From Antrodiella citrinella (lineage: Eukaryota; Basidiomycota; Agaricomycetes; Polyporales; Steccherinaceae): DNA of 64,000 nucleotides. Within the stretch, counting starts at the first letter, position 1. The number at the start of each line of letters is the position of its first letter. The DNA lies in the NCBI GenBank assembly GCA_004802725.1, contig SGPM01000094.1, positions 21,639 through 85,638 on the forward strand, given 5' to 3'. The translations under genes and the position numbers were made by a program. Below are positions 1 to 64,000 of this stretch, piece after piece. The notes under the pieces were generated by a model that had not been told where the DNA came from, made no database searches, and saw only the letters and a program-made list of their open reading frames with translations.

Positions 1-792
1 CCTTCTCTCCGTCTGCTAGATTGATGTAGTCAGCAACGAACGCCTTGCCCATACCCTTCAGCGCTAGAATGTTTGGATGAGAAATCATGCAATGCTGGGG
101 TGTAGAAGGTGTTTACCGTCTCGTTGACGGGCGATCAGGATGTCAACGATAGTGAACACTTTGAAGCGTTGTGACTGCACAAGGGCTTTCATCTTGACGT
201 GTTGGAATAGTCTAGACACTGTCAAGACACGAGTAAACACCTGACAAAGACGGTACTCACGACCTAACGATCTCCTCTGCCTCTTGAGACGTGATGTTCG
301 AGGTTCCCACAAGAGATACCAATCCCTGCAACGCGGGTATAATGGTCTCTGTATCGTCGAGTTTCCCCCGGAAAAATGTCACCAAGGTCTTGACTGACAT
401 GCGACGATGAGCTCGGACAAGTGAACATACCTAACGAACTTGCGTACCGGATTGACGATTCAGCTTATCTTGTGGATACTGTTCCAGTACCAGTGCCAGG
501 AATTCAACACCTGAGTTCGCGCGGATGACGTTCAACTACTGCAAACGGAAAAGGTACGGTAGATCGTACCTTTTCGTCGCTCATCGTCCTCAACAGATGT
601 CAAGAATTCTCCAAGTGCTTTGATCAAGGGTAGAAGAGCACCATCCTGAGCCAAGATTTCTAATCACGCGATGAATTCGGGACCACGATTTGAACGAATC
701 CGTGAACAAAACACACCAGAGGCTGTGGCTTCTACCTCTTCTTTCCTGCCCGTGGCCATCCATGTCCGAACCAACCGCTCTATACGATCCAT
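1..792 (-). CDS. MMS19: MMS19 N-terminal part (cytosolic iron-sulfur assembly / nucleotide excision repair), cut by window edge
   Basis: The reverse strand from the ATG at 792-790 encodes MDRIERLVRTWMATG. After an intron (donor GTGTGT, acceptor TTAG) it continues with a segment like LPLIKALGEFLTS, characteristic of the MMS19 N-terminus. Further exons give QSQRFKVFTIVDILIAR and, at the window edge, FVADYINLADGEK, matching the family's DGEKDPR block. MMS19/Met18 is a HEAT-repeat scaffold that delivers Fe-S clusters to nuclear DNA repair and replication enzymes and was first linked to TFIIH. Only the N-terminal third or so lies in the window; the rest continues below base 1. It is divergent from MED4, with about 260 bp between start codons. 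Identification comes from recognised family sequence; exon ends are by eye. Confidence 0.85.
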
Positions 793-929
793 TTCTCTCC
801 CAAACCGAGTGAGAATAGCGATGGGGTGGCGATGTAGTACGGGTTTCAGAGCAGTATGAGAGTCAAGAAGGAAATCTCGGTTACATAACGGACGAAGACG
901 TAATCTTCAGCGCCTAGCGTCGATCAACC

Positions 930-937
930 TATAAAAG
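930..937 (+). promoter_or_regulatory. TATA box candidate of MED4
   Basis: TATAAAAG lies about 120 bp upstream of the first MED4 ATG at 1056, inside the short divergent promoter shared with MMS19. It matches the TATA consensus and faces MED4. Function is inferred from position only. Confidence 0.45.
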
Positions 938-1055
938 GTAACGAAGATACCGGATTTGGATGAGACTTTCCACATTCGGTCAAGCAATATTCCCTTCCAA
1001 TTCCTTCCCTTACTCTGTAGTCCACAATCATCTCTTGAATCCAACTTGAATCACA

Positions 1056-1913
1056 ATGTATGCTGACACGGGAAATCAGTCTCAAAATATACTGTTCTCG
1101 AGCTTCGCCCATAATGTCGACAATCTGTCCTCGCCTTCCATGACAGATGCACTTCTCGCTCCCATCAATGAATTGCAGGCCCTCGCGCAGAGTCTGTTTC
1201 AATCCGTATCTTCCACACAAAAGACCATACCTCCACCACCAATATCGGCCTTCTTGTCCATCGATGCCTCACTTGCTTCTGCCGTCAAACAAGCCCGCGA
1301 ACATCAGGTGAAGCAACGGAAGATCGAGAGATTGAAGGATGAGATTCTGGAGCTCGAACGTCGTTGGAGAACGATTGTACAGGAGCTGGAAGAGGGGAGA
1401 CGTGATTTGGAAACGATACTAGCGGAGGGGGAGGAACGAGTCAAAGGTATTGAGGCTGCAAAAGTTGGTGAGTTCGATCAGGAATGTGTGCTGGTTTTCA
1501 CATATGAACTGCTCCCCAGCGTCGATACCATATCCCGAGCTTCTTGCCTATGCCCAAAGCATCTCTGCTTTCACTTCGGCACCACCACATATGCCTGATC
1601 TGGGACTCCCTGGGCAGCCTCCACCGCCACTATTCTTTCCGCCCTTTCCCAATGAAGAGAAGATGCGGCGCGGGCATATGGGCGCAGAAGAGCCGCTCGG
1701 ATTGCTGGGCGAGACCCATGAAGTGGGCAAAGGTTAGTCGTCTGTCCTGTAATTGCCAACCGATAGTGATGACCGATGTTTGTAGCTCCTACACCACTGA
1801 GATCAGTCGAGCTGCCGCACTTGGCCGGTGCCAATCCGTATAGGCCAGAACATCGTGCACCACAACAACTGCAGATGTTCGACTTTGACCTTGATCTGAA
1901 CCCGGACCTGTGA
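1056..1913 (+). CDS. MED4: Mediator complex subunit 4
   Basis: There are three exons: 1056-1467, 1520-1732 and 1786-1913, with GT-AG introns of 52 and 53 nt that keep one frame. The protein has an N-terminal helical stretch (INELQALAQSLFQSV), then a long acidic and basic coiled coil ending in GEERVKGIEAAKV. After that comes the MED4 signature ELLAYAQSISAFTSAPP and a short PFPNEEKMRRG block. The tail ends in FDFDLDLNPDL. MED4 belongs to the Mediator middle module bridging activators and RNA polymerase II. An in-frame ATG at 1140 (MTDALLAP) is an equally reasonable start and fits homologue length better; 1056 is the first ATG after the TATA-like box. Length (about 250 aa) is normal for fungi. 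Confidence 0.9.
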
Positions 1914-2007
1914 TAGGGTGGGTCTACGTCTATGTTACATTTACTTTACATCCTGTCTGCCGCACAATACCCCAATACAAATACAAGCATTCGTACCACT
2001 TCAATCT

Positions 2008-2797
2008 TCAGGACAACGGACTCGAAGGTGGATTGTCCTGCAGCTGACCAGAAGAACTCGACAAATGCACCGACGCTATGGTGACACTTACAGAGGTGAC
2101 CGTCTCCTCGCTCTCCCCGTCCCGCGACATGCCGGCACCCTTCAAGCTACTCCGGCTTTTCATCTTCTTCACTCGCGCTCTGATGCTCTGGCCCACTCCC
2201 GTAATCCTAGAGACGCTTTTCGCGGCAAAGCTGCCTTGGCCGGTGTAGAATCGTACGCTATATGTCTCTAGCTGGCGTCGGAAGCCCAGGTTGGGGCAGA
2301 TGATGGGCCGCTTGGCTTTTACGAAGTCGATCGCTTCTGAAGCGGTCATAGATGTCGTCGCGACAAGGTATGCGCAAACCACAGTTGCGGAGCGGGAAAT
2401 GCCCATAAGACAGTGAACCTGCAGTCGAGACTGTGAGTCGCAATGCCTAAGAGATAGGTGATTTACGCACCAGAACTTTGTGATCTGTACTCTCTTCGAG
2501 TGTAGCCTTTATGAATCCGGTGGTCGTGTCCAGATGGCGCAGAATGTTCGCATCAGAAGTATCCTCCAATGGAACATGCAGGGTACCCTTCAGCTGAGAA
2601 CCGTATATTGGAATCTGCTCCATGACTGAGATGACATGTGTGATGCCTTCGTCTCGTAGTCCCTCTGCACTCCGGGCGAAGAAGAAGTTGGAGAGATACA
2701 GTCGAGGAACGATCTCGGTGGCAGATGGTCCGAAGACATGACCATCGTCGTTTTTCTTGGTCTTGGATAGCAAGGCCGACTGCCACCCTGGCGCCAT
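2008..2797 (-). CDS. Dual-specificity protein phosphatase
   Basis: Two exons on the reverse strand, 2797-2471 and 2418-2008, joined in phase 0 across a 52-nt GT-AG intron, give a 245-aa protein. Residues about 25-165 form a DSP catalytic domain: IVPRLYLSNFFFA near the start, an acidic PLEDTSDANI segment containing the likely general-acid Asp, and the P-loop VHCLMGISRSATVV, an HCx5R motif created exactly at the splice junction. The C-terminal 70 residues are basic, then Ser-rich, and look disordered. It resembles small cytosolic DSPs (DUSP12/Yvh1-like catalytic cores) but lacks a visible zinc-binding tail, so no specific orthologue is assigned. The gene converges with MED4 from the right. Confidence 0.85.
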
Positions 2798-3118
2798 GCA
2801 GACCGAGGCTGAACGTCGGCGTCGACGTTGTGATCGTCTCGGACAACGAGCAGCGAGCTAAATGAGCTCGAGTGGGAACATGGTATGCATGAGCGCCCAT
2901 TTACGCTTGACGCCTCATGACCCATAATATTAACCACGACCACTCGTACTATACCACTGCTTTCGCCCTCTCATGTCCGTATAACGGTTTATATCACATT
3001 CTGAAGGTGTTATTTCATCAGATACATCTACAACAACGACTATGCAGTACGCTAGCCGTTCTCCGAGCTTCGTCATGCATACTGACTGTGCGCCCACAGA
3101 GAGTCTCTGGATACACAG

Positions 3119-6100
3119 GACGAATCAGAACCATGGCCCAAGCCTTCTCTCAATATCCCTGGGAACCCCGGTGAATATTTGGTGGATGATCTGGAAGGTG
3201 CAGAGGAATTCGAACTCCTGGGCGACGGCACCTTGCCCCCTTCTGCACACCTGAACAAACGACCTGCATATGTGGAAGGAAGCTCTATCGACTGGCTGTG
3301 GGAGGAAAGTGCCGAGCGAATGCGTGGACGGAAACTGCATTCGCAGAGAGGATGGACAGGGATGCTTGCGCCGATGCTGGACTCTGCCAAGATATGGCTC
3401 ATTCTTGTGCTTACGGGCATTGGGATCGGTACCATTGGAGCATGGCTGGACGTACTAGTGAAGTGGTGAGTCGTAATGCGTCTGGTTCCAAGAGCGACCA
3501 TTCTCACATGCATGTAGGCTTGGTGATCTGAGGGAAGGTCGTTGCACATATGGGCTGTTCTACAATCAAGTCACTTGTTGCAGCGGGCTAGATGGTGAGC
3601 TTGCTTCTGGCTTCCATACATATCGCGCACGTATTGAGGGCATCTCGCGGCAGCTGGGGAAGTTTGTAAGGAGTGGCAAAGTTGGAGTCAGTACTTCCAC
3701 GTCTCGTTCATACTTGGCCAGTCTCTGCTACAATCCTTCATATACATTGCACTGGGTGTGCGTGAACTATCTCTACGTTCATCCGCCTCTGTTTATATGT
3801 CCTCTAGATTGTTTTCGCAGGGAGTGCGGCTCTCCTTGTAAAATCCTACGCACCATAGTAAGTGCCATGGACACAATATGCGAACGACCGACTGATGTTT
3901 TGTAATAGTGCTTTTCATACAGGAAGTGAGTTTATCATCTACCTGCAGAAGTGAGGCTGAACCCTGACGATTTATGACAGTCCCCGAAATCAAAGCAGTG
4001 CGTGTCACCTTGGTCTTATCATACAGGGAGGTGTCTTATACCTCTATTTCACAGATTCTTAGTGGCTATGTGTTCGACGCATTCCTCAGTCCGTGGACGC
4101 TACTCATTAAAGCCATTGGTCTTGCATTAGCAGTGGCTTCCGGCTTGTCTCTCGGCAAGGAGGCAAGGATCATGATGTTATGATAATTCCATCTGTTGAC
4201 ACAATCATGCAGGGACCTTTGGTACACGTCTCATGCTGCCTTGCTTACCTCTTGGTACGACTCTTCAGATTCCAGTATAGCGAAGGTGTGTTACCTTTCA
4301 TGCAAATGAATGTAATCGTATACTCATCTTGAGACAAAAGTGCAGAAACGCAAGTCTCTAGCTGCTGCTGCTGCCGCCGGCGTATCCGTCGCGTTCGGAA
4401 GCCCATTGGGCGGCGTACTATTTGGTCTTGAAGAACTTGACATCACCTCATTCAGCAATGAGAGCGAGGTTTTGTGGCGAGGTTTTGTCACCTCAGTCAT
4501 TGCAGCTATGACACTGCAGTATATCGATCCCTTTGGAACGTCCAAACTAGTGCTTTTCCAGGTGACCGGAGTTGTGGATACCTGGAAGGCATTTGAACTT
4601 GTGAGTGAAAAGGAACTTTTGTGCTACATGGAAGAGTCTAATCATAGCCCAGGTTCCTTGGCTTATTCTCGCAGCAACAGGAGTATGTGTATTGCAACGT
4701 GACTTCCAAGTTCGACTCTGCCGTGCTAACGCGTACTCGTCACAAGGGTGTTCTTGGATCTGTCCTGATAAAACTCAACGCTGCTGCTGCTGTATACAGA
4801 CGTCACACTTTCATTCACGAGTGGCCCACACTCGAAGTGGTCGCTTTCAGTGCCATCACTGCTGCTGTCAGCTATCTTGTAAGTGAATTGAGTTCCTTCT
4901 AAGCAAAACTAACTTCGCATCGGTATGCTAGGTTGTATTCTTGAGAGTGCAATCATCAGAATTGGTGTCGAATCTCTTCGTAGAATGTGACCCCTCGAAA
5001 GGCGACTACCACGGTCTTTGTAAGTGAGTAGAAACTACAACGGTTCCGATGACGCTTTCAACTCATTTTCATGTAGTCCAACTGCCGCATGGGAGAATAT
5101 CTTTTTGCTCATTCTCACTGCTGCTGTGAAGTTACTCTTGACAGCATGGACGTTTGGAATGCAGGTATGTCTGTCGTACTTGTTCTCTTGAGTAACAAAC
5201 TTGATATTCCTTTGTATTGCAGATACCCGCAGGTATATTCCTTCCTACGATCGCAATTGGAGCGTGCCTTGGACGCGCTATGGGACTCCTCACGTGCGCT
5301 TCACCGCACCTTGACTCTTATTGTACACTGACACATTGAAAATAGCCAGCTGGTACAGCGCGCATACCCTCAAGCATGGGTATTTGCATCGTGTCCTCCT
5401 GACCCCACAGTGAGATGCGTATCCCCTGGTTTCTACGCCGTTATAGGTGCTTCAGCGATGCTAGCCGGTGTCACAAGAATGACAGGTATGTACTTCGCTT
5501 GTGTCGTTCCCCTGCATCTGCTCATAAATTTTTCTCAGTGTCCCTCGTCGTCATTGTGTTCGAGGTAAGTCCCGGATTGGATCTCTTCGAATCAATCTAC
5601 TTGACATTTCTACTAGTTGACAGGAGCGTTGTCTCATGTCCTGCCTATCATGATCTCTGTCCTGGTGGCCAAATGGGTAGGAGACGGTCTCGGAAAAGAA
5701 GGCATCTATTCCGTTTGGATTGCCATGCGCCAGTACCCGTGGTTGCCTCCCGATGAGTTCAGGGACAACGGTCAAACTGCTGAGCAAGTCGTGAAGCCGA
5801 TGCAGAACTTAGTGATTATCCGAGATGAAGAAGAGGCGACGATGAAGGATTTGAACGCGTTTCTGAACAAGCATAGTTTCCATGGGTTCCCCGTCGTGAG
5901 AGGGGAGAGTTTGTTGGGCTATGTCGGNCGCGATGAACTCAGAGCGTACCTTGGTGAGTTGTTCATCTCGGTCACGACGTATTNGATTAAGCTCACAAAA
6001 TGTACAGAATCGTTGGTGGGCGAGGATGGTCAACGGAAGTGTACGTTCTCGAAAGACGTCGCTGCAGTCGAGACCGACTTCATCAACCTCTCGTCTCTTC

Positions 6101-6348
6101 TGGACGAAGCCGTTCTGCAGATGCGGAAGGAAGTCCCACTGCANNTGGTGGTGAACATGTTCCAGAAGATGGTGTGTTATATATCCTGAAATTGTGCCTG
6201 CGTGTACTGATCCTTCTTTTGGCAGAATCTACGGCATGTCCTGTTCTCACAAGAAGGAGTCCTTACTGGACTCGTGACCAAGTCNGACATCGTCTGGCTG
6301 ATGACTACCCATATAGCGCACACCGCGGCTCTCGCAGAGAGAGGATAG
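3119..6348 (+). CDS. Voltage-gated chloride channel / CLC-type Cl-/H+ exchanger with CBS domains
   Basis: At least a dozen short exons encode a CLC protein of the Gef1-like fungal group. Visible pieces in order: cytosolic N-terminus ([20 protein letters not shown]), first helix with [17 protein letters not shown], filter block [25 protein letters not shown] with the gating glutamate, [35 protein letters not shown], and [18 protein letters not shown]. Two C-terminal CBS domains follow (around 5800-5960 and 6160-6330), ending LAERG then TAG at 6346-6348. It likely works in Golgi or endosome ion and pH balance, as Gef1 does. The GKEGP codons are split by a GC-AG intron (4163-4212). The visible coding frame begins at an acceptor (CAG at 3116-3118); no ATG exists in that exon, so a first exon upstream, around 2.9-3.1 kb, is missing from this call. 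Several N bases fall in the 3' part. Confidence 0.88.
4163..4212 (+). other. GC-AG intron within the CLC GKEGP motif
   Basis: Donor GAG/GCAAGG and acceptor ATGCAG/GGACCT join GGC AAG GAG to GGA CCT, giving the invariant GKEGP. A read-through frame reaches a stop within the intron. Confidence 0.85.
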
Positions 6349-6794
6349 GAATGTTTACTGTATACTGGCGACTAATATACTATCTCCCTTATATCGTGCA
6401 GCCCTCACGCATGTTGTGCTCACAGGTAGACTTGCTGTGTTCCTTTACGCGCTCTTCAAGGATGTGTACACATGGGCTGAACATTCATTTCGGGCTCATG
6501 GCCGTGATCATCATATNCTGAAACAGTTTTTGCACCAGAGTCTACCATAGANTGCCGTGACCAAGCTCGCTGTTCTGCGTCTGTAACTCATTGACAGACG
6601 GCCGGGATCTACCGTGGTGTGTCCNCCCTGACGCTTCTCCGTCTGGATCCTGACTCACTAATTTGTCGTGAGACTTCAAGAATCNNCGAACCATGAGGTC
6701 GTTGCAAAAAAAGCTCCGGAAGATCTGTATATGTACCTGTACGACCTCTTCGTGGGTGTAGCTGCATATCCATGATCTTCATTTGCGAACGATC

Positions 6795-8114
6795 ATGATC
6801 ATCATGCTACCATTGCTACACGGCTTCGCAACTGTCCTGACGTTGGGCTGCACAGTGGTCATCGCNCAGTCTCTCGACCCATTCATATATGGTGCTTTCA
6901 CCAAGACCGCCACCTACTCGGTTGCGAACCAATTGGGATTCTTTACAGACCAAGGTCTCAATGTCACGCTTTCCACAGTNAGAAAACTCTCTGTACNTGT
7001 CTCACGAGATGATCTGTTGACGACATCTACCTTCATGCGTGAAGGTCCCGAACTCGACGTTTGGGTACGCTACACTTCTGGCTGGAGGTTACNATCTGTT
7101 GACAGGCACGGTGGACAATGCTGTCAACCTGCGTTTNAACTCCGAGGAGCCGCTTGCTGTCGTGGGTCAGTTAGACCTTGGGCCCGACCTGGTCATCGCA
7201 GGAGTTCCCAATGTGACCAGTATACAAGACTTGAAGGGAAAGGCTCTCATGGTTGATGCCGCCACGTCCGGATATGCGTGAGTACCGGTCGCTTGTCCCG
7301 GCTCACAGCTCGCATCCCTGATGTCATGAGACAGCTTTGTCCTACGGAAGTTGTTGTCCTTGAATGGANTGCAACTAGGTACCGACTTCAGCTTCCAGGT
7401 AACATGTCGTGCAGNGTTTCTTTGACGGAAGCTGAACATCAGTGGTTATCAGGTGGTCGGCGCGACACCGACTCGTTTTGAGCTCCTCAGCAATGGTTCC
7501 CTGCCAGACGGGACACCGGTATTCGCGACGATCCTTACCTNTCCATTCAGTGAGATCAGGGTCGATTCCATTCTACGAAACCGCCAACTGAATGTCATAA
7601 CTCTNTTCTAGCTGCGTTAGCATCTGCTGCGTCGCCACCGCTTCCCATCCTCGCTCGCGTGTCCGACTTCGTAGCTCCATTCTTCTCGAGTGCTATCACC
7701 ATCCGCTCCGAGGACGCGGATCCGTCATCTGATCCAACCTCTCCAATTGTACGCTTCGTAGCGGCGTTCCTTGGCGCGAACAGTTTCCTCTCCTCACCCT
7801 CTAACAAAGCCTGCGTCATTCGCGCCCTTGCCGCAGAGAACGGGTTCTCAAAAGCTATCGCAGAGGCAGAGTATGCTGCTGCAACGGACCCGGTCTCTGG
7901 AGAGACCAATCAAGTGAATTTCGCTCCGAGTCAGTTGGGACTACTGAACGTCATTGATGTACGTATGCTCAGCGATGGGTTTGCTCAAGCGGGACCCTCG
8001 TTTGACTTTGCAGACGCGATCATACCTGGCTCGGGGATGTTGTTGGATTTGAGGGTTCGGGACGCGGCTTTGGGTCTTGTGAAGGAGTTGGGAAATGGAG
8101 CATGTCCCGAGTAA
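6795..8114 (+). CDS. Secreted NMT1/THI5-like periplasmic-binding-protein-fold protein
   Basis: The ATG at 6795 opens with MIIMLPLLHGFATVLTLG, a convincing signal peptide. The mature part starts near FIYGAFTKTATYSVANQLGF, followed by TVDNAVNLR, PLAVVGQLDLGPDLVIAGV and SIQDLKGKALMVDAATSGYA. This order is typical of the type-II solute-binding fold used by NMT1/THI5-like and SsuA/TauA-like proteins. Several introns follow around 7280-7615, then a long last exon ending GNGACPE at 8114. Fungal proteins of this type are secreted and of unknown ligand; a role in thiamine-pyrimidine synthesis is not implied. About a dozen N bases (6866-7605) lie in the gene, so some junctions cannot be resolved. It is tandem with the CLC gene upstream and the methyltransferase downstream. 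Confidence 0.7.
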
Positions 8115-8281
8115 TTATCTGTGTATATGTTTCTTGTTTCTATCAACCATGTACATTCTGGATCCAGAGAATGATATTCACTGTGCCGATGCTGCACACG
8201 GACTCATCAAGCACCGTTCATGAATAGTGGGCGCTTAGTTCTTGTTTTCGACCCGCCAGCTGCACTTGTGGCCACTTTTCC

Positions 8282-10005
8282 ATGATTCCTCTGCGACATG
8301 TTCGAGCTGGATTATCGAACGCAGTTAGACCTCATGTCTCCTCTTTCCGTCCGATAACCTATCCAACACCGGTCGTCCGAGGACACTCGTATTCTAGCCA
8401 GCCGAAACGACCCACTCCTCGCAAGAAGCTCCCGGACAAGATCAACTACAACCCGGACGCTTTCTTCGAGACCCCCGACCCGGAACATGTCAAGTACAAG
8501 CGTGTCACGGCCAATGACCTGGTGGCGCGTTCGGAGCCGCCGACGGAGGTGAAGATGCTCGTGCGCGACTTCATCGAGGACTCACTGTACAATCCGAACT
8601 ATGGCTACTTTCCTCAGCAAGTGAACATCTTCACTGCGACGGAGACCATCGACTTTGGCTCGGTGCGCAATGCTGTTGAGTTTCAGGGAGAGGTCGCGAG
8701 GCGGTATGCTCAGTACGGCTTGGATGAGGCAGGGCCCGGGAGGCAAATCTGGCACACGCCTACGGAGTTGTTCAAGGTACGCTTTTGTAACGACGCATGT
8801 TGCTGGAGATAGCTGAAGATCGTAGCCATGGTACGGGCGTGCCATTGCTCAATGTTTAGTCTCCGAATATCTGCTCAAGTACTTTCCCTACGAAGATTTC
8901 TCAGTCTATGAGATCGGTGGCGGCAACGGCACTCTGGCACAAGACATGTTGGACTACATTCAGGAAGCATACCCAGACGTGTATGACCGGACCAGGTACA
9001 ACATCATCGAGATAAGTGACAACCTGGCAAATCTGCAACGAGAGAAGCTTTGTGCGAAACATCCATGCGTCACTGTAACAAATCAGAGCATTTTCCATTG
9101 GGATACGGTGGAGCCGGCGCCGTGTTTCTTCCTAGGCATGGAAGTCATCGTGCGTACTTTCTTTACATCTATTGTATATGTCAAGTGACGTTCTGCAGGA
9201 TAACTTCGCTCATGATATGATTCGATATGACCTTCGGACGTTAGAACCGTATCAGGGTCTCGTCGCGATCGACGCCAACGGAGACTACAGCGCACACTAC
9301 TCACGCGTCACCGACCCGCTCATCTCATCTTTCCTGTCCCTCCGACGCCGGTTAGGCCACCCACCACCAATACCGCGTCTTCTCAAGCTATCTCCGACGC
9401 TACGTAGCCTCTACACCAACCTTCCATTCGCACCCAACCTATCTACTCCCGAGTTCATTCCAACTCGTCTGCTCTCCCTCCTGCGTACCCTGCGCAAATA
9501 TTTCCCGCGCCATCGTCTCCTCCTGTCCGACTTTTCCTCTCTGCCCGATACCATTCCTGGCGTGAACGCGCCCGTGGTCCAAACACGGTACCAGAACACC
9601 ACGGTACCATGCTCGACACTCTTTGTCAAGCCGGGGTACTTTGACATCTTCTTCCCCACGAACTTCGAGCACCTGCGGGACATGTACGAAGACATCCTGT
9701 CGCAGCCGATCTCATCTGGGGACTCTGACCCACTCGCCAGCCCGCCACGCTCCTCCCCACTGTCTAGCGGCGCGTCCCCTCTGAGTGCGGGCTCTGGGTT
9801 CTTCTCGTCGTATCACCCGAAGAACCGTAGGACACCGACGGATGGCGTCGCATCGAGTAGTGGGCTGCCGGTGGGAGAACGGAAGTCGAGCGTGTTCACG
9901 CATGCGGAGTTCATGGAGACGTATGCTGATCTGAGCAAGACGAAGTTGCGGAACGGGGAGAATCCGATGTTGGATTATTATAAGAATGTCAAGTTCTTGT
10001 TTTAA
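8282..10005 (+). CDS. NDUFAF7: NDUFAF7/MidA-type mitochondrial protein arginine methyltransferase (complex I assembly)
   Basis: Three exons, 8282-8776, 8826-9149 and 9199-10005, all in phase 0, give 541 aa. The N-terminus is Arg/Ser-rich without acids (MIPLRHVRAGLSNAVRPH), fitting a mitochondrial presequence. The DUF185 domain begins near MLVRDFIEDSLYNPNYGYF, contains the SAM-binding glycine loop YEIGGGNGTLAQDML, and continues through FLGMEVIDNFAHDMIRYD. The C-terminal half holds a serine-rich insertion (around 9715-9890) and ends ENPMLDYYKNVKFLF. NDUFAF7 dimethylates an arginine of the NDUFS2 subunit early in complex I assembly. The C-terminal half is longer and more divergent than animal NDUFAF7, so a related MidA-family function remains possible. 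Confidence 0.85.
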
Positions 10006-10380
10006 GAATACAACGCCGGTCTACGTTCGATCCAGAGCCTGGTCCTTGCGGAACCTCGCAGTTGCGGGTGTGATTCACACTCCTCAACAATGTTTGACCT
10101 CTCGCGGATGCTAGATGCTAGGCAATGCTGAGTAAGAACGGGCTTCACAAATCGATGTTCGGGGACGGGAACCCGACACGACTGCAACTGGACATTGTCC
10201 ACGGATCGGCGCAAGGCTGCGGAGGAGACGAGTCCTTTCGGCACGGCTCGAACAGAGGCAGGGGCTCTGGAAGTTCAAACTCATGCATATATATTTTCAT
10301 TCCACAAAGCGGCCAGAACAATTTGACAGGAGAGCACAACAGTATCAGACGTACATAAGAGACACGACACGAACCTCAGG
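10006..10380. other. Intergenic, convergent 3' ends
   Basis: About 375 bp lie between the NDUFAF7 stop and the TMEM14 stop, which face each other. I see no gene or strong repeat; it presumably holds both 3' UTRs. Confidence 0.5.
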
Positions 10381-10859
10381 CTACTTCTTCAGAGCAAGGT
10401 ATGTGCTACCGTAGTAGTACGCAGCTGCCAACGATGTAGCAGTCAATACAGCTGGGACAGGGCCCTTGGCAGCACGCGGGGCAGATGAAAGCAGCAATAT
10501 GACGGAGGCACCTGTACAATGTTTCAATCTTCAGCCGTCCAGCTGTACTCGTGTGATGTATGCACTCACCAAGTGCACCCTCCAAACCGAATCCGGTGCC
10601 GTTCTTGAGATGATTCGCACTCCACAAGTACAGCAATCCGACGCTTCAAACCGTTTAGTCGTGTGTATGGTCACAGTGTATATGATGGACGACATACGTG
10701 ACACCTGCGACGATGGAAGGCACGCTCCTCGTTCTTGCGAATCCAATTATGCCGCCGACAATGCAGAGACCTCCCATGAGGAACGCGGGGTTAGCGTTAG
10801 CAGACTTGAACATCATCAGTATGGATTTCGCTTGCAGGACACATATTCCAGCTTACCAT
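10381..10859 (-). CDS. TMEM14 family (UPF0136) small membrane protein
   Basis: Four small exons on the reverse strand encode about 110 aa: NPAFLMGGLCIVGGIIGFAR, SVPSIVAGVT, LLYLWSANHLKNGTGFGLEGALG, then ASVILLLSSAPRAAKGPVPAVL, ending TYLALKK. The order of glycine-rich helices, the short R/K loop and the final Pro-Val helix are those of TMEM14/YJR085C-like proteins, which sit in mitochondrial or ER membranes and in animals assist haem synthesis. The start codon is unusual: ATG at 10859-10857 is followed immediately by an intron (10856-10805, 52 nt, GTAAGC...TTCAAG with a CTGAT branch-like site), so the first exon would contribute only Met. The next coding exon continues SANANPAFLMGG in frame. 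Confidence 0.8.
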
Positions 10860-12517
10860 GATGTTTTTGTGGTGAGTATGTATATGTTCGTGGACAAGTT
10901 GGATGTGGTGGGAATGAACGAACTTTAGCACCCTCTGTTGCATACCGAGCCCGACCTAGATTGCTGATGCAATGTGTATGACGAAATCACGGTAAGATTA
11001 GATCTTGATCACACACCGGCCACGAAGTTGAAGTTGAACCAAACTTGAACTTGCACTCGTTACAATAGCTAGTCATCTATTCATTCCCTGGTAATCGTAA
11101 CTGATGATACTTATGGATGCTTTTTCATACAGTCTGGTGAGCTGCCTTTTTCGGTTTCTTCGCTGTCGCTGAGTAATAAGTATATTCAGATTCAGTAAAG
11201 TCTCCGAGCCTTGAGCCTGCGCATGCTGAGCCACCCTTGTCCATCTGGGGTTCATGCGCATGTGCTGTGGAGTATGTGAAGCCTGCCGATATCGACCGAG
11301 TTCCATTTTGCATAGAAATTCGCCACCAATCTAGCATGCTGAATGCTGACGCGGCCGCTGGTATCTGACATGACGCCTCGTCTCGCACCTGCGGAAACCA
11401 GGCTTGGGAGTACATACATTCATGTGAAGGGTAATCAAAATGTCCCTCGTCTTTCAAGCAGCACTGAATGAGTACTTATATCGTCTTGAGCACTCATGAA
11501 AATGCCTAACACCGCCTGCTGCGTATCACGGGTCCGAAGTGGAAAACAGATCGTGCTGCGATGGGTGTCTAGTTTCTGGATCGGTAAAGGTACGTCAAAG
11601 TTTCAATTGCACGGCGTGCTCGCTGAACGTGAGTTGACAGATACATTGGAAAAGGGAGTCATTGATCTTGAAGTCGTGTTGCATTTCTCCTCGGATTCTG
11701 ATGACCTCTGCTCTCGAGACTCAGTGGTCACTCAATGGTCACTCATTGTTCGGCCTGTCTTAGTACGACAAGTGCCACATATAAAGACCGCCACAAATAA
11801 GTAAGTCACAGTTTAAACTTGACCGATATTCATGTTGATGAGTACTATGTCCGCGTTTCCCTCCTCATCTCCATATAGGTCATTGTCAATGAGAGGCTTA
11901 TCGGCACTGGGCGACTGCGCTCGAATGTGTCGTTTAGTTGTCGAACCATGCCGTCCGACCCATCTAAATTTACGGCTGAGCGGGTACCAGAAGTGGCGTA
12001 TTGTTCAAGTGTTACATTACGGTTATGGGGATCACTTACAGATTTGTTGTGTACCACCCAGTTCCGTAACGCACGACAACGTGACTCACTCTCAGGACAC
12101 CAATTGTACAATCAACCCAAGAAGCGTTCCCCGAAGTTATCGACTAATGACCCGCTATGGCCTTCGCCATACACGCGCAAGACGGCTTATCCCCATACCG
12201 CTGCTTGCTTTCTTTTTGGGTCTTTTACAGCTTGTTCGCTCCCTTTGATCATCTGTCACCATCTCCATCAAGCAGGCTTCCTACATTCTTCGGCTGATAC
12301 CTTGGCAGTCGTGTATCAGTTCTTCTTTCTTCTGGATGTATAACAGCAATCGCCGGAATGATAATCACTACATTCCGTTCCAAACTTACAGGGATTCCAC
12401 GCTGCTTCTATGTGATACAGAGAACGGTCAAATTCAGAGGTTAAAAGCCTGCGTTGTTCGTGACCCATTGCCCTCCCTCCCACAGCACTTACTCTCCCCA
12501 TTCCTTCGATAACCAAG
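10860..12517. other. 1.66-kb intergenic region without recognisable gene
   Basis: The region lies between divergent TMEM14 (-) and the flavin monooxygenase (+). Reading frames of up to about 140 codons exist on both strands but show no conserved motif, plausible exon structure or recognisable protein. The last 250 bp before 12518 are CT-rich, as is common for fungal promoters. Confidence 0.5.
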
Positions 12518-15141
12518 ATGGCGTTCGAGAGCACGAAGTTCAAAAAAGAACCTAGGGTTATTATCATTGGTGGAGGGTGAGCCATCTAATCACGCCAGGC
12601 TTCATTTTACTAACCTTGTTTATGACAGAGTCGCAGGTATCATGACGGCGATCGCATTCAAGAAACAGCTAGGGTTCAGCAACTTCACTGTATGGTTGTC
12701 TTCCGTGTCTGACCGTTCTCAGGCTGACCGCTTATCGTGCGTAGTTGTACGAACAATCAGATGATCTCGGAGGAACTTGGAACGTACGTTGGGCGGCATC
12801 TATTTTCTCACTGAAGCCTAGATGCTCACTCGTGCCATTGATAGCTGAACACGTACCCGGTAAGGGATACTGTTTTCTCCGAGGTGTTCTCACATTTGAC
12901 TACGACGTCGAATGACACAGGGCTGTGCCTCAGACGTCGCGACACATTGGTACAGCTTCTCGTCGGACTTGAACCCGGACTGGAACCAATCCCACGTATT
13001 CCAGCCGGAGCTGAAGGCCTACTGGAAGGGTTTGTCGGCGAAGTACGACATCAACAAACATGTACGTTTGCACACGCAGGTCGTCAGCGCTGATTGGGAC
13101 CCCCGCAATCAAGTCTACCGCCTCGAGGTCCTTTCTGCCACCGGTGAGAAAAGGACAGAGTATGCGAACGCGATCGTGTCCGCCATTGGGACGCTCAATG
13201 TCCCGCACTACCCCGACGAATTGAAGGGTATTCGCGACGTCTTCAAGGGAGAGCATTTCCATTCTGCGCGATGGGACCATAGTGTGGATTTACGCAACAA
13301 GCGTGTAGGTGTGATTGGCAACGGTTGTTCAGCGTGAGTCGCTGTCGTTATTCATAATGTGCATACTACTTTTGTTCCATTACTGACGAGATACTTAACC
13401 GTTACAGGGCCCAATTCGTTCCTATTATCGCTGAAGACCCGACGACACAAGTCGTAAGCTTCGGCAGAACACCAAACTGGTTCATGCCCAGGGTGAGAAG
13501 CCATGGTTTTCGAATGCAATACCACCCTGTTGACTCTTTGTTACGATGAACAGTGGCGTACGCCTATTCCGTCCTACCAGCGAATGCTGTTCAGACATGT
13601 TCCATTTGCCATGCGGATATATCGCTGGCTACTGATGACACAGGTAGTCATATATCACATCTTCTCGAGCAGGTCTATTATTGAACTTTGTACGTAGTAC
13701 GAAGCGGTCTATATGTTCATTGTATCTGGTGGACCCCGTAACAGCATACGCGAGAGACTCTGCAAGGTGAGTAACTTCACTTCTCATTTTATTTTGATTG
13801 GCTAAGATTTCGCGGCCAGCAACTGGTTGCATACATCAAGGATAATGCGCCTGAGAAGTATCACCAGATGCTCATACCGACGTACCGTCTGTACCCTCTT
13901 TACAACTCCAGTCCTATCTGATGCAACTCATGCATTTCTTAGCCTTCGGATGTAAGCGTTTTATTGTGGACCCAGGGTATCTTGAGGCTTTGCACCGGCC
14001 CAACAACGACGTCAACTTTGACGGCATCGCCGAGGTGACCGAGAAGGGCATCCTGACTAAGAAGGGCAAACACTTCGACTGCGATGTCATAATAGAAGCT
14101 ACGGGCTTCATAGTGGTATGTTCGGTGTTCCATAATGTGTCTCTTATAAGCTTAGTTCATGGACACTTCGTCAGGACGAATTCCCGATCAAGATGAAAGG
14201 ACGAGACGGCGCAACTATCCAAGAGTACTTCCAAGCACAAGGTGGTCCGACAGCGTACAAGGGCACTGCTGTCCCAAATTTCCCCAACTTCTACACGATA
14301 TTCGGTAAGTCAAATCGGACCGAATGTCGATGCTTCCATACTTAGTATCGTTACGTGATGTTGCAGGTCCTAACACAACTACCGGACATGGTTCCGTCAT
14401 TTATACGGAGGAAGTTCAGGTACGTTCCCTGGTTGTCATCGACCACGAACATATGATTGAGATGAGGTATTGTAGATCGACTATATCATGCAGATGTTGA
14501 GCCCGGTCATCAACGGACTGGCTTCCTCCTTCGAAGTTACACACGAAGCAACCGATGCATGGAACGCACGTATCCACAAGAAGCTTTCCACCGCCGTCTG
14601 GTCCGCCTGCCAATCGTGGTATCGCGTCGGGCATGACGGCAAGAACAGCTCAATCTGGCCTGGCCTCCTGATAGAACAATGGTGGCAGCTTCGAAGACCC
14701 GTTTGGAGCCACTACAAGGCCGTCGGAGCGTACAAATGGCAAGAGACGCGACGGGGAAAGACGTTGTGGGAAATTGCGGAGGTGGGCGGTGCAATTGCGG
14801 CTTTGGGATGGGCGTACATGCATCCAGACGAAATCTCGCAAGTTGCGGCATATGCTCAGAAACAGGTACGTATTCTCAAGGCTATTCATGCATTTTCATC
14901 GGTCGAATAACACTGGTTTCTCTGCTGTACTAGTTGGTCAGTGTGGTACCGTCGCTCTCTCATTATCTATCCTAGGACTGCATATTATCCATGCTGCATG
15001 TGTTAACATTTGTAAAATATTTCGTCTCAGTACTACAACCAGGAATTCAGGGTTATCATGTTGCTGGGTGTCGAAGTTCAGAGTAAGGTTGCAGCAAACA
15101 ATTGCAACATGCATGCCGGAGATAAGATGAATCGATCTTGA
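12518..15141 (+). CDS. Baeyer-Villiger-type flavin monooxygenase (class B)
   Basis: A gene of roughly a dozen exons starting MAFESTKFKKEPRVIIIGGG. The FAD Rossmann motif GGGVAGIMTA is completed across the first intron. It then shows SFSSDLNPDWNQSHVFQ, the BVMO fingerprint FKGEHFHSARW (FxGxxxHxxxW) at about 13240-13270, and the NADPH-binding motif GVIGNGCSA ending exon 5. Downstream exons include WFMPR, WRTPIPSYQRMLFRHVP, CKRFIVDPGYLEALHRPN, FDCDVIIEATGF, NFPNFYTIFG and NTTTGHGSVIY, as in fungal cyclohexanone-monooxygenase-like enzymes. It would insert oxygen next to ketones or oxidise soft nucleophiles with NADPH and O2; the substrate is unknown. The last exon is taken as about 15032-15141 after a relatively long intron; that end is the least certain part. 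Confidence 0.85.
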
Positions 15142-15194
15142 TCTCCGTTCAAGGACCTGCTTCCCCGGACAGTGTTTCATTCGTCACTATCATC

Positions 15195-16226
15195 ATGGAC
15201 ATCTTGCCTGAAACTAACGAGGAATACGGTACGAAAGAATACTGGTAAGAGTGTCTGCAAGTCCATCATTGTATTACTATTCACCATTTCAATCTCACAG
15301 GGATCAGCGATACAGCCAGTGAGGAGCAACCCTCTCGACGATCTATTCGTACATCCGAGTGTCCTGATATCCACTTCAAAGAGAGGCTGAAGACGACTCT
15401 TTTGATTGGTTCAAGACCTATTCCGACATTACTCCCATCCTGTCAGAGCTGATACCTAGTAAGGATGCTAGGATTTTGATGCTGGGGTGCGGGAACTCTA
15501 AGTTGTCGGAAGAGGTGTGTCTGCTGCAGCTATACTCCTCGACGTATGTTCTGATGACTTCTTGAAGATGTATGACGATGGATACAAGAACATCGTGAAC
15601 ATAGATGTTAATATTCGATTGGTAATTTTTTTGACTCGGACGGCGCGCCTGACCGTTTGGACTTTAGTATTCAGGAATTTTGATCGAGAGGATGCAGCAT
15701 AAACATTCAGAATCCAGACCCGAGATGCAGTGTATGTCTTGGAATGTCGTTTTCTGTGCTTTGTTATTCTAACTTCGCCGTCGCTCAGGGTTCGAGATGG
15801 ATGTCCGAGACCTCAAGTTCGAACCGGGATCTTTCGATGTTGCCATCGATAAAGGTACCATGGACGCTATGATGACAGCTAAAGGAGATGTATGGGTGAG
15901 TATCATGCATAGTCACAACGTCGACGCCACTGAATTGACTATCAGAATCCACCAACGGAGGTGATCGAGAGCTGTACAAAAGAAGTAGACGAGGTCGTAC
16001 GGCAAGTCAATGCAAAATGTCGCATGTCATCGGTTTGATCGCTCACACCTCTCAATTCAATAGCGTGCTACGGAAGGGTAATGGTATTTTTATCTACCTC
16101 ACATTTGGTCAGCCACATTTCCGGCGACGGTTTTTGACCAGACCAGAAACCACACTTGAGATTAGAGAATTGGGAGATAGTTTCCACTACTATTTGTACA
16201 TCGTACGATTTGCGCAGAATTCGTGA
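15195..16226 (+). CDS. EEF1A lysine/N-terminal methyltransferase-like SAM-dependent methyltransferase (METTL13/CSKMT type)
   Basis: Short exons encode MDILPETNEEYGTKEYW, then DQRYSQ, DDSFDWFKTYSDI, the SAM motif I ARILMLGCGNSKLSEEMYDDG, NIDYSGILIERMQ, FEMDVRDLKFEPGSFDVAIDKGT, DAMMTAKGDVW, EVDEVVRVLRK, and a last exon with IFIYLTFGQPHFRR to FHYYLYIVRF. This is the pattern of METTL13-N/EEF1AKMT4-type enzymes, which methylate eEF1A or relatives; the exact substrate in fungi is not known to me. The penultimate intron (16002-16063) has a GC donor (G/GCAAGT) and is the only choice that keeps the VVRVLRK frame. It follows the monooxygenase on the same strand after only about 50 bp. Confidence 0.85.
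16002..16063 (+). other. GC-AG intron in the methyltransferase gene
   Basis: Donor GTACG/GCAAGTC and acceptor TTCAATAG/CGTG join CG + C to give Arg in EVDEVVRVLRKGNG, the expected family sequence. The only nearby GT donor puts the next exon out of frame and into a stop. Confidence 0.8.
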
Positions 16227-16766
16227 AGTTGAAAACATTACCTTGCGAGCGCCCTGAAGAGTCTCAGAATCAGGACTGGGATCTTGGTACTGAGCACTGA
16301 GTGTAGCGGTATGAAGACGAATCACGATCAATCGAACCCGCTCGGAGAAAGCCGGAAGGCTGTCGTGTAGATCCAGATTTGGCAGGTATACAAGTTCACA
16401 CTGGCAAAAGCGAGCTCGTTCACAGAAAAAGTCGAGTCTTTCTCAGTGTCATGGATATGTTATACACGTAGCCCAAATTCTCTAGCATTGATATATACAG
16501 TACTGAATACAATGTCCGAGTACGCGCATCGGCTATTGTCAGCCTCTGATAACCTCTCCATAACAGCGGCTGCCAGCATGCCAGCTCTGCAGCCCCAAAC
16601 CTAACGACCGTCAGCCCTCCTTCGACTTGGTATATGACCCTCCTCCAACCCTCAACCCTCTCTTTCTTCTCAACCACCACCATCTTCCTCTTCCCCGCTT
16701 CTTTCTCCGGTCCGCGGTGAGTCCCTCCTGCCGCTCCTCCATCCGATCCACGTCTGACCCTTCCTC

Positions 16767-16807
16767 TTATAAGCGCTCCCTTCTCTCTCTATTCTATTCT
16801 CTCTCCT
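16767..16807 (+). promoter_or_regulatory. TATA-like box plus CT-rich tract upstream of the splice-donor array
   Basis: TTATAAGC at 16767-16774 is followed by an almost pure pyrimidine run (16776-16807, CTCCCTTCTCTCTCTATTC and on). This arrangement is typical of strongly transcribed fungal polymerase II genes, where start sites fall at the end of the CT tract. No protein-coding gene on the + strand begins nearby, so it would drive a transcript through the donor-motif array. Promoter activity is inferred. Confidence 0.4.
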
Positions 16808-16829
16808 ACGTTTACGTCTCGTCAAGCTT

Positions 16830-17668
16830 AGGTGAGCATAGTCATCCTCTTCGTCGTTGACCATGTGGCTGACATGTGTCCCGTCGTCGGATATAGGTGA
16901 GTGTTGTCTTGTCTTGAGGGTGGCTGGGGTTGGGGCCCGGGCAGGGTGGGGTGGAGCGTAGGTCGGTCGTCGTCGAGGTTTGGTGAAGGTGAGTCTGTCG
17001 TCAGGTCGGGGTGTATGTCGTTAAGAGGTAAGTTTGGAGGTTGATGGTCGTGCTGAGGTGAGTCGCTTCGAGATACGTCTTGCCAAGGTACGTCTTCCCT
17101 TGTCGAGGTGTGTCGTGTCTAGGTGAGTCGTTTCTTGAGGGTTTGTCGTTCCAAGGTACGTCCTCATCAAGGTACGTCTTCTCTCCTGAGTCGGTTTCAA
17201 AGGTGAGTCGCATCAAGGTACGTCTTCTGTTCTCGTCTCGAGGTGAGTCGCTCCGAGGTATGTCTTTCTTTTCTCTGCCTGTCGTATCAAGGTAAGTCAT
17301 TCGTTTCAAGGTGAGTCGTCTCTGAGGAGGTAAGTCGGTACGTCTTTTGGTAAGTCTTTTTTTTGCTAGGTCGTGTCGATGTAAGTCAATCAAGGTAAGT
17401 CGTCCAAGGTACGCCTTTAATTCGAAGTAAGTCAGTTCAAGGTGAGTGCGTTCCAAGGTAAGTTTTCTCGAGGTAAATATTTCCTTTCTGCGTCTCTAGA
17501 AGGTGAGTCGTTTCCGTCAGAAGATAAATCACTTGAAGGTACGTCTCTTCTTCTCAAAGGTAGGTCGTCTCAGGTATGTTCAAGTTGATCTGTTTCAAGG
17601 TAAGTCGTTCGCTTCAAGGTAGGTCANTATTTCTCGATTATTTTTCCGGCCAGAGGTAAGTGTTTCCT
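16830..17668 (+). repeat. Degenerate array of about 35 5'-splice-site-like units
   Basis: The + strand carries an irregular array, units mostly 15-40 nt apart, of variants of AAGGTRAGTC and AAGGTACGTC. By eye the exact 10-mers AGGTGAGTCG occur six times, AAGGTACGTC five times and AAGGTAAGTC three times; near matches bring the total to about 35. Between cores the sequence is T/C-rich (TCGTTTC, CTTCTC). Each core is a strong 5' splice site for U1 and, preceded by CAAG or GAG, also resembles AG/GT zero-length-exon (recursive) sites. The densest part is 16983-17668. The reverse strand is open for 151 codons (17456-17001) only because the units lack stops; its product is low-complexity and not believable as a protein. 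One N lies near 17627. Confidence 0.85.
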
Positions 17669-17678
17669 ACCTCGAGGG

Positions 17679-17704
17679 AGGGCAGGTGGGCAACCACCTG
17701 TCCT
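17679..17704 (+). other. RNA-like hairpin with GNRA (GCAA) tetraloop
   Basis: AGGGCAGGTGG at 17679-17689 pairs with CCACCTGTCCT at 17694-17704 around the loop GCAA. That is eleven base pairs with a single G-U wobble. GNRA loops and wobble-tolerant stems are marks of functional RNA. It begins about 10 nt after the last donor-like unit. Confidence 0.7.
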
Positions 17705-17709
17705 GGCGC

Positions 17710-17778
17710 GGACCTTTACGTGGTCCTCGGGATAAGTACCTCTCCCTTCTACCTTCTTCGGAGGGTAGCGGGGAGAGG
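17710..17778 (+). other. Two further hairpins, the second with C(UUCG)G tetraloop
   Basis: GGACC (17710-17714) pairs with GGTCC (17722-17726) around a 7-nt loop. Next, CCTCTCCC (17739-17746) pairs with GGGAGAGG (17771-17778). The stem continues inward through CTACC/GGTAG, with one mismatch and two T-G pairs, to C(TTCG)G at 17756-17761, the exceptionally stable UUCG tetraloop. The whole arm has about 17 pairs. With the preceding GNRA hairpin it suggests a folded RNA 3' domain after the donor array. Confidence 0.65.
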
Positions 17779-18464
17779 GAAACCAACACGCGCCTTAAGG
17801 TTTGTTGTCAATATGATGTTTCGAATAGACGATAGTATCATTTGGATGCGTACATCATTCGAGGTTGTGTTTACGAACGAGAGCTCCGAGGCGCAGTACG
17901 TAGTCAAGAGCATGACAATCTTCGAACATGGGGTGAATCCGTACGACATGTTCCGCTTCGCTTTTCCGCGAGAACTGGTGACGCCATACACTGAAAGAGA
18001 ATTACTGAGCAGCGGTCCAAGGGAATGGCTGAACAGCTGCGATTTGTGTCAACATGACAGATGAGTCGCAGAGGACACTGCTGAAAGTATATTTCAGCGG
18101 AATAGCGGTGTACAAAACTATGACCACGTGCCCTCACACTGCCCTTCGTGATGCTTCCTCAAGTTCCTGGACCATTTCCTTTCGCAAACTTGCGTTCAAG
18201 TCGCTTCGTACAACTCGGTACGAGTCGTACCATGAAAGATCTGTAAGATCTGACATTGGGCGGCGGGCGCTGCTCAACTGCCCAATCACACGCCAGAGAT
18301 CCCAAATTTTGCGCCGGCCACCGTGGCGGTCCTCCTATGTCCTCCTTTTCAGTTTCAAACGCTCACGACGACCGTCTGCACAGGTTCAGACGAGGACAAC
18401 GCCTTCCTCATCCTCATTATTCCTGTACATTCTTCTAGACCCATACCCCATAGAGATCCTCCTC

Positions 18465-20033
18465 ATGCATTCAGCACTTCTCATCGACGAAATATTAGAG
18501 CTCGTGCTAGACGGCTGCTCCGACTGGGACAAGAAGGAATATCAACATGCAGCCATCCAGCTTTCCCAAACCTGTACCTCCATGAAAGACCCCGCGTTGG
18601 ATCGTGTCTGGAGGAATTTAAGCGACCCGCGCTCGTTGACGAAGTTGCTTGGGGATGGTGGCAAGAACAGTAGATCTGCTAGTACGGTGAGTGACCCATG
18701 ACTACGGTGCGAGGAAATTCTGTTGACATCTTCTTTGAAGTTCGTCGTACCCCCACAGCATGCTTTTCACTCGTACGCCGCTCGCGTAAAGCACCTCAGC
18801 TTTCGTGACCGCCCGCCAGCTGTGGTGTCAGAAACGCCGCTCCTCCCTAACCTCACTTCGGTCGTTCTAAACCGAGCAGGATGCGAGACACCCGTCGCAT
18901 GGGTGCTATCAGAGCATCTCCGCAGTATTGAGGTCGTTATCGGGACGTTGAACGTCAGCTGTAGAGCTCAGACACGTGGGGCAAATGTTGCCGACCTGCT
19001 TCGACAATGGGCAAAGTCATTTCCCCATGCTTCGCTTGACAAGCTACACATTCAAGGTTGGATGTGTCCGACCCTGGTTCGCGCGATTACCTTCTTCCCC
19101 ACCCTACGCTCACTTTCCCTCTTGTCTGGAAAGAGCGTCTCCTCGGAATTGCTTCGCGCGATCTCGGTCTTTCCCTACCTCCAAGAGTTGAAGGTGCATG
19201 CGAGCGGCATCGACATAGACGACTTCAAGCACTTTACTCCCATTCCTGACGACACAACCTTCCCACAACTACGCATTCTCTCGATTGTCGGCAGCCATCC
19301 GGTCGTCAGGGCCATCCTAGAATTGCTACAGCCTGATACCTTAGAAGACCTCGCCATAGAGATTGACCAACCTACACACGATACCCTTCACTGGAAACCT
19401 ACCTTAGAATTCCTTGCGATGAAGGCTCACAGGAGTCTTCGTCAACTAGACATCTCCGACGTCGCCTTGGACGATTATCCGGACGACAACGCAAAGATTG
19501 GGAGCACGTTCACGATAGAGACACTTCGCCCGCTATCCGCGCTGGGCGCGTTGCGATCGTTCAGTGTCGAAGGCGAATTGCCACCCACGCTGACGAACAA
19601 AGACATAGAAGACATGACTGTTTGGTGGCCCCGCATGCAACACCTGTTCCTTGGAATACCTTTCCTCGACCAAACGAGCCGAAACCCTTGGCAGGCGGGT
19701 TCGTCCCCTGCCATCCTTGACTTACTCGCGCGACGTTGGCCACGTCTGCAGTCCCTGACGATACCCATACACTTCTCACCTAATCCCACCAACGCGAAGC
19801 CAGAGTCGACGGAACTTCATCGGAGCCTGCGGTACCTTTGCGTCAGCTGCTCCGCCACGTCCGACCTTCCGTCTACGTTCGTTCAGGATGCGCTTGCGAT
19901 CTTCCCTTCCCTGGAGCTCATCGAGTGCGATGCAGGACACGACATGGAGCCTCTGTTCACTCTCGCCGGGCAGACGATCGGCGGAAAGGACGAAGGGGCG
20001 GCCACGGTAGATGAACAGGCGAACGGGTGTTGA
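18465..20033 (+). CDS. F-box/leucine-rich-repeat-like protein
   Basis: Two exons, 18465-18686 and 18741-20033, in phase 0 across a 54-nt GT-AG intron, encode 504 aa. The N-terminal 50 residues (LLIDEILELVLDGCS, then LSQTCTSMKDPALDRVWRNL) have the degenerate F-box form usual in agaricomycetes. The remainder has many LxxLxL-type stretches (FFPTLRSLSLLSG, SVFPYLQELKVHASG, TTFPQLRILSIVG), consistent with irregular leucine-rich repeats that select a substrate. Such proteins would act as SCF ubiquitin-ligase adaptors; the target is unknown. The family is hugely expanded in mushrooms, so orthology is not assigned. Confidence 0.8.
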
Positions 20034-20202
20034 GTTCCTCTGGTCAACTCGGCGTGCCGTTCGCACTTTTCTTGGATATCTCTCCGGACATTGGTTACTG
20101 TATGTACATGTTCAATTTAGAATATTATTGTATTGGGTCCTTTTCGCCATGGATTGTAGAAAGACTACCTGTAGACACTGCCTAATATTATTAGAGGTTG
20201 CC

Positions 20203-21084
20203 CTATTCTTGTCTTTGTTCTGCGCCCCACTTCAGGGACATCCACAGTACCCAGCGACGCCGCTCACGCTCGTCCTCCCCTTCATCTCCCCTGTGCAAAT
20301 ACCATTCACGACTAGTTCGGCCGTCTCCGTTCCATTCCCCCAACGAATCTATATCCAACCCATGACTAGGCAGCAGGTCCATAAACGACCTCAGCGTGTA
20401 TCGGCCAGTGTGAAGACCTGCGACCAAGTGCACACGAGCGTGTGTCGTGCGTCGCAGGGTGGCGGTCAGCGTCTCGAGGAAGGGACGATGGGAGTCCGCG
20501 TTCCACAGCGTATCCGCCGCCAACACCAGGTCAAACCTGTCCTGGTCACGAGCCAAAGCATTTGGAGTGAAGCTACGCAGGAGACACGTAGGATCTGTAC
20601 CCCATGCGTATGGAACAACTTTGCAGTTATTCCCGACATTGTTTCGTTTGACGTTCTCCTCTAATGTGCGTATCAGGCCTGGGTCGGGATAGTCACTTGC
20701 GGTCACTTGGACCTCTGCACCGTAGAGTGCTGCAACGTATATAGCGGGTATACCCGCACCCGCACCAAGCTCCAGGACGCGCAGAGGATGTCCACTCCTT
20801 TCTGGTACTTGCACAGATGCAACTTCAAGTTGAAGCAACTCCGGGATGTGCACGTCGTCGATGTGATCTGCGAGGGAGATAGAGGATGTCCAAAGAGATG
20901 AAGCGTGTAGAGACCAGTTGTTTGCGCTAGTATCTGGGACTTTCACGACTATCTGAGTCGGAGGACGAGGTGAAGAAGTTGGGGTGTAAACAAATGTGGC
21001 GCCAGCTGAGGACAGCATAATTGGTGCGTAATCATAGAGCACTTGGAGTGACTCCGATAATAGGTCTTCTAGATCGTGTGCCAT
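20203..21084 (-). CDS. EFM7/METTL21-like protein lysine methyltransferase (Methyltransf_16)
   Basis: A single-exon reverse-strand frame of 293 aa starts MAHDLEDLLSESLQVLYDY. The SAM motif is RVLELGAGAGIPAIYVAALYGA, followed by VTASDYPDPGLIRTLEENV and FDLVLAADTLWN, then the post-motif region ending WVLWMSLKWGAE. This matches fungal EFM7 (formerly Nnt1), which methylates the N-terminus and nearby lysine of elongation factor eEF1A. The frame is open a further 63 codons upstream, with a hydrophobic stretch but no ATG before 21084, so the ATG at 21084 is chosen. It converges with the F-box gene (170 bp between stops). Confidence 0.8.
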   Translation of the reverse strand: MAHDLEDLLSESLQVLYDYAPIMLSSAGATFVYTPTSSPRPPTQIVVKVPDTSANNWSLHASSLWTSSISLADHIDDVHIPELLQLEVASVQVPERSGHPLRVLELGAGAGIPAIYVAALYGAEVQVTASDYPDPGLIRTLEENVKRNNVGNNCKVVPYAWGTDPTCLLRSFTPNALARDQDRFDLVLAADTLWNADSHRPFLETLTATLRRTTHARVHLVAGLHTGRYTLRSFMDLLPSHGLDIDSLGEWNGDGRTSREWYLHRGDEGEDERERRRWVLWMSLKWGAEQRQE

Positions 21085-21722
21085 TACAAGGATATCTGTG
21101 CCCGGTACTCTGAGACTCGAATGTGAAGATGAGAGTGTGTGGTAGGCTGTGTGTAAATTCCGGGCCAGGTCCCGATGAAGACACGGTCTTAATGCCAACG
21201 CGAGTAATACTACCGGTACCACTAAGCTAACAGCTAATCGACGGATACATCTAGGCTCGTCCCCACTGGCCACGTGAGTTTAGGATACATCTGACGATGT
21301 TCGCAAAGCCTTTCGGAACTCGAAGAGTTGAATTGCGCTATGATACATAATATGCCTCGTCGTTACTACAGTCTGCAAGCAACACCCATGAAAAACCTCG
21401 AAAGAAAAGCAGGCTGATTCATGCTGCCTGATCATCTTCAGGCTTCAAGAACCAATCGCCCTCACCAATGTCTTCAAAGGAATGCTCAATCTGACATGGG
21501 AAGTCAGCATACCAAGAAATGTGAACAATAGATGGCAGTAAGAAAGAATTCCAGCGATTTGATCGCATGATGCTTGCATTTGTGACAAAAGGGCTCAGGC
21601 TTGTCGTTTGCATAATCCTTACCAATGCCATAAGGTTTGTCTAGATTGTGGATCTTTATCGAAACAATGGTTGCACTACAACGCGAGTTGATTTTTTGGA
21701 TTGCACATGAGCTTTATGATCG
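21085..21722. other. Intergenic with a short cysteine-containing open segment
   Basis: Reverse strand at about 21420-21640 contains a frame reading DKPEPFCHKCKHHA and, after a frame change, IEHSFEDIGEGDWFLKPED. It looks protein-like but has no clear start or legal intron, so it is not called as a gene. Confidence 0.35.
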
Positions 21723-22342
21723 TTATAAGGCCTTGTACACCCTCACAAGATCGTCCCCCATTTGCTGATGGTGTTCCAAGTTTAAGAGAATCTGGATGTC
21801 TGGCTTCGTCATGGCTATCATTCTGTACAGGAACTTGAAGATATCGATCCAAAGACGGTCATGCGCCCGCCGCCTAGAATGAAATCAGTTGTCGTACATG
21901 AGAGATACAAAAATGAAAGGCGACGATGCACAACGGTGTGATCGCGCACAAGTTGCAGTAGAGCGCACATAGTAGCCGACGAAACCAAGTGATTCGAACC
22001 GGTTTCGTGCGACTGCGTGATTCGGGGTGTCAGTGCGTCGTCATCCAGTAAACGAAGGCCAGGGAAGCGTTCTTTGATCCGGAGATGGCCCAAAGTAGGT
22101 TCGATAATGTTGGAAAAAGAATAAGTCTATAAGACGGAAGAACATGCCAGTGAGGAGCTTTGACAACAAAATTAAGCGTGCACTACACCTTCAAATCGTT
22201 CAATTGACTCTCCAGCTTTTCTATCAAGCGTATTGTTGTCGTTCTGAGTTGCTCGTCTTCGTCTTCAAAGTCGTCCATCATCTGAGTGAGAAACGAGGAC
22301 AATTGGACAAGGTCCGACGAATCCAGACTGGAGGCCTTTCGA
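21723..22342 (-). CDS. Unrecognised protein, at least three exons, 5' end unresolved
   Basis: Reverse-strand exons read convincingly as protein. One exon (22342 to about 22191) gives SSLDSSDLVQLSSFLTQMMD, then an acidic FEDEDEQLRTTT and LIEKLESQLNDLK, ending at a GTGTAG donor. The next exon (from about 22126) gives FSNIIEPTLGHLRIKERF, then PGLRLLDDDALTPRITQS and ATMCALLQL. The last exon gives HDRLWIDIFKFLYRMIAM and LEHHQQMGDDLVRVYKAL before TAA at 21725-21723. An upstream open exon (MYVRALGDVKRVYLV, from 22550) may belong, but its phase does not fit the acceptor I chose. The helix-rich composition suggests a scaffold or coiled-coil partner. I do not recognise the family. Confidence 0.5.
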
Positions 22343-22952
22343 CTACAGGGCAAATTTCGACCAATTTTCGCATGGAATGGATGAAACTAAGACTAGAAAC
22401 ATTCAGAAGTAAAGCAATGAAGAGAGAAGGAAGAGACAGGTAAATGAAAGAAAGACTCACCGAACAGTACGTTTGTTGCCCGTAGGCAACCACCAGAGGA
22501 TTTGGAACGAGATAAACACGTTTTACGTCGCCCAAGGCACGTACATACATATGAAGCGCGTCGCGTTGGGGACAGGAAGGGAGAGAGAGGAACAAGAGAG
22601 GAAGAGCGTCGGTCGCCGGTGAGTTAGCGTTGGTCCCAAATGAACGCTCTGATATCACTTGAAATATAGGGAGTCCCCCTTCTGGTTAGGACGATGCACT
22701 TGTAGGACTTGGGTGGGACATAACTTAGTATGTGCTCAGTCTCATCAGACGACGACACGACACAAGTAACTTACTTCAACCATATCGCGTAAGAATCTCA
22801 AACAATGTACGACGCGCCGGTGAATCGTGATCCAGTAGAGGAAGAGAGGATAATTAACACGTATTGTTAGTAGCAGGCACTCGAAAGAGCTCGGCGTTTC
22901 GCTGTGTGCATTGTTCGAGATAAGTCTCTGATATCACAAGGTGTAGGGACCA
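22343..22952. other. Intergenic / possible 5' exons of the unrecognised gene
   Basis: It holds an open segment at 22550-22460 (reverse strand) ending at a good GTGAGT donor; otherwise no gene, tRNA or repeat is seen. Confidence 0.4.
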
Positions 22953-24194
22953 TTACCGCTGCTTCTTCGATGCCGCATGGTTGGCGTCCCAGTCCTTCCT
23001 CCATCTAAGATACTGAGCCTCCATTCCACCATCGCCCCAAATATCCCAGCCATCGCGTAACTGAAACCAGGTAGAAAAGGAGCTAGACAGTAACTTCCGT
23101 TTGATGTGTCCTAGGTACGATTGTGGTTTGCGTGCAGGGATCAGTTCTACCACAATGTAGTATACGATTCCGAATATCACACCAACGCCGAAGCCCCAAA
23201 GGACTTGGCTATGTGTGTGGTAGGTCAGATGGTATCTGCAACGTAGACGAATTCACGTCAAGAGCCAACGAATAGTGATAAGTAGGGGCTCACCTCGAAT
23301 ACGCCACTGCGCATGACCATGTTATGATAGCCAGGTACAAAGCGAACTTGAACAAGCCGTCGAGCACAGAGTACCCCGTCCAGGAGAAGCGATGACGAAA
23401 GGTGAAGTGGCAGAGGAGAAAAGACGCGAAGTATCCCATCCATTGGCTATGGGAAGAAGGAAAGCCGTAGCCAGATCCCATGTCGACTACAAAATAGTGG
23501 CGTTAGCGAGAAGCCTCTGATAGAAGCACGGAAACGACGGAGGCTGTGACCCAGTTTTCATAATTTCATGGGCAGATATCGTTCTAAAACGTCCGAGGGC
23601 CCTGCACACAGCCTGTACGACATAACGGATAGGCCTGTCTGAGTTTTGAAAAACCGGTGCGTCATATAATCGAGCCTGGACCAGACGTTTTCGTAGGGAG
23701 CGTGATGTCGGAGCTCGCACGTACAAGCAGTTTTCGTCATGAAAGGAAACCATGTACGTCGGGTACGACAAGAACAATACGCCATCGTCCGGAGAATACA
23801 ATACTGCGGAAGAAGAGGCAAGTTGTGATGGACAATAAACTCACAGTTTGGGCGCTCCTGCTTGATGGATTCCTTTAAAACCCAATTCAGTCCTTCACAA
23901 GCCATTTGGCCTGCCCACATTTCGATATAAACCACTTCACGCGTTTGAACCATGAGTGCGGCATAGGCTGGCTGAAGATGCGTCAACAATTGTCGTCGTT
24001 GTGACAAGAGCTTTGACACTGACGTTCAGAAGAATCGGGGTCAAAGTGAGCAGCGCCAGTGCATGGGACAAGTCTGAGGTGGGATCATCTGCAAAAACGC
24101 ACGTCAAACAGATATCCTTGGTCTTCTCGCATTGCTTTTGAAAGAATCAAAACTCACATAAAACATGAGTCAGGTCCAGCGCAGACAGCGCCAT
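22953..24194 (-). CDS. CAX4: Dolichyldiphosphatase (CAX4/DOLPP1, PAP2 superfamily)
   Basis: The start is ATG at 24194-24192 (MALSALDLTHVLY). Exons continue with SHALALLTLTPILLN, YAALMVQTREVVYIEMWAGQ, LNWVLKESIKQERPN, then SGYGFPSSHSQWMGYFASFL with the PSSHSQ phosphatase motif. Next come AVAYSR, YHTHSQVLWGFGVGV with the second catalytic His context, and a C-terminus ending ANHAASKKQR. The enzyme cleaves dolichyl pyrophosphate on the ER lumenal side to recycle the glycosylation carrier. Four membrane spans are evident. The KERPN and PSSHSQ parts are separated by a reverse-strand intron of about 360 nt (23850-23488), much longer than others here. Confidence 0.88.
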
Positions 24195-25061
24195 AACGTT
24201 GGTAGTATGGTACTGTAAGCGACGTCGAGCAGTCGTCTACAGCAGACGAATAAGCTGCCCGCTGACTGTAGTGCCTAGTATGAAGTTCTCGACTCTAGTA
24301 GTGCTATAGTATCGGAGTAATTTCTTAAAACAGTGAAAGGAAGAGGTGTATTCCGGTTAGTTGAGGTCAGAAACGCATTGCCACTGCCAGTGGGTGACGT
24401 GGTAATGCCAGCGTCTATGATTTACAGGTTCAACGTTCAGCCCGGGCCGCCCAAGTTCTTGATCCTTTCAAGTTCGTTCGCTCAAGCCTATCAAGGGCTC
24501 AAACCCTCAAGCTCAAGCGCTATTATTCCATCGCAAGAGCTTGCTGGTCAGTGGTCGTCATTCTGACTCCTCGTCACCGTGCTAGTAGCACAAGCGCGAA
24601 TAGACTTGTCGCCACTTCAACTTGAAGTTGTACCTTGACCGTGACCATCCTCGTGGATAAGGTAGTGAAAGGCTGGACCATTTAGTTTTCTGGAAGAAAA
24701 CAATGCTGTGAGTCCATGACAGCTCTGGAGGACCGTTCAGTTCGGGTAGGTTGATTTTCAATCAATAATAGGATACCATATATTCGTCGCAGGCCATGCG
24801 TCAAAGCTATGATTGTTGCCTTTTGTGGACAAAATCCTAGTAACAGTTGCATTCGACAACGAGGAGGCCGGAAGTAGCACAATGACCTATGATCCTGAAA
24901 ATGCTCAGGGTCTCCGGCGGAGTCCTAATTGTTTTGGTGGCAGTACCAAAGGTCCGAGTTCAGCACAGCCAAAGGATACGAAGGTCTTATATAAAGCTCG
25001 AGAACACCTCAACGAAGTGCGTCTGTCACATCTACACCCCACCATTCCCCTTCCGCTTCGT
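24195..25061. other. Divergent promoter region, no gene seen
   Basis: Between CAX4 (-) and the BCS1-like gene (+). The frame of the latter is open upstream to 24813, but that stretch is not family-like. No RNA gene or repeat is evident. Confidence 0.45.
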
Positions 25062-27362
25062 ATGGGTCCGCCACAGCCAACGACCCTAATGACGCTCTCC
25101 TCTGTTGCAGCATCTGTTGCAGCCAATACTCCTACATCTGACAGCTCCCCCCCTCAAACATATAACGGCTCAGCTAGTATGCCACTCGGCGTCGGAATGC
25201 ATTTGGCAACAATGTTTTCGACATTTCTATCGACGTTGCTCTCATCGCCTACCTCGCTTGACTGGATTTATTTGGTTCTTATTGGCAGTGTCGTCCAAAT
25301 TTGCCGCCCCATCTGTACCAGCTTGTGGACCGAGTTCATTAAATCTTTCTGGATATCCACGACAATCGAAACGTCCAGCGATGATTCGTTCCGTTAGTAT
25401 TCGTCTTTTTGCCCTACTACTTCTATCACTAAACGAGGTTTTGTAGGCTGGTTGCTGTATTGGATTTCACACTCTCCCGGCTGGTGTGAGTGATAGGTTT
25501 ACCATCCTATCGAGCTGTATCGTATCACTGATGGACACCTTAGATAACAGACGAATTCTGACCATCGACACTCACAGCTACCCGAATTCGGAATACCATA
25601 TTGGCCACAAACTTGGGAACGACGAATCTAGCGTCACCGTTAATTGTCTTCCGACCCTTTCCGAATCCTACTCGTTCTGTTACAAGTGGCACTATGGTTC
25701 TTTCACTTGCTCGCGGAATCAAGACCCTGCCGCCTCGTGTTCGCTCGAGATCCAGTAGGTGTCTTGCTGTAGATTTGATACGCATCCTCGGATTAACGTT
25801 CTCGCACATTCACCTCAGTTTATTAGCCTGGAGACGTAGCATCATGGATGAATTCCTTGTAGAGGTTAGCCAAGCTTTCAAAGCTAAGGACAAACATGCT
25901 GTTTCAATTTTTGCGCCGGCCGAGTACGTAACTTTCCCTCATAATATGAAGACTCACCACTCATTCTATGCTTGCCAAGACAAAACCCCACAACATGGTC
26001 CCAATTTTCCACCGTCGCCAAACGTCCCATGGACTCCATCATCCTTGATCCTGGAACTACGGATAATATCTTGAGCGATGCTCGTGATTTCCTCAATCAA
26101 CATTCGTGGTATGAAGCAAGATCAATCCCTTTCCGACGTGGTTACTTTCTAGTAAGTCGATATCATCACACCCATAACGGTCATTGACAGTCATCATGTT
26201 TCCTCAGTATGGTGTCCCAGGGTCCGGAAAGACATCCTTGATTCACGCCCTCGCCGGTGAATTGGGTATGGAGGTCCACCAGATTGAGCTCTCTCGCCCA
26301 AACATGAACGACCAGACTCTCAAGAAACTCTTCGGCGGACTTCCGTCGAGGTGCATCGCACTTTTGGAAGATATCGACGCTGTTTTTCCTAGCCGCGACG
26401 GACCGCGTCTGGACTCTGACTCTTCAACCTCTGGTCGACCTGACACCGAGACTGGATCTCGTGTCACCTTGAGTGGGCTCTTGAATACTCTGGACGGCAT
26501 AGGTGCACGCGAAGGCCGCTTGCTGTTTGGTACATCTAACTACGCTTCTCGGTTGGATCCTGCGCTACGCCGATCTGGAAGGTTTGACGTATACGTGGAG
26601 TTCAAGCTGGCCAGCAGATATCAGGGCGAAGAACTGTTCAAGCGCTTCTACACCATTACAGACTCCGACCAAATTGCCAAAGACGAGAAGACAAGTGATG
26701 AAGGCACTGTCGCTGAGCTTGAAGACATCAAAGTCGACAAAGCCGATCGACTCTCACCTGATGTCGATGTCTTGCCCTCCTGCATCACCCCCGACTCTGG
26801 CAAAGCTGCAGGTGACGGCGAGTCAATCGAACGACTTGAAGCAGATACTACTGCCGCCACTACCGCCAAAGACACCGGATCCGATGATCAAGCCAACGAA
26901 CGCTCACCCGACATCGATGCCTCACCCTCCTCCACCAATGCCGATCCCTGCCAAGCCGCCGGGGACGAGAAGACAGAACAAGTAGAAGCTACTACCGCTG
27001 ACGATACAAACGCCGACGATGAAGTTAACGAACGCTCGCTCGGCATGCCCTCCTCCACTGCCTCTTCAACTCCCACTTCAACCTCGTCTACACTCGTCAC
27101 GCCCCCTGAAACAGCATCAGTCCTTACGATCGGTGGTCCAGTTCGCTGCTTCGCCCCCGAAGTCATCAAGTCTCTCGCCACACAGTTTGGAGACGCGATT
27201 CCTGAACGCCAATTGCCTATGAGTGACCTGCAAGGCTATCTCATGATGCACAAGGGAGATCCCGAGGCTGCGGTGTTACACGCTGCGGCCTGGGCGAAGG
27301 AGGAGCTCGAACGAAAGAGGAATATGGGAGATATAATCAGCCAGAACGAGCCTCAAGCCTGA
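25062..27362 (+). CDS. BCS1-like AAA ATPase with acidic repeat insertion
   Basis: The start MGPPQPTTLMTLSSVAASVA opens a protein with a transmembrane segment (DWIYLVLIGSVVQICRP). The BCS1-specific region follows across small exons (WLLYWISHSPGW; SFCYKWHYGSF; MDEFLVEVSQAFKAKDKHAV; RPMDSIILDPGTTDNIL). Then the AAA domain: IPFRRGYFLYGVPGSGKTSLI (Walker A), CIALLEDIDAVF (Walker B), GRLLFGTSNYASRLDPALRR (sensor and arginine finger). Yeast Bcs1 translocates Rieske protein in complex III assembly; mushrooms have many paralogues of unknown role, and this is one. After YTITDSDQ about 170 acidic Ser/Thr/Asp-rich residues with repeated SPDxD and AAGD blocks precede the normal end (FAPEVIKSLATQFGDAIPER). 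Exon junctions at 25440-26200 are approximate. Confidence 0.8.
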
Positions 27363-27773
27363 GCTCGCATCGGGATGCGTGTAAGGAGGGCCGTGTCAGT
27401 ATACCCATAGATCTTATGCCGTTCTTTCGTTATTTGATGCACATGTTCGCTCTCTCTGCATACTGCTGTGTCATAGATATCTGTTCAATTGATTATCTTC
27501 GTTGTCGCCCACTTAGACTGCCCGTCATTCTTATCAGCACGAGATTGACACTACTCTATACGAAGCTCACGTTGTACTTCACAATCCGACTGCTTAGGGT
27601 AACGTAGAAGCCTGTACGAAGTCCCAAGCTGCGAGCGTCGGCTTGTACAATGTCGATGTCGATATCAATAGCCTTCACAAAAGCAAATCGTGCATGGCGA
27701 TCTTGACACATGATCATACTGTTCAGTGGAATACAACAATGCTACATGATAGTAAGCCATAAAAAGCGTAGGC
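27363..27773. other. Intergenic, convergent 3' ends
   Basis: About 410 AT-richer bases between the BCS1-like stop and the ubiquitin-S27a stop; no feature recognised. Confidence 0.5.
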
Positions 27774-28479
<706 letters not shown>

Positions 28480-28574
28480 CTTGAAGACGCCTCTGTCTGT
28501 CCAACGAACTAAACGATGGAGTCGTTGACAAAAGCAAAAGTGTGAAGATGAAGATGCGAATTTCTTCGCTTGCG

Positions 28575-28581
28575 CTTTATA
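28575..28581 (-). promoter_or_regulatory. TATA box candidate of ubiquitin-S27a
   Basis: TATAAAG on the reverse strand lies about 96 bp upstream of the UBI3 ATG in the shared divergent promoter; position and orientation fit a strongly expressed ribosomal-protein gene. Confidence 0.5.
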
Positions 28582-28802
28582 TCTGTGGATGGTCCGTGCA
28601 TCTGAGTAATAAGGTTCAGGCGCCGACTCGGCATTCGGCGATGACCAATCGGGACGAGCACGTGCAGACGCGTTGCGCGTTCGGCGTCAACGCGTCTGCC
28701 ACTTGACTTTGACTTGACTTCACCTTATTTCCACCTCTTTCTAGAGTTCATTGTTCGTTTACGAGACTCATTCACAGTACATTCAGGAAGCAAGAAACAG
28801 CG

Positions 28803-30202
28803 ATGGACAGCGACGAGGAAATGCGTGTAGAAGATGACGCGCCGATCGCGTGGCCGACAGCGAAGGGGAAGGGCAAAGCGAAAGCAGATGAGACCCCGAT
28901 GGAGGCGTATGACAACGACAACTTGCCATGGTGAGTAACTTCGTGAATCATTCCACGTTCAGTTGCTCATGTTAAGCCACGAATAACGACAGGGTTGAGA
29001 AATATCGACCGGTCACCCTAGATGACGTCGTGTCCCATAAGGAAATTACTGGCACAAGTACGCCCCCTTGTCGCTACTCGTGATCGTTCTCTGCCATAAA
29101 CTGTATACGCAGTTGAGAAATTCATTGAGAAGAACCGACTTCCACATCTCTTGTTCTATGGCCCCCCTGGTACAGGTAAAACCTCCACAATTCTTGCCGT
29201 GGCGCGCCGCATATACGGCACTAGTTTTCGGAAACAGATTCTTGAGGTGGGAGACTTGCACAATGTTCGGAAGATACTTCAACTGACTGCTTACTCTAGC
29301 TGAACGCTTCAGATGATCGTGGTATTGACGTGGTCCGAGACCAAATCAAGAACTTTGCCGAGACACGCACTCTCTTTTCCAAAGGCTATAAGCTCATCAT
29401 TCTCGACGAGGCGGACATGATGACAACCGCAGCTCAGTCTGCTCTCCGTCGCGTGATCGAGCAGTACACGAAGAACGTTCGTTTTTGCATTATCTGCAAC
29501 TATGTGAACAAGATCATCCCTGCTATTCAAAGTCGATGCACACGTTTCCGATTCTCGCCTTTGCCTATCAAAGAAGTAGAGAAACGGCTGAATAACGTGA
29601 TCGAAGCCGAAGGGTGAGGATCTCCTACTAATCTCCGCAGCCGGTACTTATTCTCCTTGACAGTGTCAAGCTCACAGAGGATGGCCGGCAGGCACTTCTG
29701 AAACTCTCCAAAGGAGATATGCGTCGAGCGTTGAATGTTCTTCAAGCGTGTCATGCCGCGTATGATCTGACAGGAGAGACCGAAGTATACAACTGTACTG
29801 GAAACCCGCATCCTCAAGACATTGCTACCATCGTCAACTCTATGTTCTCGGACGAATTTACTACTGCTTACAAAAGTGTGGTGTTTCTTTCTGTGTTCGT
29901 CATGTTATTGATATTTTTACATTCAAGTGATCCAATCCATGAAGACAGAACGCGGGCTTGCACTACAGGATCTGATTATTGGTGCTTACGAATACATAGA
30001 GGATATCGAGTTCAAGGCTCACGCGCGTATTTACCTGCTCGACTTCCTCGCTGTCACCGAGTGAGTATGCAAATTGTTCCTCGTTGGTGCTTGCTCACTC
30101 CGCCTCAGACATCGACTATCGACGGGCGGAAACGAGAAGATCCAGCTGACGGCTCTACTTGGAGCATTCAAGAATGCAGTAGAGCTGTCTCAACGGTCAT
30201 AA
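28803..30202 (+). CDS. RFC3: Replication factor C subunit 3 (clamp loader)
   Basis: The start is [17 protein letters not shown] with an acidic/lysine N-terminus, then [19 protein letters not shown]. Walker A is [18 protein letters not shown], sensor 1/Walker B is [10 protein letters not shown], and the clamp-loader motif is [14 protein letters not shown]. It continues with [17 protein letters not shown] and the collar domain ([16 protein letters not shown], then IGAYEYIED), ending [13 protein letters not shown] before TAA at 30200-30202. The protein is about 360 aa, the usual length of yeast Rfc3 (human RFC5). It loads PCNA at primer-template junctions within the RFC pentamer and serves checkpoint clamp loaders. 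There are about six introns, one interrupting the domain near 29050-29110. Confidence 0.93.
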
Positions 30203-31231
30203 TCATCAGGCTCTGCTATGTATCGTCTACTTTCGTATGCTTTGTCTCTGACTTTCTTGCATCTATTGCAACATATATCAACATGATTGAATTACGAATG
30301 CGAGTTCGCGAATGTCGACTCATCATCTGGATAGAACTCTCTACCCCCCTGTGATCAGAACTCGGCATCCGGTCACATGGTACAACACATAGGACGGGGT
30401 CATATTGGACATTTTATCAATTGTTAATCGTCATTTTCAGAGTTTTGTCCAGGCCTATATAGTCGACGGCAGGCTACTGATCCTCTGCCTTTCAAATAGC
30501 ACCGACGCTGAGAACTTTGGCGAAGTGCGGGGATGTCACTGGTACGTCGTCTCCGAGATCTCGTCAATTGGAAGTAAACTCTGTCGTGACAGGACATCCT
30601 TCTCCCTGCGGTCGCACATCTAGGCTTGCAAGAATCTGGCATAGACAGGATCGTGCCCTGTCGCGTCTCCTCCCTTATTTCGCCACTTATCCCACATGTT
30701 CGTTCGATGGACATTATTCTCATCGGTTCGGTTCAAAAGAATGAGATAGTCATACGGAGTCGTGGATGTAGAGCGCCAAAGTCGACGTCGCTAAACCCCG
30801 ATGCTTGAGAAGGACGCAACGATCGCCGTGGGAGGCAAGTGTGGTACCTTTCACGTCCTATCCTATTCTCACTGATTCGTCATATATCTAGTATCTCCGG
30901 TGCACACGTCTGTGGCTTACTATCGACATGAACATGCTTGGGTTTGTCTGAGACCTCCAAGCCTACACTACCCCCAGATAGCCACCATCTCTTCGAAAAT
31001 TGCCAGTTTAAGTTTGCTTCTAAGTGCTCTATTCCCGATGGGTTCGTTTGTTCTCCGTGGAGTCGGGATATATGTGCACCTTCCAAGAGGTTGACTCAGT
31101 CCAGGGTTATGCAGCTATGCAAAGCAAGTACCTGGTTCGCTTTCACGTCTCACGCGCACAGCGTCAATGCCTTTGCATAAAATGACAAGCTATAGCCTGG
31201 AGTTCGACAACTGTGGCTCTTTGACACAGAA
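30203..31231. other. 1.03-kb intergenic region
   Basis: Between RFC3 and the P450 remnant, both on +. Frames up to 99 codons occur on both strands without recognisable content; no RNA gene or repeat seen. Confidence 0.45.
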
Positions 31232-32276
31232 ATGGCTCTGCTATTTGTGTTGGGATTCGTTCTGGCTATATGGCTTGCAAATCGCCTGCACAGCACCTCC
31301 TACGTACCTGCTACTAGGTAATCTACTTGACTTGCCTAAACGCGCCCTTTACTTACGGTAAGGCTCAATTGTCTTGTCCCTCATCCTAACTGATGCAGAA
31401 ATTTTTCTTAGCTTGACTGAGTGGGCACAGACTTATGGCCAAATATAGTCGGTGCGAGTCATTGAGAACGTCTTAGGCACTGATGTTGATACCACAGTGT
31501 TATAGTTGAAGATTGGGTTCAGCACGATCATAGTGGTATCGGGTCCCAAAATGGTCCGCGAGCTACTGGACAAACGTAGTGGCTCGACAGCCAACCGTTC
31601 GCCTATGCACTTGGCCGAAGTTGCCCTAGAGGGCCTCAATTTTGGCTTTCGTCCGTACGGTAAGCCCGTCCAAAATGCTGATACATCTCACATGATTGAC
31701 GTTTAAGTGCGTACTGCAGACGCGACGTTGAAGAACATGAGGCGCTCCATTTCGAAGTTACTGAGCAAAGAAGGCTGCTCCGAGCATATGCGAATACAAC
31801 AGGCAGAAGTTTCTCAATTGATGTACGACTTACTGAAACGACCTGAGGTAAGGCTATGTTATTCGTATGTCCTGTAATTCAGTATCTTATATTACCGAAT
31901 AGGCATACTATACACACGTCGAACACTCCTCTCTCTCGGCCATCTTCGCTGTTGTCTTCGGGATACGATGTCCTCGCCTTGAAAGCAGCCCTATCCCACA
32001 GTTGACCGGCCTCCAGGACGACTTGGACGAATTCCTCAGTCCTGGTCATCACCCTCCACTCGACTTGTTACCCATTCTGAAGCACGTTCCGGAGAGGTGG
32101 GCTGAGTGGACAAGTATTTCCCGGGACCTGAAAAACAGACACCGCGAATTGTACTACGATTTGTTTGAAGCTTGTGAGAGACGAATCCAAACGGACGCAC
32201 AGAACGGGTGCTTTGCCGAGCAACTTCTGCTGGAGCAAGACAAGTACGGGCTAACGCGCGACATGGTAGCGTAAGT
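31232..32276 (+). pseudogene. Cytochrome P450, N-terminal half only
   Basis: The start MALLFVLGFVLAIWLANRLH is a normal P450 membrane anchor. It is followed by YLLLGNLLDLPKRALYL, LTEWAQTYG, IIVVSGPKMVRELLDKRSG, MRRSISKLLSKEG, FAVVFGIRCPR, LDEFLSPGHHPPLDLLPILK and ending GLTRDMVA at a good donor (GC/GTAAGT). Typical fungal P450s continue here with the I-helix (GGxDTT), ExxR and the Cys haem-binding loop, but nothing like these follows before the opposing GMC gene stop at 32465. The region 32277-32464 shows no P450 exon. The gene is therefore a remnant that cannot bind haem, unless the rest was moved. Junctions around 31370-31500 are irregular, adding to the impression of decay. Confidence 0.75.
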
Positions 32277-32464
32277 GCTGCAACTTGGCTTGACAGTGTG
32301 TTGTCCTTGCTGATCCTGGGAGTATTTCTTCAACTAAGACTATGTTGTATCACATATGCAATCAGTTATCTATTGACTCTGCTGTACGTTCGATCATAAT
32401 ACTATCCAAGGCTCAGATATCTCGGTAGCCTTACTACCGTTCAAAACGTTGTTTGAATGCAGCT

Positions 32465-34020
32465 TCAGACTCCACTCTTGATAAAATCCGCCGCTTTCTC
32501 TACAATACCGTAGATCGTGCTTGACAGATGTGCGCTGATTTGCCACGGGAGAATGGACGCGTCGACGACGCGCACATTCGTTGTGTCATACACCTTTAGT
32601 CGCGCGTCGACAACGCCTGCTCAACGCGGGTCAGCGGCAAAATGAGATAGGTTGCGCACATCACTTACCCCCGAGACTTCGTCTCATCATAGCGGCGGTA
32701 CCAATAGGATGTGCAACGGACCCGAAGCTGAACTGAGGGTCGTGCAAGACCCATTGCGCCCAGTCTTCCTCTGAACCGCCCTCGCTGTTGTCAGGTACCT
32801 TTTGGAAACCCGGGACGGTCTCCCCAGCAGAAAGTGAGCTAGCACAAAGAATGAGTAAGGTTCTTGACTAGGACTTGGGATATGTTCATAAGTACCTCAT
32901 GGCAGCGGATTGAAAAATCTTCCGAGCAAGACGGCAGCCTTCGATATGCAACGCAAGGTCAAAATCGACGTTGAAGTAATTCACAATGACACGAGGTTTC
33001 TCAAATGAATCGGCCGACTGTCAGTGTGAAAGGAGTCATTGAGAAAGAGGAAAGTTAGTTGGATCGTAGAATCACTCACTAAGATTGTAACGTTCCCTCG
33101 GCTGAACGGAAGAAGCGGCCACAGAATTATGCCTAGATCACTAACATGACACCTCAATGCAATCCAATAAGGCTCCAGCCCAGTTGAACTTACTCTGGTG
33201 TACCGTCATTCCAAAAGAACTCAACGACAGGGTCTGACGATTTCAGCGCGGTCAATATACGTTGGGATAAATGGGACAGGTAACAACTCGCCTTTGCTGT
33301 CAATGATAGAGCTTGCCTGTGTTTCCAGTAAACATCGGAGCGCGTCTGCAGAAAGCGCAGAGTCTGCCTGCAATGCGGCCCAAGACGCCAGAGAGGATTT
33401 GATCATTTGAATAGCGTCGTGCGCCCGTGTGCCAAAGAGTTCGTAGATGTTGAAGAAAGCAAGGGCCTCCGTCAATCCACCGACAGCCTTGTAGTTTTGT
33501 CTACCATAGGGCCCGGCCCTGCACGACAATAAACGATGAAGACAACAACAAATGTACTTTAACATCCCATCCCAATTCCAACCGAGACGCGCCTCCGATG
33601 GCTCTAGCAGGTTGGACCAAGAATCGTACTGTGATTTCGTGCCTCGTGTCCAAGATGCCCCGTTGACGGATGAGCTTCCACCTAGTGTTTTTCCTCTGAG
33701 ATCGAGTGTTTGTTATCGAATCAACCATGAGTAGAAGCAAATGCGCACCCATGTATGGTTTTGTTTTGGTCGGCAAGCCACGACCAGTCCATCGGACCAC
33801 CAAGGGCAACCGTGAACTGCAGAATATCATAGATGAGGGGATTCGTCCTATTGTCTCCTCCTGCCTCGATTACCAGAACACGCTTCGACGGGTCTTCCGA
33901 CAGTCGAGACGTCACAGTGAGACCAGCTGTGCCACCGCCGACCACGACATAATCGTAGGTCCCGCCATCCACGACACTTGCGTCTGAGATGACACCAAAC
34001 AGCTGCCGCCACGCAGGAGA
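32465..34020 (-). CDS. GMC oxidoreductase (aryl-alcohol/glucose oxidase-like)
   Basis: The reverse strand encodes the FAD motif [31 protein letters not shown], then after an intron [18 protein letters not shown] (GMC signature 1) and WNWDGMLKY. Middle exons give [36 protein letters not shown] and [11 protein letters not shown]-terminal exons give [20 protein letters not shown] followed by GTAAMM (first catalytic His context), [20 protein letters not shown] and AHLSSTIYG (second His), ending DFIKSGV before TGA at 32467-32465. These flavoenzymes make H2O2 for lignocellulose decay or act in secondary metabolism. The first exon is uncertain: no in-frame ATG is seen in the FAD exon, and an upstream MMALLLALPL could be the start of a signal peptide. 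The coding sequence looks otherwise intact. Confidence 0.8.
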
Positions 34021-34642
34021 CAAACTAACCTAGAGGCAATGCCAATAGCAAAGCCATCATATTGCTGAGCTGCTTGGGTCGTCTTGCTGTGGCCCGTCGG
34101 TCGAAGTTGGATGTTGAGCTTCAAAACCAACTAACGACTTCGTCAATATCGGCTCCGTTTTATGCCTTTGAGGACCTGCATTTCCCATATAAGATGCATA
34201 GCCGGACCCGACAACGACCAGCTGTCATCCATGCCTATGGATTGCTTTATGAGGCATTTGGCAGTTGACCCCGGTGTGAACGTCAGTAACGAAAGTCGAT
34301 ATATGACGGTCTGAGTATCCCGTGAACCGAGTATTGAGATACATTGGTCGGTGTGTTCTGCGTTCTGTGGCTAAAGCAAGTACTACAAAGAAGAACTTGA
34401 AGATGCAATTGTTGAAGGAGTAGTAGTCATGCCGAGAAGCCGAAAAGCTCATTTGAGTTCCGACATAACTCCGATATCACAATCCTTGTCGGGATTTTTT
34501 TAACTTTTATATACAGGAACTGAATCACTCCTCCAAATCTTCAAGCTTCAACTTGGACAACTACGTCCCAACTCATCCCCATCGACAAGTTACTTACTTG
34601 CGCTCTCTTACTACCACCTCTCGTGAACAGTTTTCTTCCGCC
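34021..34642. other. Divergent intergenic region with TATA-like site
   Basis: TTTATATAC at 34505-34513 lies about 130 bp upstream of the ATG at 34643 and faces +. No gene is recognised in the rest. Confidence 0.4.
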
Positions 34643-34901
34643 ATGGATCCAACAAGAGTGAGTGGTACCCGTCGTTACCCTTCGTTACGAGTGCTGAGCA
34701 TTTCCCGCCAGAGATCGTTGACCTCAGCAATGCCGAGCTCATTGCACTGGGGTTCCTGGGCGAAAGTGAGCCCCTTCGTCATTACACACGTCCATCTCTC
34801 ACTCATTATTTCCCGTCCACCTTGTAGACGTTGCTCCGGTTGTCAAAAGTATCGTCGAAAAGGTAACCGGTGAAGGCCGACCCCGAACGCCTAGGCTGTA
34901 A
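34643..34901 (+). CDS. Possible small protein of unknown function
   Basis: ATG at 34643 gives MDPTR followed by a GTGAGT donor. A protein-like segment then reads HFPPEIVDLSNAELIALGFL with GE, and after an intron NVAPVVKSIVEKVTGEGRP to PRL before TAA at 34899-34901. The last junction (A + AC = Asn) is in frame, but I could not find a satisfactory acceptor joining MDPTR to it. A TATA-like box lies about 130 bp upstream. Total length would be about 55 aa. It could also be an extra 5' part of the NTF2-like gene downstream. Confidence 0.3.
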
Positions 34902-35189
34902 GTCTCTCCGACACGCGAGCTGTCTTATACTTGGGGAAGAACCACTGCTATGAGTGCCGACAAGCTATCATGCACACTCACATTTTCTTGGTATATAATG
35001 CGTCTCTTGGAACTAGGTCCCCGAGTGCTCGACCGAGACGACTCAGTCCGGACGTATAAGAGGAAACACTTCTTGTGTCCTAGTAGTAGACCATCTTACA
35101 GACTTTTCAATCGCCTCTACATCGTGAGCTTCTTCACGAGTCGGTCACTGATATATGCCCTACTTACCTTGTATTTTCTATAGGTTGTA

Positions 35190-35783
35190 ATGCCCGTCAT
35201 TTCTTCTGCCGTCATCGCGAACGCGTCTTCCTAGCTTCAAGCTGTTCTCAAATGGGCAGCGGGCATGAGCGATGCCAATTTCGATGCTCTGAACGCTGTT
35301 CTTGCTGACGACTACGTTCATGCAATTCTTCCGGGAAACCTGGACATTCCATTACTGAGTAGCAAGGAGCAGTTCATCAAGTATTATCAGGTTGTCTTAT
35401 TATTTTCACGTCGTTTGATGTGCGTCCCTTGCGTTCACTTACTATGAATTATGTCCGTTGGGTACTGAATCGATCCCTTGAACAGATCGTCATCAGCGAG
35501 GTCATCGAGTCTCCTGGCCGCGTTGTTATTCATGTATGTGTTCTCCAGCGGAGTCATTTCAACTTCCTATTCGTACCAGGCCGCAGCCAACGCGATGACC
35601 CAACCCGGAATACCCTACACCAACGAGGACATCATTATCTTTCACCTCGCCGAGCAAGCAGATGGGTCGCACAAGATTACGTCTGCGAAGGAGTTCGTAG
35701 ACTCCAAGTTCACTATGGGGTCACGGTTCAGGGAGCAATTGTCGAAGGTCGAAGGCGCTGGCACCGCCCTTAGGCTCTACTAG
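35190..35783 (+). pseudogene. NTF2/SnoaL-like protein, first of a tandem pair, with early in-frame TAG
   Basis: From ATG 35190 the frame reads MPVISSAVIANASS, then TAG at 35232-35234, then LQAVLKWAAGMSDANFDAL. The neighbour at 36394 aligns at the same place with a non-stop codon (ATRSAQLQATLAW), so the TAG looks like a CAG to TAG change. The rest is intact across two introns: ILPGNLDIPLLSSKEQFIKY, VISEVIESPGRVVIH, AMTQPGIPYTNEDIIIFHLA, ending GAGTALRLY before TAG at 35783. Small NTF2/SnoaL-fold proteins bind hydrophobic ligands or act as cyclases or isomerases; the function here is unknown. Alternatives: translation starts at the ATG at 35265, or TCCTAG is an intron acceptor joining a different upstream exon. 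Confidence 0.6.
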
Positions 35784-36393
35784 CTAGCACGTTTCGCTCA
35801 GTCTGTTGCATAGAACAGCTTGATGGTCTGAACATGTCATCGATGCATTCGCGCCATCGCGTTTCTAATTCGTCTCATACGAATGTATTCACAGTTCACA
35901 CGCTTCGAGCCTCAAAGCTTCCGAGTCATCCTAGGCTAGCCCGGGCCTCCGAGTCAAGCCATGGAGAGACCCAAGCAGTGCCAGTTCAAGATCATGGACT
36001 CTGTCAAGGCCTCGATGTCACCTTCGACTACGTGATTCATCTTATATACTGGTAAGGTGGTCTTCTTTTGATGATCGACAGTGACCACAACGGCGTAGAA
36101 AACGGATGTGCTCCTCGATCGTATTAGTAAGACGAAAAAAACGAGTCATAGCTGCACAGTCAAGGAAGCAGAATCTCCGAGTCCTAAATAAGCGCAGATG
36201 ACTGGTACCGCAATACTTAATTGTGCTTGAAGTTGAAGCAATCGTCCGTTCGACAAACGATACCTGGTCCTTCTAGGGGACGTTCATCGTCAAACACTGC
36301 TGTCATCCTACTTGGACCCCAATAGCTTGTGTGAGTTCACATCACCGTAAACAGTTCAGCACGTCCTCATCATTTGTTTCCGACTAGACAAGG
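35784..36393. other. Intergenic between the NTF2-like pair
   Basis: About 610 bp with frames lacking recognisable content; presumably the promoter of the second copy. Confidence 0.45.
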
Positions 36394-37027
36394 ATGCCGA
36401 TTTCACCGTCATCCGTTCTTCCTGCCACGCGTTCCGCTCAGCTGCAAGCCACGCTGGCCTGGATTGAGGCCGTGAGCTCCGCCGATTTCGCCGCTATGCA
36501 AGACGCAGTCACGGAGGACTACACCCAAGAGCTCCTTCCCGCCGACTCACAGCACCCGCCGTGGCCGAGTAGGGCAGCGTACCTCGAGTTCTACTCCAAA
36601 TTGTTGCCGAACTTCGCGTCGTTTGTGGTACGGGAGCAGTGTGGCTTGTAAAGTTGAGTTTGAGGTCAGCGTTGACTGATGCTTGAACGCATGCAGACTA
36701 CTATACATGAAGTGAAGGAATGCAAGGGCTTAGTGCTCATGGATGTGCGTATTGTTCCATAGGAGTCACAGTCATTCCCTATCAGCCCTAACGTCAACTT
36801 TCTCCGCTCTGCAGGCCTCTTCTGTGGCGGATACAATCACGGGATTTCACTACGAGATGGCGTATGACCTCACCTTTACAGTTGCTCAGCAGACAGACGG
36901 CTCGTACAAGGTGACGAGCTTGAAGGAGCACTTCAGAGATACGGCCGCGAGGGATGCGCTGGAGAAGCATTTCATATTGCAAGTGCAGGCTCCTCAGGCG
37001 GGATGGGCTGGAGCATTTGGAAATTAG
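36394..37027 (+). CDS. NTF2/SnoaL-like protein, second of a tandem pair
   Basis: The start MPISPSSVLPATRSAQLQAT is followed by LAWIEAVSSADFAAMQDAVT, EDYTQELLPADSQHPPWPSR and YLEFYSKLLPNFASFV. A small exon follows (TTIHEVKECKGLVLMD), then SVADTITGFHYEMAYDLTFT, QQTDGSYKVTSLKEHFRDTA and the end AGWAGAFGN at 37027. The predicted protein is about 160 aa with two small introns. The helix-sheet alternation and the YDLTFTVxQxxDGSYKVTS edge fit an NTF2-like cone fold. It is clearly related to the gene at 35190 (same start block, same exon plan, similar C-terminal DGSxKxTS strand) but well diverged, so the duplication is not recent. No catalytic residues can be assigned. Confidence 0.75.
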
Positions 37028-37140
37028 ATACCGCGATTATTGTGTCCAAAACGATGTCTTCGTGGTAATGAACAAGCAACAAACACCAGGTGCTCTGCTG
37101 GTGTGGACAACAACGTATAACGCTCGAATGAATGGGATGT

Positions 37141-38191
37141 TTAATACGGCCTGAATGTCCGAGACGACTTCATCTTTTCTACCTTTGCCTTGTCTTCCTC
37201 CCACTTTCTTTTGAGTTCAATGAGTTCTACGAGAACATATGAGCAAAAGCATCCCCCTTTCTGATATTACTGGACACTCACCGTTACGCTTCTTCTCGTG
37301 AATTTGGAATGCATAGAAGGTATCCTTTTGCACTGGATCCTTCTTCTTGTTCCGAACTCTATTCCCCATGGGCTTCTCACCCCGACGAACTGCGTTCTGG
37401 AACTGCTTGCTCGCGACACCGACACCCCCACCAACCGTCTGACCGTACGCCCCACCTCTTGTGACCAGCGTGAACCCATCGTCATCTACAATAGCCTCGC
37501 CCTTCCTATATCTGCTCTTCTGCTTCTTCTTCTCCTGCTCGTAATCGAAGAGCTCCATGTACGAATCGGCGTGCGCTTTGACAACGTCCAGAGGTGGTCG
37601 CAGCGATGCATACAGGGAAGCATAATGTGATAGGCCTATCGGGCACTCGTCGTCGTTCGGCCACGATCTATCCTTTTTGGAAAACGCAAGTGCGCGGGGT
37701 AACGAGGATGCATCGGTGAAAATAATGTGGGCGGTGGACCCTGTTCTGTGGAACGTCCGTGCAGTTCGAGGTAGTAGAGGGATAACCACAGGGACAGCAG
37801 ACTTAGCAGCAGCACCTTTCCCCATTTTCCGCTTTTTTCGAGGATGTGTCTCCTCCGCGCCTTCTTCCTCCTCGTTTGCCTCTTCGTCTTCGTCCTCCTC
37901 ATCTTCATCAGAATCCTCCACATCCTCCTCCACCTTGTCGTCATCTTCATCGCCATCGAAAACCACTCTCTCCACCGTGCCGGCTTTCTTGAAAAATAGG
38001 ACTAGCTCTCGCTCCGTTGCGTCCGGAGGTATGTTCACTAAAAACAACGTCCGTCCCTCCGGTAAGACGGCCTCTTTCCCTTTTCTGTTCTTCTTGGCTC
38101 CAGCATGTTTACGCGCATAGATGATATGTGTGGATGAAGAGGAGTAGGCGACGCGCAAAGGCGTAAAGCCTGCGATGGTGGGGGTAGACAT
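37141..38191 (-). CDS. RRP7: Ribosomal RNA-processing protein 7
   Basis: Reverse strand, two exons. The start MSTPTIAGFTPLRVAYSSSS leads to an RRM-like domain (GRTLFLVNIPPDATERELVL) carrying a long acidic insertion (about 38000-37850, runs of Asp/Glu), then a basic KKRKMGKG block. The Rrp7 signature region PPLDVVKAHADSYMELFDYE precedes DGFTLVTRGG. After the intron, ELIELKRKWEEDKAKVEKMK and SSRTFRPY end the protein at TAA 37143-37141; this C-terminal helix is highly typical of Rrp7. The protein joins the UTP-C/CURI complex for 18S rRNA processing in the nucleolus. Length about 340 aa is normal. Confidence 0.9.
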
Positions 38192-38388
38192 GACGGGCGG
38201 TCGAAGTGTTATGGGCGTCTATACAGGATAACTTTCCTTCACGCGTCTCCGAGTCCGCAACCCGCGCAGTATGTTGAATGCAGAAATCTCAAATACATAT
38301 TCGTGAAGTGCACACTGAGTAAATCTTGCGTCCGAGACCCAAAAATGAAATCGCACTATCACAACACATCCGAGTCCATGTGCGACCG

Positions 38389-41300
38389 CTACTCTACCTC
38401 CATAGCATCATCCTCATCTTCTTCGTCCTGGAAGTGACTAGATGACATCCACTCTGGTGTATCCTCCGAGCCTGCGTCATCCTCATGTATCCCGTTCCCA
38501 TTTGTATTCCCGTTCAACATGGCCGCGCCCGCGGTCTTCTGATTCCCCCAATGGCATTTGTGACACATCCATTTCGAGGTGGACGACGAAGAGGACGAAG
38601 ATAGCGGCGAGGCAGGATAGAATGTCGGAGAAAATTCTGTGCCGCACCGGTCGCATTTGGGGTCTGGACCCGAGAGCGTGCTGTCCGAGTCGTTGGACTC
38701 TTCTTCGGCGTTGATGATAGAGTCGAGGCGGCGCGCCTTCCGGAGCAGTCCATGCGCATTGGATATGGGCACTTGCTTGTAGTTCGTGCAATATACTTGG
38801 AGCGCGGTCTGAATCAGTTAGGACACGTGAGTGAGGGGAGGACTGATTAGAGATGTAATGAAGACGGACCTCGTTGTGCTCGTTCGTATCGCACATGCCC
38901 AACGTCTCCCTGCGATGTGGGGGATGTCCCTTGCATGTCACCGTAGGAACCATGCAGCCCGACGCATCCTTGAAGTCTACAACTGTCGCCGTATCCTTTC
39001 GACTCGCTTTCACCTACGAATGCAGTTCAGCCACGACGATCAGATGAAAGCAGGTGACAGTCGAATGCTCACCAACTGCATCTCAAACCCGAATTTGTGC
39101 CCCGCTTTCCACGCGCAAGAAACATGATACTCCGCGGGGCAATCACTACATCTAACAACAGCGCCTCCATCCTGATCACATAATGTACATTTCTGCTTAC
39201 ATTCAGTTCATGACAGATCGCAGGAATTACAGGGATAGACACTCACATTCATCCATCGGTATATTGGTATCGTGCTAATCCCCTCAACGAGCCTCAAACG
39301 GGTTGCATCCGAGTATGACACTTCGGGTATGAACACTGAGCAGAGTGTATGTACCCATGCTTGACCTTCTGTCGGTTTGCAAGCGCGTAGAAAGGTGTCG
39401 GGAGGTGGGTATATAGGTTGCTTCTTACGGTCTCGTCGTGGTCGCGGGCATAATAGACAATCAGGGATCTGGCGTCCAGCAATGAGTAAAATCACATGTA
39501 TGACAAGAAAGCACATACCACAGAGGCATCCTGTGTCGTTTCGTTCAGGCACAAATCGCATGTCCAACCGTCAATAGCTGCTGGATCAGACCCGATTCCA
39601 CATACACCTGATAGTCGATGTTAGATAGAGTATAGACGCGGGGGGAGAAACCAAATATTATACCTGCGTGCAGACGGAATGAGCATTGTCGGCATTTCAA
39701 AACCTTGCCAGGGGGACCCTGCTTATGGCAGGCCAAACATCGTATCTGAGCAGGAACTGGAGCCGCAACGGGTGGCGTTGATCGCAGGGAAGTCGTCTGG
39801 GTGACAGTAATCAATGTTTGTTATGAGCGCAATGAAAAGACCTCTCACCCTTTGACGTTTCGCAACCGGAGCGCTCAGTGGGGTTCCTTCACGCTTATCC
39901 ACCGGCTTGAGGGGCTTTTGTGGGATCTCCTCTCGTATTGGACGTGCGTTGAGTTCACCATACTTGCGCCAGCTGATACCGCAGTTATCGCAGAGAACAC
40001 CGTTGGGGTGGACGGCTTTGGGGGCCTTCCACCACATGCTTGATTCTCGCGTCCTGCAGGAGCTGCATCCTCCCTGCTGCGACTTCGTAAGTTCTGAGAC
40101 GACAGAGTCGCCGTCGTCGGACACTGTTCGTGATGGAGGCCGAATAGGTAGTGACAGCCCAGACTGCCGTGCCGCTTTAATTCTACGGTTCTCCTCTCCA
40201 AGCTTAGAGCTGTGAGACAGGTGAGACGGACGAAATAAGAGCTGTGAAAATGATGTCACGTACTTCTTCCAATGTCCATAGTAGCGGACGACCTCATACA
40301 TTGTTCGAGTCTCGACTTCTTCTCGAACAGGTCGCAGCTCAGCACCATGAGTAAGGATGGCATCTTCGAATGCAGCCTTCTCCAATTCCGTCCAATCACG
40401 ATCCATGTACCTGATTTCCGCTTTCTTCCACTGAGCGGAAGGTTCAGAACTCAAACGCCTCCGATACCAAAACGGTGACCTCACCTTGTCAATGCGGACA
40501 GGTGACTGCATGTTGACAGTCGCCAGGTCCCGTCGGGAAGCCCATGCTTCTGAAAAACGCCGAATAGATTCTGAAAGCCAGTCGACGTTGTGAGATAGCT
40601 GCTTGTTGTTAGTTAGAGTGCGATTGTATGTTTCCACTGCAAAGTAAAACGTCAGCCTCAGGCCGGGATCGAACGAGCGACCGGACGCACTCGCAGCCAC
40701 TGGACAAACATGCGTCAATAGCCTATCTCAGAAAGGAAGGAGAACGAAGGGAGAAGTTCCCACGCACTTTCTTCCGGCGTCATGTCTTGTATTGAACACA
40801 GCACCTCTACTGACGTGTCTCCTCCCCTCTCTTCACCTGGAAAACAGGTTTAGGAGCGTTCAAAATTCAAAAAGATATGAAAAGATTATACCTGAAGAGG
40901 ACGCGCCGTTTGCATCTGTGCCAGGAATGGGAAGCGAACCGACTTGGTATTTCGGACCAACGCGTGTCGCTGCCCGTGGGAATATCAAATCGTCAGGATC
41001 TGGGCGAACACAAAATTAGCAGGTCTGCAACACGGAATATCGTCGCCACTGCCTTTCCCCACTCACTCAGCGTGTCTTCAGCAACAGTGTACTGTCTGCA
41101 ACCAAATCCCTTCTTCAGCACAATGGTTCCCTCGTCGAGGTCTACGCACTTACCCAAAATATCGGAAAGGCCACATATTGAAATGCTTGATCTCCACACT
41201 CTCCTCCTTGTCCGCTAAACTCCGATCCTTGCGTGGTCGGCCCCGTGCACGCGGAGCAGGAGCGTTTGACTTGGGCTTCCCTGCAGCAGCAGCTAGTAAG

Positions 41301-42216
41301 GCCGCGCTGCGTGTCTCATGGCTATCCACCTCCTCTTCGTGCTGTCGCGAGCAAGGTGCGCATGTCCAGCCATATCCTCGACTAGGTTTCGCTAGGAGGG
41401 GTGGAGTGACACAAGCCATATGGAAGAAGTTCTTGCATCTGTCGCATTGGACCGTTTCAGGTCTTCAGGGACGGAAATTCAGTGGATTTTGTCTGGGAGG
41501 GTCGGATGGTAGTTACGCACGGAGGACACCATTTGTCACAGGTCGCACAGAGACGAACGTCGTCTGTCAAATCCGGTACGATCTCCTTCTCCGCTACGAC
41601 GTATTCATACCTGCTCACAAGCACATCCCGAATATGTTCGGGGACTGTACATCTAAATATGAACTCCTTTGATTGAGAGGCGCTGTGGAGTATGAGACGT
41701 ACGGTTTCGGACAGAAGTGGCCTGTATGACTTCAAATTCCTTCCTAATCCATGGGTCGAACAAACGAGTGAAATAAAATCTGTCTGGCCGTTTTTTCCAC
41801 CCAGCCAAATCCGAGATCTTGTCCCTGTGAATGACGTGGCATTTGGCGCGCAATTGGCTGAGGTCGCAGACTTCAGAGTATATTGCGGCAAGTAAAAGGC
41901 GGGAATCCGCGACGTTGCGGTCGCTGACGTCCCCGGGACGATAATACCACGCTAGACGCACACGTGTGAGCGGTCCATTGCGCTTTCCATTTGTGTCGAA
42001 GGTGGGCATCCCAGGAGGAGGCAGAAACTCCATAATGCGGGCGATAGAGTAGGGCGTGCCGTCACGCACCGACCAACTCGGCGAGCAGTAAACATGGTCT
42101 TCAAAAAATCAGCATGCAGCTCAGATGGAAAGTACTGGGCATGTATGCTCACCATTGACTTTTACCTGCTCGCCACTCTTCATGGTTATTGAGATGGGGG
42201 CGTCGGGGCTGGGCAT
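38389..42216 (-). CDS. SNT2: Snt2-like chromatin reader: BAH, PHD, SANT, GATA-type zinc finger, PHD and extended PHD
   Basis: A large reverse-strand gene starting MPSPDAPISITMKSGEQVKV. It has a BAH domain (about 42070-41690; YSIARIMEFLPP, RLAWYYRPGDVS), then PHD1 (CATCDKWCPP to CDRCKNFFHMACVTPP, about 41540-41360) and an AT-hook-like basic RARGRPRKD stretch. A SANT region follows (DWTELEKAAFEDAILTHG, about 40400-40260), a GATA-like finger (CSSCRTRESSMWWKAP to LCDNCGISWRKYGEL, about 40080-39960), PHD2 (IRCLACHKQGPPGKVLKCRQ, about 39750-39540), and an extended PHD (CLLCPRPRRDRKKQP, WVHTLCSVFIPEV, CTLCDQDGGAVVRCSDCPAE, about 39460-38850). The C-terminus is acidic, ending EDDAMEVE. Snt2 proteins work with Rpd3L/Lid2 deacetylase-demethylase complexes and read modified H3. 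Exon limits are approximate. Confidence 0.85.
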
Positions 42217-43293
42217 GATGGGCGTCCGTGGCGAGGGCGACGGGGTTGGGGGCAGCGAAAAGGAGAGGGGTATAAAATCAAAACTGAACTTCCCCTCGAA
42301 ATAATCCCCAGCTCAGTGGGAGGACGCTGCCGATTTCTTGAGGACGATCAGAGAGGGAATAATGGCGGTAGAGAGCAAGGAAGTGTGCGGATGGATGGAG
42401 TCCAACTGCGACGCAGACGCCTGTCGTGCTGAGATCCGCTCGCTGAGAATGTAGATTCAACTCCGACAGGCTATGGCCATTCCCTCATTCACAGCGACGA
42501 CGACCCCCCAGACCGCCACAGCTACCTATCTAAAGCATTTATTGTTCTTCAGCCATCACAATAAAGGCCCCTTCTTGCGTGGCCACAATCGCAGACGATC
42601 GTTTACAGCCGCAACAAAGAAATTTACATCTCTACTGAACGTGCCGTTTCCGGCGTGCTAGGACCTCTGCCAACCTATAACGACACCGGTGATGAGATGA
42701 GACGTAGATCGAAAACGTTTTGGCCCTCATCCACTTCATCATCTTCGTGAGATACCCTGTCTCTTCTGAAGTGAAACATCGGCAGGTACTTTTGGAACAT
42801 TCTCGTAGTGTCTGTCCGAGTTCGATAACGACACCTTTCAGCGGAGTTTATTTCAGGCGCCAAATGCCTTGTTTTGCCATAGCCGAGGCCGACGAGCGGC
42901 GGTGTCATTACACCAATGCCTTTTCGAGCTTTCATACGGGAGGCTGTACACCGGCGGCTTGTCGCGAGTCGCCGTCTGTACAACTATCGGCGTGGGGAAG
43001 TACAGTAGCTGGTCCATGGAAAGTCTTTAGTTTGGGCTGGGAGTCTCTGATGTAAATACATTACATGTGCTATGATAGACGAAAACGACGACGACAGAAA
43101 TAATAAGAAAAGCAGTCAATGCAAAGGAGATATCAAAATGGGTTAATGAAATACACTTGTTCGTCAATGTGGGGTGGGGGGATAGCAAGACGCAGACAGG
43201 CAGGAGTATAAAAAAACAACCAAAGGAATCCGGGGGTGATTAGTAAAGAAAGGAAAAGTTCAATAATCCAACAACCACAACCAACACTGGCGT
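42217..43293. other. 1.08-kb intergenic region
   Basis: A + oriented TATAAAA (42270-42277) lies about 200 bp before an ATG-started 62-codon frame (42473-42661) rich in Thr and basic residues. No homology is recognised, so it is not called. The remainder up to the ubiquitin-protease stop is AT-rich and empty. Confidence 0.4.
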
Positions 43294-46200
43294 TTACACC
43301 TTGACCCGCTTGTAGTAGAGCATGTAAGCTGGTTTGCCCTATATTGAACGGAACCCGGTGAGAAGGCTGGTAATAGAACGATGCAAGGCAGGTGACGTAC
43401 CACTACATCGGTCGGTTTCGCTTCTGAGATCTTACTATCGTCACAATACAACCACCGGCCCCCAGACGCAACGAATGCAGTATCTGATCACATTAATCAA
43501 TATCAACACACATACGTCAGAAAATAACAACTCACAATGACCGCCACTCAGCGTCCCATAATGATTCGTCACGCCGTACAAATCATATCTGTATGGCGGG
43601 ACCTGCGACCGAGGATCATCCGCATTCGTCGGTGCCATGCCCCCCACACCAGGTGGTAACGGCGGTGGCATGAAGTTAGTTAAGTCTAGACCTTTCAGCG
43701 GGAACTCGACCATGGTGTCTATTTTGTCCGTGAAATATCCGTTGACGGAGAAGCGCTTAAGCTGGATGAGCAGTACGGGTGGCAGACGAGACAGGGTGAG
43801 CTTCTTGGTCGCTCTCCTACTCTTCTTGCACTTCGGACATGACCTAATTCGTGGCATGAGATGAGATCAGTATGTGCGGACATAACCAGGCAAGATGACG
43901 TACCAGGCATCACCCTTCTCCAAGACTTCTTCCTTTACGAACGCCTGAAGACACGAGTGTAGGGATATCTTGTCCCGCTTTGATGGGAGGGGCAGCTGAA
44001 GGAACATAAAAGCGTTGTACGTCGTCGATGTCTGCACGCATCCTCATAAGTTCGAGTCACCATCAGCATAACGTTCGAACACGCTTACCTGGTGGCACGT
44101 CAGACACTCCAATCTGCTTTGATACTGACCCTGGAAGTAGTCCACGACGAGACTGTCCGACCGCATGCGATAGATGATCCATTCCTGTTCACTGGCCATT
44201 TGAATCGGAAGCTTCTCCAACTGCGCTTCGTGCTCAGGACTGGGTGTTGTATCTGGACGATGCAGCACCCGGTTCATGTCTTCGTGCAACTTGTCCAGCA
44301 GAATACTCAGGAACTCCTGACAATCGTGCTGCTCTGTCCCAGAGAACGCAGATGCATACGTACACAGCGTACGCTAAAGTCACGAGTGTGAGCCTGATGC
44401 AATCCGTGCATAGAATGATAAAAGACATACTCGGAAGGTAGTTGGCGACAAGAACCCAACATCGCTTTGCCACATATCCCGCAAGATAGCGGCAAAGGCC
44501 TGCGCCAGCGCACCTTTCGTGCCCTCCGAATTGACCATGTTCACCGCACTCTTCCACCGACCATCTACATCGAATATGTCAGTCCACGCGCATCGAAAAA
44601 TGGAACACGCTAATGATCGTACCTGTGAAGAACCGCGCAAACGGCACCGTCGCACTCAAGCATTGGATGGTCGAATTCATGTAACACGTGTTGCCCAGGT
44701 TCTTCAGTCCACTCGTTCCGATCTGAATATCCGCCCAATAAGTAACAGGATACTCTGACTGGATCGTAGGCGGTCGTGGTCCGGTCTGACCCTGCTGCAA
44801 CAGCCGCGGCCGGTTATCTTGTCGCTCCATACTGTGTGATGCGACGGCAGGTGGGGGACGAAGGATGTTGTGAGACGACAGGTCAGGATAGTCAATGGAA
44901 GGTCGTGCATTAATACCAGAGAGCGCTTCTTGTGACTGATCAATGTAGTCGGAGCGCCGTCGAGAGAGGGGGAAGGGGTTAATAGATGCCTGTGGAGGAA
45001 CCGAGACACCTCCGACGCGAGGCGAGGTTGGACCAAACGAAGACGAGCCAGAAACTTGAGGAGATATATTTCGTGAGAATGAAGGGTACTGGATGCTTGA
45101 ACCGTTTGCAATGGACGCAGAGACATGGTGGGTCTTCGTCTATTGACGAGTTTCAGAATGTAAGCAGAATACAGAAGTCAATACCACCTACGTATTCGGG
45201 TATTGCCGGCGGCGTGTATGATGAGATAGAGTTGGAGGATGGACGTGAGGCAAGGGCACCCCTGCGATTTAGAGGCCGCTTTGACAGATCAACTGGAGGA
45301 GGTCCCAAGGGCATTTCATTGCTGCTGGGCCTATCATGACGTTAGCAAGTGCGCACAGAAGTCAAACAGACCTGACTCACCGAGACGGCATCTGATCCGC
45401 GACGTTACTTGGCGGTATCCACATCTTATAACCAGTCGTCTCTGGCGGTATCGTAGCTGTCGACGTGCCTGACCTGCTACGACCAGATGCGAAACTCGAG
45501 GAGTCCGAGAAAGATGGCGAAAACACGGGTGATGAGACTGACTCGGCAGGTGCTTGTGAATGGCCAAGCGGGCGAGACGCAATTGGTGCGATGATTCCGT
45601 TGACACCATTGACACCAGATATTCCCAAACCGTTCACGGGGGGTGAGGGCGAGGATATTGACACGCCGTTGATACCGTTGGGGAAGCCGAACGAGCTTGA
45701 TGCTTCGTTTGACGTCTCCGCACCTCCTCTCGCAACTTCTGCATCACCAAACTCTTCTCTCCACGCACGCATGCCTCCGACCAGTAGCATGGGAATATTC
45801 CGCAGGATCTTCTGGAAGGACTGCTCATAGATTGCCCGCACAAGCGCACTGACCGGAGGCGAGTTGCTGATCGAATCGTTGTCACAGACAGCGACCAGAT
45901 CGAACTTGTCGCGGTTGGAGAAGAGAGTGGATTCGTGTCGAGGAGCGAGAGAAAGCGCGTCTTGAATAGTCTCGTACGTGACACTGGTGAATCATTAGCA
46001 TCGCAACGTGTAAGAGGAGAGAATAGCCTCACGTCTCTCGCAGAAGGACATAAGGTTCAATGCAGAGTATGGCGTCCGCTTTGATGTGTTCCGCCTCAAA
46101 CTCATGCCTCGGGCGGACATCTAGGATAAGTACTTTGAAGTGAGGTTTGTTCAGGTAATCTAGCAGAGTTCGTGGAAACAAGGCCTTGGGGAGTTGTTTG

Positions 46201-47418
46201 TCGGCAGTCGGTGTAAGAGCACCGGGAGGAATGAGAGGTGATCGGGATCCCTGATGATTGAGCTGGAGGTTGGACGGCTTACGAGGTACAACCGGAGAGC
46301 GCGGAGGTGCAGGGGACGCTGGTCGACTGACAAACGTGGTGTCAATGGTGATAGGAATAGGCGTACTTGAAGGTCGGGGCCCTGGATCTAATGGGATAGA
46401 CGGGAACGCCTTCGGTGCGAGCACTGGTGATGGGGTCCCATTGTAGATGGTCGCAGCCGGTGAGCCATTACCCTGTATCTCGTCCAACTCGTCGATTGAG
46501 GGAAATGCTTGGTTGAACTCCGAAACACTGAGGTGTGCCATGTGAGGGGATGACGACGCAGACGAGGTGGGTGATGTATCCTCCTTCCGGAAGCTAGAAG
46601 CGGGTATCAGGGTATGGGGCGAGGGTGACGTCGAGCTTGCTATGGCAGGAGAAGCGAGACTAGAAGACGGCGCGAGCGGAGGCGACAGGTCTTGTATCGA
46701 CAATCGGTTGGGACGAGCTGTTGGCACAGATGGCAGCTCACGGGAAATGCGTTTGGACGTCGATGTGTCCTTGAGTCCGTGGTCTTGCAGCATACGTAAA
46801 CGATCCGCAATACTACCACCTGACTTCATAGGACTCTCAACATCGTCTACTTCGGCTTCACTGCTGAAAGGTCAGAAGCCGGATGTCCGGGAAAAGCGAC
46901 TGACGTACCGCAGCTTTGCTTCTATAGCCTGTATTCTGTCCACAATACCCCGTCCTTCGCCCTACATGCTGTTCAGATCTCGGTCCATTGCGCAGTTGAA
47001 AGCTATACTCACCGTGGTGAAAGACGCAAGCTCCCGATTTAGCGGACCCTTCATCCCCTGCTGCTGCTTCTCCTGCCTTAGCTCTGGAGCCCCCATCGCT
47101 CGTGTTGTCAAATGGGCTACGATTGTCAGAGCCCTGAAGGCACCCTTCAGATCGCCATCGTTTTCCAGGGTCCCTGCCTTGGCTACTTGCTCTCGCATAG
47201 TCCGGAGGAGGGTCGGGGCGGAAAGCGAGCGCAGCAGCTGACACTGTTGTATGGCGGCCGATTTGATATCTGCTACCGTTTCACGATGGGTAGGAGGAGA
47301 TCCATTTTGCATTTCTGCGCGAGACAGAGCTCAGTTGAATGCACGATGTGGACGTGAGATTGTACGCACTCGGAGAGAAAATTGGTGGTGGAGGCGGCAA
47401 GACGGTGACACCAGGCAT
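43294..47418 (-). CDS. DOA4: Ubiquitin carboxyl-terminal hydrolase with rhodanese domain (Doa4/Ubp4/USP8-like)
   Basis: The start MPGVTVLPPPPPIFSP joins in frame across an intron to KMQNGSPPTHRE. The N-terminal helical segment (LLRTMREQVAKAGTLENDGD, about 47200) resembles the USP8/Doa4 N-domain. A long Ser/Pro-rich linker follows, then a rhodanese domain (KVLILDVRPRHEFEAEHIKA to IPMLLVGGMRAWREEF, about 46140-45760). Another Gly/Ser linker precedes the USP core: Cys box GTSGLKNLGNTCYMNSTIQC (about 44720-44660), HDCQEFLSILLDKLHED, zinc-ribbon cysteines CLTCHQ and CPKCKK, His box YGTLSGGHYTAFV, ending KPAYMLYYKRVKV and TAA 43296-43294. Doa4 recycles ubiquitin from endosomal cargo and proteasome substrates. 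Both catalytic boxes look intact. About 15 exons. Confidence 0.9.
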
Positions 47419-47849
47419 GAGCCCTGAGGAAACGGCCGCTCGTGGACTCGACTGTCTTACGTTTGTGTCGGTCCTTTACGCTTCAACCTCGAGAAAGATA
47501 TGCAGAGGTCACCGAAGATGTTGTAGAAACATGAAAGTTGGGAATGAAAGTGGACTGCGACCGACTCGGCGCGCAGGCGGCAGGAGCTTCCCGTTTTGGG
47601 CACAATATCGCGACACTGGAACACACGAACGAACCTCTCTGGTGAACTTCGAGTGATAGTGCTTAGTATAAATGTCAAATAAATACATGCAAGGAGTCTA
47701 TGACTATAAGATACACCAGGGCATAACAGACCTGCTTTAGAACACATTTAATATTGGAGGAATTCGAAGACCTGCGGCCTACTATTTATGCCGACGTCTG
47801 ATTTGTCGATGCCTTGAGCACCGCTATCTCAGCTTGCGCTTGCTGATAC
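47419..47849. other. Intergenic with possible lost 3' end of the coiled-coil gene
   Basis: On the reverse strand at 47847-47786 a +1 frame reads YQQAQAEIAVLKAS, matching the C-terminus of the paralogue at 55507 (YQAAQAEIAALKAS). Otherwise empty. Confidence 0.6.
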
Positions 47850-48966
47850 TTACAGAGTCCTATGTTCCTCGTACTTTTCTTTGTACGACCGTGTGGCCTC
47901 TCTTTGTACCCGCAGTTCTCCTTCGAGAGCTTTGTTCAGCACCTCCTCCGATTTCAGGCGCGATTCTAGGATTTCCATGAGCTCCCTCAGATTACCCAGC
48001 CGTATACGCTCGATCCGTTCGGACGACTTCTCCTGCGACTGTAGAAGCGATTCGAATGACTTCTCCTGCGACTCTAGCCGTGTCTTCAAACTATTCTCCA
48101 ACCGTTCGAAGTGCTCCTTCTGCGACTCCAGCCGCGCCTGCCAAGCCCTGTCCGATCTCCCAGATGCTTCCCCTACTACAACCGCATGCCGGTTCATCGC
48201 CTTCACGCACTCTCGCTTCATCTGCTCTTCCCTCGCCCTGGAAGCCTTTACCAGGGCTTCTGCCTCCTTGAGCCGTTTCCGCAGCTCCCATTCAACACGC
48301 ATGTCAACCGACACTGTTCAATAGTATGGTCATCAATAAATTATCCAATACCTCTTCTGGGAGATATGACATACCCGTTATATCATGTCCTTGGATGACA
48401 GAGGGACTTGAGCTGGTCGAGTCTTTAGATGTAGTATGCACCTCCATTTCAAGTTCGAACGATTCTAATGTGTCTTTCCGGTTTATAACAACTGATGGGT
48501 CACGACAGAATGGTAACGGTGAGTTTTCTGCAATGTATATGACGATAACACAGGCAGAAAACTCACGACGATGCCGCGACACGGAACCCGACACTGGTTC
48601 CTCATCCAAATATAGCGGAGGTACGCTGCCAGTACCGTCACTGGCAGTGGCACATTGGATACCAGGGACTGAAGGTGTGGAATAGCAGTCTAAGCTGACG
48701 AAAGTGTGATGGACAGCGAACAACATACCTCTCATCTTCCCTTCGATGATACGTACAACTCGTCGCTGGCCACTACTACCATTCACGCAGTAAGCGTCGT
48801 TGACATCGTCGGAAACGGAAGTGGCGTTATGCATCACAACTGCAAGAGGCGACCTATTGGCAGGACCCGTACGACGTCCTGGGCCACTTCGTCCAGAATG
48901 GCTAAAGAGATGGGGAACTTGTCGTTTGAGAGCTGTGGTGTGTGATGGGGTGTTTTGGGAGTCCAT
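47850..48966 (-). CDS. Coiled-coil protein of an unrecognised family, copy A (frameshifted C-terminus)
   Basis: The start MDSQNTPSHTTALKRQVPHL (ATG 48966-48964) is followed by short exons and a long last exon (about 48313-47850) of charged heptad-type sequence (RLKEAEALVKASRAREEQMK, then ARLESQKEHFERLENSLKTR, FESLLQSQEKSSERIERIR). The N-terminal block TALKRQVPHLF is shared with the gene at 55507 on the other strand, as is the plan of middle exons plus C-terminal coiled coil. No known domain is seen. The frame ends at TAA (47850) just where the paralogue continues YQAAQAEIAAL; the equivalent residues are present here in the next frame, so a 1-nt shift seems to have clipped about 20 residues. 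A coiled-coil scaffold or self-associating protein is likely; function is unknown. Confidence 0.6.
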
Positions 48967-49716
48967 GTAGCAGAAATGTCGTTTCTTAGCTCTTTAGGTT
49001 CAAGCACCCCCACAAACGCGTTGAACAGGACACCGTGTGTCACAGCGTTCGGCCTGTCTGGACGAACCGGACGTCTCTTGTACTAGTAATATTGTTGGAG
49101 GATTGAGGTCAAGAACCTGGCCGCTAATTATAACTACTAGTAAGTAGTACTAACGAGCCTGACTCGCCACAGTGCTACCTGTAACATGCCTGAAAGCATG
49201 TTGGACATCCTGTTCTCCGTCTCTTGCAGTAGTATATTTAGTGAGGTTGATTCTTTGACTGTGGAGATGCTCAACGACACCGCACTCAAGTTTCCTACAA
49301 AAGATGATAGTAAGCGCCCGCTATACTCGCGCCACGACCTTCAAGTTCCGATGACTTTTTATCGACATCAACAGATCACAACCCGTTGCGATATAAAGAG
49401 AACAGAACACTGGTTTGGGTTCGGGGATATTGTGAGATGTTACATAACTTGTCGCTTTCACCGTCGTCTCACGCGCTCGTTGCCAGCCTCAGGTGAGATC
49501 ACAGCTCTTCCATGCTCTGACAGACTGGTAATGACAACTGCGGCATCTCATCCCCCCTGGCTGCTGTGCACAGCCTTTGCGTATTGCATTTATGCACGTT
49601 CGATACTAGGAATGATGCACGATACCTTCAACCTTTCTGTTCACTTCCACATCTTGGTCAAAGCGTTGAGCTCATTTTGTTGTCTGACTGGCGCCAGATA
49701 CTCTCTAGCAGCGTAG
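48967..49716. other. Divergent intergenic region with an uncertain open frame
   Basis: An ATG-started frame of 176 codons runs from 49186 to the base before the GRDP gene start (+). It is Cys/His-rich with no recognised motif and no intron, and may be chance. It also holds promoters for both neighbours. Confidence 0.35.
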
Positions 49717-52319
49717 ATGCCTTCGAAACCGCTCCCAAATGTCCCGGACGACAAGGAAGACGACACTGCGCAGTCTATCTTCGACCCTCCGCCATCCTAC
49801 TCTTCCCATTCACCCGCCTACCGAGCTCCGGGCACGTCCGACCTCAAATCACCGTTCCCCTCTGCACTCGTCCAACTGCAGTACATCAAAGCCCACTTGA
49901 GCCTCCTGTGCGCGTTCAGGAACCTTAGAGTGAGGTTGATAGAGACTCCGGCGGAGAGCTTGCCGAGATGGGTTGGCGGGAGTGGGATCGCGTATCGGTG
50001 GGAGATATTGGTGTCTTTGGCTGTGGAAAGGTACGTTTGGGAATCACACTATAGACCGCAGGAGCGAAGAGCATACAGGGCCCAATGATCTGATACGTTT
50101 GCTATACAAGGTTCCAATTGTATGTGGAAGCGACACAGGCGTTGTCCAAGGTGTCCAGCGTCATACCACCCATAGACGTTCTCATGGTATGGCATGCCTA
50201 TATGCTGAATCCGAGGTACGTCTGTCCGCTATCGATATGTCGTAATGGCTGTGAATGAGATCATGTTCACAGTTGGTATGCGGAAGACTGTGATCGAATA
50301 GCCATGCTGAAGACCTTTGAAGACGTCCGTGGGGACCTAATCTCTCTGCTGGTACGCACCTTCCCTGCTGCTAGAATCGTCACCCTACCAAGCTAACCGT
50401 TTCCTCTACAAGCTTCGAGTTGGCGACATCTCAATTTACGAGCCCTCAGAACCCGACACCCTAGCGTGGCAGAACCTCACGCACACGCCGTATGATGTGT
50501 TCGACGCGTTCAACTCGATGTCAGAGCACAAACTTACCTGTCCACTCTGTCTTGGCCAAGTACCGACTCGTGAGAATACCATTATACAGAGGTTTACGTG
50601 TTTGCTGACTTGAAGTGGCTCAGCATTTCAGATATCGCGTTCCAGCGGATACTTCGATGAGCATCTGTTCATGACTTGCATTCACTGCAAAGAGTTCATC
50701 ACTCGGGACAGATTGGCCATTCTCAAGTTGGTGAAAGACCTTCTTCGTCATAAGAGAGGTGTCGACAGAAGTTATCTTGCGTAGGTGCATACGATTTTCA
50801 TACTTTGGTTGTTGTTCACGAACAGATGGTACTCAGAGGAACATTGCGCACATCATCTACGACTGCGGATACCATTACCGCTGCACGCATTGCAGATACT
50901 TTCCTGCATCATCCTGAACTAGAACGATCGTTCAAATTAGACGTGCGTAGTCGCGGTCCACGTCAATATGCCAGTCGTGTTCACGCCGAATATCGGTTTT
51001 AGGATGACTCTGAAACGATCAGCGAGATCATGTCCACAACGGACGGTCGGATATCAGTTCTACAGTCAATGATAGAAAAGAGCATCAAGCCAGTCGACGC
51101 CCCAAGGTGGATACTCAATCTTCCGATCGTTATCGTAGCTCTAACAACCCTCCGGTCAGATTCGAGAAGATGTGGAGCGCGTACACCGACGACCGACCCT
51201 TTTCTCTTGATCTTTCAGGCGCTGTCATTCGGCAATGCACATTCGTGGAGAAGATGTACGACCTGGGTTGGACCCAGTCGGGATTTTTCGACAACCCGGC
51301 AGATGAGCTGGTGCTGGTGCACGCGTCGGCGAGGTATCATGCGTGCGTCTTGTCTGTATTCCTCCGCTGTCAAGCTATTGAGTGCGGAGATATAGGTTCT
51401 TGGATTTAATGAAGCTGAATCCCGGGGCGTTCTTGGTACCGACCCTGGACATTGATTTGGTGTGGCATACCCACCAGTTGATGGGCAAGACATATGGAAC
51501 GGATTGCAAGAAGTTTGTCGGGCGGTACATTGACCAGTGAGCGACTTTTTTTTGTATCAGCGTCGTCTACGGGTAGCCGTTGATCTGAGGTACAGTGACG
51601 ACAAAGTGAACGACGTTACCCTGACCAATGCACTCGACAACACATGTCGTATCTGGCAGGTACGTAGACTACCCACCGTCTACCTTGATATTATGATACA
51701 AGCTTTTCAGCAGCACCAGTATGGCGTCCCGTACACACATTGTGGCTGCCCTCTTCCAGAATCTACGATCGGCGACCGTCTGTCCCGCCTCACCCGCCGT
51801 CTCACCCCCACCGCGACCACCTTCGGACCTATATCACCTCCCCTCTCCCCCCCTCTATCCCGACCTGACGTTCTATCCGCTACACACCCATCCGACCACT
51901 CCGCATACGCTTCTGATTTATCCATAGCCGTCCAAGCGCGGTATAGGCTCCAGGACAAGATCTTCAAACGGCAGAGACGCGACGAGAAGCGGGTATCGAA
52001 AGGCGAACTGGACATCGATGCGTACAACCGTGGGCGCGAGCACCAGGTGGCGTTTCTATACCCCGTGCCGCTGTTCCCGAGAGCGGTGGTAGAGCGCGCA
52101 GCGGCGAAGAAGGTGCAGAGTCCGGCGGATGCTGGCGTGAGTAGTGGATCACTTGGTCTGGACGGACCGGCGGATGTAAGCGCGGTATTGGCTGCGGTGG
52201 ATGGTGGGAATGTGATTATTTGCTCTGATGTTGCGGGTGATCATGGGGGCTCTGGATGTGGGGGTGGAGGAGGATGCGGTGGTGGTGGAGGCTGTGGAGG
52301 AGGCTGTGGTGGGAGCTGA
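49717..52319 (+). CDS. GRDP-like protein (DUF1399) with Gly/Cys-rich tail
   Basis: The start MPSKPLPNVPDDKEDD opens a multi-exon gene. The conserved parts are KAHLSLLCAFRNLRVRLIET, VWHAYMLNPRWYAEDC, LTCPLCLGQVPT (a CxxC pair), YFDEHLFMTCIHCKEFITRD, FVEKMYDLGWTQSGFF and the hallmark LVPTLDIDLVWHTHQLMGKT. VWHxxxLxP and DLVWHTHQL are the DUF1399/GRDP signatures. The last exon ends in a low-complexity tail of Gly runs interrupted by Cys (52240-52316), the glycine-rich domain that names the family. Plant GRDPs affect osmotic stress and auxin responses; in fungi the function is unknown. TGA at 52317-52319. Interior exon borders are approximate. Confidence 0.82.
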
Positions 52320-53022
52320 ACTCTACGTCTCTTGGATAGCGCTCTTGCATGAGTTATGGACTAAAGTTTCTTCCCTCCATTTGGTTCGTTTTCATATTTT
52401 TACCTCTTTGACTGCTCTCTACAGGTGTATAGGTAATGCTTGGTATATATGGGCGGCAACTTGTGTAGGGCACGTCATGCAACATGTTCTCCGATCGGCA
52501 TGCTTCTTCAGTGAAGCACATCATGATAGAATGTGATATTGAAGGTCAAAAGGGTCTTGATTCTGGAGTGATTGTCTTCAAGATGGTGCAGGGACTTTAT
52601 TGCGAACATTATCGAAAGTTCTTCTCGATTTCACCTGCCATTTCCTGGTCCGGATGATCGCTTGTCGAATTGACTATCGTCACCGAGGCCGAAGTCTGCT
52701 CCAATTCTGCATTTTATTGGGTATCAAAATCACACCCAGACCGAAACGTCGCTCAGAAAGCAGACAGTGGCAGTTGGATGTGGCGAGGCGTTGAAGGTGA
52801 TCGGGCATAGTGCGCAGGTATCCGGCAAACGCCGCGCCTGCCCTAAAGAGCGGGAACCCAGGTGAACGCGCTCATTTGACGCGTCTTTTTCAATTTATAT
52901 CTCAACCCGTCATCACCTCCGCCACCCAAAAGGATCTGCCATCCACATACCCCGAAAAGCTCAAGCAGCACCTCATCTTATACCGTTGTACTCATTTATC
53001 ATCTCACTTATTATTTTACAAA
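52320..53022. other. Intergenic region and promoter of the proline-rich gene
   Basis: TTTATATC at 52894-52901 lies about 125 bp upstream of the ATG at 53023 and may be its TATA box. No gene seen elsewhere. Confidence 0.4.
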
Positions 53023-53730
53023 ATGGGCAGACCTCTTTATTCCTCTATTTCCACCGCAGCTGCCACATCTGCACCCACACCGCCAGATGTCACCATTCGG
53101 ACGGTCCCCGATGCAGTACCCGATGTTCCAGAGGTACACAAGTGGTCCTACTGGAATGCGTTCGATCCCGACGCCGATGACTTCTTCAACGGTCCGAACG
53201 CCGTCTATGAGGCCTTCGTCGACCCTTCGTCACTACCACCCCTCAGGGAGGAGATTGCGTTGGAGGAGGCGGGAGACGTGATGACGGTGTTGGGGAGAGC
53301 CGGACAGATGGAGAGGTGGCCTTCTCCGCTGTCGACCGAAGACGGCACCAGCGGACGCACGACACGGTCCCCATACCCATTCGAGAGCGATGAAGACAGC
53401 GAAGACGAGGTCATCACGGCATCTGACGCGTCTTTGCCCTCTCGTCCTGTCATTCGACGCGTCCTTACGCCTGTCTTGGTCCCTGAGGAGGTGGAAGAGG
53501 ACAGGCCCATCACACCCCCGCCTCGTCCCAACACCCCTCCCGCTGTCGCGAACCCTATCTTGTACACTCCCTCTCCTCCACCTACCGTCACCCCACGTCT
53601 TTTCACGTGGGCACCTCGCAACGTCATCCCGGCCTCTCCGCTTCCTAATCGCAGTGCGCGCATGTCCGTAGGGCACCTTTCGCCCACCGCTTACGTCCGC
53701 CCTGTCATCGTCAATCGCATTCGCGGTTGA
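53023..53730 (+). CDS. Proline-rich acidic orphan protein
   Basis: A single-exon 235-aa frame starting MGRPLYSSISTAAATSAPTP. An aromatic block WSYWNAFDPDADDFFNGPNA is the only compact, conserved-looking part (about residues 45-70). The remainder is Pro/Ser/Thr-rich with acidic clusters (YPFESDEDSEDEV) and several TP/SP sites, and ends VRPVIVNRIRG. The frame is open upstream to 52810, but the ATG at 53023, about 125 bp after a TATA-like site, fits best. I recall short agaricomycete proteins with a similar start and WxxFDPDSDxFF block but know no function. It is likely intrinsically disordered, possibly a phosphorylated adaptor. Confidence 0.65.
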   Translation: MGRPLYSSISTAAATSAPTPPDVTIRTVPDAVPDVPEVHKWSYWNAFDPDADDFFNGPNAVYEAFVDPSSLPPLREEIALEEAGDVMTVLGRAGQMERWPSPLSTEDGTSGRTTRSPYPFESDEDSEDEVITASDASLPSRPVIRRVLTPVLVPEEVEEDRPITPPPRPNTPPAVANPILYTPSPPPTVTPRLFTWAPRNVIPASPLPNRSARMSVGHLSPTAYVRPVIVNRIRG

Positions 53731-54109
53731 GCAGGCTCGCTCATTCACGTCGGCGCACGTCGCTGTGCTTCCGCTATTTACCTTTCCATCCACCCATCGG
53801 ACGAGATCCTCTACGCTCCTTCCCCCACCTTGTTTATCGGTTAACTTGCTTTGCTTGTTTGTTGGCTTGCTTCCGCTATTTCTCGTCCATGCTTGCTGCG
53901 TAGTCTAGAGTCTAGACAAAAGTACACGTTACGCTACCGTATGGTTTTCTGTTATGCTATCTGTGCAATTATAGTGCTGTATCTACGTAGAGATCTGCAT
54001 ACTCGAAGTCTGGACTTGCATTTACTTTGCTCCTTTGGATCGACGATCTTACGATCGGGTTCAATCAAGTCCGAGGCGCCCATGGACATACGTGCCGAGG
54101 CAACGATCC

Positions 54110-54421
54110 AGTTCGAGTCATGTTCATATTTGATCTTCCCTCAACACGCAATTTTCGCGCACAAATCTAAGGACGCCGGAGGATTAGACAGAAACCTCCT
54201 AGAGAAAGGACCAAGTGGTACATAGACAATCGTACAATGTGTGAGCCCGGGCCACCCGGGCCCGCACGGTCAACTGTGGCGTACGTGCTTTGACCTCGAG
54301 ATGGCGCGTGGTAACGGTTCATTCGCAACATGGTAAGCAAAACGGTCCAATCTGATGCATCATAGTCCTACAACGCACCCCTCGAGGACCCAAACTCTGC
54401 AAGGGTCAAGGAACTAAGGAC
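54110..54421 (+). repeat. Diverged tandem duplication, copy 1
   Basis: Shares with copy 2, in order: GTTCGARTCAT, GCGCACRAATCTRARGACGC, GAGAARGGWCCAAGTGGTAC, GGTCAACTGTGGCGTA, GCTTTGACCTC, TCGCAACATGG, ACGGTCCAATCTGATGC and CTCGAGGA. Offset is about 326 bp at the start and 350 bp at the end, so small insertions occurred. It contains an extra GCCCGGG/CCCGGGC palindrome around 54247. Confidence 0.85.
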
Positions 54422-54435
54422 ATGCATCCGAGTCG

Positions 54436-54771
54436 ACGTTCGAATCATCCTGTAAAAGATCCTCTCTCATTGCGCAACATTAGCGCACGAATCTGAAGAC
54501 GCTGGAGAAGCAGAGATTACCAAAATCATCCTTGAGAAGGGTCCAAGTGGTACGGCAGCCAGATGACCGTGCAATGTGCGAGCCTGGGTCTGGCACCGTG
54601 ACGCTGCTCGACTCGGAGGTCAACTGTGGCGTATGCGCTTTGACCTCAAAATGCCGCGTGGGAGCAGTTTACTCGCAACATGGAAAGAACGACGGTCCAA
54701 TCTGATGCTTCTCAACTCTGCAAAGTGCGCCTCGAGGATCTAGACCCGCGAAGGTTCAAAGAGCTAGGACC
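54436..54771 (+). repeat. Diverged tandem duplication, copy 2
   Basis: Second copy of the 54110-54421 unit, recognised by the same ordered blocks. Each copy starts with a GTTCGANTC box that resembles a polymerase III B-box, but no A-box or tRNA fold is evident. Confidence 0.85.
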
Positions 54772-55506
54772 ACAAGTGGACCTCACGTTATGCATGCCTC
54801 AAGCCTCATCGACGGAGATCGTCACAAACTAGGCATAAGCCTTCCGTGGGTCAATTTGTCTCAAGCTGATAGTCGTCCGATTTAGAATCTTGACTCGTCT
54901 TGAGACCTGAAGCAGTAAGAGGTTGGGCAAGAACAACGACGTCGACAGGCTCGCATAAACCACCGAACATCCGAGTCGTTGTAAAACAATTTTTTCACGG
55001 TGCTTGGCTGGCATTAAAAAGATATGAGGGCGTTCTGATCTACCAAACATTGACCTGCAATTATAAGCGAGGCGAACGACGGAGACCAGGAGACAATTGA
55101 GGGTGGTGAGTATTTGTTCTTTCGGCTGGATGATCCTATGAGTCTCTGGTCGTCAGATGGAACACAATGAAAAGGATTGCGGGTAACTAGAAAACAATAT
55201 GACAGTCTACGCGACCAGAACTAGTACTGGTTACGACAGTACTAAGAACAAGAGCAAAGAACACGCAAAGCGGTCGTTGGCCGGAAAGTGCCGGCCCGGG
55301 TTTGTTCATCTTGTTGGATTACCTTTTTTGGACGATCAGTGTACGTGAACTTAGGCGAAATGTTGCTTTCAATCGTGCCACCACACTCAGACCCTCGCCA
55401 TTCCTCTTGTATCGTGTTCTACGCGTTTTCAGGGTCTTAGAAGACACCCACACGTCCAAAGAGCTACTAAACAAACCGTACTGCTATAATAACATCACCC
55501 GCCAGT

Positions 55507-57469
55507 ATGACGCCTCCACACACCGCCGCTCTCAAACGACAAGTCCCTCATCTCTTCTACTCCTCTGGGCGCAACAAACGTCGCAGTACTCGCTCTTACA
55601 ACATCAGATCACCCCTCGCTATTATCATGCTCACCGACGACGCTCCCAACGCCTCCATGGCCTCCGAGATGATCGAGGGGGATGCTATCCTCGGATATCA
55701 AGAGATGCATGCCGGTGACCACAGTGACTACATCGACGACTCTTCCTCTTTTGAAGACATGATATCGAGGGAGCCGGCTGCGGCCAAATTCGCGACTGCA
55801 GAGAATTCGTTGGCGGATGAGTCCTCAATCTACGCCCCGTCCGAGAATTCGGGCTTCTGCACGAACATCACGGCACTCAGAGCTCGCGAGGGCCTCGAAG
55901 TGCAGGATGCCCCAGCCACGCCACTGCGATTGCCACGCGTCACGCTGGTACCTGCCACACCACTGCCCGCTACGCTATCCACCCCTCCTACCCACTCTCC
56001 TGCTTCGGTACCACGTGATAGAGCGGCGCCTCAGGGGAATGCGTCCTTGTCTGAAGACATGCAAGAGGCCAGTGTCGTAGGCGGTATACTGCCACCGTCT
56101 GGGATGGCTGCGATCGAGGGCAATGTCTCTTTGTCCGAAACCATGCAGGAGGCCAGCGTTGTCGGCGGTATACTATTACCTTCTGCTTTGGCACCACGTG
56201 ATACAGCACTTGGTGGCAATGCATCTGTGTCTGAAGACATGCAGGAGGCTAGCGTTGTAGGTGGCATATTGTCCCCACAGGAGAACCCTGCGCGTTCCTC
56301 CCCAGGCCCCTCCGGGAGCGCCGACACTAAAGGAAAGGCAAGAGGTGCGTTCTCATAGTCATATGTTCGTCTTTCTTTTGTTCTTACATTCTACCACACC
56401 ACCTACTACAGTCCAAAATACCCCTCCTGCTTCTCCACTACCTGCTCCAGCAGCATCTGCAGCCCCCTCCTTGCCTGAAGACATACATGAGGCCAGCACT
56501 GCAGGTGGCATACTGTCACCGCAGGGGAACCTCGTGCATTCCTTCCCGGGCCGCTCCGAAAGCCCGAACAACAGAGGCAGAGTTAGAGGTACGTTCTCAT
56601 TGTGCCGCATTCGACGCCTGCTCATGCTTATATTCATCACTATCCGTAGTTGCGCACGCGCAAGCGAACTTGGACTTATAACTTCGCGTCCCTCGTCGCG
56701 GGAAGGTGGTGCGTTGTCTATCATATTAGTTTAAGGGTTGCGGTCAATCTGACAATGTGCTCCCTTATCAGGCCAAATCGTGTTAGTCAGGACGGGATCG
56801 CTCGAAACGCGCTCGCGCAAGAACTCAACCCAGTCGAATGGGTCAGGAATCGGCGGATGGTCTACGCCTGGTATGTTGCTTCATCGATGTTCAGTTTGAG
56901 GACAGTTCACTGAAACGTGCGCTGTTGCAGTCGTCGGGGCTAGCGGGGCACGGCCAATATTTGACTTGGGAGCGAGTGAACGAGACCTCCGCGAACAAGT
57001 GAAGAAATTGGAAGCTCAGGCAGAGAAGAAGGATATCGAGTGGAAGGAGCGTCTGCAGTTAGAGAAGGAGGCAGCTGAGAAGAAGGACACTGAGTGGAAG
57101 GAGCGTCTGCAGTTAGAGAAGGAGGCTGCTGAGAAGAAGGACACCGAGTGGAAGGAGCGTCTGCAATCGCGGAAAGCAGCAGCTGAGAGGAGTCTGGAGA
57201 AGTCGGAGTTGGCAGCTGAGGAAATGAAGGCTGAGTTGAGGGCGCGTCTCCGATCGGAGAAGGCAGCAGCTGAGAGGAATCTGGAGAAGCAGGAGGTGGC
57301 AGCTGAGAAACAGGAGGTGGCAGCTGAGAGGATGATCAATGCTATGCAGGCCAGCCTGGACAAGCAGGAGAAGACCATGGAGGCGCAAAGGCAGATGTAC
57401 GAATTACTCCAAGGCTTATACCAGGCGGCGCAAGCTGAGATCGCGGCGCTCAAAGCCAGCCAGGTGTAA
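55507..57469 (+). CDS. Coiled-coil protein of an unrecognised family, copy B, with internal repeats
   Basis: The start MTPPHTAALKRQVPHLFYSS shares its TAALKRQVPHLF block with copy A at 48966. Exon 1 carries three copies of a module around SEDMQEASVVGGIL (codons about 177-257, bases 56035-56278); exon 2 (from about 56412) carries a fourth, PEDIHEASTAGGILSPQG. Both exons end at nearly the same donor context (AGAG/GTRCGTTCTCAT), showing exon duplication. The last exon contains an 18-aa repeat EKKDTEWKERLQLEKEAA (three copies) within a long coiled coil, ending YQAAQAEIAALKASQV and TAA at 57467-57469. No catalytic domain is seen. A self-assembling or scaffold protein is likely; function is unknown. 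Middle exons at 56770-56960 are tentative. Confidence 0.65.
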
Positions 57470-58466
57470 TGGTGCGGATGACTTTGGTCTCACTTTCAAG
57501 GTAATGATAATGTAGTCTCGTATTATGCTTTCTCTCTTGTTCTCATGTTGTGTTCACTGTCATACATGATATCGTCCTATACCTCTCTTGTGTAGTGTAC
57601 ACTACGAATACCTTATGGAAGATCCGGCTTCCGGTCATATTTTGCTCACTCTTGACTGCTACGAACGTATTATTTCGGATAGTACTGTATCATGTCGATC
57701 TCACGGATACTGCCTGAGGAGGAATAACGATGGGCTGTGGTCTACTACTAATGTAAGTTCGTCGCGTTCGGGAATTGAAATGTCTGTGGCGTGAACTAAG
57801 TCTTGACTTTCTACCTTTCGTCAACACCGGTACCCATACGTCCAGGCAATAATATTGCGAGCGATCGAATCGTATGGCAAGCAAGGTCGCTGTCATCGTC
57901 GACGATACGCTATCGCTGCAGCAACAGATTTTAAAATGAATCCGTATGTATGATCATTTCAACCTTTCCAACAAAGTCAACGTAGTGATAAGTTGGGGTC
58001 GTAAGCCACGAGGATATATGTATTGCGGAGCATACTGGTAAGACCAAGCGTTGACAGCTGCACCCCCAGGGACGTCGAAGTCTGGATACACGGACCGTAA
58101 AACGTAGCTACAGAAGAAGCGTACACGAAGAATATGTGCGACGTCCCCAAGATAAACCAGCTGACTAAAGATCTGTAGTAGAAAAGAAAATATGGTGACA
58201 CATGCCAAACAATCCGAGGGGTGAATATGGAGTGTGGAGGGGGATACCGGCTACATATTGTGATGAACATACGGTAAGACGAATTCAAGGGTAGGCTATG
58301 ACGGTCGTGGCGGTATATGCGTGAAATTGAGACGTGAACTGAGATGTGTACCAGTAAAAGAGAAACCGTCCGGGAGACTACAAGCGTTGTAAAGATCCAA
58401 AGAGCAAAAGATAGCCAGACAAGAGCGAGGAAATATCGAAGCAAAGACAAAGATAGATAAGATCAT
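57470..58466. other. 1-kb intergenic region, convergent 3' ends
   Basis: Between coiled-coil copy B (+) and the histidine kinase (-). A 157-codon hydrophobic frame lies on the reverse strand (58450-57977) just past the kinase stop, but it is not recognised and is probably chance in an AT-rich 3' region. Confidence 0.4.
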
Positions 58467-61400
58467 CTAGGAATGTGGCACAAACGGTGACGAGGATGGT
58501 CGTTCTGATGACGGCGTGCCGCGTTTCCGTCGATCGTCTGCTATTGCAAGCATGCTCTTCAGACTCTTTTCGTAGACTGGTTTGGTCAAGACACTGTGAA
58601 AACACGGTCAGATAGACGAACGAGTAGAAGAAGAGTGTTGACGCTTACTGATCGACGCCAGCCTCTAGATATTCTTGCTGATCTGTAAGTAACGCATTGC
58701 CTATAACGACGCATCAGCGGAGCGAACTACGTCATAAATCACGAAAGATCACTTACCAGTAACGCCAATGATGAAGTCTCTCCTGCCCATGTTTCTGAGC
58801 TTAGCAACGGCGTCCAACCCAGACAGGATCGGCATCTGATTGTCCAAAAATACGATCGCAAATCGGGGCTTATCCTCCTCGCCCGGTGTCGATATCGACA
58901 AGCCGCCGCTACCTGTCTCCTCTGACGAAGGGGTCGCTCTAGCCAAATTGCCGAGGATCATATCCATGGCTACTTCGCCATTCTCCGCTGTCCACACTTT
59001 GCATCCTAACCTTGTCAGCATGCGTGACATTAGCTTGCGCGTAAGTGGATCGTCGTCCACGACGAGCACCTTCATCCCGCTGTCAAATGAGATGGTGGGA
59101 TGTGAAGTTGTAGACGGAGCGGTGCCAGATACAACGCTGCCGGGGTGCGTGACAACTGAACCTGGTGACGCGTCGATTGGCTGCTCGATAGAGAACCGTT
59201 GTGGTTTCGGCAGTTGAAGGTGATTTGGCTTTATCGTTTCCATGGACGGGGAGGTGGTCGACGGCGCAGAGGGTGTGCCATTAGTCTCGACCAATGGCAG
59301 ATTGTCAGGAAGTGACGGTGCGGGGGAACCACATTCGTCTCTTGGTGTTGTATCTGTACCAGTGGAAGGATCGCCGATTGTCCGAGTGACTACGGAAGAT
59401 TCACCACGTTTCGTCGAGATTTCGACGAGGCCTCCTTGCTCCATGACATTGTGTAGCGCGGAATGTGTCGGTGGCGTATGTCTACCAGCGGGTGCAAGGT
59501 CTGTCATTGTGACAGTTTTACCTCTCCTGCCGGTAGTAGATTGTCTGACTGCGAGCTTCAAGTTTTCCCGTGAATCTGGCGCCGACATGTTGTTGGCGAG
59601 AGCAGCCGTTGTCTTTTGACCAACACCAAGAGCTGGAAGAAAATATCAGCAAGCCACTCGAGACAAATGATAACGACAAGAACGTACGCAGCTCGACCCA
59701 GAACGTTGACCCCTGATTGACTTTCGACTGTACACCAAGACGACCACCGCTGAGCTTAACAATCTGGCGTACAAGAGCCAGTCCAAGACCAGTGCCTTTG
59801 CCACCTGAGATACGGTTTGAGATATGTTAAGGCGGTCTCTGAATGGTCTTTTCACGTACCTTGTTGTCTTCCCTGCTCAGTCTGATTGAACGCTGAGAAC
59901 AACTTGCTCTGGACCATATCTCTTGAACGTATACCATATCCTGTGTCTGAAATTTCTATCCGGACCACGATCCACTCTAAAGGCGGTGGCTTCGAATGCA
60001 TGTCATCGTGCTGCTGTAAGCGCTTCGTCGACAATGTTTGATGACCATGACCATCTGCGGGGACCGACAAGTCAAAAAAGAGTGCAGAAGAGACTGAAGC
60101 GTTGTCTTACTTTCTGCGACACCCAAATCAACTGGGGTCACTGATGCAGCTGCTGACACAGGGTCGTCAAGGTGGGGGCTCATATCGTCTAGGTCAGGCT
60201 TGCGCGATGCGGGCATGATCAGCTTCGTCGTGATTGTCAGCCTGCCTCCAGCGGGGGTGAACTTGCACGCATTACTGCAATGCAATGCCGTTAGTTTCAA
60301 AAAACCTGGAATCGTAACAAGTAGGATAAGCATACCTGGCGAGGTTGGTGATGATCTGTCTTAATCTAGTCTCGTCACCAACTACGATACCGTCTTCATC
60401 TGGTTGCTCTGCCATTTTTATTGTAATTTCGTCCTCGCTTTCTCCCAGAGCCTCGTATAACGAATGCCGCGCGACTTCGTCGATAGTCTGATCCAAATTG
60501 GTGACAAAGTCGAGACCGCGGGCGTCCGTAGCCAGCTTGAGTGGTATGAACAACGAACGAAGGACCTGGTGGAATGCATAGGGCTATGATACGGAACAAG
60601 TCAGTGACCATATCACATTGTACTAGATTGAGTCGATGTACCTTCAGAACACTCTCAAAGCGACCGCTGTCCATACGATTGCTGATAATGATACGTCAGA
60701 CTTTCATCACATCTGCCTCTGAGCATCCACTTACAAATCAAGAACATCATTGAGAACTTAGCGTTGTGGTCAGCCAGAGCTTCTAAATTAAGGAGTAATA
60801 TGTTCTCACCTTTTGACATCATGTTCAAACTACCTTCCAGCGCGTTGAACTCGATCTCTTGGCCGGTAGGCATCTGACCGGATGCCTCCATGTTCTGCAC
60901 CGCAAGGACTACGATACGCTCAGTACATTACCAATATGTACTTTGGATTGAGCTTACGAGCTGTGTTCAAAGGTACGCGGACCTGTAATCAATAGCCGGA
61001 ATGTTGTCAATCCACGTCGCACAAGTCGCGCGAACAAAAGGGAGACTTATCATGAAATACATATCTGCAAGCAAAGGGTGAGCACTGCTACTCAGTGAAC
61101 AACTATAAAAATACGCACGATGTCAAACGTCGCTTCGAGTCGGCGGCCTTGCGTTCATTGACCTGAGCTTTTTGTGTAGCGCGGAACTGGACTTTGAGTT
61201 GATCGCGAAGAGTGTATAGTCGTCGCTCGGCCTATCACACGGACATCAGGTGTCTGGGTTCCATCACTCTGAGAGAAAGGTTTACCGTCTCTCTCATATA
61301 ATGCAAGTACAACAAGAAAGCTTGGAAGAGGACGAAATTCACGACGTCTGGAGGAAATATGTGAGACGTTTCCGAAGTCAATCAATGCAGTGTACGTACT

Positions 61401-62893
61401 CCTGATAAACAAGGCCTTGAGGGGAAGGATCAACCCACAGCACCTGTAAGGGAACGACTGGTCAGTTGATGGACAAGAGCGTGCCAATGGGGGAAGGAAC
61501 GCGGAGTGCCGTACGCGTCTCAGTAATGTTAAGTATACCGGTGAACAAACTTACAGTCCGAAGAATATCACTGCACCACACATGGCGGGGAAGCGCTGCA
61601 AGTTCAATCCAAATAGTGCAATGGTCTGCAACGCCGACGTGTAGCTATAACCAATCGAGGTAAGTCATGTATCACAAGGCCTAAATTTATGCGTACTAAA
61701 ACGTTGTCAAGAAATCTTTCCCACCGCAGTCGTAATGAGGTTTATTGCCATACTTGCCACATAGATTCCTGCCAGAGATGCCCAATTTAGCACAACGACG
61801 TTGTACGTAGTATAGTGGCTTTTGCACGTACATGAAGATCAGTTGGTACCACCCCCACATCCACGTTGAGAATGTCAGAACAAGTTGATGAATTGTTGAC
61901 CGATCACGAGGCCAATCGAACATGACCATAGGTAGGATCGGAAATGTGAAGGCAGGGGCAATCTGGAGTGGAGCATTCAGGTCAGAATATATACTCGACA
62001 AAGAATGATTAGGATCACCCACTGCATAGTAGAAAATCTGATCCGGCCTCACGACGGGTTTTGGAATAAGAGCGGCGCCGAGTGTCCAATTCAAGACGAA
62101 GAACGATGCCGACCATATAGCCAGATTCTTCATGAGAGGTACGTGTTAAGGCTTGCTTTGAAAGCATTATAAATGCACTTGCCTTTCTCAAAAACCAGTT
62201 CTCCTTCTTGTAATGCTGCTCCGATTTCTCGTCGAGGAAAGTAGACCAGAAGAACGAGCAAATGCTAGGCCATATCCTCCATCTAAGAATGGTGAGCGTA
62301 CTTGATAGGCCCCAGAAGCCTTCAACGTGGTGTATAGCACTTTCATGGTCTGTGTTCGTCCCCCCAATATGATTGCTCCCGCCAGATTTCTCCGGACTGT
62401 CCCCGTGCTCGGAATGGGTGACACTCGAGCTCTTGATCTCCACAGACCACTCCCGGTCTACGACGACCTCGTCCACAGGTTCATCCGAATCCTCCACCAG
62501 GGTTTGCTGACCAGTATGACGTGAGCGGTTGTAACCCGAGCTTTCCCCCACGCTTTCGTCCAGATTGGTGGATGTACTCGGTGCAGTGCCTGCCGTCATC
62601 CGTCTGAACATCCTGTCTAAACGCATACGAAAGCTTCCGTTAATACGAGCCGACTTTCGGGTCTTCTGGCTTCGACCATTCGACACCGATGAGTTGTGCA
62701 AGACGGGAGCGGGAAGGAGCGTGGAAGACAGTGCGCCGGGGGTAAGCGGTGTGGGTGTCCCAAGGTCGCGGTACTTCTCCGTACTGATCTCGCAGTCTTC
62801 TTTGCTGGGCATCGAGTTATGCCGGTCGTTTCTGTCGTCGAACCTGGTCGAGCCCGTACCGCTGACGAAAGACGTCCGAGAACGAAATGGCAT
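58467..62893 (-). CDS. Membrane hybrid histidine kinase (SLN1-like)
   Basis: The start MPFRSRTSFVSGTGSTRFDD (ATG 62893-62891) opens a Ser-rich cytosolic N-terminus. Several membrane spans follow (about 62130-61300: LAIWSASFFVLNWTLGAALI, FTFPILPMVMFDW, WMWGWYQLIFMY). A coiled linker (AERRLYTLRDQLKVQFRATQ) leads to the H-box SYVFHEVRVPLNTALLAVQN, whose His-Glu codons are split by an AT-AC intron (61050-60985). Then HATPase_c: LRQIITNLARNACKFTPAGG (N box), SDTGYGI (G1), GTGLGLALVRQIVKLSGG (G2). A long disordered linker precedes the receiver: VLVVDDDPLTRKLMSRML, phosphoacceptor FLDNQMPILSG and LTKPVYEKSLKSML, ending SSPFVPHS at TAG 58469-58467. It would autophosphorylate on His and pass phosphate through an HPt protein, as in osmosensing. 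All key residues are present. Confidence 0.88.
60985..61050 (-). other. AT-AC intron within the histidine-kinase H-box
   Basis: Reverse strand: CATG/ATAAGTCTCCC ... CTATTGATTAC/AGGTCCGC. Joining CAT G + AG GTC CGC gives His-Glu-Val-Arg, continuing VPLNTA. No GT-AG combination nearby preserves this frame. The donor ATAAGT is the form used by U2-type AT-AC introns rather than the U12 ATATCC form. Confidence 0.7.
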
Positions 62894-64000
62894 GGTCAAT
62901 GTCACAGACTGTCGAAAAGGGGGACCGGAAGCACCGATGTGTAGTAGCCTGGGGAGGCCACAACCACCGACGAAGAGGCGTACTAGTCAGTGTGGACGTC
63001 GAGCACGATGGTATGATGGACGTTGAGGACGACGAGGGACGATGTTAAGCAGAGCTCTTCGAGATTTACCGCAAGTCCCATATGCGGACGGGCGCTTGGT
63101 AAGCCTTGTAATTGAAAAATCAGGTCTGGGCTGGTCTCGGCGAGTTATTTTCTCACTCACGGCATCATCGGTCACCCACTCCACAACTGCCTGCGAACAG
63201 TTGCGAATACGCACACGAATTCTCAAATTTGAACACGTGTATCAGCTTGCAAGGCAACACGAGTTTATGAGAGCAACAAAGTGGAGACACTGACGGAATG
63301 GACGAACCTGCATGATTGAATAATTTGAATTTATATCTAAGGAATATTAAATTGACACAGTGACACAGAAATGGATTCGGGGTTGTCCGAGGCTCGGTCG
63401 AGTCCGACAAGTGGCCCCGATCATGACCATATCCGGCCGCCATACTGAGTCCGCGCAGGGACCTGGAAAAAGGGCATGGTCATGATGGTTGTTCACAACG
63501 GCTTGCATGCTTGCTGTCATGACAGTCATGTTGAGGGCGGAACCCTTATTGAGAAGTCAGACAGCATGGATACGAGGCTGTAAAGTGACCTTCACCCCGA
63601 TACTGGAGTTGTAATTTAAGTACTGGCTTGAACAAGCGTATCACACAGGCAGACCAGCTTGACACTAGTATTCCAGGAGCGACGCAACTTCAGCTCGACC
63701 ATCAGCGACCCACGGTGAGAAATATAATGATCCTTGATACTCTTCTCCCAGCTGTCCATATCAAACCCTTTCGCCACTCGCATCTCGGACCTTGCACATC
63801 AGCAAAATGCGGAGATCCTAATCACTCCGATAATCCTAACGGATTTTTGTTAGGATTGGTAGGACCATTAGCTGGTAGGAGCAGAGTCACATTCAGTGTC
63901 AATGGAAAATGCATTCACGACTACAATAATCTATCGACAAAGAATGACCGAAATGCATTCGACGGCTATGAAAAATGAAAATGCGAAGGCAGACCTGGCG
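62894..64000. other. 1.1-kb terminal region without recognised gene
   Basis: Upstream of the kinase. It contains a perfect 9-bp inverted repeat, AATCCTAAC (63832-63840) and GTTAGGATT (63849-63857), with an 8-nt loop. An open frame at 63628-63978 has no ATG start and no recognisable content. Confidence 0.45.

Follow-up and report, generated by a model that had tools for sequence, protein, structure and literature searches.

A candidate fungal noncoding RNA gene with a splice-donor-like array and a predicted 3′ HDV-like ribozyme

INTRODUCTION

Why would a fungal genome carry dozens of sequences resembling 5′ splice sites side by side on one strand? The question is raised by a 64,000-nucleotide stretch of Antrodiella citrinella DNA (G000:C597:21639-85638; hereafter called the window). 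An initial annotation of this DNA described an array of about 35 donor-like units and proposed a noncoding RNA that either binds many U1 snRNPs or is spliced stepwise, with a decayed minisatellite as the neutral alternative. We examined the locus and searched the assembly to which it belongs (30,003,328 bases in 602 contigs). Pfam searches with ten open reading frames (ORFs) of the window identified a BCS1-type AAA ATPase, RRP7, a GATA finger, and two methyltransferase types; short GTRNGT introns can also be recognized.

RESULTS AND DISCUSSION

A donor-like array on one strand

Motif counts and letter matching place an array of 33 GTRNGT donor-like motifs, in units near AAGGTRNGTCGTTTC, at positions 16897..17661 of the plus strand. 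The count was made over 16880-17668, and the minus strand carries no such motif across 16897-17661. An exact recount of the 10-mers quoted in the initial annotation agrees with the figures given in that note: AGGTGAGTCG occurs six times, AAGGTACGTC five times, and AAGGTAAGTC three times on the plus strand of 16830-17668, and none of them is present on the minus strand. The estimate of about 35 units is also fair, because plain letter matching to AAGGTAAGTC with up to three mismatches yields 36. Neighboring GGTRNGT cores are frequently 15-20 or 30-34 bases apart.

The array is genuine and departs strongly from random expectation. The word AGGTRNGT is found 26 times in 16830-17668; 2000 first-order Markov sequences matched in composition contained it 0.52 times on average and never more than 4 times. 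Elsewhere in the window, no 839-base stretch contains more than 3 (steps of 50 bases, both strands). The predicted minimum free energy of the array is −221.0, versus −215.3 (sd 6.5) in 20 shuffles, which is no clear signal. Likewise, the mean unpaired probability hardly differs between cores (0.385) and spacers (0.345).

Two further copies of the array are present in the genome, on contigs C139 and C197. The first is 96% identical to window positions 16349-18173, where the match halts at the end of contig C139, and it is either an allele or a duplicate. The second is 72% identical to the window over 16551-17404 and 75% identical over 17654-18210. When the genome was searched for paired AGGTRNGTC words 6-30 bases apart, 41 matches were returned (reversed control, 5): 15 at the window locus, 14 on C139, 11 on C197, and one on C400.

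The array adjoins a predicted HDV-like ribozyme

The initial annotation treated the array as an isolated element. The array itself stands, and what was missed is that it runs straight into a predicted HDV-like ribozyme common to 25 loci. When the whole locus was used as the query, many contigs gave short matches in its 3′ portion. A 30-base ribozyme core, at up to three mismatches, has 25 genomic matches, and a pattern derived from the ribozyme 3′ side also has 25; the reversed control gave 0 for the core, as did the control for the 3′-side pattern. The two lists differ by one locus each way, and thus there are 26 loci. The 26th, L082 (C14:32150-32700), has an internal deletion in the ribozyme and is probably dead; it keeps the donor before the ribozyme. 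Inspection by eye of the ORF lists of 25 ribozyme loci revealed no obvious common long ORF except in close copies. Pattern searches of viral or prokaryotic contig collections gave 0 matches, a result with no bearing on fungal relatives.

The predicted ribozyme spans 17671..17798 on the plus strand, as supported by pair counts and by its 25 copies (reversed control, 0). All of its elements are read on this strand. P1 would form between 17671-17677 and 17725-17731, P2 between 17705-17710 and 17789-17794, and P3 between 17711-17714 and 17722-17725, with L3 at 17715-17721. P4 begins at 17739, and an extra hairpin would pair 17680-17685 with 17698-17703. Pairing counts over 25 copies give the strand order P1, P2, P3, P1′, P4, P2′, which is that of a nested double pseudoknot. 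By analogy with fungal HDV variants, self-cleavage is predicted at the base of P1, between 17670 and 17671.

Among the 25 copies, 24 of them distinct, pairing is kept in 99.3% of 576 cells, whereas slid versions of the fold pair in 27-55%. Seven pairs change on both sides, compared to a shuffled mean of 2.8, and this number was reached in 1 of 500 shuffles. Three of these pairs are in P1, two in the extra hairpin, and two in P2; P3 and P4 exhibit no covariation in 25 copies. Further pair types in the 25 copies do not beat shuffles (19 versus 19.0). With a first set of 14 copies, four pairs changed on both sides versus 2.6 in shuffles, 62 of 500 of which were as high, and two covariation measures failed to beat shuffles.

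P1 pairs at 7 positions in all 25 copies (15 entirely Watson-Crick, 10 with one G-U), a count to be read with the knowledge that its 5′ strand was selected as the best-pairing 7-mer in a 115-nt stretch and that the seventh pair shares a base with P3. The C-G pair at the P1 base, where cleavage is predicted, is invariant (25/25). Four P1-like words inside the array are candidate extra ribozyme substrates. At P4, the alignment has AGUA facing GAA, letters that may correspond to loop E.

The window has no match in Rfam at gathering scores. With ten loci and E values up to 10, Rfam returned three chance-level matches, none of HDV type. The ribozyme is probably a variant of the fungal HDV group, with catalysis being predicted from its sequence and pairing. 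Li and Breaker (2017) reported 230 fungal HDV variants from 26 species; in the portions of that paper used here, the variants are marked by a cleavage-site C-G pair, by loop E in P4, and by an additional nucleotide separating P2 from P3 (PMC5640933). Two of the variants were shown to self-cleave, with cleavage at the base of P1 (PMC5640933). The window ribozyme shares with the variants so described the nested double pseudoknot P1-P4 and the C-G pair at the cleavage site, and its P4 may share loop E as well. In contrast, the extra P2-P3 nucleotide is absent, and the last P2 pair, which covaries from A-U to G-C, adjoins P3. An added hairpin between P1 and P2 also distinguishes the window ribozyme from the published variants as characterized in those portions. 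Furthermore, the gene associations given there vary widely (PMC5640933), whereas here the ribozyme goes together with a donor and with the terminus of a gene-like unit.

A donor before the predicted cut

The last donor of the array, GTAAGT at 17656..17661 on the plus strand, is located 15 nt upstream of the predicted cut. A counterpart is found at most other loci: in 23 of 25 copies a GTRNGT precedes the predicted cut by 13-18 nt, the exceptions being L062 and L063. Outside the array this motif appears about once per 470 bases per strand, and therefore its chance occurrence over six positions is ∼1%. However, the copies are related: their upstream flanks define 8 groups, with a pre-cut donor in 6 of them, and their downstream flanks define 17. 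An argument that the pre-ribozyme donors vary only at +3 and +4 was dropped because the search pattern GTRNGT permits no other difference.

The boundaries of the conserved unit are clearest in family C (L067, L069, L071, L073, L074, L075, L076, and L080). For 24 of the 28 pairs within this family, the blast match covering the ribozyme (which ends at ∼+90) terminates between +87 and +99; the other four pairs end at +124, +142, +157, and +857. Families A, B, and D, as well as 3 of 6 pairs of family E, retain homology beyond the ribozyme. These end points indicate that the ribozyme marks the end of a conserved unit in family C and part of family E only. A mobile-element reading was not adopted: intron-like stretches are kept, no poly(A) tail was seen by eye in the ten loci inspected, and the left homology edges vary from pair to pair.

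Other elements were noted upstream of the ribozymes. A different array, with units near CCCTCGACGGAGGATGCCC and possible small hairpins, occupies this position at L059, L061, L064, L065, L066, and L026 (C160, C203, C543 twice, C550, and C465). The sequence TCGACGGAGGATGCC has 29 genomic matches at up to one mismatch (reversed control, 2), including a cluster at C20:50632-50820 where neither the core nor the 3′-side pattern finds a ribozyme. In family C, a conserved and seemingly foldable stretch, ..GTTGCGTCCGCCTGAC.GGCTCGCGTGTGGTGGCGAC..CCTGCACCGAG.CCAGG, lies ∼330 to 250 bases upstream of the core (e.g., L067, L071, L073, and L082).

A likely TATA box and candidate introns

When the three copies are aligned by eye, a likely TATA box is apparent at 16631..16636 (plus strand); it reads TATATAA in C139 and C197 and is decayed to TATATG in the window. 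Candidate intron 1 (GTGAGT..CTGAC..) spans 16717..16773 on the same strand, as judged from the alignment by eye and from a fixed rule in copies L058 and L060, and it ends with AAG in the window and TAG in both C139 and C197. The initial annotation had named 16768-16773 as a promoter-like TATA. More plausibly, this sequence forms the 3′ terminus of a short intron; C139 reads TTATAG/G there. Candidate intron 2 (GTGAGC..CTGAC..ATATAG), recognized by eye and by the fixed rule, spans 16832..16896 on the plus strand and abuts the first array donor. Between the window and C197, the intron-like stretches are closer (0.90 and 0.89) than the exon-like stretches (0.68 and 0.80). This higher conservation would speak against pure introns, which would not require it.

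A rule that looks for a TATA word with an intron-like stretch after it gave matches upstream of the ribozyme at 11 of the 25 loci and downstream of it at 2; the rule was written after some loci had been inspected, and in the window it picks the doubted TATA at 16768-16773. Both downstream matches are the promoter of a neighboring ribozyme copy. Tandem ribozymes on the same strand, ∼760 bases apart, exist at C573:75404/76173 and C599:54628/53871, and the second ribozyme of each pair has no TATA-plus-intron match of its own under this rule.

The array diverges like a splice donor

Departures from AAGGTAAGTC at positions −3 to +7 number 16, 4, 3, 2, 0, 11, 15, 2, 1, and 7 among the 36 window units. 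The same profile is seen in C139 (38 units) and C197 (37 units), and the heterogeneity among positions is significant in each copy (p <1e-9). The unit is free at −3 and +4, and also at +3, where A or G predominates.

A second view of constraint comes from differences between copies, for which the fixed positions were defined as −2, −1, +1, +2, +5, and +6. In the whole aligned array, the window and C197 differ at 14 of 177 fixed positions, 83 of 325 spacer positions, and 15 of 59 positions at +3/+4. Because misaligned repeats could mimic part of this effect, the comparison was repeated on ungapped blocks spanning 40 columns or more in which spacer identity was 0.65 or higher. Fixed positions then differ at 12/132, spacers at 47/205, and +3/+4 at 15/44 (p = 0.001 for fixed versus spacer and 0.0002 for fixed versus +3/+4). 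The corresponding values for C139 and C197, with one block at spacer identity 0.62 omitted, are 11/132, 31/165, and 15/44 (p = 0.012 and 0.0001).

The initial annotation had called for a check of whether cores are conserved over spacers. Such conservation is found between the window and C197, at the fixed positions and not at +3/+4, but is not found between the window and C139 (5/215 fixed versus 8/428 spacer), a pair with few changes that is uninformative. The proposed resemblance of the motif to a splice donor is upheld: −3, +3, and +4 vary freely, whether one compares units or copies. On these alignments, the divergence of the window from C197 is that of splice-donor degeneracy and not of uniform minisatellite decay.

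The neutral alternative holds that the array consists of decayed ∼15-bp units whose founder resembled a donor by chance and was perhaps the donor preceding the ribozyme, and that this array is functionless inside a ribozyme-ended noncoding gene. Unit spacing near 15 and 30 fits this explanation, as do the irregularly placed indels that separate copies (the array aligns to C197 with 350 gap columns), the lack of visible extra constraint between the window and C139, and the loss from the window copy of several donors that C139 or C197 keep. However, the clustering of departures at −3, +3, and +4 in all three copies and the slower divergence of fixed positions relative to spacers in comparisons with C197 both argue against it. 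We retain this disfavored alternative as a serious rival and judge it to be rather unlikely.

Donors without recognizable splicing partners

The locus presents U1-site-like sequence without splicing partners: 33 GTRNGT motifs, no CTRAY branch site in the 789 bases of the array, and no acceptor signal in the 375 nt after the ribozyme in each of the three window-family copies. Among all ribozyme loci, acceptor-like sites are present downstream in 6 of 25, compared to 55 of 232 control windows, which is no enrichment.

These counts weigh on another explanation for the donor found upstream of the ribozyme in most copies, namely that the ribozyme is intronic and that self-cleavage rivals the splicing of these donors to an exon further on. 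Such an arrangement has a precedent in Cpeb3, whose intronic HDV-like ribozyme is reported to tune splicing in the portions consulted of PMC10919898. The two systems share an HDV-like ribozyme near splicing signals in a nuclear transcript, features that are predicted here. The Cpeb3 ribozyme has a downstream exon (PMC10919898), whereas no acceptor was seen at the window locus and homology in family C ends at the ribozyme. The 17 groups of downstream flanks, versus 8 of upstream flanks, also count against this explanation, and some 33 donors would be left unexplained. This explanation therefore appears improbable.

U1 might also not be the reader of the units; a different RNA-binding protein, for example, or a transcription factor acting on the DNA could recognize them instead. 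The C at +7 is retained in 31 of 38 units, and this position presumably falls outside U1 pairing. In addition, related families carry unrelated hairpin-unit arrays at the same place, and thus the arrays may serve different binders. Against such a reader, the free positions coincide with those of a splice donor. Moreover, the GT hexamers most strongly linked to intron-like context in the window outside the array are GTGAGT (9/50) and GTAAGT (6/36), relative to a base rate of 0.052. We consider a different reader quite improbable.

Recursive (zero-exon) splicing through the array, as suggested in the initial annotation, is not supported and seems highly improbable because only 3 of 33 array donors directly follow a YAG and CTRAY is absent from the array, even though one zero-exon layout (ATATAG/GTGAGT at 16896/16897) retains ATAG/GTGAGT in all three copies.

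A proposed ribozyme-ended RNA gene

Since the array runs into a ribozyme common to 25 loci, it is better viewed as the body of a ribozyme-ended RNA gene than as an isolated array. The earlier suggestion of a noncoding, gene-like locus is borne out at the level of layout. The proposed gene would comprise a TATA box, one or two short 5′ introns, ∼33 donor-like motifs, and a 3′ self-cleaving HDV-like ribozyme. The nascent RNA would cut itself at 17670/17671, leaving an upstream part that ends without a poly(A) tail ∼9 nt past the last GTAAGT. Given that the donors lack a recognizable acceptor, U1 snRNP would bind many copies without splicing, and the many bound particles could hold the RNA on chromatin, protect it, or both. 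Transcription, self-cleavage, U1 binding, and the effect of U1 are steps that we infer. We assign an even chance to the existence of a noncoding RNA gene of this type, in which a ribozyme makes the 3′ end and acceptor-less donors bind U1 unspliced, with transcription, cleavage, and U1 binding all being predicted.

A broader proposal is offered tentatively, as something that may well prove incorrect. The loci might represent a class of fungal nuclear noncoding RNAs whose own HDV-like ribozyme makes the 3′ end and which carry an unspliceable U1 site before the cut. Within one family of three copies, roughly 33-fold amplification of this site would have created a multivalent U1 platform, able to keep the RNA on chromatin or to titrate U1. 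The U1 gene of this genome was not found with RF00003, which has no match in control genomes either, or with a pattern that gave 0 matches; a second pattern gave 11 matches (reversed control, 10), none convincing by eye.

Fission-yeast telomerase RNA offers a partial parallel. Its 3′ end is cut at a donor by the spliceosome, and a branch site is required. Both RNAs would have a donor near the 3′ end of a noncoding RNA, but no branch site is seen in the array, and a ribozyme is predicted to make the end. A second parallel is provided by reports that U1 keeps lncRNAs on chromatin in mammals and Arabidopsis (PMC12354759). As in the RNAs described in the consulted portions of that article, one of which is reported to be unspliced, several U1 sites would reside in a noncoding RNA. 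MUSHER has four putative U1 sites (PMC12354759), whereas the locus described here has ∼33 predicted ones beside a predicted ribozyme and belongs to a fungus.

Within the open-licence PMC literature, as represented by titles, the starts of abstracts, and passages, no ribozyme-ended noncoding RNA with a donor array is described. The ribozyme itself is probably a variant of an already known class. What is new relative to that literature is the pairing of the ribozyme with a conserved donor, together with the amplified donor array; neither was encountered there.

It would be notable for a noncoding RNA gene to make its 3′ end with its own ribozyme, and equally so for a natural RNA to carry dozens of U1 sites; here a single compact locus is predicted to combine the two. 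If this proposal is true, then site counts would offer a way to test, in a fungus, the splicing-independent role of U1 in retention or protection of RNA, and a biological context would emerge for some of the HDV-variant ribozymes of fungi.
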